A stretch of 54,509 nt of DNA, from positions 1 to 54,509 of the forward strand of contig QXYC01000026.1 of NCBI GenBank assembly GCA_009887095.1, in the 5' to 3' direction. Both the position numbers and the translations under genes were made by a program. Of this stretch, positions 1 to 54,509 are shown in pieces. Origin of the DNA: Candidatus Poseidoniales archaeon (GTDB taxonomy: Archaea > Thermoplasmatota > Poseidoniia > Poseidoniales > Poseidoniaceae). Positions within the stretch are counted from its first letter, which is position 1. The number at the start of each line of letters is the position of its first letter. Under the pieces are notes generated by a model. That model saw nothing but the letters and a program-made list of their open reading frames with translations. It had not been told where the DNA came from and did not search any database.

Positions 1-1307
1 GCAGCGATTTCAGAAAGATAGGAAATTCGCTCAGGAGGAATGACGCCCTTTCGCGCCCCCATTTCATCAATGGGTTCTGAAGCTTCAAAGCCAACCATAG
101 CGGCCAACTTGACCCACAATCGATCGACACCACCATCAGCAAACTGGCTGGCGATGGTTGCCACGACTGGAAGTTCTTCATCAGCCACATCGAATTTGTT
201 TCGGTTGCGTCGAACCTGCTTGCGAATGGCGCGCAGAGCATCCTCACTGCCTCGCTTCTCATACTTGTTGAGGATGACAAGGTCGGCCACATCGAGCATC
301 TCAATCTTCTCAAGTTGCGTGTGAGCGCCGAATTCAGCGGTCATCACATAGAGCGAACGGTCGGCGACAGACGTGATGGCGTCGCTGCCTTGACCGATGC
401 CACTTGTTTCACAGAAAATGAGATCGAACCCAACGGCCTTGGCCACTTCGATGGCTCGATCGAGGTTCGCACTGATCTCAGAACCGGACCCTCTGCTCGC
501 AAGACTGCGCATGTAGAGGTCGTTGTTGGAGAGTGAGTTCATTCGGATGCGGTCGCCAAGCAGGGCGCCACCGGTCCGCTTTCGAGTCGGGTCAACACAG
601 AGCAAGCAGACCTTCTTGCCGGGGTTGTCGCGCTGAATGCGCAACATCAACTCATCGAGCAGGCTTGACTTTCCTGCACCACCTGTGCCGGTGAATCCAA
701 TCACAGGTACATCAGCGGTCGAGGAACGGCAGGTTTCAACAGCCGCCTTGAAGGTTGCATCATCGGCAGATTCAGACAGGGTGAGCAAGAGTCCAACCTT
801 TGCCATATCGTTTGGCGTGACGGGGCCGTTGAGGCTCTTCATGCGCTCCTTGCCGATGAGATCGACTTCGGCAGCTTGGCCCATGAGGTGGTGAATCATG
901 CCCATGAGGCCCATACTGCGTCCATCGTCGGGTGAGTAAATCTTCGAGATACCAGCCTGGTGGAGGGTTCGAATTTCAGGAGGGGTGATGGTTCCTCCAC
1001 CGCCGCCAAAGATGCGGACATGCTCGCAGCCGGCCTCGTCCAAGAGTTCTCGAATGTAGGAAAAGTACTCGACGTGACCGCCTTGATAGGAAGTGAGTGC
1101 CACGGCGTGAGCATCTTCCTGCACGGCACAATCGACCACGGCCTTTGCTGACTGGTCGTGGCCGAGGTGAATCACTTCTGCCCCAGAGGATTGAATCAAG
1201 CGTCGCATGACATTGATGGCGGCGTCGTGACCGTCGAACAGTGAAGCTGCCGTAATAACACGGACTGGACCTGCTGTGGTCTCGAACACAGGTTCCTCGT
1301 CGGCCAT
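1..1307 (-). CDS. icmF: Fused B12-dependent acyl-CoA mutase, IcmF type (partial)
   Basis: The frame runs from an ATG at 1307 to the window edge, about 435 codons, so the C-terminal half is missing. An N-terminal cobalamin-binding domain carries DGHDAAINVMRR at about residues 25-36 (the DxH with the lower-ligand histidine). A MeaB-type G domain follows, with Walker A GFTGTGGAGKSS at about 201-212. This order (B12 domain, GTPase, then the substrate barrel) is that of IcmF, which interconverts isobutyryl- and butyryl-CoA or related acyl-CoAs through adenosylcobalamin; its GTPase module supports cofactor loading. The substrate barrel lies outside the window, so the substrate cannot be read and a methylmalonyl-CoA mutase-like role remains possible. 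It fits the acyl-CoA synthetase and EtfD genes nearby. Confidence 0.85.
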   Translation of the reverse strand, partial: MADEEPVFETTAGPVRVITAASLFDGHDAAINVMRRLIQSSGAEVIHLGHDQSAKAVVDCAVQEDAHAVALTSYQGGHVEYFSYIRELLDEAGCEHVRIFGGGGGTITPPEIRTLHQAGISKIYSPDDGRSMGLMGMIHHLMGQAAEVDLIGKERMKSLNGPVTPNDMAKVGLLLTLSESADDATFKAAVETCRSSTADVPVIGFTGTGGAGKSSLLDELMLRIQRDNPGKKVCLLCVDPTRKRTGGALLGDRIRMNSLSNNDLYMRSLASRGSGSEISANLDRAIEVAKAVGFDLIFCETSGIGQGSDAITSVADRSLYVMTAEFGAHTQLEKIEMLDVADLVILNKYEKRGSEDALRAIRKQVRRNRNKFDVADEELPVVATIASQFADGGVDRLWVKLAAMVGFEASEPIDEMGARKGVIPPERISYLSEIA

Positions 1308-1361
1308 GTTGCTTCCACGCACCTTTGGTTCATCAATTCAAGGGTGAGGGGTTGTGCACAT

Positions 1362-4300
1362 TTACCAGCCTTGCTGCTGTTCATAGGCCACATCGCTCGG
1401 GACATCTGGAATGGTTTTGGCCACCGGCGCTTGCTGCCCTTGTTCGTGAATCGCTTGTTCCAAAACGTCGTCCAATTCAGTCCGCAATCTCTCCAAACGA
1501 ATGGCTTGGTGCGCTCCAAGCATTCGCATCATGACCGCTCGCTCGTAAGCCGAAGCAATTTCATCGAGTTCATCTCGCTGTGTTGCTCCCTTCAGAGAGG
1601 TTTCAAACCGCTTGGCTCGTCCGCCTCGAGTCACGATGCCAAGACCGATCCAAAGCGAGAGGGGCACACCAACGAGGATGCCGATAAGGTCCCACGCCCC
1701 AAGACCGATTTGCGTGCCGGGGACGATGATTTCGAAACTGTCAATCGGCTTTGAGTCCGAGTCGTACGGGTCTGTTCCTGCGTTGCGTTCTGCATCGTCG
1801 AGGAACCCATCGTTGTCATCATCGGGATCCGCATAGTCGCCAATACCATCGTTATCGAAGTCCTTCTGTTCGAGTGGATCATCAGGGAATGCATCGTCTG
1901 CATCAAGTGTTTTGTCACCATCAAGGTCGCCCGGAGATGCATAGTCTGGCAAGACATCGATGCTGTCATTGTAACCATCGTTGTCCCTGTCAAACAACGA
2001 CGGGTCTGCATTGTTGCCAGATTGGTTGTCACCAAATCCATCGCCGTCTTCATCTTTGCATTGGGTTGGATCGTTTGGGAAGGCATCCGCATTTCGTCCA
2101 AACGGATTGTCGCCACACCCGTCGTTGTCAATGTCTAACCACTGGCTTGGTTCTGCGAGGAAGGCATCGTAATTGTTGCCTGCTGGATTGTCACCGTAAC
2201 CATCACCGTCGATGTCATACCATTGGGAATCATCCATTGGGAATCGATCTGCATTCGAGCCAAAGGAGTTGTCGCCAAATCCATCGCCGTCCGAATCGAG
2301 GTGCTGTGAGGGGTCGTAAGGGAACGCATCAGCGCTGTCTTCGTATCCGTCGTTGTCGGTATCAAGCCAGCGGAGTTTGTCGGCAGGGAATCCATCGCCT
2401 GCATCCGACCATCCGTCGCCATCGCTGTCGGTGCAGCCGTACCGGTCTTCGGTCGAGTTGCCGGGAACCGTCATACAGGCATCCCCGCGTGTGCCACCAA
2501 TGTTATCACCGTAGCCATCGCCATCCAAATCGGACGACTGTGTTGGATCGAATGTGAATTCATCGTAGTCAATACCGAGGCTGTTATCACCATAGCCATC
2601 GCCATCCAAATCGTTCCATTGAGTGATTTCGTCTGGAAGTGCATCCACAAGATCGGCAAACCCATCGCCGTCCATGTCGACGCAGCCAAGCAAACCTTCT
2701 GTGCTGTTACCGCTGGTCGTTGGGCAGTTGTCACCTTCGATCCCGGATGGGTTATCGCCGTAACCATCTCCATCGGAGTCTGCCCACTGGCTTGGGTCGT
2801 TTGGATAGGCATCACCTGTGTTGCTGAATCCGTCGAAATCGTTGTCCAAGCAGCCGTAGGCATCCCGGTTGGAAGTGCCTGCTACATCAGGGCAATCATC
2901 TGCGAAATTGCCAGTCGATTCATCACCAAATCCATCGCCGTCTTCGTCTGCCCACTGGGTAGCGTCGTGAGGGAATGCATCGGAGTCATCAGCCCATGCG
3001 TCACCATCAATGTCGCCACAGCCTTGACGGCCAGCGGTCGAGGTTCCCGGTGTGTAGGGGCAATCATCGCTCGTGGCAAAACCGCCGTTGTCGCCGAATC
3101 CGTCAGCATCTTGGTCGCTCCACTGATTGCCATCGGCGGGGAATGCGTCTTGGGTCGCACCAAATCCATCACCGTCATAATCATCTGAAAAGATCGACAA
3201 GGTCTGCAACGCTCCATCGTTTTGCAACAACGCAAAGCTTCCAGCATTTGTTGCAATTGCTTGAGGGCAACCTGCGTTCACATCGTGGGTCGTGACGTTG
3301 TCGACGGTGTCTTGATTCCAAGCAATAATGCTAATTTGTTCGTTTTGGCCACCAGAAACAAGCGCTTGACCGTTGCTGGCCAACGTGCCGGTGTGGCAAA
3401 CCGCAGCAAAGCCAACATCGGGTGTACTTGTCGCAGCCATCGAGAGAATCTCACGCGTGGACATCACCGCGAAGGAAGATGAAAAATCAGTTGAGCCGAG
3501 CACCACCATGTTAGTGTCCAAGCCCGAAAACTCGACGGAGTTCGATGCGCCACTTGTCGCATTGAACGAAACAAAGTCACATGGTGAGCTTCCACCGGTG
3601 TTCCACCCTTCGACGAGCATGGCCGATTGATGGTTGAACACACGGAGACTTGCATCAGCAAGCAGGCCAATCGAGCAATCCTTGATGCCGTTCCATTGCG
3701 CATCGAAGGCATCAATTCCGGTGGAAAGATTCCTCGCCGCATAGACATGTGCAGCGCTTGCTTCGACTTCACCCGTCGACCATGCGACTGTTGTTCCAAG
3801 GAGCGAGATGGCGTTGCTTGCTGTGTTGTGATCTCGTTCATCGCAATGTGCGTTGCCTGCGCTGAAGAGGGTGGTTGAAGTGGCATAGAGTGCGTGTGTG
3901 CATTCAGGATTTGGTCCAAGGACTTCAGTCATGGCGCCATTTTCGCCCCCAATTTCAAGGCCGTTTGAAAGTGGCGTGAACCATTCTGCGGTCGCCTCAA
4001 TCGAGGTGGTGTTGGCTTGGAGGTCCCATTCCATGGTGATCATGCGCTGGCGGCCGTTCGCAAGCGTGCAATCAATCCCTGAAAGGGTAACAAGCCCTTG
4101 GTCAGTCGGGCAACTAACAGTGAAGAAGGCGCTGTCTTGATTGGAGGTCAAGGCATGCACATTCAATGAACTTGCACTGCTTGAGGCGATTCCAATCATC
4201 TCCTCTCGTACACCAAGCGTATCGATGGCTTCGAGCATGATGCCTGTGTTGGTATGGGCAATGATGACCAATCCATCAGTGTGAGCAGCTTGCATCACGG

Positions 4301-4631
4301 GCTCGCCTGCAAGGTTGCTATCGGAACGAATCGTGCCATCATGTTCGACGATCACAACTTTTCCACCAGCGATTTCGTTGGTCCATGTGTGGTTGCCAAC
4401 GGTGCCTTCTCCATCGTGTGAAACAATAAGGGCGTAACCGTTGCCAAGCGAGGCGATATCAAGCGCCTCAGCGCCTCCGCTGACTTCGACATTGACGTCC
4501 CAGACCCATGTTGACTGGGCTGCTACTTGCATGCCGGTTGGAGTGTCCTGAAGGGCTGTTTGAGCCATTGGTGAGGTGGCTTGGGCTATGAAAAAGAACA
4601 AGACAAAGGATACCAGCCAGCGAGCATTCAT
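1362..4631 (-). CDS. Secreted, membrane-anchored surface protein with thrombospondin type 3-like calcium repeats
   Basis: A 1089-residue protein. Residues 1-23 form a signal peptide (basic MNAR, then a hydrophobic run ending SPMAQTA). Residues ~30-490 are beta-rich with scattered cysteines and no family I can name. Residues ~495-960 hold many Asp-rich repeats of the form DxDGDGxGD, as in thrombospondin type 3 and related EF-like calcium-binding loops, several closing with CPxxxGTS-like cysteine segments. One membrane helix at ~980-1003 is followed by an ~84-residue charged tail with a predicted coiled coil and the ending QQQGW. The topology (large outer domain, one helix, short inner tail) recurs in four other proteins here. 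The ATG at 4631 is preceded by GAGGT. Role unknown; calcium-stabilised adhesion or surface-layer function is an inference. Confidence 0.8.
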   Translation of the reverse strand: MNARWLVSFVLFFFIAQATSPMAQTALQDTPTGMQVAAQSTWVWDVNVEVSGGAEALDIASLGNGYALIVSHDGEGTVGNHTWTNEIAGGKVVIVEHDGTIRSDSNLAGEPVMQAAHTDGLVIIAHTNTGIMLEAIDTLGVREEMIGIASSSASSLNVHALTSNQDSAFFTVSCPTDQGLVTLSGIDCTLANGRQRMITMEWDLQANTTSIEATAEWFTPLSNGLEIGGENGAMTEVLGPNPECTHALYATSTTLFSAGNAHCDERDHNTASNAISLLGTTVAWSTGEVEASAAHVYAARNLSTGIDAFDAQWNGIKDCSIGLLADASLRVFNHQSAMLVEGWNTGGSSPCDFVSFNATSGASNSVEFSGLDTNMVVLGSTDFSSSFAVMSTREILSMAATSTPDVGFAAVCHTGTLASNGQALVSGGQNEQISIIAWNQDTVDNVTTHDVNAGCPQAIATNAGSFALLQNDGALQTLSIFSDDYDGDGFGATQDAFPADGNQWSDQDADGFGDNGGFATSDDCPYTPGTSTAGRQGCGDIDGDAWADDSDAFPHDATQWADEDGDGFGDESTGNFADDCPDVAGTSNRDAYGCLDNDFDGFSNTGDAYPNDPSQWADSDGDGYGDNPSGIEGDNCPTTSGNSTEGLLGCVDMDGDGFADLVDALPDEITQWNDLDGDGYGDNSLGIDYDEFTFDPTQSSDLDGDGYGDNIGGTRGDACMTVPGNSTEDRYGCTDSDGDGWSDAGDGFPADKLRWLDTDNDGYEDSADAFPYDPSQHLDSDGDGFGDNSFGSNADRFPMDDSQWYDIDGDGYGDNPAGNNYDAFLAEPSQWLDIDNDGCGDNPFGRNADAFPNDPTQCKDEDGDGFGDNQSGNNADPSLFDRDNDGYNDSIDVLPDYASPGDLDGDKTLDADDAFPDDPLEQKDFDNDGIGDYADPDDDNDGFLDDAERNAGTDPYDSDSKPIDSFEIIVPGTQIGLGAWDLIGILVGVPLSLWIGLGIVTRGGRAKRFETSLKGATQRDELDEIASAYERAVMMRMLGAHQAIRLERLRTELDDVLEQAIHEQGQQAPVAKTIPDVPSDVAYEQQQGW
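1790..3180. repeat. Coding repeats of the calcium-binding loops
   Basis: The Asp-rich loops of the surface protein at 1362-4631 are encoded by imperfect DNA repeats around CCATCGCCGTC and related words, spaced roughly 60-130 bp. They produce long antisense reading frames that are not genes. Confidence 0.7.
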
Positions 4632-4694
4632 TGCTTACCTCTCGTCGGAAGCGGGTATCAATGTTTGCTTCCACGCAAATGATGCACGAAGAAA

Positions 4695-6371
4695 TCAGAC
4701 ATCGGAGACTTCATCCTCTGCCAACGGAGGTAGTCCCTTCTTTGCACGGATGTAATCGGTGTAGTTTCCGTAGTAGACGGTGACAATTCCATCTTCTAAT
4801 TCCCAAATTCGGTTGACGACTTGGTCAAGGAACCATCGGTCGTGGGATACGGTGATGAGCGAGCCCTCGTAACCAATCAGGGCCTCCTCGAGGGTGTCCT
4901 TTGAATCCATGTCCAAGTGATTGGTTGGTTCGTCCATCAGCAAGAGGTTGTTTTCTTCAAGCAATAATTTGAGCAAAGCGACTCGCGCTCGTTCACCACC
5001 AGACAGTTGTGAAAGTTTGGTGGTGACTTGGTCGCCTGAGAATTGGAAGCGCCCGAGCGCAGCACGGATGTCGCCATATCCGAAATCAGGACGCAATTTT
5101 TGAATTTGTTCTACTGGGTTGAGGTTGAAATCAAGCGTTGCGTGATCTTGGTGGAAGTAGCCGATTTCAGCTCCTGGTGCAAGGTCTCGAACGCCGCTTG
5201 TGAGTTTCTCATCACCGTTGATGATTTTCAAGAGAGTGGTTTTTCCTTGGCCGTTTCCGCCAACAATGCCGATTCGATCGCCCTTGCGAACTTCCAAGTC
5301 TTGGTTGTTGAGGATTGGTCGCTTGAGACCTTCGAAGGTTTTTGTTGCACCATCCAACTGAAGCACGTCCATGCTCGCCTTGTCGGTCGCTTCGAGTTTG
5401 AGGATCAGTGGCTTCCGCTTCTTTGGAACCCGTGCTCGCAGGGCTTTGAGTTCCTGTTGCATGCGCTCAATCATTTTCTGTTTGGCTGAAATTGACTTGT
5501 CATATTTGTTGGCTCGCTTCATTTGCTTGAGTGCGCCTGTGGTCGCAGCAATTTTCTTCTCGACCGTGTGAATCATATCGCCAAGAGCGGCTTCAGTAGC
5601 CACTTTCTGACGAAGAAATTGACTGTAGTTGCCCTTCCAAGGCCACGCTCGAAGGTTGTCCACTTCGACAATGCGGGTGCACACTTGGTCGAGGAAATAC
5701 CGATCGTGAGAAACGATGAGTTGTGCCCCTTTGAAATCCTTGAGAAAAGCCTCAAGCCATTCAGTCGTTTCAATGTCCAAGTGGTTGGTCGGTTCGTCAA
5801 GGAACATGACATCGACGCCAGCGAGTCCGACAAGTTGCCGAGCGAGGGCCAATTTCGCCTTTTCACCACCTGAGAGTTTGTTGACTTTCATGTCCATTGG
5901 ATGCTTATCCAAGCCAAGCCGTGCGAGGGTAGCTTTTGCAATGCTTGCGACGTTGCCGCCACCGCTTGCACCGAGCGTTTGTTGAAGTTCACTGTAACGT
6001 TCCATCACCCCTTCCCAATCGCCATCATAGAATGCAGGGTCAACCATTTGTGCTTCGATCGAGGCAATTTCTTCCTCTAACTCCTGAAATTGGCGCCCCT
6101 TTCGCCCCAGTTCTTCCTCGATGGTCGAATCAGAGTCGATGTCCCTGATCTGCGTAAGGTAGGCAATGCGAATACCAGGTGCATAGTCGATTTCACCGAC
6201 ATCCTGCGATTGTTCACTGATGGTGTTGAGGAGCGTGGTTTTTCCTGCCCCGTTGTGGCCGACAATACCGATGCGATCGCCGTCTTGAACAAGGAGGTTA
6301 ATGTCGACCAGCACATCAACTGGACCAAAACTTCGGTCGACCCCTTCGATGTTGATGAGTTGGCGTGCCAT
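4695..6371 (-). CDS. ABC-F family ATPase (translation-factor type)
   Basis: A 558-residue protein with two ABC ATPase domains in tandem and no membrane segment, as in the ABC-F family (Uup, EttA, Gcn20/ABCF), whose members act on ribosomes or in drug protection. First domain: Walker A GHNGAGKTTL, signature LSGGEKAKLALARQL and Walker B FLDEPTNHLD. Second domain: GGNGQGKTTLL, LSGGERARVALLKLLL and LLMDEPTNHLD. A basic, helical linker separates the domains, as in ABC-F proteins. The ATG at 6371 (MARQLINIEG) is preferred over an upstream start at 6407 because GGGGAG lies just before it and the ABC fold begins immediately. It is divergent from the small gene at 6481. Which ribosomal function it serves cannot be told. 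Confidence 0.9.
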   Translation of the reverse strand: MARQLINIEGVDRSFGPVDVLVDINLLVQDGDRIGIVGHNGAGKTTLLNTISEQSQDVGEIDYAPGIRIAYLTQIRDIDSDSTIEEELGRKGRQFQELEEEIASIEAQMVDPAFYDGDWEGVMERYSELQQTLGASGGGNVASIAKATLARLGLDKHPMDMKVNKLSGGEKAKLALARQLVGLAGVDVMFLDEPTNHLDIETTEWLEAFLKDFKGAQLIVSHDRYFLDQVCTRIVEVDNLRAWPWKGNYSQFLRQKVATEAALGDMIHTVEKKIAATTGALKQMKRANKYDKSISAKQKMIERMQQELKALRARVPKKRKPLILKLEATDKASMDVLQLDGATKTFEGLKRPILNNQDLEVRKGDRIGIVGGNGQGKTTLLKIINGDEKLTSGVRDLAPGAEIGYFHQDHATLDFNLNPVEQIQKLRPDFGYGDIRAALGRFQFSGDQVTTKLSQLSGGERARVALLKLLLEENNLLLMDEPTNHLDMDSKDTLEEALIGYEGSLITVSHDRWFLDQVVNRIWELEDGIVTVYYGNYTDYIRAKKGLPPLAEDEVSDV

Positions 6372-6450
6372 GTTCTCCCCGTTTATGCGCCTCTGTGCAC
6401 CCCTCATAAACTGAATGGCAGGTCAAAGGGTGTGGTATCTCTTGGTGTGG

Positions 6451-6457
6451 TTTATTC
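6451..6457 (+). promoter_or_regulatory. Probable TATA box for the gene at 6481
   Basis: GGTTTATTC is centred about 28 nt upstream of the ATG at 6481, the spacing expected for an archaeal leaderless transcript. There is no Shine-Dalgarno sequence before that ATG. Weak sequence match, good position. Confidence 0.4.
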
Positions 6458-6480
6458 ACCATCGCCAATTTGTAGGTCCC

Positions 6481-6747
6481 ATGAGGCGGAAGCGATGGAC
6501 GCCTGAACGCCAACGAACGTTGCGAGAAGCGGACTGGATTGTTGGTTGGTTGAGGCAAAACGGGCCCGCATCGACCCGTGAGATCACCAAGGCAATGCAG
6601 CAGGAAGGGCTCGAACTTCGTGCCCATGTTCTCAACAAGGCCCTGCGCAAATCACCATTCATCGTTCATTGTGGGTTCCAAAAGGTGGATGGCCATGACC
6701 TCAGCCAGTGGGACTTCGATCGTTCTTTGCGTGAGGAAGATGAGTGA
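6481..6747 (+). CDS. Small basic helix-turn-helix/winged-helix-like protein
   Basis: An 88-residue protein starting MRRKRWTPERQ. An upstream in-frame start at 6415 would add 22 residues that look unlike a protein N-terminus; the ATG at 6481 has a TATA-like element at the right distance. The middle (WIVGWLRQNGPASTREITKA, then ELRAHVLNKALRKSPFI) has the spacing of a helix-turn-helix followed by a recognition helix, and the end is acidic (SLREEDE). I infer a nucleic-acid-binding, winged-helix-like fold; no family is recognised. It is divergent from the ABC-F gene with about 110 bp between starts, so the two could share a control region. Confidence 0.6.
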   Translation: MRRKRWTPERQRTLREADWIVGWLRQNGPASTREITKAMQQEGLELRAHVLNKALRKSPFIVHCGFQKVDGHDLSQWDFDRSLREEDE

Positions 6748-6771
6748 GGAAGAGGAATGAGGAAGGGGAAT

Positions 6772-7104
6772 TCAATCGAACTGAGTGAAGGCTCCAGAAC
6801 GACCTCTTCGTCGCTTGAGTGAACGTTTGTATTCGTTGTCAATCCGCTTCTGTTCTGCGAGTTGGTGCCGCATGCCCGGTGATGCTACGATGCAGACAGC
6901 GATGCCCAGCAAGACACCAGCGGGGGCGCTGAGGTACAATGGGATGCTGAGTATGGCCCAGTTGAGTGTTCCAACCACGAGGCCGACAACAGCGCCGACA
7001 CACATCGGTTTTTGCATGATTCGTGGGAGCAGAGGAGGGGCCTTTCTTGGCTTTGAAAGGTCGATGCTCAGATTCGAACGCTTGTCCTTTTCTGTAGCAA
7101 TCAT
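6772..7104 (-). CDS. Small membrane protein with two helices
   Basis: A 110-residue protein from the ATG at 7104 (MIATEKDKRS). A charged N-terminal segment is followed by two adjacent hydrophobic helices at ~33-55 and ~58-75 and a strongly basic C-terminus (KRSLKRRRGR) that should face the cytoplasm. No family recognised. The frame stays open to 7164, but a strong TATA box at 7128-7138 lies inside that extension and about 29 nt before the ATG at 7104, which argues for a leaderless transcript and the shorter protein. Confidence 0.65.
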   Translation of the reverse strand: MIATEKDKRSNLSIDLSKPRKAPPLLPRIMQKPMCVGAVVGLVVGTLNWAILSIPLYLSAPAGVLLGIAVCIVASPGMRHQLAEQKRIDNEYKRSLKRRRGRSGAFTQFD

Positions 7105-7127
7105 GGTGCCGAGTTGACATGACAGGT

Positions 7128-7138
7128 TATAATATAAT
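7128..7138 (-). promoter_or_regulatory. TATA box of a leaderless promoter
   Basis: On the minus strand the sequence reads ATTATATTATAA, the most AT-rich stretch in this neighbourhood, centred about 29 nt upstream of the ATG at 7104. That spacing places the transcription start at or next to the start codon. Confidence 0.65.
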
Positions 7139-7219
7139 CGCCGGACAACCGGAATGCGGGACAAATTGAACCTCTATGGCGCGAAAGCGGTAGTTCCGCC
7201 TTCTTCAACAGAAGCGGTC

Positions 7220-9145
7220 TCAAATGGCCTTGATCGCTTCTTCGTGGAGGGTCAACAAGTTTCGTAGCTTGACCTTCATCGAAGGGGTGAGCATGTCGTT
7301 GTCTGTGGTCCACTCAACTGGATCCAAGATGAGGGTTGCTGCGACTTCGTAGCCCTTCCAAACTGGAGCCTTCATGCTGTTTGTCTTCAACTCGTTCAGC
7401 AACCAAGCGTTGACCTCAGGTCGTGCGCAGATGTCTGCATTCGAGCCGGATACATCGACGCCTGCGGATTTCAACGCAGGCTTGAGGTTCTCCATGTTCG
7501 GGTGGACCACAAGGAAGGTCCGGAGCATGTTTCGCCCGTCCAGAACTGCTTGTTCGACAAATGGCGAGAGTTTGACGTTCTCTTCAAGTGGTGCAGGCGA
7601 TACATACTTTCCATTTTCCAGTTTGAACTGACTCTTCACACGCCCGGTGATTGAAAGGTAGCCGTCGGAAGAGAGTTTTCCAAGGTCACCCGTTCGGAAG
7701 ACGCCAGGTTCGATGATCACTTCCTTCGTAGCCTTCTCATTGTTCCAGTAGCCCATCATGACGTTTGGACCGTGAACGATGATTTCACCTTCTTCAGGTC
7801 GAGCTGGATCGTCCCAAGCATCTGTGTCGATGGTGACGCTCACGCCATTGGCGACCAAACCAACACAGCGAAGTTTCGAGGTGCCGGGTCCTGCCCATCC
7901 GTTTGCAGCGACAAGCGGGGAGGTCTCCGTAAGTCCGTAGCCTTCGTAGCAACTGAATCCAACCATTTGGATGAATTCGGCGACATCGGGTGAAAGCGCA
8001 GCCGCACCTGACATGCAGAAGCGGATGTTTCCACCAAATCGGGCTCGTACTTTGGACCAGATGAGCTTGTCATAGAATTTGTCGAGGACGCCTTTTGCAG
8101 GAACAGCGTCACATTCAACGCCGGCCTTGGCAATACGCTTTTGTGCGTGCTTACGTGCCTTTCCAGACAGGAATCGCTTGACTGGAGACGAAGCAAACTG
8201 ACTGTTGACACGGTCGTAGAATTTGTTCCAAACACGTGGCACTGCGAGAAGGACTGCCGGCTTGATTTCGATGCATTCATCGGCGATGCGAGTGAGATCG
8301 GAGATGAGGTTAATGTGAACGCCACAGCGGATCATCCAATGCAAATCGAAGGTGCTTCCAAAGGAGTGGGCCCAAGGGAGGAACGCAGCGTTCTTATCGC
8401 CGACGTAGACCTTGAATGCAGATTGAACACACAGGATGTTGGAAAGTGTGTTCCAATTGCTGAGCATGACACCCTTTGGGTTGCCTGTGGTTCCTGATGT
8501 GTAGATCAGGGTGTTGAGGGCGAATGGGTCGTCTGCAACTTCAAAGGTGTTCTCGGACTTTCGTCCAAGCGCCACAAATTCAGTCCATCCGTGGACAGGG
8601 ATGCCTTCTGGCGGCAGTTCATTTGCTGGGTCTTCGCCCATCAAAAGAATTCCAGCGCTCGGCCATCCGCTTGCTTCTTTCGGCATGTGTTCAACAAGTT
8701 TGTCGAGCACACCTGTGTTTGCAACTGCAAGAAGAGAAGGGGTCGAATCAGCGAGAATGTAAGCCCACTCAGCACCATGCTGATGAGTGTACATAGCAGT
8801 GTAAGCAGCGCCGATAGCGTTTGCTCCGTAGGCAAGGGATGCCCATTCTACGCTGTTGTCGAGGATGAGTGCCACTCGGTCGCCAGTTGAAACGCCAAGA
8901 TCAGCAAGTCGTTGACCGACTGCTGTTGAAAGGCTTCCAAATTCGTCGTAGGTGATGTGGGTTCGGGGCATGCCCTTTTCCGGGATGTATCCAAAGCATT
9001 GGTTCGAGCCAAAGCGCTCTACGCTGGTCATCATCATTTGGTAAAGAGTGCGGGGATCTTCGCCCTCAGGTTGTTTCCATTGTCGGTCGTTGGGTTGTCG
9101 TTCCCAGGCCATCTGCAGTTCTGCCATGCACAGCAAGTGTTGCAT
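7220..9145 (-). CDS. AMP-dependent long-chain acyl-CoA synthetase
   Basis: A 641-residue member of the adenylate-forming superfamily that activates fatty acids to acyl-CoA with ATP. Motifs in order: P-loop LIYTSGTTGNPKGVMLS, YGLTETSP, GEIIVHGPNVMMGYW, RTGDLGKLSSDGYLSITGR and the KLENGKYVSP hinge. The length and the insertion pattern fit eukaryotic/bacterial long-chain (ACSL/FAA-like) enzymes rather than acetyl-CoA synthetase. There are ATG codons at 9145, 9127 and 9112; none has a clear ribosome site, so the exact start is open. It lies 36 nt downstream of the SMUG1 gene, in the same direction. With the B12 mutase and EtfD it suggests fatty-acid catabolism, or lipid recycling. Confidence 0.9.
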   Translation of the reverse strand: MQHLLCMAELQMAWERQPNDRQWKQPEGEDPRTLYQMMMTSVERFGSNQCFGYIPEKGMPRTHITYDEFGSLSTAVGQRLADLGVSTGDRVALILDNSVEWASLAYGANAIGAAYTAMYTHQHGAEWAYILADSTPSLLAVANTGVLDKLVEHMPKEASGWPSAGILLMGEDPANELPPEGIPVHGWTEFVALGRKSENTFEVADDPFALNTLIYTSGTTGNPKGVMLSNWNTLSNILCVQSAFKVYVGDKNAAFLPWAHSFGSTFDLHWMIRCGVHINLISDLTRIADECIEIKPAVLLAVPRVWNKFYDRVNSQFASSPVKRFLSGKARKHAQKRIAKAGVECDAVPAKGVLDKFYDKLIWSKVRARFGGNIRFCMSGAAALSPDVAEFIQMVGFSCYEGYGLTETSPLVAANGWAGPGTSKLRCVGLVANGVSVTIDTDAWDDPARPEEGEIIVHGPNVMMGYWNNEKATKEVIIEPGVFRTGDLGKLSSDGYLSITGRVKSQFKLENGKYVSPAPLEENVKLSPFVEQAVLDGRNMLRTFLVVHPNMENLKPALKSAGVDVSGSNADICARPEVNAWLLNELKTNSMKAPVWKGYEVAATLILDPVEWTTDNDMLTPSMKVKLRNLLTLHEEAIKAI

Positions 9146-9181
9146 TAAGCACTTGAATGGTTCGCCGGTTTTGCATGAAGG

Positions 9182-9958
9182 TTAGCAACCATTTCGCTCA
9201 AGGCAGGCCACGACATTTGCACGCCAATCCGCACCGTCATTTTTGTTGGCCAATGGGCTTGCAGGGCTTGGGTGCCAACATGTATCAATGGTGATGGTTC
9301 GCCCCGATGCTGTGAGCCCTGTGCCTTTTTTTGGTGCGTTGAATGCAGCACGAGCCCGCTGTTCTGCGTATTTTCCGACCCCAATGATGTGCGTGATGCC
9401 CATGATGTCAACCACCGCTCTCAAGTGATCATCGCAAGCATCAAGCACAGGCTCGATGATTGATTTTGGTACTTTGTTCGGCGTGATGTTTTGGCCTCGT
9501 TCTCCAAGCAAAAGCAGCGGGCAATGATTGACAACAAAAATTCGCCCGAATGTAGCTGTTGCTGTGCCATAGTGTTGCTCCATAAGGTTCCACAAACGAG
9601 TGCCTGAAACTTCCTGTCGCTCGAGGGCCATCCCTTCAATGGGTCGCTTTGGGTGTGCATTGGATGGCGTCACGAGGTCACGGGATTGGATGGCCAAGAA
9701 CTTCTGTGCGACGTCAGTGGCGCCAAATGGAACGCCGGTTTGTGCCATGCCCCACGGCCCTGGGTTCATGCCCAGAAGCAGAACTCGAGCGCCGAGTCCC
9801 CCCCACAGCTCGAGGTACTGTACGTGATGTGGCCATGCGTAATCCAAAGGGTTCGTTGCATGAGCAACTTCGGAGTTTTTCTCGATTCCCTTGATGGCCT
9901 GATCGCACTTTGACGAGAGGGTTTGAGCGGCCACAATCAATGCCTCAACAGTGTCCAT
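9182..9958 (-). CDS. smug1: SMUG1-type uracil-DNA glycosylase
   Basis: A 258-residue enzyme of the uracil-DNA glycosylase superfamily, family 3. Motif 1, GMNPGPWGMAQTGVPFG, at residues 63-79 is nearly identical to the SMUG1 active-site loop, and motif 2, HPSPASPLANK, at ~229-239 is the SMUG1 DNA-intercalating loop. It removes uracil and oxidised pyrimidines such as hydroxymethyluracil at the start of base-excision repair. A TAA in frame a few codons upstream of 9958 supports this start. SMUG1 is best known from animals and some bacteria, so its presence here may reflect transfer. A MutY gene at 47813 is a second base-excision glycosylase in the window. Confidence 0.88.
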   Translation of the reverse strand: MDTVEALIVAAQTLSSKCDQAIKGIEKNSEVAHATNPLDYAWPHHVQYLELWGGLGARVLLLGMNPGPWGMAQTGVPFGATDVAQKFLAIQSRDLVTPSNAHPKRPIEGMALERQEVSGTRLWNLMEQHYGTATATFGRIFVVNHCPLLLLGERGQNITPNKVPKSIIEPVLDACDDHLRAVVDIMGITHIIGVGKYAEQRARAAFNAPKKGTGLTASGRTITIDTCWHPSPASPLANKNDGADWRANVVACLERNGC

Positions 9959-10180
9959 GCAGTGCCCATGTTGGGTGCATTACATGATTCTATGCGAATC
10001 ACTTCCTGCGGCTGACGGCCCGGGGTTGCGCCTGATCTCAGGTGTGAAGGGTGTACGTTGCCGAGGTGACTCACGCCTCCTCCTCTCGCCGAGTCGCAAC
10101 GAAGCGTCCTACATTGATTGCTGCCATGGATGTCCTCACGGGCTTTTATTCATCCCGAGTTGAATATTATGCAAATTGAA
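9959..10180. other. 222-bp intergenic region, possible structured RNA or 5' leader
   Basis: This is the longest gene-free stretch of the window. It contains a GC-rich core (about 10005-10110) with short inverted repeats such as CCTGATCTCAGG, flanked by an AT-rich patch at 10159-10180. On the minus strand that patch reads CATAATATTC, which could be a TATA box for a transcript entering this region. A 59-codon plus-strand frame (ATG at 9984, ending 10163) also crosses it but has no recognisable protein features. No tRNA T-arm is visible. Confidence 0.3.
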
Positions 10181-11953
10181 TCACTCAGAAAAATGGACGG
10201 CGTACGTATCCTTCCAATCGGCAGAGGATGCATTAAACCAAGATTCAGCTTCCTCAAAGGCTTCTTTTCCTTTCGATCGGCGCTTAGCACGCTGACTAAT
10301 CAACTTCCATGCCGTTTTTTCGCCAATTCCCGGAATGGATTCAAGTTGTTTCTGAGTGACCGTAAGATGGTTGAAGTTTGTCTCAACGCCCGTAATCGAT
10401 CGTGCTCCGTGGCCAGTGACAATGATGTCAGAAGAAGTTTCCAATGGAATGTGGTATTCGACGCCAACAAGGATTGGATATGCCCCGATTTGACGTCCGA
10501 AGGTAATGCCCGCTTTCCCTCGACATTGCTCCGCAGTGTGCGCATCTTCCATGTGTGCTGGGAGCCTTGTTCGTCCGTCATGCGTCTCCCAATGCACATT
10601 GGATAATTTACTACCCAAGGGGAATAATTCTTGCAAAAGAGGACCATCGATGGTGTCTCGGACATTGGTTTTGAACGTGTTAAATGCCTTTTGTGGGATC
10701 TCTTGGAAGCCTTCACCTTCGACTTGCCGGATGTTGATCCTGCGCAAAAGCAACCCCTCTCTCCTGATTTCATGGAGTAAATCGAGGTTTAATTGATAAC
10801 TCGCTTCAGTTTCTCCATTGAGTCCTGCAATGAAATTGAGTCCAGGTAACAGCTTTGGCAACCCTCGCTTGCCTCGGGTTTTCCCATATTTGTTGATGAG
10901 GCGAATGGCCGTCTTCAACTGAGCAGGGTCGCAATTCAGCCAATTTGCTTCGTGGACGGATGGGTCTGCGGATTCGAGGCCAAACGAAAGCACAGCGCCA
11001 TCAGAAAGCGTTTCAACGAGGGTTTTGGTGATTTCCTCAGACGGTTCAAGGTTTTCTGCAATGATGGATGGATTGCCGTTGTCAGTGTGAAGGATGCCAA
11101 GACGTTCATCGTCACGCAGCCCATAGAGGAGTCGAGCAATCGGTTCCGGGTTTGGAATTGGGTATTCCAGTTCCCGAACACCATCTGCCATGTAGGTGTA
11201 GGTGTCCGTCATGCCCCCTAAGCGAACATGTTGTACGCCCGCATCATGAGCCAATCGGACTTCTTCGATGATGTCTTCAGGTGTTCGCCAGATGGGTACG
11301 CCTTTCTTTGGCTCGATGCAGAACTTACACCCACGCTTGTAGCGTACACAGCCTTGGTAGACTTCGACTTCATAGGTCAGAGGGCCTGGTTTTGCCTCAT
11401 TTCCGAGGTCCGGATGGCTTGTCACGGCTTTGCTTCCAGCACCTGCTTGGGCCCATTCGGTCCACTGCTCAGCCGATCTTCGCTGATGGGACCATGCGCC
11501 AGTCTTGAGGTAAGCGTGCAATGTGGCATCGGTGTCTTGTAAGGCGAGAAACAGGTTGGCTTGAAGCGGTGCCCAACCTTGTTGACGCCAGCCACGGATG
11601 GCCCAACCACCGAACAAGGCCGGTGTCGAAGAGGGAAGGCTTCGTATGATTTCTCGAGTTTCTTTGAGGGAGATGGGGGTTCCTCGAAGGTAACGCCCTG
11701 GAACAACAGCACCAGCGACGCATGCCAAACCTGCAATGCTGCTCAGACGCGTTCGAACAGCGTCTTCTCCTGCTTGCTTGAGGTACATGCGCCATGCGTC
11801 AATCGTTGTGTATTCATACGGGATCTTGGCTTGTTCAAGCACGCCACAAAGGTAGCGAATATGGAACCCAACATACGGTGGGACCCCGAATGCTGCAGGC
11901 TCATCCTCATAGCCATCGATGACAAGCCAAGCAGGCTCTTGTTGTTCGACCAT
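10181..11953 (-). CDS. Archaeal radical SAM protein with C-terminal helix-hairpin-helix (COG1031 type)
   Basis: A 590-residue protein from the ATG at 11953 (MVEQQEPAWLVIDGYEDEP). The radical SAM cluster cysteines sit in CVRYKRGCKFC at residues 202-212, a spacing seen in this archaeal family in place of the usual CX3CX2C, followed by EPKKGVPIWR and a GG-containing SAM segment. The C-terminal LESIPGIGEKTAWKLISQRA is a helix-hairpin-helix, which points to DNA or RNA as substrate. The reaction is not known for the family. A TTG at 11983 overlaps the upstream stop codon and would add 10 residues, but family members begin close to the IDGY segment. It lies directly downstream of the Csl4-RRM gene. 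Confidence 0.85.
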   Translation of the reverse strand: MVEQQEPAWLVIDGYEDEPAAFGVPPYVGFHIRYLCGVLEQAKIPYEYTTIDAWRMYLKQAGEDAVRTRLSSIAGLACVAGAVVPGRYLRGTPISLKETREIIRSLPSSTPALFGGWAIRGWRQQGWAPLQANLFLALQDTDATLHAYLKTGAWSHQRRSAEQWTEWAQAGAGSKAVTSHPDLGNEAKPGPLTYEVEVYQGCVRYKRGCKFCIEPKKGVPIWRTPEDIIEEVRLAHDAGVQHVRLGGMTDTYTYMADGVRELEYPIPNPEPIARLLYGLRDDERLGILHTDNGNPSIIAENLEPSEEITKTLVETLSDGAVLSFGLESADPSVHEANWLNCDPAQLKTAIRLINKYGKTRGKRGLPKLLPGLNFIAGLNGETEASYQLNLDLLHEIRREGLLLRRINIRQVEGEGFQEIPQKAFNTFKTNVRDTIDGPLLQELFPLGSKLSNVHWETHDGRTRLPAHMEDAHTAEQCRGKAGITFGRQIGAYPILVGVEYHIPLETSSDIIVTGHGARSITGVETNFNHLTVTQKQLESIPGIGEKTAWKLISQRAKRRSKGKEAFEEAESWFNASSADWKDTYAVHFSE

Positions 11954-11979
11954 ATTGACCAACTCATCAGAGGTGGACT

Positions 11980-13389
11980 TCAATCCTTCTTGGGGCCTCG
12001 GCGTCGGCGGCGCTTCTTGCCATCCTCTTCCTCTTCCCGCATCGCTTGGATTTCACGGTTGGATTTTCCGGCGGATTGGTTGGGTTTTCCACCTTTGCCA
12101 CCCTTCTTGCCGCCCTGCGAAACATCGACCTTGATTTTGCGGCCTAACAGTTCTGTGCCGTTGAGTTTTGCGACGATTGCCTCACCTTGATCCGTTTCCT
12201 TGACGAAAGCGAAAGCGAATCCCTTGGGCTTACCTGCGTTGTCGGTTGCCATCACCAATTCATTAACGGTTGCAACACCCTCAAAGATGGCTTTGAGTTG
12301 CTCTTCAGTTGCCTTGAATGGCAGGTTACCAACGTAAAGTTTGAGTCCTTCTGGATCCTTGCGCTTTCCTCGCTTGCTCTTCTTGTCGTCGCTGTCAGCA
12401 TCACGAACGCCGATCTTCCGACCGTTGATTTTGTGGCCATCCAACTTGGCAATTGCTGCGTCAGCTTGGGCCTTCTCGCTGTAGGTGACGAATCCAAATC
12501 CACGGTTCACACCGTTATCGTCTGTGAGGACGATGCAATCGGTCATGTCGCCATGCTCGGCAAAGAGTGCTCTGAGTTCTTCAGTTCCAACTTCTCGTGG
12601 CAATCCACCGACAAACAATCGGCAGCCAGGGGCGTTTCGAGGTCGGCGACCTTTTCCACCGCTTTCGCCTTCGAATCGGAAGTAGGTGCGCTCCCGTCCA
12701 TCCTCTCGGACGTCGGCTGCGATGAATGTGGCTCGGCCTGCAGGCCCTTTACCGAACATTGCTTCTGCTGCTGCACCCCAGCGCTTTCCTGCATTGTTGA
12801 GGGCGCTTGCGCCTTGTTCAAGTTCTGCCCATCCAGCACCGTAGTTGTCCGCAAGGGCACGGTAGGATTGGAATCCACATGAAGGGCATTGAACGTTCCA
12901 GTCACCATCGAGGTGTGGGAGCAAGGTGTCGCCACAAGGTGGGCAGATGGCATGGAGCACGCCACAGTCGTCTCGATCTCTGAACGAGATGCGGAGAACA
13001 GGAGAGGTTTCCTTGACTTCGGCACGGCAGACGTCGCGGCGTCGCACTGCGTCTGCGGTCTGGTGCATGTAGCGGTCGACGATGTTGGTCACGTGGAATT
13101 GTCCGTAGAGGTGTTCTGGAAGGACACTTCCAGGCTTCCCTTCAACGCAAATGACTTGTGCTTCACCATTTTTCTCATTGAGTTTGACAACTTCACAAAG
13201 AACGGTGTCACCGATTTCGGGTGTCACAATTGGCTTTGATGCTACGACCGTTCCGATTCCGTCATTGATTGAAAATGCGCCAACGGCGGTTGCAACAATG
13301 CGGCCGTCGACTTCGATTGTTCCTTCTCCAGCTTCGCAATCTGCGGTGCTGGATACATTCATTCCTGGGGTGACGAGGCTCGGCGTCAT
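11980..13389 (-). CDS. csl4: Exosome subunit Csl4 fused to two RRM domains
   Basis: 469 residues from the ATG at 13389, with AAGGA 9 nt before it; ATGs at 13398 and 13413 are alternatives. Residues 1-45 are the Csl4 N-terminal domain (LVTPGMNV, then GEGTIEVDGRIVATAVG), ~60-135 an S1-type RNA-binding domain, and C149, C152, C168, C171 the Csl4 zinc ribbon. In the archaeal exosome Csl4 forms the cap that guides RNA to the phosphorolytic ring. Unlike the usual ~180-200-residue protein, this one continues into two RRMs: RNP2 RLFVGGL 257-263 with RNP1 RGFGFVTY 296-303, and KLYVGNL 350-356 with KGFAFAFV 389-396. A Lys/Gly/Arg-rich tail follows. All four RNP motifs keep their aromatic residues, so both RRMs should bind RNA. 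Confidence 0.88.
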   Translation of the reverse strand: MTPSLVTPGMNVSSTADCEAGEGTIEVDGRIVATAVGAFSINDGIGTVVASKPIVTPEIGDTVLCEVVKLNEKNGEAQVICVEGKPGSVLPEHLYGQFHVTNIVDRYMHQTADAVRRRDVCRAEVKETSPVLRISFRDRDDCGVLHAICPPCGDTLLPHLDGDWNVQCPSCGFQSYRALADNYGAGWAELEQGASALNNAGKRWGAAAEAMFGKGPAGRATFIAADVREDGRERTYFRFEGESGGKGRRPRNAPGCRLFVGGLPREVGTEELRALFAEHGDMTDCIVLTDDNGVNRGFGFVTYSEKAQADAAIAKLDGHKINGRKIGVRDADSDDKKSKRGKRKDPEGLKLYVGNLPFKATEEQLKAIFEGVATVNELVMATDNAGKPKGFAFAFVKETDQGEAIVAKLNGTELLGRKIKVDVSQGGKKGGKGGKPNQSAGKSNREIQAMREEEEDGKKRRRRRGPKKD

Positions 13390-13490
13390 GTGATTCATTC
13401 CTTGTGCAAACATGGCCCGAGGTGGGTCGCATGTTGTTTCGCTTGTTTGAACGGGCGGGTTGTCCCCTTTTCAACCCCTCATACGAGGTT

Positions 13491-14153
13491 TCACGCCTCT
13501 TCATTTTCGTCAATGATTAATTTTGCATCGCCCGGGCGGTGAAAACGCCAACAGCGAACCGGTGTGGTCGCCTTTCCTTTGCTATGGTGGGCGTAGGTTG
13601 GTGGCAGCCTGAACTCTGTTTCCAACATGATTTCTCCATCATAGCCGTGATCTCGTGCGATGGCATGGACGTGTTTTGCTTTCGCACTGTGAAGAATATG
13701 CACCGCATCGGCGCCAAGGGAGAATGCAAACTCAAGCAATGGACGGTCAGCCCGTGCCGTCTGCACGCCCCACGGGGGGTTCATCACCACAAGATCGATT
13801 GGCTGGTCAAGTTCAATCGAATCACTGCCAATCATGGCTTGAATGACGTTCGCCCGCCCTTCGACCTTCGCCTGCGTACGCTTGATGTTGGCCTCTGCCA
13901 CATCGATGGCTTGCTCATCCGCTTCGACAAGGGTGACCTTCGAAGCGCCGAGAAGCATGGTGGCAAGACCGAGTACGCCGTTGCCAGCAGCCAAGTCAAG
14001 GATGTGCTTTCCATAAACCTCGTCCACTTGATCGACACCAAGCATCCAATATGCCGCTAGGTCGCCTTCTGTAGCGTACTGTTCGAGTTCAACTGATTGA
14101 CATGGATGGGGCTTGAGTTTGGACAATTCAATGGCCAAGTGCTTCGGCCGCAT
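13491..14153 (-). CDS. METTL5-like rRNA adenine N6-methyltransferase
   Basis: 220 residues from the ATG at 14153; a GTG at 14162 overlapping the preceding stop is possible. SAM-binding motif DLAAGNGVLG lies at 53-62 and the catalytic NPPW at 125-128, the [DN]PP[FWY] signature of N6-adenine methyltransferases. The N-terminal VELEQYATEGDLAAYWML and the C-terminal LHSAKAKHV and LPPTYAHHSKGK correspond closely to METTL5, which in eukaryotes modifies one adenosine of 18S rRNA together with TRMT112. The archaeal protein is inferred to modify small-subunit rRNA. I see no Trm112 gene in the window. It lies between the zinc-ribbon peptide and Csl4-RRM, in the same direction. Confidence 0.85.
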   Translation of the reverse strand: MRPKHLAIELSKLKPHPCQSVELEQYATEGDLAAYWMLGVDQVDEVYGKHILDLAAGNGVLGLATMLLGASKVTLVEADEQAIDVAEANIKRTQAKVEGRANVIQAMIGSDSIELDQPIDLVVMNPPWGVQTARADRPLLEFAFSLGADAVHILHSAKAKHVHAIARDHGYDGEIMLETEFRLPPTYAHHSKGKATTPVRCWRFHRPGDAKLIIDENEEA

Positions 14154-14158
14154 GCCGT

Positions 14159-14365
14159 TCACCAGCGGGGTGGTTGCTGTTGATACTGGTTGTTTGCAGC
14201 GTATTGTTGCTGAGCTGCTTGCATCTGAAGACGCATGTAATGAATTTGTTCAGCCTCTTGGCGAAGTCGCATCAGCAACTGTTCGCCAGGTTGTTGGTTG
14301 CCACAAAATCGGCAGAACCGAATACCGTCTTGGTGTTGTTGTCCACAGCTGATACAGAATCCCAT
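14159..14365 (-). CDS. Small double-CxxC zinc-ribbon protein
   Basis: 68 residues starting MGFCISCGQQ. Two CxxC pairs (FCISCG, RFCRFCG) 15 residues apart form a zinc ribbon of the kind found at the N-terminus of many archaeal proteins. A helix rich in Gln, Met and Arg follows, then a Gln/Asn-rich tail ending QQQPPRW. The ATG at 14365 is chosen because the ribbon begins at once; the longer frame to 14461 upstream looks non-coding. The stop overlaps or nearly touches the METTL5-like start, suggesting co-translation. The function is unknown; a small adaptor that binds RNA or protein is conceivable. Confidence 0.65.
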   Translation of the reverse strand: MGFCISCGQQHQDGIRFCRFCGNQQPGEQLLMRLRQEAEQIHYMRLQMQAAQQQYAANNQYQQQPPRW

Positions 14366-14411
14366 GGTTGTGCCTCCAGTTCTTGGTTGGGTCGAGCCGT
14401 CTTGAATCTTG

Positions 14412-15515
14412 TCATTCCATCGTTGCGAGTTCAAGGAACACTGGCCACGTTTCAAACCCAACCGCAGTTGCTCGTTCGTTGATGTTTTCCCAACGTGGGT
14501 CGTCCATCATGTCGGAAGGATCCACGCCAGCGGCGAGCAAACCGTTGACCAATTCTCGGAACTCGATTTCAATGTCACTCATCGGCTCGCCAGCCTCTTC
14601 GACAACCTCTGGCACTGGGACATTTTGCGTATCGATGGTCGCAGGTTGGACATCGGGTGCAGATGCTGGGACGGGGGCTGGTTCGGATTGTTGATCCGCG
14701 CCGGGCGGTAATGGGACAAAGACATGCTCTGGAGCAGCAACAGGTTCGCTTGGACCAGGTTCTGACTCAACAGGTCTTTCGTGCGTTGGGGCGGGGGATT
14801 CAGGTTTGGTTTCGGACGCTGCAACAATGCCAGCAATCAAATCGGTTGAGAAGGCATCCATCATCGCATCCATGCTTTCCTCCTCAACTTGTTCAGCAAC
14901 AACAGGAAGCTCTTCGGGCGTTGCTTCACTGACGGTCACTTTCTTTTCCAAACGGCCGACGCCGAGAACTTCTGCCTGTTGACGTGCCAACTCAGCAGCT
15001 TGCCTTCGAGGGAGGCTGACAAAGCACTTGCCGGGGATGTCGTGAGGCGGGAAGGGGAGGTAGTACTTTTCCAACGCAGCAATCGATGGGTGGCGGAAGC
15101 AGATGATGCGCTGATTTTCAAAACCCCGTTGCGATGGATGGTCGATTGAGTATGGAAGCGGCATGACTTCGATTGAGCCCCTTAGCCACCCTTCACTTGT
15201 CACAAGGTGCTGCATCCATGGTCCGAGGTCAGGACTCGCAATATCGACGAATTGGAAGGATGCACTTCGAGGGTCAAAGCCCTGGTCTTCGAGCAACTGA
15301 GCACCGGCTCTTGGTCGGTGAAACGATGTGACAACGGGTTGGCCGTGTTCAATCATGTCGCCGTGCAACTCCATCAACTTGCGTTCCTTTCGAGGGCACA
15401 TGAGCAAAAGCGTCATTCGAGCAGCATGAGGGTCCCATATTTCACCCCAACGAGCATCGGCCTCATTCTTGAGTTGACCAATGGTCATATCGGGAATCAT
15501 TGCCGTAATACCCAT
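14412..15515 (-). CDS. Protein of unknown function with acidic Pro-rich linker
   Basis: 367 residues from the ATG at 15515 (MGITAMIPDMTIG); the longer frame overlaps the asd gene and is rejected. Residues ~1-195 form a compact domain with a possible fold core (ARMTLLLMCPRKERKLMELH, then FVDIASPDLGPWMQHL). Residues ~200-310 are a low-complexity Pro/Glu/Ala linker. The last ~60 residues look helical and include VDPSDMMDDPRWENINERA. No family, signal peptide or membrane helix is recognised. It is cytoplasmic by appearance and sits 40 nt downstream of asd. Confidence 0.65.
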   Translation of the reverse strand: MGITAMIPDMTIGQLKNEADARWGEIWDPHAARMTLLLMCPRKERKLMELHGDMIEHGQPVVTSFHRPRAGAQLLEDQGFDPRSASFQFVDIASPDLGPWMQHLVTSEGWLRGSIEVMPLPYSIDHPSQRGFENQRIICFRHPSIAALEKYYLPFPPHDIPGKCFVSLPRRQAAELARQQAEVLGVGRLEKKVTVSEATPEELPVVAEQVEEESMDAMMDAFSTDLIAGIVAASETKPESPAPTHERPVESEPGPSEPVAAPEHVFVPLPPGADQQSEPAPVPASAPDVQPATIDTQNVPVPEVVEEAGEPMSDIEIEFRELVNGLLAAGVDPSDMMDDPRWENINERATAVGFETWPVFLELATME

Positions 15516-15555
15516 GTCCGCACCGGTTCCTTCGTGGCGCTGTACGCCTTTATGC

Positions 15556-16719
15556 CTACTGCTGTTTCGGAAGCCTTCGTTCAGTGTAGGCTTGCTCAGC
15601 AAGCAACATGGTTCCACCCGCCGCTCCACGGACCGTGTTGTGGGAATACGCTGAGAATTCAACCGTGGTTGGATTGATCATCACGACGGAGCCAACCACC
15701 ACGGCCATTCCGGCTTTCAGGTCTTTACTGGGGTTCGGTTGGCTCGAAAAGAGTACGCCATCTGACCATAAGTGGGCATCCACATCGATTTTGTTGACGA
15801 GGTGCATGCTTTGTTTTGGTGCGCTTGGGCAGATTTGCAGCGATGGCGAAGGTGACCATTTTTGGAAGCATGAAAGCACTTCGTCTTCTGTGGCCTCATG
15901 CTTGAGGCGAACGGTGGCAAAAATTTGATGTCCATCGATGCGGGTCACTCGCTTACAGTTCACATCAACCTCGAAAGAGGCAGCGTTGACGTGTTTTTTT
16001 GACTCGCTAAAGGCAGGGTGAATTCGCTGAACTGCTGGTAGACTACCGCCCGTACGTCGCCCTTCAACTGCCTCGCCGAGAACATGAAGCAGTTCTGCTG
16101 CCGTTTTTTCTGCCTCGCCTTCAATTTCTGAAGAATGCTCACCAGCGAGTGCCGTTTGACTCAACACGAGTTCGTACCCTGCACCCGAAAGCGCTTGTTC
16201 GCTGTTCATGCTCACATGCGTGATTCCAAACTCTTGAGAGAGTGCGGCGACCGGCACTGCCAGGGGGATCAAGGTACAGTTGGTAGCGCATGCCAAGGTG
16301 TAATCGGCTGCATCAAATTGATCGAGATGAGTGGGATTGACGTCTGGAATGACAAGGGGCACACCATCGCACCGTCGGAACGCACTGGCGTTGGAAAAAA
16401 CAGCAATGCCTGATGAGGCGAGCATGAGTTCCAACGGGTCGGCGATTGAAGCGGGCAGGCATGAAAAGGCGACGGTGATGTTCTCTTCCTTGAGACGTTC
16501 CACGAGGTGTTCATCTTCTGCGCTAAGTACGGTGAGGTTCGGGAGTTTTGGGCGTGCTTCTTGGAGGTTCCACTCAATGAAATCCAGCGTTTTTCCAGCC
16601 GTTCGTACACTTCCCACAACGGCCGCAAGACGAAACCATGGGTGGTTTGCAAGCCTTTGCTGCATCCTTTGTCCAACCAATCCCGATGCCCCAAGGACGA
16701 CGGTGTTGTGATGCTGCAT
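15556..16719 (-). CDS. asd: Aspartate-semialdehyde dehydrogenase
   Basis: A 387-residue NADPH-dependent enzyme that reduces aspartyl phosphate to aspartate semialdehyde on the route to lysine, threonine and methionine. Seen: nucleotide-binding LGASGLVGQRM at the N-terminus, FSNASAFRR, the catalytic cysteine in ACATNCTLIPLAVPVAAL, SEQALSGAGYE in the substrate site, the EGEAEKTAAE helix, and CKRVTRIDGHQ with the acid/base histidine. It follows the archaeal/fungal subclass pattern. The start at 16719 puts the Rossmann motif at residue 8. It is flanked on the same strand by the GT2 gene upstream and the unknown gene downstream. Confidence 0.92.
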   Translation of the reverse strand: MQHHNTVVLGASGLVGQRMQQRLANHPWFRLAAVVGSVRTAGKTLDFIEWNLQEARPKLPNLTVLSAEDEHLVERLKEENITVAFSCLPASIADPLELMLASSGIAVFSNASAFRRCDGVPLVIPDVNPTHLDQFDAADYTLACATNCTLIPLAVPVAALSQEFGITHVSMNSEQALSGAGYELVLSQTALAGEHSSEIEGEAEKTAAELLHVLGEAVEGRRTGGSLPAVQRIHPAFSESKKHVNAASFEVDVNCKRVTRIDGHQIFATVRLKHEATEDEVLSCFQKWSPSPSLQICPSAPKQSMHLVNKIDVDAHLWSDGVLFSSQPNPSKDLKAGMAVVVGSVVMINPTTVEFSAYSHNTVRGAAGGTMLLAEQAYTERRLPKQQ

Positions 16720-16757
16720 GGATACGCCTCAGTGCGGTGTGCTTTGAGTCTTCTCGG

Positions 16758-17492
16758 TCATTCAATGTTGAGGTTTCCTTGGCCGAGTGAGGATTGCGGG
16801 GGCGCTCGAAAGATTCGCCGAACCATCAATTTGCGCAAAATATTCCATCCATCCTTGACCGAACCAAGTTTCGCTTCCCCGAGCCGTCGTGAGTATCGAA
16901 TCGGTACATGCGCCATCTCGAGTTGCTCAAGTGTGCACGCAGTGTACATCTCGGCCTCGATTTCGAACCGCATCGAATTCAGTTTCAAGAGGCTAATCGA
17001 TCTTCGGGAGAAGGCCCAGTACCCTGAGCATAGGTCGTGCATTGGTACGCCATACAAGGCCACGGCGCACCATGTGAGCAGGTGATTTCCAAAATAGTTG
17101 GTTCTCGTCATTGCGTCCGGGTCCATCGCTCCTTTGAGTCGGTCACCAATAACCACGTCAGCGGTTTGCAACCCATTGAGGAAGGTTGGGATCTCTTCGG
17201 GATGGTAGGTTCCATCTGCATCAAGCATCACAAGTGAATCGTATTTCCCCTCGAGAAAGAGCGAGAATCCATGGCGCATTGCAGCACCTTTCCCCTTTCC
17301 ATGTTGGCGAACAGTGGAACAACCAAGCGATGCAGCGACTTCAATTGTCCCGTCATCACTCCCGCCGTCAATCACGAGTGCTTCAACCTGCCATCCGAGG
17401 TCATAGAGTTGCTCCGTCGGAATACGAGGGACCACTTCGGCAATTCCCTCAACCTCATCCAAGGTTGGAAGCAACACCATGACGCGCTTCAT
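16758..17492 (-). CDS. Family 2 glycosyltransferase (dolichyl-phosphate sugar synthase-like)
   Basis: 244 residues from the ATG at 17492 (MKRVMVLLPTLDEVEGI); the GTG at 17510 is less likely. GT-A fold motifs: DGGSDDGT for nucleotide binding, DADGTYHPEE with the metal-binding DxD, DLCSGYWAF, and RFEIEAEMY in the acceptor region. There is no C-terminal membrane helix, so it resembles the soluble DPM1-type enzymes that load a sugar onto a polyprenyl phosphate. It lies downstream of a GT-C-like membrane protein on the same strand, a pairing in which this enzyme could make the lipid-linked donor the partner uses. The sugar is unknown; mannose would fit the isomerase at 20555. Confidence 0.85.
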   Translation of the reverse strand: MKRVMVLLPTLDEVEGIAEVVPRIPTEQLYDLGWQVEALVIDGGSDDGTIEVAASLGCSTVRQHGKGKGAAMRHGFSLFLEGKYDSLVMLDADGTYHPEEIPTFLNGLQTADVVIGDRLKGAMDPDAMTRTNYFGNHLLTWCAVALYGVPMHDLCSGYWAFSRRSISLLKLNSMRFEIEAEMYTACTLEQLEMAHVPIRYSRRLGEAKLGSVKDGWNILRKLMVRRIFRAPPQSSLGQGNLNIE

Positions 17493-17541
17493 GGTGGTTG
17501 CTGGCGCCACGTGGTTTTCACCGCTTCGCTTAAAATCCCGC

Positions 17542-19872
17542 TTAAGGCTTGAATTCGAGCCAATGGAGTCGAATTCCAGTGGAATCTAGAAGTGCATCAC
17601 TTCGCCCAGAGATGCCGAGGGGGTTGAGCCACCGTTGCGCAGGTTTCTGTTCTCCATCCCATGAGATGTCGAGCGCGAATTCAGTCGATTCGATGCCTGT
17701 CGAAACAAAGCATTCCGAATGCCAACCTGCTGAAACTTCTCCTTGCGTGGAGGACATGCCTTCATCGCCGTTGAGAATGAACGTTACGCCCTCAAGATCG
17801 CCGACAGCTTCGAAGACAACGCATGCCGTACCGTTGGGGTCGATTTCGTTTGGCGATGTCATCATCACCGAAGCCGATTTCGATTGTTCGAGAAAAGGTC
17901 GTGTCTCTCCGAGGCCAAATGGATCCCTAAATCGATGGTCCCTCCACGGGTCCACTCGAATCTCACACGCCTCTGTGCAAGTTTCTAGGGATGTTGAGGC
18001 ATAGCCATGTTGGGGACTTTGGCCACTGGCATCAAATGCCCAGAGGGCGCTTCCGTCATGTTCGGCCATAACTGACCAGTGCGCTGAAGCACCAAGGTAC
18101 CAGCCAACGGTTCCGATTGGGGAAGAGATCGCATGTGTGATGTTCAGGCTTTGAATGATGTCAATTTGGTTGCCGAAAACAGCAGATGTTGCTTTGGATT
18201 GAATTGAATCTTCCATTTGGACCAAGCCAAGTGTTGGGACGCTGGTAAACTGAACATGGGTTGGAGCATCCAACACATAGCCCCACTGTGCGTTCTCAGA
18301 ATAAACGATGCTGCCTTTCGGTAACTGATCAACATCGTCCATCAATTTTACATCGCCTTGAGCAATTGGCCGCAGCTCATCATGCTCACTGATTTGAAGC
18401 AGCAGACCATTTCCAACCAACACGCCTGCCATCAAGGCGACCATTAGTCCTGTTGTGATGTATTTGTGCACATGTGGGTCCCAACCAACGCCAACGAACC
18501 CTCGTTTTTGCTCAACCGATGTCAGGTTCGTACTGTCACTCCACACAAGGGCGAACAACACTGCCAATGGAACGTGGAACGCATGCAAGCCCATTGAATA
18601 GAGCACATATGAGAGCAGAGAAAGGATTGGAATCTGTTCGAGACCTTCGATAAGGTGGATGCCGCTCAACAGCCAAAGCCCTGCAAACCACGAACCGAGG
18701 AGCATTCCTTCGACTGATTTTCGTAGCCGCCATGCAGCATAGATTCCACCAACCAAAAGCAAGAGATTGTAGGTCAGCAAAGGGCGACCTCCTTGCCATC
18801 CGTATTCTGCAAACACAGACGCTTCGAGCATTCGTGGGGCTAAGACCAGCAGAGCGATTGCAGCGGCTGATGTGAGGAGAAAGGCACTTGTCATCAGTAG
18901 TTTCTGAATGCTTGCGCCATGCTTCTCATCAAGTCGAAGGCCAATCAAGAGATGCGCCCCCATGAGCATGCCGAGGTAAATGGCGCCCGTGGGATGAATC
19001 AGCGCAACGCAAACAAATGCGAGCATGAAGCCGCGAGTATGATGCTTGCCGCGGGTCGAGGATGGTCTCAAGAGCACCAACAAGCCAACCACCAAACCAA
19101 GTTGGCTTGCCACAGTCGGATAGCCTGAATCAAACACCTTTGCAAAAAGTCCAGCACCGAGGCCCATCGCCATCATGGCTTGGGCGCCTGCGCCTTGTCG
19201 GTCCATAGCGCCACCAATGCCAAGCAAGAGGGCGAAGAGGCTGTAATGGCCGAGGTGGAAGACTGCTTGGCCAGATGACAGGCCGAGGCTGCCTTGTAGC
19301 CACGCAGCCATTGCCGGGAATGCCGGTGGATAGGTCCAAAAGCCGTCATTCGTGCCAGGTAAATTCATTGTACCAGTCGCGTGAATTTGACCTGACAACA
19401 TGGAAAAACCGATCCAGTCGACGCCAAAAGGAAGGGATTGGAAAAAAGGGAGACTCAAACAACTCAGCGCGATCACGCCTGCAAGAGCAAATGACCCCGT
19501 CCTCCTATGGTCTTGGAACCAACGTTGGGTGCTCGCTTCTTCACTCAGAGTCGTCTCTTCAGTGGTGCTGATCTCGCCATGCATGGCCGCTTCAAGGGCC
19601 TGCCAAGGCGTGAGTTCCTTTTTGTCGGTATTTTTCTGCTGAATATGGGCAAGTGCAAACGCGTTGAGCAGCAATACACATGCCGACATCAACCCCCATG
19701 TCCAGAGATTTGAGTACAGCAATCCACCAGCCACACCGTACATCAAAAGGAGTCCCAAAGCAGGGGTGAGCAACGCCTTTCGCATTCGGTCAGCGCTTCC
19801 GTCGAGGACCCTGCAAAGGGCATAACCGGGCATGCAACTCGCCATGAGCAAGAGCATCACAGTCAAGAGCAT
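17542..19872 (-). CDS. Large polytopic membrane protein, probable GT-C-type glycosyltransferase
   Basis: 776 residues. At least 10-12 hydrophobic helices fill residues ~1-510, then a soluble C-terminal domain of about 250 residues. Features typical of GT-C enzymes are an early GVDWIGFSML acidic loop, a WTYPPAFPAMAAWL segment and short loops between helices. The C-terminal domain is presumably outside the cell. GT-C enzymes use polyprenyl-phosphate sugars, which the adjacent GT2 could supply. The family assignment is by architecture only; no exact relative is recognised, and an unrelated membrane function is not excluded. It starts at an ATG 46 bp from the divergent M23 gene. Confidence 0.6.
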   Translation of the reverse strand: MLLTVMLLLMASCMPGYALCRVLDGSADRMRKALLTPALGLLLMYGVAGGLLYSNLWTWGLMSACVLLLNAFALAHIQQKNTDKKELTPWQALEAAMHGEISTTEETTLSEEASTQRWFQDHRRTGSFALAGVIALSCLSLPFFQSLPFGVDWIGFSMLSGQIHATGTMNLPGTNDGFWTYPPAFPAMAAWLQGSLGLSSGQAVFHLGHYSLFALLLGIGGAMDRQGAGAQAMMAMGLGAGLFAKVFDSGYPTVASQLGLVVGLLVLLRPSSTRGKHHTRGFMLAFVCVALIHPTGAIYLGMLMGAHLLIGLRLDEKHGASIQKLLMTSAFLLTSAAAIALLVLAPRMLEASVFAEYGWQGGRPLLTYNLLLLVGGIYAAWRLRKSVEGMLLGSWFAGLWLLSGIHLIEGLEQIPILSLLSYVLYSMGLHAFHVPLAVLFALVWSDSTNLTSVEQKRGFVGVGWDPHVHKYITTGLMVALMAGVLVGNGLLLQISEHDELRPIAQGDVKLMDDVDQLPKGSIVYSENAQWGYVLDAPTHVQFTSVPTLGLVQMEDSIQSKATSAVFGNQIDIIQSLNITHAISSPIGTVGWYLGASAHWSVMAEHDGSALWAFDASGQSPQHGYASTSLETCTEACEIRVDPWRDHRFRDPFGLGETRPFLEQSKSASVMMTSPNEIDPNGTACVVFEAVGDLEGVTFILNGDEGMSSTQGEVSAGWHSECFVSTGIESTEFALDISWDGEQKPAQRWLNPLGISGRSDALLDSTGIRLHWLEFKP

Positions 19873-19918
19873 GCACGAGCATCATGGTTGAGGTTTTCAT
19901 TGTTCGGCCAACAATCAA

Positions 19919-20554
19919 ATGAAAGCATCCAATCCACAACCCATGGCCGGTCACCCAACTGCATTCGCTCAGGTTGTCAACCTCCCTGAGTCGTACTGGG
20001 TGTACAATTTTACACGAGGTCCAGCGGAATGGGATTGCCCCTACGCCTATCAAATTGGTCGATATGATGAGGTCCGCCCAGGCATGTACACGACGCCATT
20101 GTTTGGTGGTGAGCGTGACCTCCATGTCGGCATTGACATCGGGGCACCAGCGGGGACTGATGTTCATTCATTTGCGGATGGTGTCGTCCATTCCTTTGGC
20201 ATCAATGACGAAGCAGGTTCGTACGGGCCAACAATCGTCGTCGAGCACCAACTTTCGTGGCCCCCTACCGCAAACAACGAGCACACAGTGCGGCCCGTTT
20301 GGGCTTTGTATGGTCACCTTTCCACTGAAAGCCTCGAGGGTTTAGAAGTTGGCCAGCCTGTGCAAAAGGGGGCCCTTCTTGCATCCATGGGCACGAAGGA
20401 TGAGAACGGTGGGTGGGAGCCTCATGTCCACTTCCAATTGTCGCTTATTGAGCCAAAGACACCGGATCTTCCGGGGGTCGTTCGTCGTGATGACCGTGAG
20501 CAAGCGCTGCGAGACTATCCTGATCCACGGCTTGTTCTTGGGCCCCTGTACTGA
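19919..20554 (+). CDS. M23 (LytM-type) metallopeptidase, cytoplasmic by sequence
   Basis: 211 residues with a complete M23 zinc site: HVGID (HxxxD), YGHLS with the general-base histidine, and HVHFQ (HxH). The beta-rich core around APAGTDVHSFADGVV is typical of the LytM fold. M23 enzymes usually cut glycyl bonds in peptidoglycan, which archaea lack, so the substrate here is unknown. There is no signal peptide or membrane segment, so it should act in the cytoplasm. Its stop codon abuts the stop of the convergent isomerase gene with no spacer. Acquisition from bacteria is plausible but base composition does not stand out. Confidence 0.85.
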   Translation: MKASNPQPMAGHPTAFAQVVNLPESYWVYNFTRGPAEWDCPYAYQIGRYDEVRPGMYTTPLFGGERDLHVGIDIGAPAGTDVHSFADGVVHSFGINDEAGSYGPTIVVEHQLSWPPTANNEHTVRPVWALYGHLSTESLEGLEVGQPVQKGALLASMGTKDENGGWEPHVHFQLSLIEPKTPDLPGVVRRDDREQALRDYPDPRLVLGPLY

Positions 20555-21664
20555 TCACTCAACAGAATTCAAGTGCTCCTTAAGCGCAGAAATAGGTCCA
20601 ATCGAGGCAGGGTCCTTCCCGTGTAAGAATGACAGCGCCAGCGAAATCCAATCGGTCAAAATGCACAAGTGAAGCATCGATTCGAGCAGTGTCGCTCCCT
20701 CGCCCTCTAATTTCCAGGCATAATCAGTTGCTGCGTGGGCAATCATCCAATCCATTCGTCGTTGAACTCTGTTATGCATGCCCTTCCATGTCAACAAAAG
20801 CAGCACATGATCGATGCCAGATGTGTCGCGATCGTCGCCAACACCCCCCCACGCCACACTCTCGTTGTGGTTCATCTCAGGCACGATGCCCACTCTTGCA
20901 AATCTTGCAGCGTTTTCATTGAGTTGATTTTTGAATCGGTTCAGAACGGGGGTGAGTTCGGTCGGGCCCAAGAGTGCAATGGGTCGTTCGACCATGCACA
21001 TCGCCAATTGAGCAATGTCGCCTTCCGGATCCTTTAGCAGGTCAAATCCATCCATGGCTTGTTGCAATCGTTCCATCATTGCCTCGTCAGCGCCGTCCTG
21101 CGGCATTGGAAGCACTCGGAGCTGACGCAAGAGACCTAATTGACGGCTGAATATGTGTCCAAACGCAGTCCGAGGTGGTTGGCCTCCAATTGATGGAACC
21201 AAGTGACAGTTCGTGTACAATTCCGGAAGTCCAGCAAGAATGCCGCCAGTCGAAATTGCTACGACGGTCGCACCTGCTTTGAGCGCTGTTTCTGTGGCTT
21301 CAAGCGTTTCTTCAGTGTTGCCACTGTGCGATGTGGCGAGAATCAACCATGTTGGATTCCACCATGCAGGCAGAATGTAATCTCGCTGGACTTGAACTGG
21401 AATCGTACCTTGGAAGGAAGCGAGCGCAGAAAGGAAATCACCGCCAGCGGCAGACCCACCCATTCCAAGACAGAGGATACCTGTCCATTTTTTGTTGGCG
21501 AGTTCGCTGATCCAGTCAAAGCGTTCCAAGGAAACGTGGTTCAATCCTTGGCGGAAATCGTGGACAAAGGCACGGGTGTAGCCGATCATGCCTTCATTGT
21601 CCAATGCGTGAGCCAGTTCCACCAAGCTCGGGGTTGTGGATGGGGTCGTGGAGGTCTCACTCAT
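20555..21664 (-). CDS. Bifunctional phosphoglucose/phosphomannose isomerase
   Basis: 369 residues of the SIS-domain isomerase family found in archaea and some bacteria, interconverting glucose-6-P, fructose-6-P and mannose-6-P. Seen: GMGGSAAGGD, SHSGNTEETLEATE, the family-specific ENAARFARVGIVPEMNHNE with the catalytic residues, and the C-terminal FLHGKDPASIGPISALK. The ATG at 21664 (MSETSTTPS) is favoured by AAGGAGGG 7 nt upstream and overlaps the end of the NMD3 gene by 8 nt, so the two are probably co-translated. It links central sugars to the mannose and hexosamine precursors used by the nearby glycosyltransferases and GlmS. Confidence 0.9.
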   Translation of the reverse strand: MSETSTTPSTTPSLVELAHALDNEGMIGYTRAFVHDFRQGLNHVSLERFDWISELANKKWTGILCLGMGGSAAGGDFLSALASFQGTIPVQVQRDYILPAWWNPTWLILATSHSGNTEETLEATETALKAGATVVAISTGGILAGLPELYTNCHLVPSIGGQPPRTAFGHIFSRQLGLLRQLRVLPMPQDGADEAMMERLQQAMDGFDLLKDPEGDIAQLAMCMVERPIALLGPTELTPVLNRFKNQLNENAARFARVGIVPEMNHNESVAWGGVGDDRDTSGIDHVLLLLTWKGMHNRVQRRMDWMIAHAATDYAWKLEGEGATLLESMLHLCILTDWISLALSFLHGKDPASIGPISALKEHLNSVE

Positions 21665-22736
21665 CTGATTTCCCTCCTTCAACATCGCATCCAAGATGGT
21701 GCAGGGCTAACCATTCACCGTCCACCTTTGTTACACGGAGTGGACGGTTGCGATCGTGGTCCCATGGCAATCGTATGGGCGTCATCTGCCAGGTGCTTGG
21801 GTCGAGGAATTCGCCAACAGAATCGTCTTGTGTGATCAAATCAACCACGAGGTGATCATTCATTTGCGTGACCACATTGGCAGATTCAAGATCACGCCAA
21901 CTTGCGCCCGTGCGTTCTTGTCGATCGATTCGGCTCATAATTGCTCCATCTTTGGTCCAAGTCGATGGGCGCCAGTAGTGGTCTCTCCATCTGAGCACAT
22001 CACCGATATCGTACCCCGGCTTGCGGTACAAGAGCGTCAATCGAGTGACGTCAATTCCGTCTTTTCGACCTGCGGTCGTGTTCGATTCTGCCACTTGTCC
22101 GCCGTATTCAGTTACGAGGTGACGCCCCCATGTTCGAGCGAGTCCTTTGCTTCCCAGAACAATGTCATAGCCGCCTGTGACGGGTCCTTCGGAGGTGATG
22201 AAAAACATTGGATCATCCGCCAAGTCCTCGAGCACCTTGTCCAACGTTGCTCGAAGGGAAGTGAATTCTTCTTCACTCAACCTTCGCCCGGTTGAACGAA
22301 GTTGCACTGTTGCTTCGAAATAATTCCCAGCACGTCGGGTGCATGTCAAGCACACGCCATTGGCCATTCTGGCGCGCATGGTGTGTTCTTCTTGGAACAG
22401 CAAATCTTCAATCACGCCCTCGACCTGAATGTGCAAAAGCGTGTGGCGATCGGAGACCGTTCGCGTTTCGAGGGCCAGTCCGACATCTTCAGCATCTTTG
22501 TGGAAATGGACGTGGCGTTGAATCAGTTCATCCCAAATCTCTTCTTCTGAGATTTGGACCCATTTGCCCTGAATTTCGACGATTCCACATCGTGCGCAAC
22601 GGACCCAAGGGATGTTTTCAGGGACTTTCACGAGATTGACCCGCTTTCGTAAACAAGGCTCGCACATTCGCTCGCCGTAGAGTGGCGGATCCGCTCCACA
22701 AACCAAGCAGAATTCACCTCCAAGACTCTTAGCCAT
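21657..22736 (-). CDS. nmd3: NMD3 homologue (large-subunit maturation/release factor)
   Basis: 359 residues. The N-terminal third holds zinc-binding CxxC motifs (FCLVCG, MCEPCL, VRCARCG and VCLTCTRR), followed by the NMD3 core with a FFITSEGPVTGGYDIVLGSK segment and a closing LYRKPGYDIGDVLRW beta-barrel region. In eukaryotes NMD3 binds the 60S subunit and serves in its export; archaeal homologues lack the export tail and are thought to act in large-subunit assembly. The C-terminal ~90 residues are acidic and variable. It lies between the cytochrome c maturation genes and the isomerase, and overlaps the latter. Confidence 0.88.
   Translation of the reverse strand: MAKSLGGEFCLVCGADPPLYGERMCEPCLRKRVNLVKVPENIPWVRCARCGIVEIQGKWVQISEEEIWDELIQRHVHFHKDAEDVGLALETRTVSDRHTLLHIQVEGVIEDLLFQEEHTMRARMANGVCLTCTRRAGNYFEATVQLRSTGRRLSEEEFTSLRATLDKVLEDLADDPMFFITSEGPVTGGYDIVLGSKGLARTWGRHLVTEYGGQVAESNTTAGRKDGIDVTRLTLLYRKPGYDIGDVLRWRDHYWRPSTWTKDGAIMSRIDRQERTGASWRDLESANVVTQMNDHLVVDLITQDDSVGEFLDPSTWQMTPIRLPWDHDRNRPLRVTKVDGEWLALHHLGCDVEGGKSDE
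21672..21679 (-). promoter_or_regulatory. Strong Shine-Dalgarno site before the isomerase gene
   Basis: The minus strand reads AAGGAGGG, 7 nt before the ATG at 21664 and inside the last codons of NMD3. It decides between starts at 21694, 21685 and 21664. Confidence 0.75.
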
Positions 22737-22795
22737 AACGGTCCCCTATCCTGTCCCTCGTGGTTCTCGGCTTGAACCTGTGGCCTTTCTTGCAC

Positions 22796-22975
22796 TCAAT
22801 TTTCCTGTTCTTTGCTGATTGAATCCGCTTCAGAAGCGCGAATGCCCATGCTGGATTCAACAGCCGCAAGCCTCGCTTCAATGGTCCGAGATCGGTTCAC
22901 CACGGTCCACGTCCAAATGGCGATGCCAGCAATCATGCCAAGATAAGCCACCGTTAGGTATGTCATTCCGTCCAT
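22796..22975 (-). CDS. ccmD: CcmD-like small heme-exporter subunit
   Basis: 59 residues (MDGMTYLTVAYLG to ISKEQEN). One hydrophobic helix at ~5-24 (YLTVAYLGMIAGIAIWTW) is followed by a charged amphipathic segment (NRSRTIEARLAAVE), the form of CcmD/CcmC-associated peptides that connect CcmC to the ABC module and release heme-loaded CcmE. Sequence identity in this family is very low, so the call rests on size, topology and position: its ATG follows the CcmC stop codon without a gap. Easily missed in annotation because of its length. Confidence 0.75.
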   Translation of the reverse strand: MDGMTYLTVAYLGMIAGIAIWTWTVVNRSRTIEARLAAVESSMGIRASEADSISKEQEN

Positions 22976-23680
22976 TCACTTTCCTCCATCGATGTGGTGT
23001 TGTGCTTGCTCAAGTCGCTGCTCAAGACTTGTAATTCGCATTGAGATGAGGATATGGCCGATGATGAAGATGGTGAATGACAGCGCACCGATGAATAACA
23101 CAATGGCCATGTCGCCTGAAAGAGAACCACCATCATCCCCCGCCCCAACAACCGGCCCGGGGTGGCGTATTTCCCAGATTCGTGTGGCGATGTAGGTGAA
23201 GGGGACAAGCACGAAACCAAACAATCCGAAGGTGGAGAAGGTATCTCGAGTCTCGACTCCGTCCGGTTGAGATTGCCTTCCCAAAACGAGAAACAATGCA
23301 AGAAGAGTAAGGAGGCCAAAGGTGTTCAGCCGAACGTCGGTCCAATCCCATGGAGTGCCCCATTCGGCTGCACCCCAAACGCAGCCAGACCATACGGCAA
23401 TCAAACCACATGCTAAGCCTGCCTCGGCTCCTGCAACATGCAACCTCCATCCGAGTGGGCTTCGATTGAAGAACCACATTGTAGATCCGGTGAAAAGAAC
23501 GGCGAAGGCAATGAACGCTGCCCATGCAGCGGGGACATGCCAATAGAAAATTCGCTGAGCAGCGGGCGATTCGAACGCATCGATAGCGACGCTTGGTGCC
23601 CATTGGAATCCAAGAAAGAGGGTCGTCATGATGCCGGCAAAGCCGAGCCCGAGAAGGACCTCTGCGCTTCGACCTGCCAT
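22976..23680 (-). CDS. ccmC: CcmC heme-handling membrane protein (cytochrome c maturation)
   Basis: 234 residues from the ATG at 23680 (MAGRSAEVLLGLG), which has AGGAGG 7 nt upstream. Six hydrophobic helices are seen. The Trp-rich motif EWGTPWDWTDVRL lies between helices with the conserved histidine of YWHVPAAW upstream and a further histidine in the loop around RIWEIRHPGP, matching the heme-binding site of CcmC (heme-handling protein family). CcmC presents heme to CcmE for attachment to apocytochrome c. It is placed between the CcmAB fusion and CcmD. CcmE, CcmF and CcmH are not in the window. Confidence 0.88.
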   Translation of the reverse strand: MAGRSAEVLLGLGFAGIMTTLFLGFQWAPSVAIDAFESPAAQRIFYWHVPAAWAAFIAFAVLFTGSTMWFFNRSPLGWRLHVAGAEAGLACGLIAVWSGCVWGAAEWGTPWDWTDVRLNTFGLLTLLALFLVLGRQSQPDGVETRDTFSTFGLFGFVLVPFTYIATRIWEIRHPGPVVGAGDDGGSLSGDMAIVLFIGALSFTIFIIGHILISMRITSLEQRLEQAQHHIDGGK

Positions 23681-23687
23681 GTACAAA

Positions 23688-23693
23688 CCTCCT
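23688..23693 (-). promoter_or_regulatory. Shine-Dalgarno site before ccmC
   Basis: AGGAGG on the minus strand, 7 nt before the ATG at 23680; it rules out the TTG start two codons upstream. Confidence 0.75.
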
Positions 23694-23721
23694 CAGTTCC
23701 CCTTCTTGAACTTGGGCGTTG

Positions 23722-24936
23722 TCATCTTCCGGCCGCCCAACTTACGATGAGGGCCCATGGGAGGATGAATGCTGGGAGGAGAAGTCGAATGAACACAGCA
23801 TTTGGTCGGGCAAGTCGCTGAGTGGAAGCATGCAAGAAGCGCACGCCGCTCATGGTGGCTTCGCAAATCATGGCTCCAATGAGGACCAGCATGATGTCAA
23901 TTTCGCTGATGTACACGTAGCAAGCACCTGCCGTTACAATGCCACCAATCAACACGCCAAGGCCCAACGCACTGGGTGTTCGTTGGACTTGGGAACGCCA
24001 CCAATCATTGGCACGAGCTTCTTGCATCAAGTGCGATGTAGGATCGCCGGCCAAGCCGGAGGCGAAGGCGGGTGCCAAGATCCCTCCAGTCAGCCATAAT
24101 CCACTCGGCAGAATGGACGGGTCGCCAAGCGCAAGCATGCATCCGAGAATCATCATCGCTGCAAGCCCATTGCGCGCCAATCCAGCGTGCGTTGATGAGG
24201 CGTACCTGTGGCCCGTGCGAACCAACACATTCCTTGCTTGCTTTGGCTGGCCCTTAGTTTCCCAAGGTTTGGCTTTGTTCTCAACACCGGGTTCTTCCCC
24301 AGTGAGGTTGTGTAATCTTGTTCCGATTTTACGCAGGGATGGATTGTGAGAGGCGATGAGGAAACCATGGCCAGCTGAAGCAAGCGAAACGATGTGCTGC
24401 GTCAACGTTGTGATGGCTGCATCATCGAGTCCAGCGTCCGGTTCGTCAAGGAGCACGAGGGTCGGCTCCCTGCTGATCATTGCTGGCAAAAGTCCTGCTA
24501 AAACAGCCACCTTGCGTTGTTGTCCACCGGAGAGGTGAGCGATGATGTCTTGGGTGCGATGCTTGATGTCGTACGATTGCAAAAGTGGGGCGAGATCGAC
24601 TTCCTTTTCGGAAAGTGCCGCCACGGTCCGAAGGTGGTTTTCGATGGTTTCACTGCCAATCACTCCGTTGCTTTGAAGGGTTAATCCAAACGGTTTAACT
24701 GGTTTTTTTCGCCTTCCATCAGAATGCATTGTCATCTGTTGATGGTGCGAGACTTGACCTTTCTCCAATGGGAGGAGACGTGCTGCTGTCTCAATCACTG
24801 TGGACTTCCCACTGCCATTTGCACCATGAATTACGGTGATGTCGCCGCTGTTGACTTCTAAACCGAACGAGGATAGAACGACGCTCATGCCTCGTCTGAC
24901 TTCAACCCCTTTGATGCTCAAAAGGACCTCTGCCAT
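23722..24936 (-). CDS. Fused CcmA ATPase and CcmB-like membrane domain
   Basis: 404 residues from the ATG at 24936 (MAEVLLSIKG); the frame upstream to 25122 is rejected because it has no domain. Residues 1-~215 are an ABC ATPase: Walker A GANGSGKST, signature LSGGQQRKVAVLAGLL, Walker B LVLLDEPDAGLDD, and a switch histidine in IASHNPSL. Residues ~240-404 contain about five hydrophobic helices, including ILPSGLWLTGGILAPAFASGLAGD, whose position and pattern recall the N-terminal part of CcmB. CcmA and CcmB are normally separate subunits of the complex that drives heme release from CcmE; here they appear joined. The CcmB match is weak and context-led. Confidence 0.78.
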   Translation of the reverse strand: MAEVLLSIKGVEVRRGMSVVLSSFGLEVNSGDITVIHGANGSGKSTVIETAARLLPLEKGQVSHHQQMTMHSDGRRKKPVKPFGLTLQSNGVIGSETIENHLRTVAALSEKEVDLAPLLQSYDIKHRTQDIIAHLSGGQQRKVAVLAGLLPAMISREPTLVLLDEPDAGLDDAAITTLTQHIVSLASAGHGFLIASHNPSLRKIGTRLHNLTGEEPGVENKAKPWETKGQPKQARNVLVRTGHRYASSTHAGLARNGLAAMMILGCMLALGDPSILPSGLWLTGGILAPAFASGLAGDPTSHLMQEARANDWWRSQVQRTPSALGLGVLIGGIVTAGACYVYISEIDIMLVLIGAMICEATMSGVRFLHASTQRLARPNAVFIRLLLPAFILPWALIVSWAAGR

Positions 24937-25023
24937 GATTTTCCCACTCGGGGGGGCGACATGAATGCTCCCCTGCCAAAAGTTACCCCATGACCTCAAA
25001 AGTCGGGGGTGCCTCCAACTGCC

Positions 25024-26073
25024 ATGGCCATCGCCTTGGAGGTGTTCGGAATTGCAGAGTGGGCATTGCTTCTGCTCTGGTTTGCGGCCATTGGTTGGCC
25101 GATTTTTTACGCCATCCGCCACAACACCTCAATCGCTTTATCACTGACCGTTGGCCTGCTTTTGGCATACCTCGTGCAGGTGGTGTATCTTTTGGGGGTG
25201 CGGCAGGCTTGGCTTAGTGCCGACAGTTGGTACATGTGGGGGGACTTCTGGCTCGTTCCAGGTCGGACCGCTGATTTGGCTTGGTTGCACACATTGATTT
25301 CTGCAGGGTTTTTACACAATCCATTCGATCCTCTGCATGTCCTTGGAAATATTTTGGTCATCGCTTTGATTGGTGTACCGCTTGAACAACGCCTCGGAAT
25401 GAAGCGATTCAGTGCCATGTATGCGATCGGCCTGATTGGAGGATCGGTCTCATGGTGGGTCATGAATTTCGATTCAGTCACGCCCTCGCTCGGGGCATCA
25501 GGGGCTGCTTTCGGGTTGTTCGGGGCGTACTTGGCAGGATGGCCAAGGGATGAAGTGGCTTTCCCACTGATTTTGATTCGCCGCTGGCCCGTGTATGTCA
25601 TTGCCTTGATCTACTTTGCATTGGAAGTGGCCAGAGCCTACCAAACGCTTGGTTTGCAGCAGGCAAGCGATGTGGCTCACATGGCTCACTTAGGTGGATT
25701 TTTAGCGGCGTATTTCCTTCTTCCATTGGTGGCTCGGGGTGGGCCGTATGAGCTTGGTGTAGAGGATGGAGGGCCAACTTCTTCGAGCGATGTTCGGGCT
25801 CGCCTCAACCGCATGAAAGCCCACATGCCCGACCTATCAGAAATTGAAGACCCATGGGCTGCGAAGGGGTTGGAAGCACCTCGGAAAGTAAAGGAAACAC
25901 TGCTGAAATTACGTGCCTCCTCCGATGAACCGGAAACCCGCCAAGCTTGGATGGAACACCTTGCAGACATTGCTGTTTGCATCGATTGTGAGGGTCCATT
26001 GGTTGTGGTTGAACGAAAGGGTGGACCACATTTGCAATGTGCGGCTGACCCATCACACCTCCATTGGCCATGA
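25024..26073 (+). CDS. Rhomboid family intramembrane serine protease with C-terminal zinc-binding tail
   Basis: 349 residues from the ATG at 25024. Six or seven helices carry the rhomboid active site: serine in SLGASGAAFGLFGAYL and histidine in VAHMAHLGGFLAAY, plus HVLGNILVIALIGVPLEQRLG, the conserved HxxxN helix. Rhomboids cut single-pass membrane proteins inside the bilayer, and several such proteins are encoded here. About 120 residues follow the last helix: an acidic, helical segment, then CIDCEGPLVVVERKGGPHLQC, a possible zinc-binding site near the end. It is divergent from the CcmAB gene; a hairpin at 26079-26106 ends the unit. Confidence 0.9.
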   Translation: MAIALEVFGIAEWALLLLWFAAIGWPIFYAIRHNTSIALSLTVGLLLAYLVQVVYLLGVRQAWLSADSWYMWGDFWLVPGRTADLAWLHTLISAGFLHNPFDPLHVLGNILVIALIGVPLEQRLGMKRFSAMYAIGLIGGSVSWWVMNFDSVTPSLGASGAAFGLFGAYLAGWPRDEVAFPLILIRRWPVYVIALIYFALEVARAYQTLGLQQASDVAHMAHLGGFLAAYFLLPLVARGGPYELGVEDGGPTSSSDVRARLNRMKAHMPDLSEIEDPWAAKGLEAPRKVKETLLKLRASSDEPETRQAWMEHLADIAVCIDCEGPLVVVERKGGPHLQCAADPSHLHWP

Positions 26074-26078
26074 TTGCC

Positions 26079-26106
26079 CTCCCCAAGCCCCTTAGGGGCT
26101 GGGGAG
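26079..26106 (+). terminator. Hairpin between rhomboid and subtilase genes
   Basis: The arms CTCCCCAAGCCCC (26079-26091) and GGGGCTGGGGAG (26095-26106) pair almost perfectly with one bulged base and a 3-nt loop, starting 6 nt after the rhomboid stop. No U-run follows, so it may terminate, stabilise the 3' end, or separate the two genes. Confidence 0.5.
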
Positions 26107-26160
26107 AGGACAAAATACGGATAGCCTCAAAACCATGCGGCTTTACCCTGTGGTGAGTGG

Positions 26161-29100
26161 ATGATGATGTTGGACCATGGTTCGAAGAAGACCCACCTTG
26201 TTTCCTTGATGCTTGTCGCCGTTTTTTTGGTTGCAGATCTGGGTGCAATCGCTACGCCATCCACCGAACTTGTTGAACCAAGTCACGAAGCCTTCACCGA
26301 TCCAATCCTTGTTGACGGCCTCCCTCCCTTAATGTGCGGAGAAAGCCTCTGCATGCGCCCTGTTCGTGACCTCGATCGTGGCGCACGCCCCTCATCTGAA
26401 GCCCCAATGTGGTGGCAATCCTATGGCCCCGACTTGGACTGGAACGGAATGGATGATCGATTGCAACGTGTGCTGGCCGGTGCCGAATCCGATTCCCCCA
26501 CTGCCATCCTCGGTAACGACGGCCGTGCAACTGTTGCCATTGTCGTCGATTATGCATGGCACCCAACAGAAAGCGAAATCGAAACCCTGCGTGTCATCCT
26601 CGAAGCTCATGGCTGGGTCGGCGAGGAAGGGGGCGCTTGGTTCCAAGTGCTTGATGACATCGATTCAATCGCTCTTGACAAAGTCCCCGTAAGCGCCTTG
26701 ATGGACATTTACGCATCCTACGGAGTTGTCGTCATCGAGATGCAAAACGTCATGGTTCCAATGAATGATGTTGCAGCCAAAGCCGCTCGTTCGAGACCGT
26801 CAGAGGTTTACACCGAAACCGCCTATGAACGAGATTACATCGGTGAAGGCGTTGTTGTCGCCGTGCTTGACACCGGCGTAGATAACGAACACGAATCCCT
26901 CAATGATTTCGATGACATGGACGATGAACCAGACCAGGACGCAACATCCTATGACGACCAAAAATGGGTTGCAGGATACGATGCAACCTCCTCTGCTGGT
27001 GCCGCAGACGGGTCACAAGACCCTGACGATGGAAACGGGCATGGAACGCACGTTGCTGGCTCAGTCGTTGGAACTGGCGATGCTTCACGGGTTCACATGG
27101 GAACCGCTCCCGGTGCCTACCTCGTCGATGTGAAGGTCCTCACAGATTCAGGTGGTACAAACTCACAGGCCTCGCTGAACGGCATTCAATGGATCATCAA
27201 CAACGCCAATACTGATTGGGGCAACAACGCTTCAAGCCGCGGAATTCAAGTGGCATCCATGTCCTTTGGCTCTGCTTCATCACCGCTCAACCCAGGCGAT
27301 CAAGGCGACAATGGAACTGGTGCTGAAGCCAGACTCGTCAACGATGCAGTGAACGCCTCGATTGTGTGCGTAGTTGCCATGGGGAATGATGGTACAAACC
27401 GAGTTCCATCCCCCGCAAGTTCAGATCTTGCAATCTCTGTCGGTGCGGCCACTGACCGTGGCACCATCAACCGAACCAACGACAATGTGGCAGATTACTC
27501 GAACACAGGCCCTCGTCTCAGTGACGCCGACGATGACGAATGGGATGAACTCAAACCAGACATCACATCCTTCGGCTCAGGCATCATGTCTGCAACAGCC
27601 GCCACCGGCCCCTCGTTACCGGGTCAGCCAGGGCGCCCTCTTGCAGGAAACGAATATGACGAAAAAGACGGTACCAGCATGGCAACTCCGATTGCCTCTG
27701 GCGTTGTGGCAACGATGCTTCAAGCCGAGCCATCCCTTACTCCTCAAGAAGTGAAAGATATCCTACGGAATTCCTCGGAGCAACGGGGCAGTGCAAGTGA
27801 GCCCTCCGTATCCGATCGGTGGAACTCCGATTGGGGCTTTGGCCTCATCGATGCATCATGTGCTATCGACATGGCACTCAACAGGGCTTGTACACCCCTC
27901 GAAGGCGCTGGTGTTGTTGCGCCGCCTCCAACCGGCAACGGCAGTGGCGACCACGTCACAATCAACAACCCATCCAACGGATCGTGGTGGGTCGAAGGCG
28001 ATCGAGAACGAATCTCGGGGGTCGCTCTCGAATCTGAGGTTGGTCCTTACGACGAAGTGCAAATCCGAATCGAGCAACATCTGGAGTCTGGCACAGTGCG
28101 GGAACTTCAGGGATGGATTACTGCTGGTGGCGATGTCAGCAATTGGTACCTCGATGTTTCCGTCAGTTCCGATTGGGTTCGGGCAGATGAAGACTACACC
28201 CTCATTCTCGCAAGAGCAATCAGCGACGACGGTGAGGAGTCCCTGCTCGATGCAAGGTACGTTCGCCTCGCTCGCATGCTCGTCACACTCGCAGGTCCAT
28301 CGGTCGGCACCCTGTTGGATGGGTCAGTGGAGTTCTCAGGAACGGTTGAGGGACTTGAACACGATCGTTTGGAGTACAAAGTCGACAGTGGGGAGTGGCT
28401 TCTCGGAGAAGAACTTGATTTCCTTGACGTCGGCACCCAAGACTGGTCTTTTTCATGGAATTCAAACTCTGTAGAAGATGGCTCCCACCGTTTGAGTTTC
28501 CGAATGGTGAACGACAGTGGGGTCGCTACAGACACCATTCGCCGTACATACACCATCGACAATCAGCCCGCAGCTCCTGATTTTGTTTTCCAAAGCACCG
28601 TTGAGATTCTCGATCAAGGCTTGCCGGTTTACTCGGCTGTGGCTGGAACGGTCCTCGAAGTCGATTTCACAATTGCCAACGTCGGTGATTTAGACGCGAC
28701 CGATGTCTATGTCCGCCTCGAAGCAGCGGGGTCGGCATCAGAGACCTATCCATCGGAAACAAGCATCGGCATTCTAAATGAAGGCGAAAGCAGGCAAATC
28801 ACGTTGTATTGGTGGGCCACAGAACCTGGTCAGCAAGAAGTCACCATCACCATTGATCCAACCAGTCAGCATGCAGATCCCACCCCCGACAACAACGTCT
28901 ACAGTTTCACATTCGAGGTGGAAGAACGCCCCGTTGAGTCCATGCTGCGCTATTTGCCGGGTTCTGTGACCACTGTTCCAAACATCCCTACCCCCAACAC
29001 ACCGTTCACTCTTCGGCTGCGGGTTGACAATCTTGGTCAAACGGATGCAACCAGTTTGACGATGAAACTCTTCTACGACAGCGAAGATGGGTGGAGTCCA

Positions 29101-31101
29101 CTCGGAACCGAAGATATCCTCGTTGTCCCCGGGTCTGATACAAGTTCTGGATACGCCATTGCTACGTTTTCTGTGAATTCCATCACTGATCCGGGTGCAA
29201 TGAAATTCAAGGCGGAACTCGATGGAAATGGGGTCGAGGCCGAATTCAGTCAACATCGATTTACCATCGCTGTTGATGATGTGTCGCTCGGCGCACAGGT
29301 CGGGGTTGACCTCGCCACTGGCGAAGTACCAGTTGAGTTCATCGGTCTTGAAGACGGGGCGTTGCTGTTCACAACAGTCAACGGTGAACTGCATGTGCGC
29401 AGCATCACCGAATCCATGAGTGTTCAAACAGATTTGTTGCTCGAGGATATGTGGGGCGGAGAACTCGCTGTTCTTGAACGGGAAGATGGCCTCATTCAAG
29501 CTGCATGGACTCGAAAGAGCATCAGCGCTGACGGTTACACACTCACCAACATCGGTATGACTGCGCTTTCTAAGGTCGAAATAGTCACGCCTGTTCACTA
29601 CCAAATGCCAGCACAGAAGCTTTCTGAGGGCTCCTATTGGGGATTGGACTTGACAGAATACGATGGGATGATGGTTTTGGCAGGGTACCACAGAGACATC
29701 AAAACAGAAGGATCTTGGCAAGATGTGACATCCATTTTCACCCTTGTGTCCAACAACCCAGACGGTGCCACGAGTTGGGGGAACCCAATCAACGTGCTTT
29801 CCAACATCGATATTCGCCCTTCGAAGGGTGACGCCCTTGCGATTGCGTACGGTGAAGAAAACCTTCACATTCTCTACCAAGAGATGCGGGATGATGTAAC
29901 AGGCATCAATCGTGTGGGTCTGATGTACACTCACGGTGACGCAACCCTCTCTTCATGGAGTTTCCAATCATCTGTTGGCGATGAGGCATCGAACGCACGT
30001 CTGGATGCCAAGCAAGATGAAGACGGAGACGATGTGCTCATTGCAGCGTGGATTGAAGGCCGGGGTAAAGATGCGAAAATCGCCCATGTCGTGACCGGAA
30101 ACTCATGGTCTGTCAATGAACCAACGTACATTTCAGCGCCTGGTGTTACATACGTTGAACTCCATTCTGCCAAGCAAGGCATGCAAATCTTCTATGATGA
30201 AATCAACACGTTCGGACCAACAACTCGTTACGGCCTTTTGACAGACGCTGACCACCAATCAACTGACGCTATGTCGAACCTCATGGCCGAAGGGTTCTTG
30301 CAAGGATATGCGGGATTAGAATACGATGGAATTGTGATGCTAACGACGGCGTCAGGTTCGATTAAACTACGGACGCTTGCCTCGCTAGCGGCCAAGGATT
30401 TACCCCAAGATGATGGAGGTTCAATCCTCGACTCCCTCCTCGCCCCATTGCCTGGTGATCGGGACGCTCAGTTGATGATGCTTGGCGGCGTTAGCTTCCT
30501 CCTTGTGATGCTCCTTACCACGATTGTTGTCTCCATACGCCGGGGTCGGCTTGAGGAGCAAAAGGCCTACGTGGCCACAGAGGTTGTCACTGCAACGGAT
30601 GATTCCGTTGAGTTGATGATTCAACCCGAAGGGGATGACGGCCCGTTGTTGGCGATTGACACAGAAAGCGAAGAACTGGTCGTGGACACCACCGCAGCAA
30701 CTGTGGTCCTCGAAGATGAGGACATCTCGCTCGCGGACAGCCTTGAAGCGAAAGCTGAAGCAGGTGCCGGAAACGCTCGATTAAACAGAAGGATGCAACG
30801 AAAGCAGCAACGAGAGTTTGCTGAAATCACTCAGAATCTTCCACCACTTCCTCCCCCTCCCGGGCCAAATGCAACCGCAGCGTCTCCCTCGGCGTTACCT
30901 CCATTGCCGGCACCTGGTGAATTGCCCCCGCTCCCTGCACCGGGCGAACTCCCAATGTTGGGTGGCTTACCTCCGCTACCGGGCATTGCTCCCCCTCAAC
31001 GGGATTTGACATGCCCCGAGTGCAGTGCTAAATTCGTCGTCAAAGACATGACGCTGAGAAAGGTTGCCTGCCCGATTTGTTCAACCAACGTCCAATGCTG
31101 A
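26161..31101 (+). CDS. Giant secreted subtilase (S8) with membrane anchor and cytoplasmic zinc ribbon
   Basis: 1646 residues. Signal peptide at ~10-32, an I9-like propeptide at ~120-200, then the S8 protease with catalytic Asp in VVAVLDTGVD (~238), His in DGNGHGTHVAG (~295) and Ser in GTSMATPIASG (~505). The catalytic domain is followed by Ig/CARDB-like beta domains at ~600-1000 and a beta-propeller-like region at ~1030-1400. A single helix at ~1434-1459 is followed by an acidic, then Pro-rich inner tail (PPLPAPGELPPLPAPGELP) and a four-cysteine ribbon CPECSAKF ... CPICSTNVQC at the very end. It is probably a surface protease for external proteins. It lies 10 nt upstream of glmS, in one unit. 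The catalytic set looks complete. Confidence 0.9.
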   Translation: MMMLDHGSKKTHLVSLMLVAVFLVADLGAIATPSTELVEPSHEAFTDPILVDGLPPLMCGESLCMRPVRDLDRGARPSSEAPMWWQSYGPDLDWNGMDDRLQRVLAGAESDSPTAILGNDGRATVAIVVDYAWHPTESEIETLRVILEAHGWVGEEGGAWFQVLDDIDSIALDKVPVSALMDIYASYGVVVIEMQNVMVPMNDVAAKAARSRPSEVYTETAYERDYIGEGVVVAVLDTGVDNEHESLNDFDDMDDEPDQDATSYDDQKWVAGYDATSSAGAADGSQDPDDGNGHGTHVAGSVVGTGDASRVHMGTAPGAYLVDVKVLTDSGGTNSQASLNGIQWIINNANTDWGNNASSRGIQVASMSFGSASSPLNPGDQGDNGTGAEARLVNDAVNASIVCVVAMGNDGTNRVPSPASSDLAISVGAATDRGTINRTNDNVADYSNTGPRLSDADDDEWDELKPDITSFGSGIMSATAATGPSLPGQPGRPLAGNEYDEKDGTSMATPIASGVVATMLQAEPSLTPQEVKDILRNSSEQRGSASEPSVSDRWNSDWGFGLIDASCAIDMALNRACTPLEGAGVVAPPPTGNGSGDHVTINNPSNGSWWVEGDRERISGVALESEVGPYDEVQIRIEQHLESGTVRELQGWITAGGDVSNWYLDVSVSSDWVRADEDYTLILARAISDDGEESLLDARYVRLARMLVTLAGPSVGTLLDGSVEFSGTVEGLEHDRLEYKVDSGEWLLGEELDFLDVGTQDWSFSWNSNSVEDGSHRLSFRMVNDSGVATDTIRRTYTIDNQPAAPDFVFQSTVEILDQGLPVYSAVAGTVLEVDFTIANVGDLDATDVYVRLEAAGSASETYPSETSIGILNEGESRQITLYWWATEPGQQEVTITIDPTSQHADPTPDNNVYSFTFEVEERPVESMLRYLPGSVTTVPNIPTPNTPFTLRLRVDNLGQTDATSLTMKLFYDSEDGWSPLGTEDILVVPGSDTSSGYAIATFSVNSITDPGAMKFKAELDGNGVEAEFSQHRFTIAVDDVSLGAQVGVDLATGEVPVEFIGLEDGALLFTTVNGELHVRSITESMSVQTDLLLEDMWGGELAVLEREDGLIQAAWTRKSISADGYTLTNIGMTALSKVEIVTPVHYQMPAQKLSEGSYWGLDLTEYDGMMVLAGYHRDIKTEGSWQDVTSIFTLVSNNPDGATSWGNPINVLSNIDIRPSKGDALAIAYGEENLHILYQEMRDDVTGINRVGLMYTHGDATLSSWSFQSSVGDEASNARLDAKQDEDGDDVLIAAWIEGRGKDAKIAHVVTGNSWSVNEPTYISAPGVTYVELHSAKQGMQIFYDEINTFGPTTRYGLLTDADHQSTDAMSNLMAEGFLQGYAGLEYDGIVMLTTASGSIKLRTLASLAAKDLPQDDGGSILDSLLAPLPGDRDAQLMMLGGVSFLLVMLLTTIVVSIRRGRLEEQKAYVATEVVTATDDSVELMIQPEGDDGPLLAIDTESEELVVDTTAATVVLEDEDISLADSLEAKAEAGAGNARLNRRMQRKQQREFAEITQNLPPLPPPPGPNATAASPSALPPLPAPGELPPLPAPGELPMLGGLPPLPGIAPPQRDLTCPECSAKFVVKDMTLRKVACPICSTNVQC

Positions 31102-31111
31102 GGTGACAGTT

Positions 31112-32932
31112 ATGTGCGGCATTTTTGGATACATCGGACCTCATCAAGCAGCACCATTGTTGGTTGAAGGATTGCGCCGTTTGGAATACCGTGGTTACGA
31201 TTCAACGGGAATCGCCGTCAAAAACGGTGCGGTCACAATTCACAAGAAAGTGGGCAAGGTGCAAGAATTGCGCACAATTCTTCCTGCCTCCATCAAGGGA
31301 CAAATCGGAATTGCTCACACTCGCTGGGCTACCCACGGCGGCGTGACCGATGAAAACGCTCACCCACACGCCTCATCTGAGGGGAAAGTTGTCATTGTTC
31401 ACAACGGGATCATCGAAAACGCCCGTTTGTTGCGCACGAGTCTCGAAGTTCAAGGCGTGGAACTCCAAAGCGAGACCGATTCAGAGGCGCTTGCTCACAT
31501 TATCGAACGGGAATTATCCATCGATAATAACCCTGAAGAAGCGGTTCGTAGAACACTCCGACAGGCACGTGGTACATGGGGAATATGCGTCCTGTTTACC
31601 GACCATGACACGATCGTTTGTGCACGCAATGGTTCACCGTTAATCATTGGGCAAGGCGTGGAGGAAATGTTCATCTCAAGCGATCCTCATGCCCTCACAG
31701 CTCACACTCAGCAGGTCATCTACCTCGAAGATGGAGACATAGCCACACTGACTGCAACTTCAGTGAAACTCTCCACATTGACTGGTGGGGCCAGTGACAC
31801 CAAAAGCAGCGTGCTCGAAAACAATTGGGGCGAGGCTGAACTTGGTGATTTCCCGCACTATATGTTGAAGGAGATCTATGAGCAACCCGATGCAATCCGA
31901 CACTGCATCAGCGGCCGTCTCGACCGTGCTGGTGGAAGCGGCCGGTTGGGTGGCTTGAAACTCACACCAGCAACCTTGGCAAAGATCCCTCATGTTCGTC
32001 TGCTAGGGTGCGGCACCTCGTACAACGCTGCTGATATTGGCGGGTTGCTGATTGAGAAGTTGGCTCGCATCCCTGCTGTCGCTCAGATATCAAGCGAATT
32101 TAGACACAACGACCCAGTCATCAATCCAAGTGCGCTTCACTTTGCAGTCACACAGTCAGGCGAAACTGCTGATACGATTTCTGCGATCAAAGAGATTCAA
32201 CTCAAGGGTGGGAATGTCCACGGTGTTGTCAACGTTGTCGGTTCGACCATTGCTCGCCTTTGTGGACGTGGTGTCTACATCCACTCTGGCCCAGAACAGG
32301 CGGTTGCTTCCACCAAGGCATTCTCAAACATGGTCACGGCGCTTACCATGTTCGCTTTGCAAGTGGGCCGTTCTCGAAACATTACGAAGGAGAAAGGGAT
32401 CGAACTCATTCATGGCCTTCAACAGATTCCACATCTGTTGGAAGAGTACCTCGAATCACAAGGGCCGATTCAAGAAGCTGTGGAACTGGTCAAGGATGCC
32501 AAGAGCGTGTTGTTCCTTGGACGTGGCATCTCGGCTCCGGTCGCTCAAGAGGGCGCATTGAAACTCATGGAGATTGCCTACATTCCGTGTTTGGCTTACC
32601 CTGCTGGAGAAATGAAGCATGGTCCAATTGCCTTGCTCGAAGAAGGCAGCCCAGTCATCTTCATCGCACCAAATGATCACGTCAAGACAAAGACAGTCTC
32701 AGCCATCCACGAATGCCGTGCACGGGGTGCTAAAATCATCCTCATCCACGAAGAAGGCGACGACATTGCTCAGGAAGGCGATGTCTGTATTTCAGTGCCA
32801 AAGGTTCACAACCTCCTTTCCCCGTTGCTCACCGTTGTACCCCTGCAACTGATTGCATACCACACTGCACTTGCGCTGGGTTGCGACGTGGACCGGCCAC
32901 GGAATTTGGCCAAATCTGTGACCGTCGAGTGA
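31112..32932 (+). CDS. glmS: Glutamine-fructose-6-phosphate aminotransferase
   Basis: 606 residues from MCGIFGYIG, where Cys2 is the amidotransferase nucleophile exposed after Met removal; the longer frame to 31064 overlaps the subtilase and is rejected. The glutaminase domain has YRGYDS, TRWATHG and HNGIIEN; two SIS domains follow with LLGCGTSYNAADIGG, TQSGETADT and PAGEMKHGPIAL; the C-terminus DRPRNLAKSVTVE is the family signature. It makes glucosamine-6-P, the entry to UDP-N-acetylhexosamines for lipids and surface glycans. GAGGTGA lies before the start. It converges with the KaiC-like gene, 5 nt between stops. Confidence 0.96.
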   Translation: MCGIFGYIGPHQAAPLLVEGLRRLEYRGYDSTGIAVKNGAVTIHKKVGKVQELRTILPASIKGQIGIAHTRWATHGGVTDENAHPHASSEGKVVIVHNGIIENARLLRTSLEVQGVELQSETDSEALAHIIERELSIDNNPEEAVRRTLRQARGTWGICVLFTDHDTIVCARNGSPLIIGQGVEEMFISSDPHALTAHTQQVIYLEDGDIATLTATSVKLSTLTGGASDTKSSVLENNWGEAELGDFPHYMLKEIYEQPDAIRHCISGRLDRAGGSGRLGGLKLTPATLAKIPHVRLLGCGTSYNAADIGGLLIEKLARIPAVAQISSEFRHNDPVINPSALHFAVTQSGETADTISAIKEIQLKGGNVHGVVNVVGSTIARLCGRGVYIHSGPEQAVASTKAFSNMVTALTMFALQVGRSRNITKEKGIELIHGLQQIPHLLEEYLESQGPIQEAVELVKDAKSVLFLGRGISAPVAQEGALKLMEIAYIPCLAYPAGEMKHGPIALLEEGSPVIFIAPNDHVKTKTVSAIHECRARGAKIILIHEEGDDIAQEGDVCISVPKVHNLLSPLLTVVPLQLIAYHTALALGCDVDRPRNLAKSVTVE

Positions 32933-32937
32933 TCGAA

Positions 32938-33657
32938 TCACAGAATGGTGAACCGCTGTTCGTCTTCCTTCCAGTTGAATGGTTTGTATCCAAGGGAGTG
33001 ACGGGTGTGGCGCATTTTGACAATGCCAAGCTTTCGCTTCACGTCGTCTCCAGAACGTTCCATCACCAAGTGAACGACACCATCTGAAAGGTAATCCTCG
33101 ACGCCATATTCACCAAACTGCTTGTGGTCATCACCTGTCATTTCACAGATGAAGAACGACGTCAAGCCGAGTCTACGAACTGCCTCAAAGAGTCGGAAAA
33201 TCTCATCGCGAGGGTTTTCCATCTTCGTTAATGTGAAGAAGGCACCAAGGGAATCGAAGACCAAGAGTTCGAAGCCGATCGCTTCCCGGTACGAGGTGAG
33301 TTGCTTGATGAGTTGGCCCATCCAATCAACACGGTCGCTCATGCCTTGCTTGTCGAGTTCCACGCGAAGGTCGGATAGATCGATAATTGCGATTCGGTTT
33401 CGAACCCTTGCATCATCAACGTTCATTCCCATGTTGGCCATATGAGAGCGCAGCGAATCCTTGCCTTGTTCGAGCGTCACATAGATGCCGCTTGTTTCCC
33501 CATACAAGACCGCGTTGTAAAGCATGGAAAAGGTCAGACTTGACTTCATTGCACCCGAGGCACCTGCCACGATGCAAATGTGTCCTTGAGGGACACCACC
33601 TTGCATATTTTCATCTAATCCTTCAATGTGTGTAGGGATTCTTTCAACATCGCTCAT
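32938..33657 (-). CDS. KaiC/RadA-like ATPase with modified P-loop
   Basis: 239 residues from the ATG at 33657 (MSDVERIPTHIEGLDENMQGG). The single RecA-fold domain opens with the KaiC-type GLDxxMxGGVPQG and has a P-loop GASGAMKSS, in which the glycine before the lysine is replaced by methionine. Walker B is FELLVFDSLGAFF, and a conserved EMTGDD segment follows. The C-terminal part (KLGIVKMRHTRHSLGYKPF) is typical of archaeal KaiC-like proteins, which act in signalling, motility or gene regulation. It is too short to be RadA recombinase. The true role cannot be deduced. It is divergent from Maf and convergent with glmS. Confidence 0.8.
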   Translation of the reverse strand: MSDVERIPTHIEGLDENMQGGVPQGHICIVAGASGAMKSSLTFSMLYNAVLYGETSGIYVTLEQGKDSLRSHMANMGMNVDDARVRNRIAIIDLSDLRVELDKQGMSDRVDWMGQLIKQLTSYREAIGFELLVFDSLGAFFTLTKMENPRDEIFRLFEAVRRLGLTSFFICEMTGDDHKQFGEYGVEDYLSDGVVHLVMERSGDDVKRKLGIVKMRHTRHSLGYKPFNWKEDEQRFTIL

Positions 33658-33779
33658 GCCGGCACCGTTTGCTGGAAGACGAGTCGATTCTTCAACCTCT
33701 CCCTTGTGAATTTTGAATGAAGTCAGGAAAAATGATGTCAAATCGTAAATGTGATGTTGCTTTAGCCCACTTGAATACC

Positions 33780-34346
33780 ATGGTTTCGCTTTGGCTCGCC
33801 TCCCAATCCCCACGACGGGCTTCAATGATTAAGCACGCCTTTCCAAACGCCCACTGCCAAGGGTTGGAGGGCGTCGATGAAACTCCAACTGCTTCGGGAT
33901 CCGTGGCTGACAAGGTCGCTTCAATCTGTCAAGCAAAAGCCAACGCCATTCCAAGCGATCACGGTTACGACATCGTACTTGTCTGCGATACGGTCCTTGC
34001 AGACCCCGATGAGCTCAACGCCCTCATGGGGAAACCCAACGATGCAGTTCATGCTGCAACGATGCTCCATCGACTCTCTGGCCGCCGCCATCAAGTGTGG
34101 TCTGCTGCAGGCGTATGTGTTCATGGGCACTGGTCTTTTTTCACTGAATACGCCGTCGTGGAGATCGATGAACTTCCCGACGAAGTCTTGGTTGATTTGG
34201 TTCTCAACGAATCATGGAAAGGAAAGGCGGGGGGCTATGACCTCGCTGGACCAATGGGGGTGCACGCCAAGATCATCCATGGCTCCACCTCAACGGTTCT
34301 TGGGATTCCACAAGCAGCGATGGATGTTTTGGCCTCAATTGTCTGA
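33780..34346 (+). CDS. maf: Maf-like nucleotide pyrophosphatase
   Basis: 188 residues from the ATG at 33780 (MVSLWLASQSPRR). Maf motifs: SQSPRR at the N-terminus, VCDTVL, GKPNDAVHAATMLHRLSGRR with VWSA, and the ESWKGKAGGYDLAG loop near the C-terminus. Maf proteins hydrolyse non-canonical or modified nucleoside triphosphates to monophosphates (dTTP/UTP, m7GTP in bacterial and eukaryotic members) and influence septum formation in bacteria. Earlier in-frame starts at 33717 and beyond add residues without a family match. The last 12 bp overlap the end of the convergent membrane protein gene. Confidence 0.88.
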   Translation: MVSLWLASQSPRRASMIKHAFPNAHCQGLEGVDETPTASGSVADKVASICQAKANAIPSDHGYDIVLVCDTVLADPDELNALMGKPNDAVHAATMLHRLSGRRHQVWSAAGVCVHGHWSFFTEYAVVEIDELPDEVLVDLVLNESWKGKAGGYDLAGPMGVHAKIIHGSTSTVLGIPQAAMDVLASIV

Positions 34347-35651
34347 GTTGTCTTGTAGGTAACGCCCGTAAAACATCGGAATTCGCTGCCACGGTTGGAG
34401 ACTCAAAAGCGTCATTCGCACGAAATTGAAAGCAATGACGACCGATCCGAAGAGTGAAGATGCAATCCAAATCATTTGCTCAGTTTGATTGTCGACGTCG
34501 CCTCGTGCGTTCTCTAAAAAGAGCAGTTGAATCGCCACGAATGCCGTGAAGAAACTCCCTATGAACAGCCAATTGACCCTTCGCTTGTGGATGTTGATGT
34601 GGAGGTGATCTTCGTGAAGGTACCACGCATAACCCCAAATGCACAGCAGTGCTGATGTGCACAGGAATGTAGCGTAGCCAGGCATGCCGGGGCGACTTGT
34701 GTACGATGCTGCATTGAAGGCGTGAAAACTGGAAAATGGCAGCATCCACAATGCGGCGAATATTGGTCGGCTGTGAGCCATGCCTCCCTTCGTCAAGGCC
34801 ATGCGTGTTATCTTCACCGGGTTGCACATGATGAAGACCCATATCATGGCCAGACCAAGTGTGATGTTTTGCATCTGGACAATCAGCGTTATGTCATCAG
34901 AGTTCTCTCTACCTGCTAAGAATGCGAACAAAATGTGGGCGAGTGCCAAAGCGAAAAACAAACCAAAACGAACCCCCACTTTCTTTGGATCAATGACTTG
35001 CCAATTTAATCGACGGTTGAAGTGACTTACAATCATAATGAGTGTTATGAGGAGGAAAAACATGATCATGAACGAGCGACCGAGTTCAAGGACCCCTGCC
35101 GTTTCTCTGTAAAGCCAACAGCCCAAAATGAACGAACCAAAGAAAGGGAATACCAAGCCTGGTATGAGTGATGCATACCCGACTTCATCATCCTTGGATG
35201 GGACCATTGATTCCTTAGACAATCGTCGCCCGGGGCCGCCGAGCAAAAGCACTGAGAGACAAAGAAAAGAGATTCCAACAGTGGAAAATTCGAGCATTTT
35301 CTCTATTGTTTGCATAAATGTCGCTATGCAAAGCACAGATTGGCCTGCGAAGTTGATGATCAAAAATTGCCTCATGGCGTTTTCGTGGAAGGGTTTGGAG
35401 CCGTGAATTAATGGGAGTATATCGAATCCAATCCCTGCGATTAAACACATCAACCAGCCGAGTCCAACCCAAGCAATCACGATGTAAATGAACGCTAAGT
35501 ATTCTGCCTCAAATGCCGCTCTAAAAGGTGAACCAGAAAGCAAGTGCCATAAAAAGGCACAGATGAACATCGCCGTTGTTAATGCAGAAACTGCGTAGAA
35601 ACCGAGGTAAGAACCAGCAGAACTGGTCTTCAAACTCGAAAACTTGCTCAT
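34335..35651 (-). CDS. Polytopic membrane protein of unknown function
   Basis: 438 residues with about 12 hydrophobic helices and little outside them. Histidines recur near helix ends (LWHLLSG, PLIHGSKPFHENAM, VSHFNRR, LAHILFAF, SSFHAFNAA, WYLHEDHLHINIH), a pattern that recalls heme or metal-binding membrane proteins such as the NnrS and cytochrome oxidase subunit I folds, but no family signature can be matched. It has its own TATA box (35674-35681) 26 nt before the ATG, so it is expressed as a leaderless transcript separate from sepF. The C-terminus overlaps maf by 12 bp on the opposite strand. Confidence 0.75.
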   Translation of the reverse strand: MSKFSSLKTSSAGSYLGFYAVSALTTAMFICAFLWHLLSGSPFRAAFEAEYLAFIYIVIAWVGLGWLMCLIAGIGFDILPLIHGSKPFHENAMRQFLIINFAGQSVLCIATFMQTIEKMLEFSTVGISFLCLSVLLLGGPGRRLSKESMVPSKDDEVGYASLIPGLVFPFFGSFILGCWLYRETAGVLELGRSFMIMFFLLITLIMIVSHFNRRLNWQVIDPKKVGVRFGLFFALALAHILFAFLAGRENSDDITLIVQMQNITLGLAMIWVFIMCNPVKITRMALTKGGMAHSRPIFAALWMLPFSSFHAFNAASYTSRPGMPGYATFLCTSALLCIWGYAWYLHEDHLHINIHKRRVNWLFIGSFFTAFVAIQLLFLENARGDVDNQTEQMIWIASSLFGSVVIAFNFVRMTLLSLQPWQRIPMFYGRYLQDNSDN

Positions 35652-35673
35652 TAGTTGATACTCGAAAGGGCGA

Positions 35674-35681
35674 GATATAAA
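35674..35681 (-). promoter_or_regulatory. TATA box of a leaderless promoter
   Basis: The minus strand reads TTTATATC centred about 26-27 nt upstream of the ATG at 35651. No Shine-Dalgarno sequence precedes that ATG, consistent with a leaderless message. Confidence 0.7.
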
Positions 35682-35694
35682 GACGGTCCCGATA

Positions 35695-36270
35695 CTATGA
35701 TTTCAAGAGTGGAATTAATCCCAACTCATGGCCGTTCACATCGACAACGACGTTATTTCCCGGCATGAGGAGTAATTTGTCCTCTGCATCAAGCGCAAAA
35801 ACGCCCACGCCTACATCGTCGCTCAATTGTTTGAGTTCCCGCCTGCATACATTTTGATGAGTGTCCATATGGACCAGAGGACGAAGGTCAACAATGACTG
35901 TATCGCCTTGCTGAATTCGTTTGGCAATCTCTCGTGTTGGGAGACGATTCATCGAATCGGGGGATACATACCTCAGCGCACGGTTTGGAATACGAGGGGG
36001 TGGCGTCCCGTGCGCACCCAAGTCGTGGAATGGTTCACCATCTGCTGTCATGGGCCCTCGCCAACCTAACGGGACTGGCTTTGGTTGTGATTGGATGCCA
36101 ACCGGTTCCGGGACATCATTCGTGATCGTGACCACCGGCTCTTGACTCGGAGCGAGGCTTTGTTGGACAGATTTGGCTTTCTGAGAATCTTGCGGTGCCG
36201 TCGCTCGGCGGTTTGGTGCGGGAGCGGCTTCAGGGTCTGGGAGGCCGAAAAACTGCCAGAGACTTGCCAT
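35695..36270 (-). CDS. sepF: SepF-type FtsZ membrane anchor with long N-terminal linker
   Basis: 191 residues from the ATG at 36270 (MASLWQFFGLPDPE), with GGTGA upstream. The first ~12 residues form a short amphipathic helix of the type that binds membrane in SepF. Residues ~15-105 are a Pro/Gln-rich, presumably disordered linker, longer than usual. Residues ~110-191 form the SepF core: GDTVIVDLRPLV, a helix VCRRELKQLSDDV, then GVFALDAEDKLLLMPGN with the conserved LxxP turn. Archaeal SepF links FtsZ to the membrane at the division site. It begins 11 nt after the giant surface protein gene, which suggests co-transcription. Identification is by domain pattern, not exact identity. Confidence 0.78.
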   Translation of the reverse strand: MASLWQFFGLPDPEAAPAPNRRATAPQDSQKAKSVQQSLAPSQEPVVTITNDVPEPVGIQSQPKPVPLGWRGPMTADGEPFHDLGAHGTPPPRIPNRALRYVSPDSMNRLPTREIAKRIQQGDTVIVDLRPLVHMDTHQNVCRRELKQLSDDVGVGVFALDAEDKLLLMPGNNVVVDVNGHELGLIPLLKS

Positions 36271-36281
36271 ACGTTCACCCT

Positions 36282-39200
36282 TCACAAATCAAAATCATCG
36301 AGCAATCCTGAGAGGTCTGCTTGCGCAGGGGCCGGTGTGGTATTGGTAGTTGTCGGTTGAGCCACAGCCATCTGGCCTTGTTGTGCTGTGAGGTACTGAG
36401 CGCCGTAATGGTTCCATTGTTCCATTGTCCATCCTTCGGGCAATCCAGTCGAGGGAAGCGGTGGTCCACTCTGCACTGGTGCAGGGCCGGGAGCAGGTAC
36501 TGGTGCAACGGCAGGCTGAGAGGTGGTCATCAACGAGGCGAATGGATCTTCCTTCGCTGCAAGCGCCGGTTGTGGTGCGTAGGTCTGGTCAGGGGCATAC
36601 ATCTGCTCTTGAGTTGGTGCAGCTTGTTGAGACGGGGCATAACCTGCCTGTGCGTAAATGTCCTGTTGAGGCTCTGGTGCAGCATAGGCGGGTGCGGGAG
36701 CAGCCGCAGCCGTGCTTGCAATAGGTGCAGGCGGTTCACCTGCTGGCATGGAGGAGAAGTTCGAGAAGGCTTCACTTTCCTCTGTCCCCTTCCTCCGGGT
36801 CAGAAGCAAGAACACAGCCAAAAGAACGACGATAACAGCGAGGCCACCAATGATCGCAGTTGGAACAGTTCCAATTGCTTCACTGACTGATTCAATGAAT
36901 CCTTCTGCGGGCTTTTCTGTTACCGTAAGTTGAATGGTTGCCGTTGAAAATTCCCCATCATCATCTGTGACAGTCAATACGACCGTCCACTGGCCTGCAG
37001 GCAGATCTTCAATGGTGTACATTGGGCCAGTGAAATCAACATCACCGGTCTTTGTACCATCCAAATCTGAATCGTAATGGTCGCTGTCCCACTGGTAGAG
37101 AAGGTTCAATTTGTCACCAGCTGTTTCCCTCGATGTCAGGCCAGAGAGGGTTATGTTGTCGCCTTCCATGAGTGAAATCACACTTGTGGAATTGGTGATG
37201 GTTGCTGACGGAGGAAGGTTTTGGACGCTGACATTGACTGAGGTCAAGGCTTGTGCTCCATCATTGTCAGTCACTGTGGCGGTGATTTGCCGAATGCCAC
37301 GAGTGGACCATCCGGTTGTAATTTCGAGCCCTTCCATTTCACAATCGTTCACGCTGTTTCCATCGTTGTCATTGTCAACTGCGGAATTCATGTCCCAACA
37401 TACAACAAGACTGTCCATGTCGGAAGCTGTGTCGCTAACGACGGCTGTAAACGTCACGTTTGCATCTTCCAAAATCGGGACATCAGAGCCCAGGCCGCTG
37501 ATGGTCGGTGGTACATTTCGAATGGAGACGGATCCTGTTTTGACATCAGATTGTGCTCCGTTATCGTCATAGGCAACAACGGATATGTTGTGAATTCCAG
37601 ATTCAGTCCATGAGACCGTTGCTGTGGAGGCAGGTCCTCGAGTGGTCTCGGTCCAGTTCATATCTCGATCGGATGGCGTCCATTCGATGTTGATGTCGTC
37701 GCGGTCGGAGAGCGTATCACTTGCGCTGATTCGGAGCAGGGCAACCTGATCCTCATCAAGGCTCCACATACCATTTGCATCAGATGAAAGATTGGAGCCA
37801 CCGTACCAAAGTTCAGGGAATGCAAGCGTTGGTGCCACATTGAGGACATCCAACATCGATTCGACCGTGGTGGTTCCACCGTCATCGTCCGTTGCAACTG
37901 CGGTCACCATCATCGGACCCTCGGCCATCGGCGTAAAGGTGCATGTTGGCTGCGTGAGTCCTTCTTCACATGCCATTCCTGGCCATGAGATGCTCACTTG
38001 CTGGCCGGGAGGCGAAACGGTGTCGATGTCGCCGCTGTCAGTCGCATCCACAGTAATTCTCTGCTCCACATCGATGCTTTGCACCATTGTGAGATTCAGA
38101 TACGGGTTTCGATTTACGACGGTCACGTTATAGTACAGTACATCAATGTCGAGTTCCTCATCGGTGACGGTCAGCGTGACAAGCCATTCTCCATCGTCGG
38201 TCCAGTTCCACTGTGTCCAGCAGCCAGGTGCATCAATCACGTCGATGAGGCCCGGTCGAGATTCAATTTCGAATTTACAATCCACATCGCCGCCGTCTTC
38301 GTCAAAGCTCTGGGTTGCATTGAGTGTGACGTTTTCAAACGTCAATTTGTTCTCATCGACTTCTAAAAATCCAGTCGGGGCACGTCCGATGAAGATGTTA
38401 ATCTCGGCATTGTTGTTGCTTCGGTTTGCATCTTCCGTAACCAATTCATCAGGGTCGACTGTGAAGGAGAGCGTTTGGTTGCCAATGGCAGCATCGCTTG
38501 GAACAGTCCAATTGACCGTGATCCGCTCCTCGCTGTAGGAGGAGATGGCTGGAATGCTCTCGCGAATGCTTGTTCCATCGGGTGTGACGACTTCGATTTC
38601 AGTTGCCGGCGATGTGAGGACGCCTCGGTTTTGTGCTGGAATCGAGAAACTAATTGTGTCATCGGGTAAGGCCCCGTAACCGGTGATTTTGCTGAGAATG
38701 GATGCTTCGCCATCGCGAATTCGTGTCACAATGATTGAATCTGCTTGAGCAACGAGGTCAACAGCCACAACGGTCAAATCAATAACAACGGTTGTCGCCC
38801 CGATAATGTCTGTTGCTGGGTCCCATACAATCACACCGTTGCTGGTATAATCATCGCTTGAAGGGGTGTCGTCAATCACATTTGATACATTGAGTAAGTA
38901 CGAAATTTCACCGTTTCCATCGGTGGTTGGGCTTCCAAGGTGGCTATCTAATTCATACCTGACCTGCAGATTCTTGTTCGCCTGGGGCGTTCCAGTTGGT
39001 GAGGTGGTGTAACTTGCAGTCAGTGTTTGTTCGGAATCAGGTAAGGTCGCAAGGAATTGCATGTCGATGTCAATCTCAATGTTTCGAGTTCCGGGCGAAG
39101 ATGTGGCTGAAACGCCATAGGAATCACTTGGGTTGTATTCCTTAAGCAACCAATCAATGGTGAATCCTGCCGAGTTCGAGATTGAAATCCAAGAATTATA

Positions 39201-40019
39201 GCGGACGGCTGGGCAGTACCAGTTGTAGCCCTGTGCTACACCCGTTTCATTGACTTCGTTGATTTTGTAGGATTCATCACATCCAGTGTATTGAATATTG
39301 TTTGTGCCATCTGTTGGAATGCCTTTAGCGGTGATTTGCCAACTGTTATTATCGATTCCTTCAACATCAAATTCACTTGGATCAAAGTAATCTGAACTTC
39401 CAGAGACATCCGTTCCAGATGCAAATTGCATGTACCACTGGTCGCCAAGATGAAGTGGGAAATCGTGCTTTTCTTTTGGAGGTAAGTAGTTCGAGTCAAA
39501 CGTGATTTCTCCGATATCCTGTGTGAGGAATCCTATGTTGAATGGTGCGAACGTCACGTCCAATGTGAATTCAGAATTGATGAGGGCAAGGTCACGAACG
39601 CGAATCAGGTCTTCGCTTGAGTAGCCAATTTCGAGTCTGCCGGTGGTGCCTTCAAGCGTTGCACCGCTGTTTCCAGAGGTGAAGTCCCCCTCGATAGCAA
39701 GCGAATAAGCGAGTGTTTGAACGCCGTCGACGGTAATGAACAATATGTCAGCAACCGTGTAGGTTGTTTCGCCCGTCAATGTATTGAGCGAAGCAGATAC
39801 GTTGGCCTGAGCAATCAGTTGAGCGACATCGAATTGTGTGTCATAGACCCACTCATCGCCAATGCGCCATGTTGGCACATCAATCTCTTTGTCCCACCCC
39901 TCAGCGTTCATTGGCTGCTGCTCTTCTGCAAGGTGACTCGTTGAGGTGACCATGGCTCCAAACGGTGAGGCAAACATCAGAAAAATCAAGCCAAGCACAA
40001 CCGGCCGGAGTTGAGACAT
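36282..40019 (-). CDS. Giant surface protein A (CARDB and PKD-like repeats, one membrane helix, GWTMEQW tail)
   Basis: 1245 residues. Signal peptide 1-~30 (PVVLGLIFLMFASPFGAMV). Residues ~45-330 form an N-terminal domain shared with the neighbouring paralogue (VPTWRIGDEWVYDTQFD). A CARDB-like beta domain at ~425-545 and about five PKD/Ig-like repeats at ~545-1035 follow, with DxDGG-type acidic loops. A single helix (AIIGGLAVIVVLLAVFLLLT) at ~1050-1072 is followed by a Pro/Ala/Gln-rich inner tail with GLPEGWTMEQWNHYG at ~1191-1205 and an acidic end LLDDFDL. Inferred to be an S-layer or adhesion component. It sits between its paralogue (20 nt) and sepF (11 nt), all in one direction. Confidence 0.85.
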   Translation of the reverse strand: MSQLRPVVLGLIFLMFASPFGAMVTSTSHLAEEQQPMNAEGWDKEIDVPTWRIGDEWVYDTQFDVAQLIAQANVSASLNTLTGETTYTVADILFITVDGVQTLAYSLAIEGDFTSGNSGATLEGTTGRLEIGYSSEDLIRVRDLALINSEFTLDVTFAPFNIGFLTQDIGEITFDSNYLPPKEKHDFPLHLGDQWYMQFASGTDVSGSSDYFDPSEFDVEGIDNNSWQITAKGIPTDGTNNIQYTGCDESYKINEVNETGVAQGYNWYCPAVRYNSWISISNSAGFTIDWLLKEYNPSDSYGVSATSSPGTRNIEIDIDMQFLATLPDSEQTLTASYTTSPTGTPQANKNLQVRYELDSHLGSPTTDGNGEISYLLNVSNVIDDTPSSDDYTSNGVIVWDPATDIIGATTVVIDLTVVAVDLVAQADSIIVTRIRDGEASILSKITGYGALPDDTISFSIPAQNRGVLTSPATEIEVVTPDGTSIRESIPAISSYSEERITVNWTVPSDAAIGNQTLSFTVDPDELVTEDANRSNNNAEINIFIGRAPTGFLEVDENKLTFENVTLNATQSFDEDGGDVDCKFEIESRPGLIDVIDAPGCWTQWNWTDDGEWLVTLTVTDEELDIDVLYYNVTVVNRNPYLNLTMVQSIDVEQRITVDATDSGDIDTVSPPGQQVSISWPGMACEEGLTQPTCTFTPMAEGPMMVTAVATDDDGGTTTVESMLDVLNVAPTLAFPELWYGGSNLSSDANGMWSLDEDQVALLRISASDTLSDRDDINIEWTPSDRDMNWTETTRGPASTATVSWTESGIHNISVVAYDDNGAQSDVKTGSVSIRNVPPTISGLGSDVPILEDANVTFTAVVSDTASDMDSLVVCWDMNSAVDNDNDGNSVNDCEMEGLEITTGWSTRGIRQITATVTDNDGAQALTSVNVSVQNLPPSATITNSTSVISLMEGDNITLSGLTSRETAGDKLNLLYQWDSDHYDSDLDGTKTGDVDFTGPMYTIEDLPAGQWTVVLTVTDDDGEFSTATIQLTVTEKPAEGFIESVSEAIGTVPTAIIGGLAVIVVLLAVFLLLTRRKGTEESEAFSNFSSMPAGEPPAPIASTAAAAPAPAYAAPEPQQDIYAQAGYAPSQQAAPTQEQMYAPDQTYAPQPALAAKEDPFASLMTTSQPAVAPVPAPGPAPVQSGPPLPSTGLPEGWTMEQWNHYGAQYLTAQQGQMAVAQPTTTNTTPAPAQADLSGLLDDFDL

Positions 40020-40039
40020 GATTCACGGTTGCGGTACTC

Positions 40040-43000
40040 CTACTTGAGTTCGGTGCCATTCTGGGTGAATGCCTCGGCTTGGCTGCCCTGCGCATTGAGG
40101 TATTGATGGCCATAATGACCCCATTGTTCCATGGTCCATCCTTCGGGCAAGCCTCCATCTGGAAGTGGTGGTTCTGCTTGCTTGCTCTCCAATTCCGCTA
40201 CGGGGATCGGTGGTTCAGCAGGTGCTGGTGCTGGTGTTTGTGTTTGGACCGGTGTTTGGACGAAGCTCTCGATTTGGCCCACCTCTTGGATTGGTTGGCC
40301 CATTTCTCGAAGAGCGCCAAAAGCCTCCATCGATGGTGGCGATGATGGTCTGCGGGCTTGCGCTTCCTCGATCAGTGAGGGTGCATCGAACACATCGTCC
40401 ATCATCCCATCAGCGTCGGCGTTCCACGGCGCATCATTCCCGCTCTTGCGCCGGCGCGTCAGCAAACTAAGGAGAAGGAGAACGCCGATGAGTAATCCGA
40501 ACTGAGCCAGGGAATTTGCTTCTTCACCGATCAGCCCAGCACTGATTTGTTCGAGTGAGTTTCGTTGTGGGGGCGCCACATCAATCACCATCGTTGCTTG
40601 GCCGGGTCGTTCTGGATTTTCGTCCCAAGCAATCGCCTTGACACGGACCTTTCCTGAGGTACGGAACATGTGCTGGACGGTGGTTCCAACCAAGTCAGCA
40701 TCGTTGTCTTTGATTCCATCTCCGTTGCTATCAACTGTGATGTCAAGGTCCCAAACAATCGTTAAACCTCCGATATCATTTGCGGAATCAATGGTCTGTT
40801 GAGCGCTCAGGACACACGTCTGGTAAGCCATGCAATCTAAGTTTTGAAGGCGGACAATCGGCGGCATGTTAAGCACTTCAACATTCAACACTTCGCTGGT
40901 TTGGGCCCCGTCGTCATCGGTCACGTGGTAAATGATGGTGTGTGTGCCGCTTCGGTTCCACGTGTAGGTCAACACATCGCCTTCGACATCGCAGTCATCG
41001 TCTGCACCGCCGATGTCATCGCTGTCAATGCCAGGCTCTACATCCCAACATCGTACGAGCGAGGCTTGATCGCTCAGCGTGTCAGTGGCGTTTCCTGTGA
41101 TGGTGATGGACTGTCCTTCGGCGATTGGCAGGATGGAGACAAGCGGTTCGATGACAGGTGGTACATTCCGTACATTGATCCATCGCTCATTGATGTGGCT
41201 GGATTCGCCATCTTCATCGCTGACTTCCAGCCGAATGGTGTGCAGACCAGATGTAGCCCATGTCATTGGGTAGGTAGAGACTCTTCCAGTGAAGGTGTAC
41301 ATCAACGAAGGCTGCTGACCATCGGGCCACCATGTGTGGGTGAGCGTGTCAAGGTCATCAACGGAGTCGAGTGCTTGGCCACGAACCGTGACCACTTCGT
41401 CTTCGTCGAGGTGCCAAATCTGTTGCTCGTCACTTGCAAGAATAGCATCACCATTAAGCAACGCTATCGATGTGCCATGTGGCGCTATGTTGGTGAATTT
41501 GATGTCAATCGTGGCAATGGTTGAGGCCGAATCATCGTCCGTACCGACTGCGGTGAAGGTGTGCCATCCTTCCGTGGGGGCCGTGGTTGTGCAGACCCTT
41601 GTGTAGTACCCTTCTTGGCAAATCGTATCGGGCCAAAAGACGTCAACTACGCCGGGCCAGGCCTCTTCAGAATCAGAATCGTTCGCATACGCATACAGGG
41701 TGATCGGGTGCTCCACCTTTGCTTCACTTCGTGAACTTCGGATCTCGATCTTTGGCTCTCGGTTACCGATTGAGGCCAAGAGAATGACTTGCACTTCATC
41801 CCTTTCTTCGTCCACCACAGTGACTTCGACTGGATAGTCTCCATCATCAATCCATGTGAAATTCACGCTGCAATCTTGGGATGGCACCTTTTCGTAAGCC
41901 CATGTTCGTGTGCCGTCATCGTAGGGGATGTTGAACTCACAGGTGACACTGCCTCCATCCTCATCGAAGCTGCTTGCTGCATCCAGGGTGAGTGTTTCCA
42001 TCGTTAAGGCGCTTGCATTCAAGACAACAGGTGTCGGGAGGCGTCCAACAAAAATCTCCAACTGCGCTATGTTGTTGCCGGGGTTTGCATCGGCCGAATT
42101 TACATTCGAAGGGTCGGCTTCCCACGTCACAGGAAGCATACCGATGGCTTGATTTTCTGGCACTGTCCACGAGAAGTTGACTTTGTGTGCAGCGTAGGTG
42201 GCCAACGATGGTAGGCTGTACGAGGTGTCTTGACCATCAGGTCCAGTGACGCTCATGGTGGTGGCGGTTGAGGTGGTGATGCCCCGGTTTTGAACCCCGA
42301 CTTCGACCTGAAGTTCGTCGCCAGGCAAGACATTCCAACCGGAAAGTGAATTCAATTCTGAGAGGACCCCACTTCTGTTACGAAGGACTTTGGCAATCTC
42401 TTCGCTCGCAATCAAATCGAGTCCAACGAGGAATTCATCGAGGGTCAGCGTTGTCGCACCAACCGTCGTGGTGGATTGAACAGTGGGGTCGACTCTGGCA
42501 ACGATGCCGTGACTGGCCCAGTCGAGCAATGTGGCAGAGGAATCCTTTTCCTCGCCGACTTGAATGGTGAAGTAGGCGCTTCCATTGGCGGCAGTGGTTG
42601 CTGTTTGAACGGACGACGTCGTTTCGTGACGAAGTTCGATGGCCAGTCCACTTGCCGGGTTAAAGCATGAACTCGAGGCATTCACCCATACACCCATCGG
42701 TGTGTTGAGTGCTGTGATCGAGCTTTCTAAATCGACTGCCAAGCATTCATCTCGATTCCCTGGGTTGCTGTATTCATCAACGCCGGTGGCGGCAATGGGA
42801 ATGTAGCGCTTGAGTCTGAAATCAATGGTCAAACCGATGTCATCTTCAGTATGGAGCCATGCATAATTGGAGACTTCAGGGCAATACCATCGGTAGCCTG
42901 TTGGAACACCGTCGCTGTTCACAGATTGCAACTCATAGGAGGCGTTGCAACCGCCATAGCCAATGGTCTGTCCGAAACTGTTTCGTGGTTTGCCAACGCT

Positions 43001-43690
43001 TGTTGCTTCCCATGTGGTGCTGTTCGCGTCACTGGTTGGTGCAGGGAACGGGGTGATGTAATCGCTTGAGCCCGACCATTGTGCAGAGGATGTGGTGGTT
43101 GTGGTCCATTGCTCATTTAGGCGGAGGGGGAAATCATATGTTTCAGTCACAGGGCTGTACGTTGTTGTGATTGTGATGTCACCGAGAATCTGAGTCAGGC
43201 TTGAGATGCCGTATGGAACGAATCGTATGTACATGTCCAAATCACTTCGCATGCTCGACAAATCACTCACCCTGAGGTATTCAGTTTGCGTGTATGTGAT
43301 GTAGACATTCCCGTTGAAACCTTCAAGCGACACACCGGATTTATCGAAATTCGCAGATGATCTGAGGGTGTATGCCAACACCGACATGTTGTCGACGGCC
43401 CGCTCCTTGATTTCCAGAACTTCCATTGTGGTGTCACCGTAAATTTCACCCACAGTCGCTTGCACACCCGTGTTTGTCACCAACAATGTTGGATCAAAGG
43501 TACCTGCGTAGACCCATTTGTCACCAACCCGCCATGTTGGTACATCGCTGACACCGGGGTCTGAACCTGATGAAAGAGAGGGGTGCGTCGACGACTCGAA
43601 CTCGATGTTGAGAAGGGGTGTTTGGATGCTTAAACACATCAGTGCCACGAGCGAAAGGGCCGAAACGGCTCGCCTTAGGTTCGGGCGCAT
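40040..43690 (-). CDS. Giant surface protein B, paralogue of A
   Basis: 1216 residues from the ATG at 43690 (MRPNLRRAVSALSLVALMCLS), which starts a clean signal peptide; the frame extends to 43777 but that part overlaps the TBP gene. The architecture is as in protein A: VPTWRVGDKWVYAGTFD domain, CARDB-like domain, PKD-like repeats, then the helix FGLLIGVLLLLSLL near ~1065-1080 and a Pro/Glu-rich inner tail containing GLPEGWTMEQWGHYG at ~1179-1193. The two genes are divergent in sequence but colinear, so they arose by an old tandem duplication. Extra cysteines (for instance CYEL, CECL type loops) suggest disulfides outside the cell. Function unknown. Confidence 0.83.
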   Translation of the reverse strand: MRPNLRRAVSALSLVALMCLSIQTPLLNIEFESSTHPSLSSGSDPGVSDVPTWRVGDKWVYAGTFDPTLLVTNTGVQATVGEIYGDTTMEVLEIKERAVDNMSVLAYTLRSSANFDKSGVSLEGFNGNVYITYTQTEYLRVSDLSSMRSDLDMYIRFVPYGISSLTQILGDITITTTYSPVTETYDFPLRLNEQWTTTTTSSAQWSGSSDYITPFPAPTSDANSTTWEATSVGKPRNSFGQTIGYGGCNASYELQSVNSDGVPTGYRWYCPEVSNYAWLHTEDDIGLTIDFRLKRYIPIAATGVDEYSNPGNRDECLAVDLESSITALNTPMGVWVNASSSCFNPASGLAIELRHETTSSVQTATTAANGSAYFTIQVGEEKDSSATLLDWASHGIVARVDPTVQSTTTVGATTLTLDEFLVGLDLIASEEIAKVLRNRSGVLSELNSLSGWNVLPGDELQVEVGVQNRGITTSTATTMSVTGPDGQDTSYSLPSLATYAAHKVNFSWTVPENQAIGMLPVTWEADPSNVNSADANPGNNIAQLEIFVGRLPTPVVLNASALTMETLTLDAASSFDEDGGSVTCEFNIPYDDGTRTWAYEKVPSQDCSVNFTWIDDGDYPVEVTVVDEERDEVQVILLASIGNREPKIEIRSSRSEAKVEHPITLYAYANDSDSEEAWPGVVDVFWPDTICQEGYYTRVCTTTAPTEGWHTFTAVGTDDDSASTIATIDIKFTNIAPHGTSIALLNGDAILASDEQQIWHLDEDEVVTVRGQALDSVDDLDTLTHTWWPDGQQPSLMYTFTGRVSTYPMTWATSGLHTIRLEVSDEDGESSHINERWINVRNVPPVIEPLVSILPIAEGQSITITGNATDTLSDQASLVRCWDVEPGIDSDDIGGADDDCDVEGDVLTYTWNRSGTHTIIYHVTDDDGAQTSEVLNVEVLNMPPIVRLQNLDCMAYQTCVLSAQQTIDSANDIGGLTIVWDLDITVDSNGDGIKDNDADLVGTTVQHMFRTSGKVRVKAIAWDENPERPGQATMVIDVAPPQRNSLEQISAGLIGEEANSLAQFGLLIGVLLLLSLLTRRRKSGNDAPWNADADGMMDDVFDAPSLIEEAQARRPSSPPSMEAFGALREMGQPIQEVGQIESFVQTPVQTQTPAPAPAEPPIPVAELESKQAEPPLPDGGLPEGWTMEQWGHYGHQYLNAQGSQAEAFTQNGTELK

Positions 43691-43754
43691 GCTACGCCAC
43701 GCACTCGATAGAACATCAACGCTTCTCTTGGAAGCGAATGGATTTTCGAAAGAA

Positions 43755-44375
43755 TCAGTATTCCAACAAATCCGCAAGTTCGTCCTTGATGATTTCCACG
43801 GCTTCGAGGATTTCGTCCTTGTGACGTGCGCCGGTAATCACCATCTTGCCGCTGCCGAAAATCAAGCAGACGACCTTCGGATAGTCAAGTCGGTAGATGA
43901 GGCCAGGGAATTGCTCTGGCTCGTATTCGACCTTGTCGAATGGCAGGTGGAAGGTCAGGTTGTTTAGGTTCAATTTACGAGGAACACCGGCTTGTGGCTC
44001 ACCGGTGAACTTGTCGTTACCGGGGTAGTCTTCAGGGTAGTGGAGGGCGTAGGTTGCAACCATGTTTTGGACTTCAATTTCAACTTGGTCGAGGTCCCAA
44101 GTTTCGATGCCTGCTGCGCGTAGGTCGTTGATCATTCGCTCAATACCTGTGTGAATGTTGTCTTCGTTCTTTCCACCGGTGCAGACAGCACGGCCAGATC
44201 GGAACATAAGAATGGCCAGTTTCGGTTCTGTGACACGGTAAACGACACCAGGGAATTGCTCTGGCTCGTATTCACAATTCAATTGAATTGCGATGTCAGG
44301 TAGGTCTAGTTCCTCAGCAACTCGTGTGCTGGCAACCACGTTCACGACGGTTAGACGTTCTTCATCGGTAGTCAT
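43755..44375 (-). CDS. tbp: TATA-binding protein
   Basis: 206 residues, with the two pseudo-symmetric repeats of TBP. Repeat 1: LTVVNVVASTRVAEELDL, FPGVVYRVTEPKLAILMF, SGRAVCTGGKNE. Repeat 2: EVQNMVATYALHY, FPGLIYRLDYPKVVCLIF, SGKMVITGARHKD. These include the DNA-contacting Phe/Val positions. The protein has the archaeal form with a short acidic C-terminal tail (DELADLLEY). Two TATA-like elements lie upstream (44386-44393 and 44398-44406), the farther one at leaderless spacing. Together with TFB it recruits RNA polymerase. It is upstream of the giant surface protein genes and in the same direction. Confidence 0.97.
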   Translation of the reverse strand: MTTDEERLTVVNVVASTRVAEELDLPDIAIQLNCEYEPEQFPGVVYRVTEPKLAILMFRSGRAVCTGGKNEDNIHTGIERMINDLRAAGIETWDLDQVEIEVQNMVATYALHYPEDYPGNDKFTGEPQAGVPRKLNLNNLTFHLPFDKVEYEPEQFPGLIYRLDYPKVVCLIFGSGKMVITGARHKDEILEAVEIIKDELADLLEY

Positions 44376-44385
44376 GTATCCACCG

Positions 44386-44393
44386 ATATATAA
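44386..44393 (-). promoter_or_regulatory. Second TATA-like element next to the tbp start
   Basis: The minus strand reads TTATATATCG, only about 11-18 nt before the ATG, too close to drive a leaderless transcript itself. It could be a TBP-bound operator over the transcription start. Confidence 0.45.
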
Positions 44394-44397
44394 CCAC

Positions 44398-44406
44398 TAT
44401 ATAAAG
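44398..44406 (-). promoter_or_regulatory. TATA box of the tbp promoter
   Basis: The minus strand reads CTTTATATA centred 27 nt before the ATG at 44375, the standard distance from TATA box to transcription start in archaea. The message should therefore be leaderless. Confidence 0.75.
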
Positions 44407-44459
44407 AAAAGGCAGGGCCCTTGGATGCTTTGAATTAAAAAACGGGTCACTGCGATGGA

Positions 44460-45632
44460 TTATGAATCCGGGCTCCATATTGGCATGTTCTCGATGGTTT
44501 CCATCCTCACGCCATCGTTTCCAAATTGTGAAACCAGCGCCCTTCCGCCTGCAAGTTCAATTGCTTCGCTCGTCGTTTTCGGATCCCTTGTGAGGGCAAC
44601 CATGCAACCACCTCCGCCTGCACCAGTTAATTTGGCCCCAAGCGAAGATGGAGCGGCCGCTCGGACCAACGCGTCAAGTTCTGGGCACGATACACCCAAG
44701 CCTCGAAGCATGATTTGGTTCTCTGTCATCGCACGACCAACCGCCTCATAGTCCCCTCGCTTCAGGGCGGCAATGCCCCTTCGAGCAATGGTCCCGATTG
44801 TTTCGATTTCCTTCATACGTTCAGGTTCGAGTTGGATAGCTTCTGCGACCTTTGCTACCTGTGCACCAGTCGGCGCATGGACGCCAGTGTTGCCGATCAC
44901 CAAGTACAGGTCTTCACCACCGACGGGCATCCCAAGATCATGAAGTTGCCATGTTCTGCGTCCATCGCTCATTTCCAGTTGACGCTGGTAAAGATGCTCA
45001 ACACCGTGTTCTACGACATCGCTCAGCATCACAATGCCGCCGTGTGAACAGGCTGATGCGTCCATTGGGGAGGCGCGACCGCCTTGTGCAGCAGCTTCAA
45101 CAGCGTGACCAAGCACCGCACATTCGTCGACATCGAGGGCTTCTGCACCCTGGATCTGATGGGTGCGGTTGTCGTAAGTCGAAGGGCGAAGTCCTGCTTG
45201 CTCTTCATCAAAAGTTGAGTATGCATCTGTGTCATCAATGGTGCTGGCATATCCTTCAGCCCACGACTGTTCTCCATTCCTTGATTCGGTTATCCATCGT
45301 CCACGTGCGACGCGCAGGGCAGCACAGGCTGCAACGCTCAATGCTGCGGAAGAACCGAGGCCTGAGGCCCTGGGAATGTCACCATGAATGTGAATTGAGA
45401 GGGGAGGTGCACCGGCTTTTGTTGGCCATAATCGATGACGGAGCGTGTTCAGATGTGGGTGTTTCTTGGCATCCAGGCGGTGTCCTTCAAGACGCCAGTG
45501 TTCGTCCACAGACGGGCGAACGCTGACGCTGATTCGCTGCTCAATGGCCACTGCAACAGCGGGTTGGCCAAACACCACGGCATGCTCTCCAAACAAGATG
45601 CATTTTCCGGGGGCGCTTGCTTCTACCAACAT
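44460..45632 (-). CDS. mvk: Mevalonate kinase
   Basis: 390 residues of the GHMP kinase family. N-terminal SAPGKCILFGEHAVVFG, the ATP-binding glycine loop IPRASGLGSSAALSVA, and the C-terminal GAKLTGAGGGGCMVAL motif. It phosphorylates mevalonate on the way to the isoprenoid chains of archaeal lipids. A charged insertion of ~50 residues after the second motif (SWAEGYASTIDDTDAYSTFD) makes it longer than the usual ~310-330. Starts at an ATG (MLVEASAPGK) divergent from etfD with 147 bp between. Confidence 0.9.
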   Translation of the reverse strand: MLVEASAPGKCILFGEHAVVFGQPAVAVAIEQRISVSVRPSVDEHWRLEGHRLDAKKHPHLNTLRHRLWPTKAGAPPLSIHIHGDIPRASGLGSSAALSVAACAALRVARGRWITESRNGEQSWAEGYASTIDDTDAYSTFDEEQAGLRPSTYDNRTHQIQGAEALDVDECAVLGHAVEAAAQGGRASPMDASACSHGGIVMLSDVVEHGVEHLYQRQLEMSDGRRTWQLHDLGMPVGGEDLYLVIGNTGVHAPTGAQVAKVAEAIQLEPERMKEIETIGTIARRGIAALKRGDYEAVGRAMTENQIMLRGLGVSCPELDALVRAAAPSSLGAKLTGAGGGGCMVALTRDPKTTSEAIELAGGRALVSQFGNDGVRMETIENMPIWSPDS

Positions 45633-45702
45633 CTGTGCGCCGCCTAATGTGAACCACGCATCGACGCTTCATATCCCTTGTTGAAACCTCGGTAGAAGTG
45701 AG

Positions 45703-45712
45703 GTTATTTTTA
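45703..45712 (+). promoter_or_regulatory. Possible TATA box for the etfD unit
   Basis: GTTATTTTTA lies 68-77 nt before the ATG at 45780. With a start 27 nt downstream this leaves a ~45-nt leader containing a small hairpin GGGGC/GCCCC (45753-45765) and GGTGA before the start codon. Confidence 0.35.
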
Positions 45713-45779
45713 CGGTGCATTCAAGGATTGGTTTTTGCTGGGCAGGATGTAGGGGGCCTCGCCCCTTCGGTGATGCACC

Positions 45780-47816
45780 ATGGAACACCCACTCTCAATG
45801 TCGTATGGACCACTGCCCGGTTGGGTCTTGTTGCTTGTTCTGGGCGGCATCTCCGGCGGGTTCTTCCTCTACCAAGTCGTCAAAGCCACTCGATTGGTGA
45901 TGGTCGGCGCACCTGACGATCGCTTTGACAACTGGGGCGCACGGATTAAGGAGGTCATCACAGGATGGCTCGGCCAAAAGCGGGTCCTTCAAGACAAAAT
46001 CGCAGGCGGCATTCACGTGCTCATGTTTTGGGGCTTCTTGATGCTCTCAACCGATATGTTTGACCTCGCTACTGCAAACTATTTCTCACACAACATCCTT
46101 CCAGATCTCATCCGAGGACCCTGGAACCTCATCGTTGAGACTGGTTACACCATCGCCTTGGTCGGCTGCATTGCTGCTTTGCTCCGGAGGGTCGTGTTCA
46201 CTCCTGAAAAACTCAAGGGTAAATCTCAGTTGGAAGGCAACTTCATTCTCGTGCTCATCATGACGATCACCATCACCTCATTTGTGGTCGAAGCTGGTGA
46301 AGCAGGCGTTTCTTCAACATGGGAGCCAATCGGCGCATGGGTTGCTGACAGCCTCACGCCAAGCACCGCTCTTGTGGTCGCATCGTATTGGGCCCACATG
46401 CTCGCCATCTCCACCTTCCTTTTCTTAATCCCATTGTCAAAGCACATGCACTTGGTCATGGCTTTCCCGAATGTGTTCTTCCATGACATGCGCCCGATGG
46501 CAACCATGGAGCCACTGGCACGAGGCGAAGATGGGAAGGCTGTTTTGCTCGACGATTTGGACATCGAATCCTTTGGGACAGTGAACTACACCGATCTCAC
46601 ATGGCGCAACCTCATCGATGGTTGGGCTTGCACCTCTTGCGCACGGTGCCAAGATGTGTGCCCTGCTTATGCCAGCGGTAAGGCGCTCAACCCAATGCAA
46701 ATTATCCACGATGTTCGCCATTATGCGAATGAAAACTCCTCTGTACTAATGGCAGGGGAAACGCCAGAGCAAGACATGATTGCACGGTTTGGTGAAGACG
46801 CGATTTGGGCGTGCACGACCTGCCATGCTTGCGTTGAGGCCTGCCCAATCTACATCGATCACGTGCCTAAACTCACCGACGCCCGTCGTCACTTGATGAT
46901 GGAGCGAATGGAATTCGATGAAAGCGTCGAAGACACAATCATGCCGCTCATGGCAACCATCGAGAACCTCGAATCTGACTCAAACCCGTACGGTCTCCCC
47001 GCTCACGAGCGCGGCGACTGGGCTGAAGGACTGGACGTTAAGGTGGCTGAACCTGCAGAATACATCTACTTTGCAGGCTGCGCTGCATCGTTTGACGAGC
47101 GCAACAAGAAGGTGGCTCGTGACACCATCAGCGTGATGAAAGAAGCCGGTCTTGATGTTGGAATTCTTGGCATGCAAGAAGGCTGCAGCGGTGACTCAGC
47201 ACGACGGGCTGGCAATGAATACCTGTTCCAAATGTTGGCTGAAACCAACCTCGCTACCTTTGAGGAGATTGGTGTCAAGAAAATTGTGGCTTCATGCCCA
47301 CACTGTTTCCACACCCTCGGAAAGGAGTACAAGGATTACGGCGGTGAAGACATCGAAGTCATGCACCACTCGCAACTCATCAACCACCTTCAGGAAGAAG
47401 GAAAACTCCCAGATCCTAAGCACGATCCATCGGTCACTTTCCACGACCCATGCTACCTTGGACGAATTGGTGGCGAATTGGATGCACCCCGAAACGCCAT
47501 TGGTGGCGTCGATGTTGAAATCGAACGCCATGGGAAGCAATCCTTCTGCTGTGGCGCTGGTGGCGCACAAATGTGGATGGAAGAAGACGCTGACCAACGT
47601 GTCAACGTGATTCGTGCCAAGGAAATCGCAGAAACGGGCGCTGAAACTGTGGCTGTTGGATGCCCATTCTGTTCGACCATGGTCAGCGACGGCCTCACGG
47701 CGATTGATTCTGAAATGCAAGTGAAGGACATTGCAGAGATTGTTTGGGAGCAAATCAAAGCCAATGACGCTGCAATCGAAGCAAAGAAGTCTGCAGCAGC
47801 AGAAGCCGAAGCTTGA
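45780..47816 (+). CDS. etfD: EtfD-type membrane Fe-S oxidoreductase (ETF:quinone, HdrD/FadF-like)
   Basis: 678 residues. The N-terminal ~220 residues hold five or six helices of the NarI-like heme b domain (histidines in GIHVLMFWG and YWAHMLAIS). Two 4Fe-4S sites follow: CTSCARCQDVCP and CTTCHACVEACP. Two cysteine-rich CCG domains come next, with FAGCAASF, SCPHCFHT, DPCYLGR, FCCGAGGAQ and VGCPFCSTM. This set matches the EtfD/FadF proteins that pass electrons from acyl-CoA dehydrogenases via ETF to the quinone pool. The first ATG at 45780 has GGTGA upstream; a second ATG is seven codons in. It shares its 3' end with mutY. Confidence 0.85.
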   Translation: MEHPLSMSYGPLPGWVLLLVLGGISGGFFLYQVVKATRLVMVGAPDDRFDNWGARIKEVITGWLGQKRVLQDKIAGGIHVLMFWGFLMLSTDMFDLATANYFSHNILPDLIRGPWNLIVETGYTIALVGCIAALLRRVVFTPEKLKGKSQLEGNFILVLIMTITITSFVVEAGEAGVSSTWEPIGAWVADSLTPSTALVVASYWAHMLAISTFLFLIPLSKHMHLVMAFPNVFFHDMRPMATMEPLARGEDGKAVLLDDLDIESFGTVNYTDLTWRNLIDGWACTSCARCQDVCPAYASGKALNPMQIIHDVRHYANENSSVLMAGETPEQDMIARFGEDAIWACTTCHACVEACPIYIDHVPKLTDARRHLMMERMEFDESVEDTIMPLMATIENLESDSNPYGLPAHERGDWAEGLDVKVAEPAEYIYFAGCAASFDERNKKVARDTISVMKEAGLDVGILGMQEGCSGDSARRAGNEYLFQMLAETNLATFEEIGVKKIVASCPHCFHTLGKEYKDYGGEDIEVMHHSQLINHLQEEGKLPDPKHDPSVTFHDPCYLGRIGGELDAPRNAIGGVDVEIERHGKQSFCCGAGGAQMWMEEDADQRVNVIRAKEIAETGAETVAVGCPFCSTMVSDGLTAIDSEMQVKDIAEIVWEQIKANDAAIEAKKSAAAEAEA

Positions 47817-48790
47817 GCCGATGGGGTGGCCGATTGAGCCAAGACATTCACCAAGCCTCATTGATGGCATGGTTTGCAGAGCACCAAAGGGATTTGCCGT
47901 GGCGCAACACGAAAGATCCGTGGCCCATTCTGTTGTCTGAAATCCTTCTCCAGCAAACTCAAGTCAGCCGTGGCATCGTGTTTTGGCAACGCCTCTTTGA
48001 GCGATACCCGACGGTCCAGGACATGGCTGTTTCGACCGAAGAAGAAGTTCTCTTACTATGGCAAGGAGCGGGGTATTACAGCAGGGCTCGCCGCCTGTTT
48101 CAACTTGCAAAGTTGGTGTGTGCTCCCATTTCCGAAGGCGGCTACAACGGACACCTACCAGTGACGGGTGCAGGCCTCCAATCGTTGCCGGGCATCGGGC
48201 CCTACACCGCTGCGGCTGTTGCCAGCATTGCCCATGGTGAATCAATTGCATGCGTTGACGGGAACGTCCGAAGGGTGATGGCCAGGCAAATGGCAAACGC
48301 CACGCCCACAACGAAGGAAGTGCAAGAATGGGCCGATACGGTTCTATGGACGAAGGATGCTGGCAATTGGAATCAAGCGGTTATGGAACTTGGTGCGACG
48401 GTATGCACCCCTCAAAAGCCACGCTGCGGGGGTTGCCCAATCGCCTCTTCATGCGAAGGCGCCTCAAGCCCACTTCGGTTCCCTGCGCCAAAGGTGAGGG
48501 CCAAAAAGCGCCTTGATTTGATGTGCATTGTGTTGCTTGATCCAGATGGTCGTCCGCACCTTGTGCAACGAGGTAATGATGGCATTCTTGCGAGCATGTG
48601 GGGCCCTCAAATGGCGGAACAATTGGATGTCACTTCGTACGAGTACGTCGGTGAGGTGCATCATGTGCTCTCCCACAGGGATCTCCATGTTCGAATCTGG
48701 AAAGGCAGCATTGACCAAGGCATGGATGAAGGTAACGTCCCCCTTTCCTCGCTCGATCAAAAAGTGCTCAAACGTGTGCGTGAGAACTGA
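47813..48790 (+). CDS. mutY: Adenine DNA glycosylase MutY
   Basis: 325 residues. Motifs: LPWRNTKDPWPILLSEILLQQTQV with the catalytic glutamate, helix-hairpin-helix LPGIGPYTAAAVASIAHG followed by the catalytic aspartate in CVDGNVRRV, and the iron-sulfur cluster cysteines CTPQKPRCGGCPIASSC in the canonical C-X6-C-X2-C-X5-C spacing. The C-terminal ~110 residues form a MutT-like domain for 8-oxoG recognition (RPHLVQRGNDGILASMWG). It removes adenine opposite 8-oxoguanine. The first TTG overlaps the etfD stop by 4 nt; an internal TTG at 47834 or the ATG at 47864 are alternatives, so the start is uncertain. Confidence 0.92.
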   Translation: MSRWGGRLSQDIHQASLMAWFAEHQRDLPWRNTKDPWPILLSEILLQQTQVSRGIVFWQRLFERYPTVQDMAVSTEEEVLLLWQGAGYYSRARRLFQLAKLVCAPISEGGYNGHLPVTGAGLQSLPGIGPYTAAAVASIAHGESIACVDGNVRRVMARQMANATPTTKEVQEWADTVLWTKDAGNWNQAVMELGATVCTPQKPRCGGCPIASSCEGASSPLRFPAPKVRAKKRLDLMCIVLLDPDGRPHLVQRGNDGILASMWGPQMAEQLDVTSYEYVGEVHHVLSHRDLHVRIWKGSIDQGMDEGNVPLSSLDQKVLKRVREN

Positions 48791-48799
48791 ACTTTGTGC

Positions 48800-49513
48800 T
48801 CACTCCTGTTGCTTGGACAGTGCAATGTCATGCTCGAAAGAGGCGAGCATCATGACCAAACTCAGGAACAGAACATATTCTGCAGGCGCAGCAAATGTGA
48901 TGGAATTTTGTGATAAGTTCATGATTTCAGCGCTGTCTCTTAGGCCTGCATCAATCACATGCGTTCGCACGGCTTTGGCTAATGAGAGGTTCATGACTGC
49001 AAACGAAACGGCACCCACAATCATCCACGCTTTTCTACGAACATGACCGGGGCTTAGGGTGTTGGAAATAGCGAGGTGGGTGCTGCATGACCATCCATAG
49101 CCTCCGATGAACGTCACCATCGCAAAGATGCTGTGGATGATGATCTGATCATGCATGTTGAACCATGCCACACAAATCAATGAAACGCCGGTGACAAGTC
49201 CGAACCATTTGGACAACTGACTTTGCTTTTGTCCGACTGCTGTCTCAAAGGTGTGGGCGAGACGCATCGAAAGAGCGCAAAAAAGCAACCCTGCGATTGT
49301 GAACCCACCGGTGAAAAGAATGCGCTCGGGACCAGGATAGTCAGATTCAGATATGAAAAATGGAATGGCTCTTGCATTTCCCGAGAGAAGGTGGGTGGTC
49401 ATTGAAGTGATGGCTGTCAGCAGCACCAGAAGCCATGTGCCTCTCAAAAGGTGTTGATCTCGCACCACCGTTCGGCCGATCTGTAGGCCGTGCTCACCCG
49501 TCCAGTCAATCAC
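48800..49513 (-). CDS. Six-helix membrane protein, possibly Frag1/DRAM/Sfk1-like
   Basis: 237 residues from a GTG at 49513 that overlaps the reductase stop codon (GTGA), with GGTGAGG upstream; the ORF is also open to 49543. Six hydrophobic helices are seen. The first loop AIPFFISESDYPGPERILFTGGF, with Pro, Ser, acidic and Pro residues before the second helix, resembles the Frag1/DRAM/Sfk1 family, whose archaeal members have no known role. Identification is tentative. It is translationally coupled to the reductase gene, so a common pathway is likely. Confidence 0.6.
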   Translation of the reverse strand: MIDWTGEHGLQIGRTVVRDQHLLRGTWLLVLLTAITSMTTHLLSGNARAIPFFISESDYPGPERILFTGGFTIAGLLFCALSMRLAHTFETAVGQKQSQLSKWFGLVTGVSLICVAWFNMHDQIIIHSIFAMVTFIGGYGWSCSTHLAISNTLSPGHVRRKAWMIVGAVSFAVMNLSLAKAVRTHVIDAGLRDSAEIMNLSQNSITFAAPAEYVLFLSLVMMLASFEHDIALSKQQE

Positions 49514-50538
49514 TTGAATTCCCTCACCGTGTCGTTGATGCACGCATCAAATGAACGCCATTCCATGCCGAGGACTTCAGTTGCTTTCTTCGAGGAGAGG
49601 TTTGAATCACCGCGGAAGTAGCCTTTGACCGCTTTTCGAGTCATCCGTCGAGGTGCTCCAAACCAACTCATCGCCCAGTCTTGAAAGACGACGATGAACA
49701 TCAACGAGACGGGTATGGCTCGCTTCGGAGATTTTGTTTCTGGATGGAGTTCTCGGATCCGTCGGCACACAGCGGCGATGGTGGTGTTGTTGTGCGGCGC
49801 AAGGATGAATCGCCCTTGTGCTTCATCGATTTCGTATGCTTTTCGATGGGCGATTGCGACGTCCATCACATGAACGAAAGCCATTGGAATCTTTGGCGCA
49901 GCAGGGAAGAGCCCCTTCATTGCGTCATCGAACCATTCGACGCTTGGGGTCGGTTTGACGAAGCCACCACCGAGCACCCCGCTTGGGTTGATGACTCGCA
50001 AATCAAGGTCGAGTTGTTTGGCGAGGTCCCATGCAAGGCGTTCTGATTCTGTCTTGGCAATTGTGTAGGGTGAAGACCGATCTGTCTGCCAATCATCTTC
50101 TGTCTTCTCTCGCCCCTTTGGCATCGAGCCTACAGCCGCAATGCTTGAGGTGTAAACGATCCTTGTGATTCCACATTGCTTAGCCGCTGTGAACAAATGC
50201 TGTGTGCCTTTGTTGGCAGTATCAATAATGACGGTGGCATCACCGCTTGTGGAATAGACTGTGGCCGTGTGAAACAACGCATCGCAACCATCCATCTTCT
50301 GGCCCCAACCATCTGCTTCGAGCACATCTCCTTCGACCAGTTGCAAGCGTTCTGGAACACCGAGCGTTGCAGCGTGTTTTTTCACATGATTGACCTTTTT
50401 CGGATCGCTTAAATCACGGACAGAACCCTTGACTGCATACCCATGCGAGAGTAAATCTCTGACGATATGGTTCCCAATGTGACCATTGACGCCGGTGACA
50501 AAAATCGTTTGGCCGTTCGCAGGAATGGCTTCGCTCAT
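49510..50538 (-). CDS. NAD(P)-dependent extended short-chain reductase (dihydroflavonol reductase-like)
   Basis: 342 residues. Rossmann motif TGVNGHIGNHIV near residue 15, VEGDVLEAD, FHTATVYS, active-site serine in VYTSSIAAVG, and the YxxxK pair in SPYTIAKTESE. The pattern fits the dihydroflavonol 4-reductase/3-beta-HSD/carbonyl reductase branch acting on aldehydes or sterol- or lipid-like substrates. The C-terminal substrate region is not diagnostic. Coupled by a 4-nt overlap to the membrane protein downstream. Divergent from cysS with 66 bp between. Confidence 0.85.
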   Translation of the reverse strand: MSEAIPANGQTIFVTGVNGHIGNHIVRDLLSHGYAVKGSVRDLSDPKKVNHVKKHAATLGVPERLQLVEGDVLEADGWGQKMDGCDALFHTATVYSTSGDATVIIDTANKGTQHLFTAAKQCGITRIVYTSSIAAVGSMPKGREKTEDDWQTDRSSPYTIAKTESERLAWDLAKQLDLDLRVINPSGVLGGGFVKPTPSVEWFDDAMKGLFPAAPKIPMAFVHVMDVAIAHRKAYEIDEAQGRFILAPHNNTTIAAVCRRIRELHPETKSPKRAIPVSLMFIVVFQDWAMSWFGAPRRMTRKAVKGYFRGDSNLSSKKATEVLGMEWRSFDACINDTVREFK

Positions 50539-50604
50539 GGCGTTGCCAAGCGCTCGAGCGTCTTAACCTTCAAGTGAGGACGGCCACACCCACGGCTGTA
50601 TCCC

Positions 50605-52092
50605 ATGCCGCTCCGCTTGCACGACACCCGCCGACGAACAAAGGTCGATTTCACGACCATGCAACCGGGCAAAGTTTCGATGTATGTTTGTGGTGTCACT
50701 GTTTACGACCGGTGCCATTTGGGTCACGCCCGCTGTTACCTTGCGTTTGATTTGATTCACCGTTGGTTGGAAACATCAGGATATGAGGTTCATTATGTCC
50801 AAAACTTCACGGATATTGACGATAAAATCATTGTCCGTGCAAACGAGTTGGATGGCGATTGGAAAGCTCTTGTTGATGCGAACATCGAAGCCTACTACGA
50901 GGATATGGACGCCCTCAACATTCTCAGAGCAGATGATTACCCACGTTGCACAGACTATGTTGAAGACATGATTCGAATCACTCAAGATTTGATTGACAAG
51001 GGCAATGCTTACCAAGCAAATGATGGTGTCTATTTCGACATTGAATCTGCTCCTGAAAAGTACGGTGAACTCACAGGGCAAAACATCGAAGCGGTGCGCT
51101 CAGGTGCTGGTGGCAGGGTTGATGGAACAGGCTCCGGGAAGCGCGACCACAAGGATTTCGCTTTGTGGAAAGCAGCGAAACCGGGCGAGCCGACATGGGA
51201 TTCCCCTTGGGGGCCTGGGCGTCCAGGATGGCACATCGAATGCACCGCAATGAGCATGGACTACTTTGGCGACCAATTTGACATCCATGGAGGCGGCCAT
51301 GACCTGCGTTTCCCTCACCACGAAGCAGAAATTTTCCAAGGCGAATGTCACACCGGATGTTCGCCGGTCGTTCATCACTGGCTGCACAATGGTTTTGTCA
51401 ACATTGATGGTGAGAAAATGAGCAAATCGCTTGGGAATTTTTGGACCATCCGAGATATTCTCGAAAAGATCGATGCCATGGTGCTTAGGTTTGCCTTGAT
51501 CAATGCACACTACCGTTCGCCAATCGACATGAATGAGACACTTCTGAAGAATGCAGAGAAGAACTACAACAGGGTCCTTGAGACCTATGTGGCCATGCTC
51601 AAGGGGAGAACAACTGAGCGTCCTGTCGAACTTCCGCACGCAGATCTTACCTCGTCCCTTCCTCTTTCCAAGTCGCTTGGTTTGCTCGAAAAGATGGGTG
51701 AAGGGTTCGCCCGTGCGATGGATGATGATTTCAACAGCCGTGAAGCAGTCGCCAAGGTCCTTGGTGCCGTGCGAGAAATGACAAAGACATTCAACAGCGG
51801 CCTCGATGCTGCTGACGCAGATGCGTTTGCTCACTATGCAGTGGATTGGCTCGAGGAGAGTGCAGGCACTGTGCTCGGTGTTCTGCCCACAAGGGAGATG
51901 GCGCTTGCAGAACCAGAGGACGACCCTCGAAAGGTTGCGATTGCAGATGAAGTCGATGCCCTCCTGTTGGCTCGAACGAAAGCGCGCAGCGAGAAGGATT
52001 GGCCAAAAGCAGACGAAATCCGCGACACCTTGCAACAGATGGGCGTTGTCGTTGTCGACACTGCTGATGGTCCAACGTGGGATCTTGCATAA
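50605..52092 (+). CDS. cysS: Cysteinyl-tRNA synthetase
   Basis: 495 residues of the class I synthetase. Seen: zinc-ligand cysteine in YVCGVTVYD, HIGH motif as HLGH, QNFTDIDDKII, GWHIECTAM with another zinc ligand, GGGHDLRFPHHEAE and the KMSKS loop followed by LGNFWTI. The anticodon-binding helical domain completes the protein to QMGVVVVDTADGPTW. It charges tRNA-Cys directly. The start at 50605 (MPLRLHDT) is standard for the family. Converges with the topoisomerase gene; the 78-bp spacer shows no recognised signal. Confidence 0.97.
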   Translation: MPLRLHDTRRRTKVDFTTMQPGKVSMYVCGVTVYDRCHLGHARCYLAFDLIHRWLETSGYEVHYVQNFTDIDDKIIVRANELDGDWKALVDANIEAYYEDMDALNILRADDYPRCTDYVEDMIRITQDLIDKGNAYQANDGVYFDIESAPEKYGELTGQNIEAVRSGAGGRVDGTGSGKRDHKDFALWKAAKPGEPTWDSPWGPGRPGWHIECTAMSMDYFGDQFDIHGGGHDLRFPHHEAEIFQGECHTGCSPVVHHWLHNGFVNIDGEKMSKSLGNFWTIRDILEKIDAMVLRFALINAHYRSPIDMNETLLKNAEKNYNRVLETYVAMLKGRTTERPVELPHADLTSSLPLSKSLGLLEKMGEGFARAMDDDFNSREAVAKVLGAVREMTKTFNSGLDAADADAFAHYAVDWLEESAGTVLGVLPTREMALAEPEDDPRKVAIADEVDALLLARTKARSEKDWPKADEIRDTLQQMGVVVVDTADGPTWDLA

Positions 52093-52170
52093 ATGCGGAC
52101 GAAGTCCTCAGGATTTCCCCTCACAACGCACGTTCAAACATACTTTTGTACGGATGCAAATTGAACATCG

Positions 52171-53352
52171 TCAACCAGTTTTTTTTCTCAGATGTTTGAG
52201 GACTCGAAGCGTTGAACTTTCACCGTCTGAGAGGCCAGAAATTCTACGCATGCCTGCGAACTCGTTCCAAGTCTCGAGAAGTCGCCCCTCCATCCAGGCA
52301 TTGAGGAACCAAGGGTGGATGTAGGATGAGCGGCACACCGGGCGGGTGTTGCCAAGGTCTGCCGCCACCGTATCGATCACGGCCAACATGGTTTTGTTTC
52401 GTTCGAATTGAGTCGTTGGTATGCTCCAGTCGCCACCGGTCCAGAGTTTGTTAATCGATTCGACCTCTGGTAGTTTTCTAAGCCAACTTTTCAGGTCTTT
52501 TGCATTCTGAGGTTGGGCGAGAAACGCCAAACGCTCCGCACAACGGTAGGTTGCTGCCCATGTTCGGAAGTTCTTGGCGGTGAAGCCTTCTCCACTGCTT
52601 GCACGGATGTACTGGTTGATGTGCTCAGCTTTCAGGTCGACTTCATTCCCTGCCTCGGAGATATACATGAACAAGTCTGCATTTTTCACACCTAAACGAT
52701 TGGTTCGGAGGATGAGGTCGACCAGATGGTCGTCTTCAATGGTGATCTCCCAGTTCTTGTCGGATTTTCCTGTAAATGTGAAAACAGCATCATGCCGTCC
52801 TTCAGCATCCTCTCCTTTGATGTGCTTAACATGCATTGATTTGAGGGTCGTCAAGCCATAGGAATTGTTCGCTTTTGCATACTCGTCACTGCCAACGCGA
52901 ATGTTGTACAGATCGATTAAACGGACGACAAGGGCGGCGACTGTGTGAAGTTGCATTGTGCTCTCTTCGAGGTCTCGCTGGACCTGCTTGCGCAGTCGAG
53001 GAAGTTGAGACGCAAAGTAAACCACATCGTCGTACTTCATTTCCGTTGTGATGTCAGTCCATTCAGGGTGATAGCGATATTGCAAACGACCTTTTGAGTC
53101 AAACCCAGTCGCTTGGATATGCCCCCTTGCATTTGGACAAATCCAAACTTCGCTCCAAGCAGGAGGTAAACCAAGTGAATTCCACCGGCGTATGAGATCC
53201 AATTCCTCGACTTGCGTTCCGTCAGGGGTTCGATACTGCCACTCAAATACGCCTTCCTCCAGAGAAATGTTTTCTCGAGATACACCGCTCAGCGAGGGGT
53301 CACTTCGTACCAACGTCGCTCTCCTCAAGGCTTCGGCTGAATCGATTGGCAC
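52171..53352 (-). CDS. Topoisomerase IB (poxvirus/bacterial type)
   Basis: 393 residues from a GTG. The catalytic core keeps RVGSDEYAKANNSYG with an active-site arginine, FTGKSDKNW with the catalytic lysine, FTAKNFRTWAAT with the second arginine, and the nucleophilic tyrosine in CRSSYIHP. The N-terminal part LPPAWSEVWICPNARGHIQ is typical of the small bacterial/poxvirus enzymes that relax supercoils without ATP. At the position of the vaccinia active-site histidine the sequence has LGNT, as in several bacterial enzymes. The gene is flanked by a 125-bp spacer upstream. A euryarchaeon normally relies on topoisomerase VI, so it may be a transfer. Confidence 0.92.
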   Translation of the reverse strand: MPIDSAEALRRATLVRSDPSLSGVSRENISLEEGVFEWQYRTPDGTQVEELDLIRRWNSLGLPPAWSEVWICPNARGHIQATGFDSKGRLQYRYHPEWTDITTEMKYDDVVYFASQLPRLRKQVQRDLEESTMQLHTVAALVVRLIDLYNIRVGSDEYAKANNSYGLTTLKSMHVKHIKGEDAEGRHDAVFTFTGKSDKNWEITIEDDHLVDLILRTNRLGVKNADLFMYISEAGNEVDLKAEHINQYIRASSGEGFTAKNFRTWAATYRCAERLAFLAQPQNAKDLKSWLRKLPEVESINKLWTGGDWSIPTTQFERNKTMLAVIDTVAADLGNTRPVCRSSYIHPWFLNAWMEGRLLETWNEFAGMRRISGLSDGESSTLRVLKHLRKKTG

Positions 53353-53477
53353 ACCTGAACGGCTGCGGTGCGTGACATGAACTTATGTCCTGTAAACAGT
53401 GGTTTCAATCGATTCAAATTGCATCTCATGTTCGTCAATGGGGTCGTGCGTAGGATGGACCTTCTTGCACACCTCAT

Positions 53478-53879
53478 TCAGTAATGCCCAATAAACGCTA
53501 AACAATTTTCGATCAAACAGGTCAGTTCTGCGTCCACATCTTCATCTTGATTTTTAAATTTCAGCGTGCTTTTGCCAGATTTCTTTTTCGATAGACTCAG
53601 AGGCAAGACTTCTGGATGATAGTACATCGGTAAGAGATAGATTCCAACGTGCTCCTTCTGGATTCGCACCCGGGCAAATGGCCGACCTCTTGGCGTTTTT
53701 ACAAACAAATCGCCCGGTTCGTCAATGGCTATTTCCAAATGGGTGGTCGACCTTTTGACAATCGTAGAGAGTGAATTCCACAAAAAGAGGAGGGTGTCAT
53801 TCTTCACGACTTCTGCAGCGCAGACTCCTATGAAACCCTTCCGAGGATGAGCGGGCGACAGCGTCAGATTCGTCGACAC
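53478..53879 (-). CDS. Small protein of unknown function
   Basis: 133 residues from a GTG directly after the stop of the upstream gene (TGAGTG). The middle reads FARVRIQKEHVGIYLLPMYYHPE followed by basic SLSKKKSGKSTLKFKN and an acidic, helical end with a cysteine pair (LTCLIENCLAF). A segment with this VxLxLMPVYxNPE shape followed by GKS-FNFK occurs in small uncharacterised bacterial proteins of the DUF1801 kind, but the match is only by memory of the pattern. No membrane helix or signal is present. The start could be later, but no in-frame ATG precedes MYYHP. Confidence 0.6.
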   Translation of the reverse strand: MSTNLTLSPAHPRKGFIGVCAAEVVKNDTLLFLWNSLSTIVKRSTTHLEIAIDEPGDLFVKTPRGRPFARVRIQKEHVGIYLLPMYYHPEVLPLSLSKKKSGKSTLKFKNQDEDVDAELTCLIENCLAFIGHY

Positions 53880-54509
53880 TCAGCTTCTGTTTGACCTCGT
53901 GGAGTTGTGATCCTGAGCGGTTTTGTCTCCATCGCCGCCTTCGCCTGAGCCTCCGGTGTCACCACCGTCGTGCTTTGTGTGTCGGTTTGATCGGGTTGTG
54001 TTGTGGTCCTGTGCCTTCTCATCGCCCTCGCTATCACCGTCGGTGTCGCCACCGTCGTGCTTTGTGTGTCGGTTCGACCGGGTTGTGTTGTGGTCCTGTG
54101 CCTTTTCATCGCCAGAATGATTCGTTCCTTTCTTGTCGATCGGTGGAGGTGAGGGTACAAATGAATTGGAGGCAGATGAATCTTCCAGCTCGGTTTCGTC
54201 CCAAATTTTCTCTATTTGGGCTTCCTGACTGAGGTTCAAATCTTTGCCTCCAGTTTTGCTAATGAGGTAGAGGCCTACGCCCATAACTCCAATGATGCCA
54301 ACAAGAAGGAATTTCGCATTCTGCTTGAGTGTGTCACCGCTTGCGTCATCTGCATCGCCGCTTGTATCATCGTTTCCAGAATTCGGATTTGTGATGCATG
54401 GAGGTGTGCTGCCGTCCTCACAGAGGTCGATGGTTGTGCCACCTGTGTTTCCTCCGGTGTTGTCTGTGCCGCCCGTGTTGTCTGTGCCGCCGGTGTTGTC
54501 TGTGCCGCC
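53880..54509 (-). CDS. C-terminal part of a membrane-anchored surface protein (partial)
   Basis: The frame enters from the right edge; 209 codons are visible. First come three 6-residue GGTDNT repeats, then GGNTGGTTIDLCEDGSTPPC with two cysteines, a Ser/Asp-rich spacer, one membrane helix (AKFLLVGIIGVMGVGLYLIS) and an acidic inner tail. In that tail a 29-residue unit (KAQDHNTTRSNRHTKHDGGD...) occurs twice, with a third degenerate copy at the end. The topology is that of the other surface proteins in the window, with the large outer domain beyond the edge. The repeats are exact enough at the DNA level to be of recent origin. Function unknown. Confidence 0.75.
   Translation of the reverse strand, partial: GGTDNTGGTDNTGGTDNTGGNTGGTTIDLCEDGSTPPCITNPNSGNDDTSGDADDASGDTLKQNAKFLLVGIIGVMGVGLYLISKTGGKDLNLSQEAQIEKIWDETELEDSSASNSFVPSPPPIDKKGTNHSGDEKAQDHNTTRSNRHTKHDGGDTDGDSEGDEKAQDHNTTRSNRHTKHDGGDTGGSGEGGDGDKTAQDHNSTRSNRS
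53955..54113. repeat. 87-bp tandem repeat inside the partial surface protein
   Basis: Copy 1 runs 53955-54026 and copy 2 starts 87 bp later at 54042, ending 54113; they differ at only a few positions. A degenerate partial third copy lies at about 53900-53930. It encodes the polar, charged repeat of the cytoplasmic tail. Confidence 0.85.
54456..54509. repeat. Three 18-bp tandem repeats (GGTDNT codons)
   Basis: Units at 54456-54473, 54474-54491 and 54492-54509, identical except one base, likely continuing beyond the window. They encode Gly-Gly-Thr-Asp-Asn-Thr in a spacer outside the membrane. Confidence 0.85.

Follow-up and report, generated by a model that had tools for sequence, protein, structure and literature searches.

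Our analysis shows that archaea of the marine order Candidatus Poseidoniales encode Csl4, a cap subunit of the archaeal exosome, as a single protein with RRM domains, and we consider it probable (roughly 0.68) that these fused RRMs serve the cap as built-in RNA grips that recruit substrate. How the exosome chooses its RNA is an old question; in well-studied cases much of that choice falls to separate adaptors, and here a whole order of marine archaea would have fixed RNA-binding modules inside the cap. The parts of this protein are known and their combination appears to be new: we found no description of an RRM on an archaeal exosome subunit in the open-licence literature (preprints not covered), and the term 'RRM' does not occur in the accessible portion of PMC7414124. 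The gene was studied in a stretch of 54,509 nucleotides (the window; contig QXYC01000026.1 of assembly GCA_009887095.1), which belongs to a fragmented, 68%-complete assembly. The gene, its parts and its neighbours lie in the window as follows.

10181..11983 (-), radical SAM / HHH protein, downstream neighbour (Pfam Radical_SAM, 3.6e-11)
11980..13389 (-), csl4-RRM fusion gene, ATG at 13389, stop at 11980-11982, 469 aa, without internal stop
11983..12117 (-), Lys/Arg-rich C-terminal tail (dN/dS 0.161; helix at residues 444-457 in the model)
12130..12339 (-), RRM2, RNP2 LYVGNL, RNP1 KGFAFAFV (PF00076, 59.2 bits; fold in the model)
12412..12618 (-), RRM1, RNP2 LFVGGL, RNP1 RGFGFVTY (PF00076, 72.9 bits; fold in the model)
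12634..12831 (-), extension, residues 187-252, about 65 residues between ribbon and RRM1 (alignment, dN/dS, identity)
12832..13389 (-), Csl4 core, residues 1-186: N-terminal domain, S1-type domain, zinc ribbon (NF034126, 2ba1, Foldseek)
12877..12945 (-), four-cysteine zinc ribbon, C149, C152, C168 and C171 (CxxC..CxxC pattern)
13491..14162 (-), METTL5-like methyltransferase, upstream neighbour (PH1948 1wy7, E 4e-28; METTL5 6h2u, E 2e-17)

The start at 13389 is favoured because the N-terminus MT(P/A)S(L/I)VTPG is common to 12 proteins of the window's family; an in-frame ATG further upstream, at 13413, would lengthen the protein by 8 aa. By profile, fold and synteny the protein is the Csl4 of these archaea, and all three agree with the original prediction that its first ~180 residues are a complete Csl4. 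It matches the NCBIfam Csl4 model NF034126 over profile positions 2-179 of 180 (E 6e-28, 97.9 bits against a cut-off of 90), the solved archaeal Csl4 2ba1 aligns to residues 5-186 in sequence comparison (E 1e-16), and 2ba1 is also the first-ranked Foldseek hit of the predicted model (E 1.7e-17, TM-score 0.64 by target length). The Pfam ECR1_N match falls just under its cut-off (25 versus 27 bits) and Pfam gives no S1 match in the fusion protein, so that the S1 assignment rests on the full-length NF034126 match and on 2ba1. The ribbon pattern CxxC..CxxC recurs in 96 of 97 unique fusion proteins. Thus the likeness to archaeal Csl4 (NF034126; 2ba1, 3m7n, 3m85) extends to the full 180-position match, the ribbon, the fold and the METTL5-like neighbour, whereas the model (180 residues) and the solved members (179) stop at the end of the ribbon and the fusion runs on for about 280 residues more. 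The core itself has diverged, with 98 bits here against 133-159 in four whole Csl4 of the next lineage out and 161-206 in the best-scoring rows among the matches listed; one of three other fusion proteins scanned (L117) falls under the NF034126 cut-off, at 74.1 bits.

Two further regions follow the core and the extension, and the claim that they are intact RRMs with RNP1 and RNP2 motifs, ending in a basic tail, is borne out by two Pfam RRM_1 stretches (123.8 bits together, cut-off 20.7) and by the motifs read in the protein. The best solved-structure matches of the whole protein in sequence are PABP (6r5k, 1.1e-31) and hnRNP A1 (1up1, 3e-26). Like these eukaryotic tandem-RRM proteins (PABP, hnRNP A1/UP1), the fusion has two RRMs separated by a short linker, with complete RNP1 and RNP2; unlike it, they are not joined to an exosome subunit, and similarity to them does not predict RNA specificity in an RRM domain. 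The canonical RNP1 pattern is present in 71 of 71 RRM1 (L089 left out), 67 of 72 RRM2 and 24 of 25 RRMs of the sister family, and the extension residues G201, R203, W204, D226 and R228 are invariant in both families in an alignment of 55 sequences. In the AlphaFold model built from 55 sequences (mean pLDDT 76, pTM 0.42) the Csl4 and RRM folds are well formed, both RRMs having the order beta-alpha-beta-beta-alpha-beta; since the pTM is 0.42 and residues 220-251 form a poorly modelled linker (pLDDT below 50), the model does not fix where the RRMs sit with respect to the cap.

We surveyed the fusion in the window's family and its sister family (f1 and f2, both Ca. Poseidoniales; we take f2 to be Thalassarchaeaceae, or MGIIb) and in the next lineage out (f3, presumably MGIII). 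A search with the whole protein found a match in 54 of 59 relatives, the five others being four assemblies of the window's family that are 57-83% complete (G012, G014, G017, G034) and one of the sister family (G042, given as 93% complete, 260 contigs). In a draw of 292 genomes from the phylum Thermoplasmatota, an RRM was found in 42/42 genomes of the window's family, 38/39 of the sister family (the single miss being again G042), 6/6 of the next lineage out and 17/205 others; none of the four archaea among 14 control genomes had one. Within these genomes, the statement that RRMs are rare in archaea therefore holds. The original prediction would have fallen if other members of the lineage lacked the RRMs and the junction were an assembly artefact, which is not the case: 80 of the 81 genomes of the two families have an RRM, and many assemblies share the junction. 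For 77 of the 81 the top RRM match sits within a frame of 400 aa or longer, and the shorter frames of three genomes (G288, 181 aa; G258, 256 aa; G037, 301 aa) are probably contig ends. The free RRM proteins are small, with frames of 85-105 aa in the next lineage out and 81-158 aa in the 17 other Thermoplasmatota genomes, and are Rbp-like in those read. A scan for close relatives gave 65 loci, of which 64 come from records named Ca. Poseidoniaceae, Poseidoniales, Poseidonia, Euryarchaeota or euryarchaeote (older names); the remaining one (L097) is an RRM of Akkermansia.

We extracted 136 frames with a Csl4 core; 126 were complete and yielded the 97 unique fusion proteins, which include that of a closed chromosome (CM001443.1, 2,064,136 bp; treated as one record with genome G073). 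Two RRMs occur in 72 of the 97, all from the window's family or close relatives of the window. The other 25 have one RRM and all belong to the sister family; each carries a CxxC-x17-CxxC finger in the linker, which was not found in the matching stretch of the 72 two-RRM proteins, and TIGR04272 and PF23477 score over cut-off in both sister-family proteins scanned. A model of a sister-family protein (mean pLDDT 72, pTM 0.38) has the same domains and nothing further. This version, with its extra zinc finger and single RRM, and the extension at residues 187-252 were absent from the original prediction. Among the 59 relatives, no second Csl4-like match outside the fusion frame or its contig-split pieces was better than E 6e-5. 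One sister-family genome (G046) has two Csl4-RRM copies (C12 and C27), one of them at a contig start, which may be a duplicate or mixed strains. In one assembly the protein is 577 aa long (L089:5995-7731), with additional sequence separating its first and last RRM parts; this is either an assembly error or a real insertion. Finally, one assembly of the window's family has a free, unusual RRM on a long branch (L186:1795-2127, G255:C15), possibly from a contaminant contig.

Outside the order, Csl4 has its ordinary form. NF034126 matches at E <= 0.001 in 287 of the 292 genomes and over cut-off in 239, the weaker matches being not necessarily Csl4 as 11 of the 14 control genomes match as well. In the next lineage out, a Csl4 scoring over cut-off is present in four of the six genomes (frames of 185-214 aa), G206 has a Csl4 piece at a contig end and NF034126 found none in G309; this lineage thus has an ordinary Csl4 and a separate small RRM protein. 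The 12 ordinary Csl4 that we examined (eight from other Thermoplasmatota, four from f3) all end within ~22 residues of the Csl4 domain, in agreement with the claim that archaeal Csl4 normally stops after the zinc ribbon. At least 12 Csl4 frames of at least 300 aa from outside the order are present among the matches listed; eight were inspected, and seven of them are open upstream, with 129-323 aa before and 0-36 aa after the domain. The eighth (L273:582-1529; G071, family f15) has a 114-residue RG-rich tail after the domain, which may be an RNA-binding tail gained independently. In one genus of the next lineage out (g21; L149, L150, L151) one of the four ribbon cysteines is kept in the printed stretch, whereas L148, from another f3 genus, keeps the ribbon. 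A weak second NF034126 match placed in G154 adjoins RNase_PH genes, as Rrp4 does.

Every region of the fusion changes slowly in amino acids. Among 196 protein pairs of the window's family (88-98.5% identity; own Nei-Gojobori script; pairs not independent), the Csl4 core has a median dN/dS of 0.054 and the extension one of 0.043, with 0.025 and 0.034 for RRM1 and RRM2, 0.023 for the stretch between the RRMs (102 usable pairs) and 0.161 for the tail. These values are good to an order of magnitude only, as synonymous change approaches saturation (median pS 0.47-0.73). Read at that precision, and as a plain comparison of medians, the RRMs appear to change more slowly than the Csl4 core. The tail is the fastest-changing region. 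Mean identity within the family is highest, of six regions, in the extension (0.76); it is 0.72 in RRM1, 0.66 in the Csl4 core and 0.61 in RRM2.

We propose that such a protein works as follows. The Csl4 core, judging by homology and fold, would sit on the Rrp41/Rrp42 ring in the way known from other archaea; the flexible linker would bring the RRMs near the entry pore, and the RRMs could bind short single-stranded RNA (3' parts that are unstructured or rich in A, perhaps), so that more substrate is at hand locally to be degraded or tailed. With the trimeric archaeal cap, a ring with three fusion subunits would present six RRMs. A eukaryotic exosome adaptor, RBM7 of NEXT, is itself an RRM protein that recruits RNA to the exosome; it is a separate adaptor that works with Mtr4, in contrast to the Poseidoniales RRMs, which are part of the cap subunit. 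We favour the built-in grip because an engineered fusion of Csl4 with the N-terminal domain of DnaG has the same layout and speeds the decay of A-rich RNA: in vitro (Hou 2014, PMC4227792), an RNA-binding domain joined covalently to the Csl4 C-terminus gave poly(A) binding and faster degradation of A-rich RNA by the exosome, poly(A) being degraded faster with this Csl4-NT. That construct is artificial and adds the DnaG N-terminal domain, whereas the Poseidoniales fusion is natural and adds RRMs. Since Csl4 carries two RRMs, one or none depending on the lineage, nature offers a graded set in which reconstitution can measure what each domain contributes, as was done for the artificial Csl4-DnaG fusion.

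The genomic neighbourhood bears on another possible, if rather unlikely, role, in which the RRMs mainly tether the exosome to rRNA or ribosome-assembly particles and the cap is devoted to rRNA processing instead of selecting mRNA for decay. A homologue of the METTL5-like methyltransferase lies beside csl4 in 31 of 33 loci: 20/20 in Poseidoniales (two of which, L034 and L216, are the same chromosome), 5/5 in the next lineage out and 6/8 in other Thermoplasmatota, where it was not in the stretch examined at L118 and L120. As the same neighbour flanks ordinary, RRM-free csl4, it is uninformative on the RRMs themselves and lends this tether no weight. The methyltransferase has been kept beside fused and ordinary csl4 alike, and the fused gene therefore occupies the ancestral csl4 position. 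On the other side, the radical SAM / HHH gene, whose mechanically called ORF shares 4 bases with the end of csl4-RRM, is found near csl4-RRM in 18 of the 20 Poseidoniales loci compared. At one locus of the window's family (L187, G154:C124; genus g15) csl4-RRM and the methyltransferase gene lie in opposite orientations, and the Csl4 core encoded there comes nearer to the family model, at 128 bits.

Alternatively, the RRM part could be a general RNA chaperone like the small bacterial Rbp, opening structured RNA without sequence selectivity, which we regard as unlikely. The RRM pair of the window protein scores just over the cut-off of the NCBIfam Rbp model NF058537 (102.9 versus 100 bits), the free RRM proteins of the next lineage out and of 17/205 other Thermoplasmatota are Rbp-like in those read, and the linker and tail of the fusion are rich in glycine and lysine. 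However, both single-RRM proteins of the sister family that were scanned fall under that cut-off (67.7 and 68.5 bits), and Rbp-like proteins are small and free-standing, unlike the fusion, which at 469 aa is no small free protein. A tree of 76 RRM domains, of weak resolution with its 78 columns, also goes against the chaperone: RRM1, the sister-family RRM and the two hnRNP A1 domains group together, away from the Rbp-like free proteins, and 14 of 15 RRM2 stand apart.

The origin of the RRMs was further explored by AU tests on a second, 73-row tree that leaves out three long branches (L186_odd, L153_aRRM2 and A1_RRM2); the six groups were named after seeing the first tree, and the p values are uncorrected for their number. 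One clade of all fused RRMs gave p 0.29, RRM1 with RRM2 p 0.22, and RRM1 with the sister RRM but without hnRNP A1 p 0.27; shared ancestry with PABP and hnRNP A1/UP1 is not settled by the tree. Grouping with the free RRM of the next lineage out gave p 0.12 for all fused RRMs, p 0.031 for the sister RRM and p 0.034 for RRM1 with the sister RRM; on these values, that free protein is weakly disfavoured as the direct source of the fusion. The RRM tree neither supports nor contradicts a scenario of one fusion event and a later RRM duplication within the window's family. Most simply, RRMs were fused to Csl4 before the split of the two sampled Poseidoniales families.

The remaining readings concern the partners of Csl4. 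On the closed chromosome of G073, an Rrp4-Rrp41-Rrp42 cluster, DnaG and csl4-RRM are all present; Rrp41 scores 326 bits against a cut-off of 318.7, and Rrp42 (232.5 versus 280) and Rrp4 (142 versus 200) are near end-to-end matches below their cut-offs. An adjoining pair of RNase_PH genes, as in Rrp41/Rrp42, was found in 13 of 14 Poseidoniales relatives (the miss being G049) and in 3/3 f3 genomes. Neither the Rrp41/Rrp42 pair nor DnaG turned up in the window genome (68% complete), which we attribute to its incompleteness. DnaG, the known archaeal adaptor, is present in 14/14 Poseidoniales relatives and 3/3 f3 genomes, the window genome being the sole miss of 18, and loss of DnaG is thereby rejected for the genomes sampled. 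Accordingly, the original suggestion that the exosome could choose its RNA without a separate adaptor goes further than these results do. As to whether DnaG is unchanged, the protein is present and retains its RNA-binding NTD and TOPRIM parts; its C-terminal [ST]QR motif, however, is changed in all 14, being found in 22/22 other Thermoplasmatota (comparison genomes of our own choosing), 2/3 f3 and 0/14 Poseidoniales. This change could go back to one event in the phylogeny and is a lead only.

One can also ask whether substrate selection has moved from DnaG into the cap, with the RRMs of Csl4 reading the RNA and DnaG loosened from or out of the complex. If true, this would be a native, covalently self-targeting exosome; we find the idea doubtful. 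Selective decay of the DnaG C-terminal domain was considered and rejected: its scores are poor, but the ratio of C- over N-terminal identity to other Thermoplasmatota (0.50 and 0.47 in the two Poseidoniales families) drops no further than in the next lineage out (0.48; 0.58 in the others). RRM domains can also bind proteins, and the RRMs might mainly do so here, for example replacing or reshaping the contact between DnaG and Csl4. The DnaG C-terminal domain is described in Hou 2014 (PMC4227792) as important for binding the Csl4 exosome and as holding a residue cluster conserved in exosome-bearing archaea, which would fit with the altered motif, although [ST]QR is not mapped onto the S. solfataricus numbering of that paper. 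Against this stand the C-terminal divergence of DnaG, which matches that seen elsewhere in the protein, and the RNA-contacting aromatic pattern of the RNP motifs, which is nearly invariant in the fusion. Protein-only RRMs tend to lose these aromatics, and we judge a mainly protein-binding role to be very improbable.

A chimeric assembly or mis-called frame, which the fragmented state of the window genome might suggest, can be dismissed, as the same architecture recurs in the 97 unique proteins and on the closed chromosome, dN/dS is low in every region, and the ten extracted Csl4 frames in which an end or an RRM is missing are each cut off where the contig or the stretch stops.

The built-in grip remains our preferred reading. 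The window genome also encodes a bacterial-type RNase PH (G000:C12:32673-33497, L210:2174-2998; TIGR01966, E 7e-71). Although only this copy was identified by model, similar RNase PH matches, distinct from the Rrp41/Rrp42-like pair and with frame lengths of 277-365 aa, are found in none of three f3 genomes and in 14 of 15 Poseidoniales, the exception being G121.
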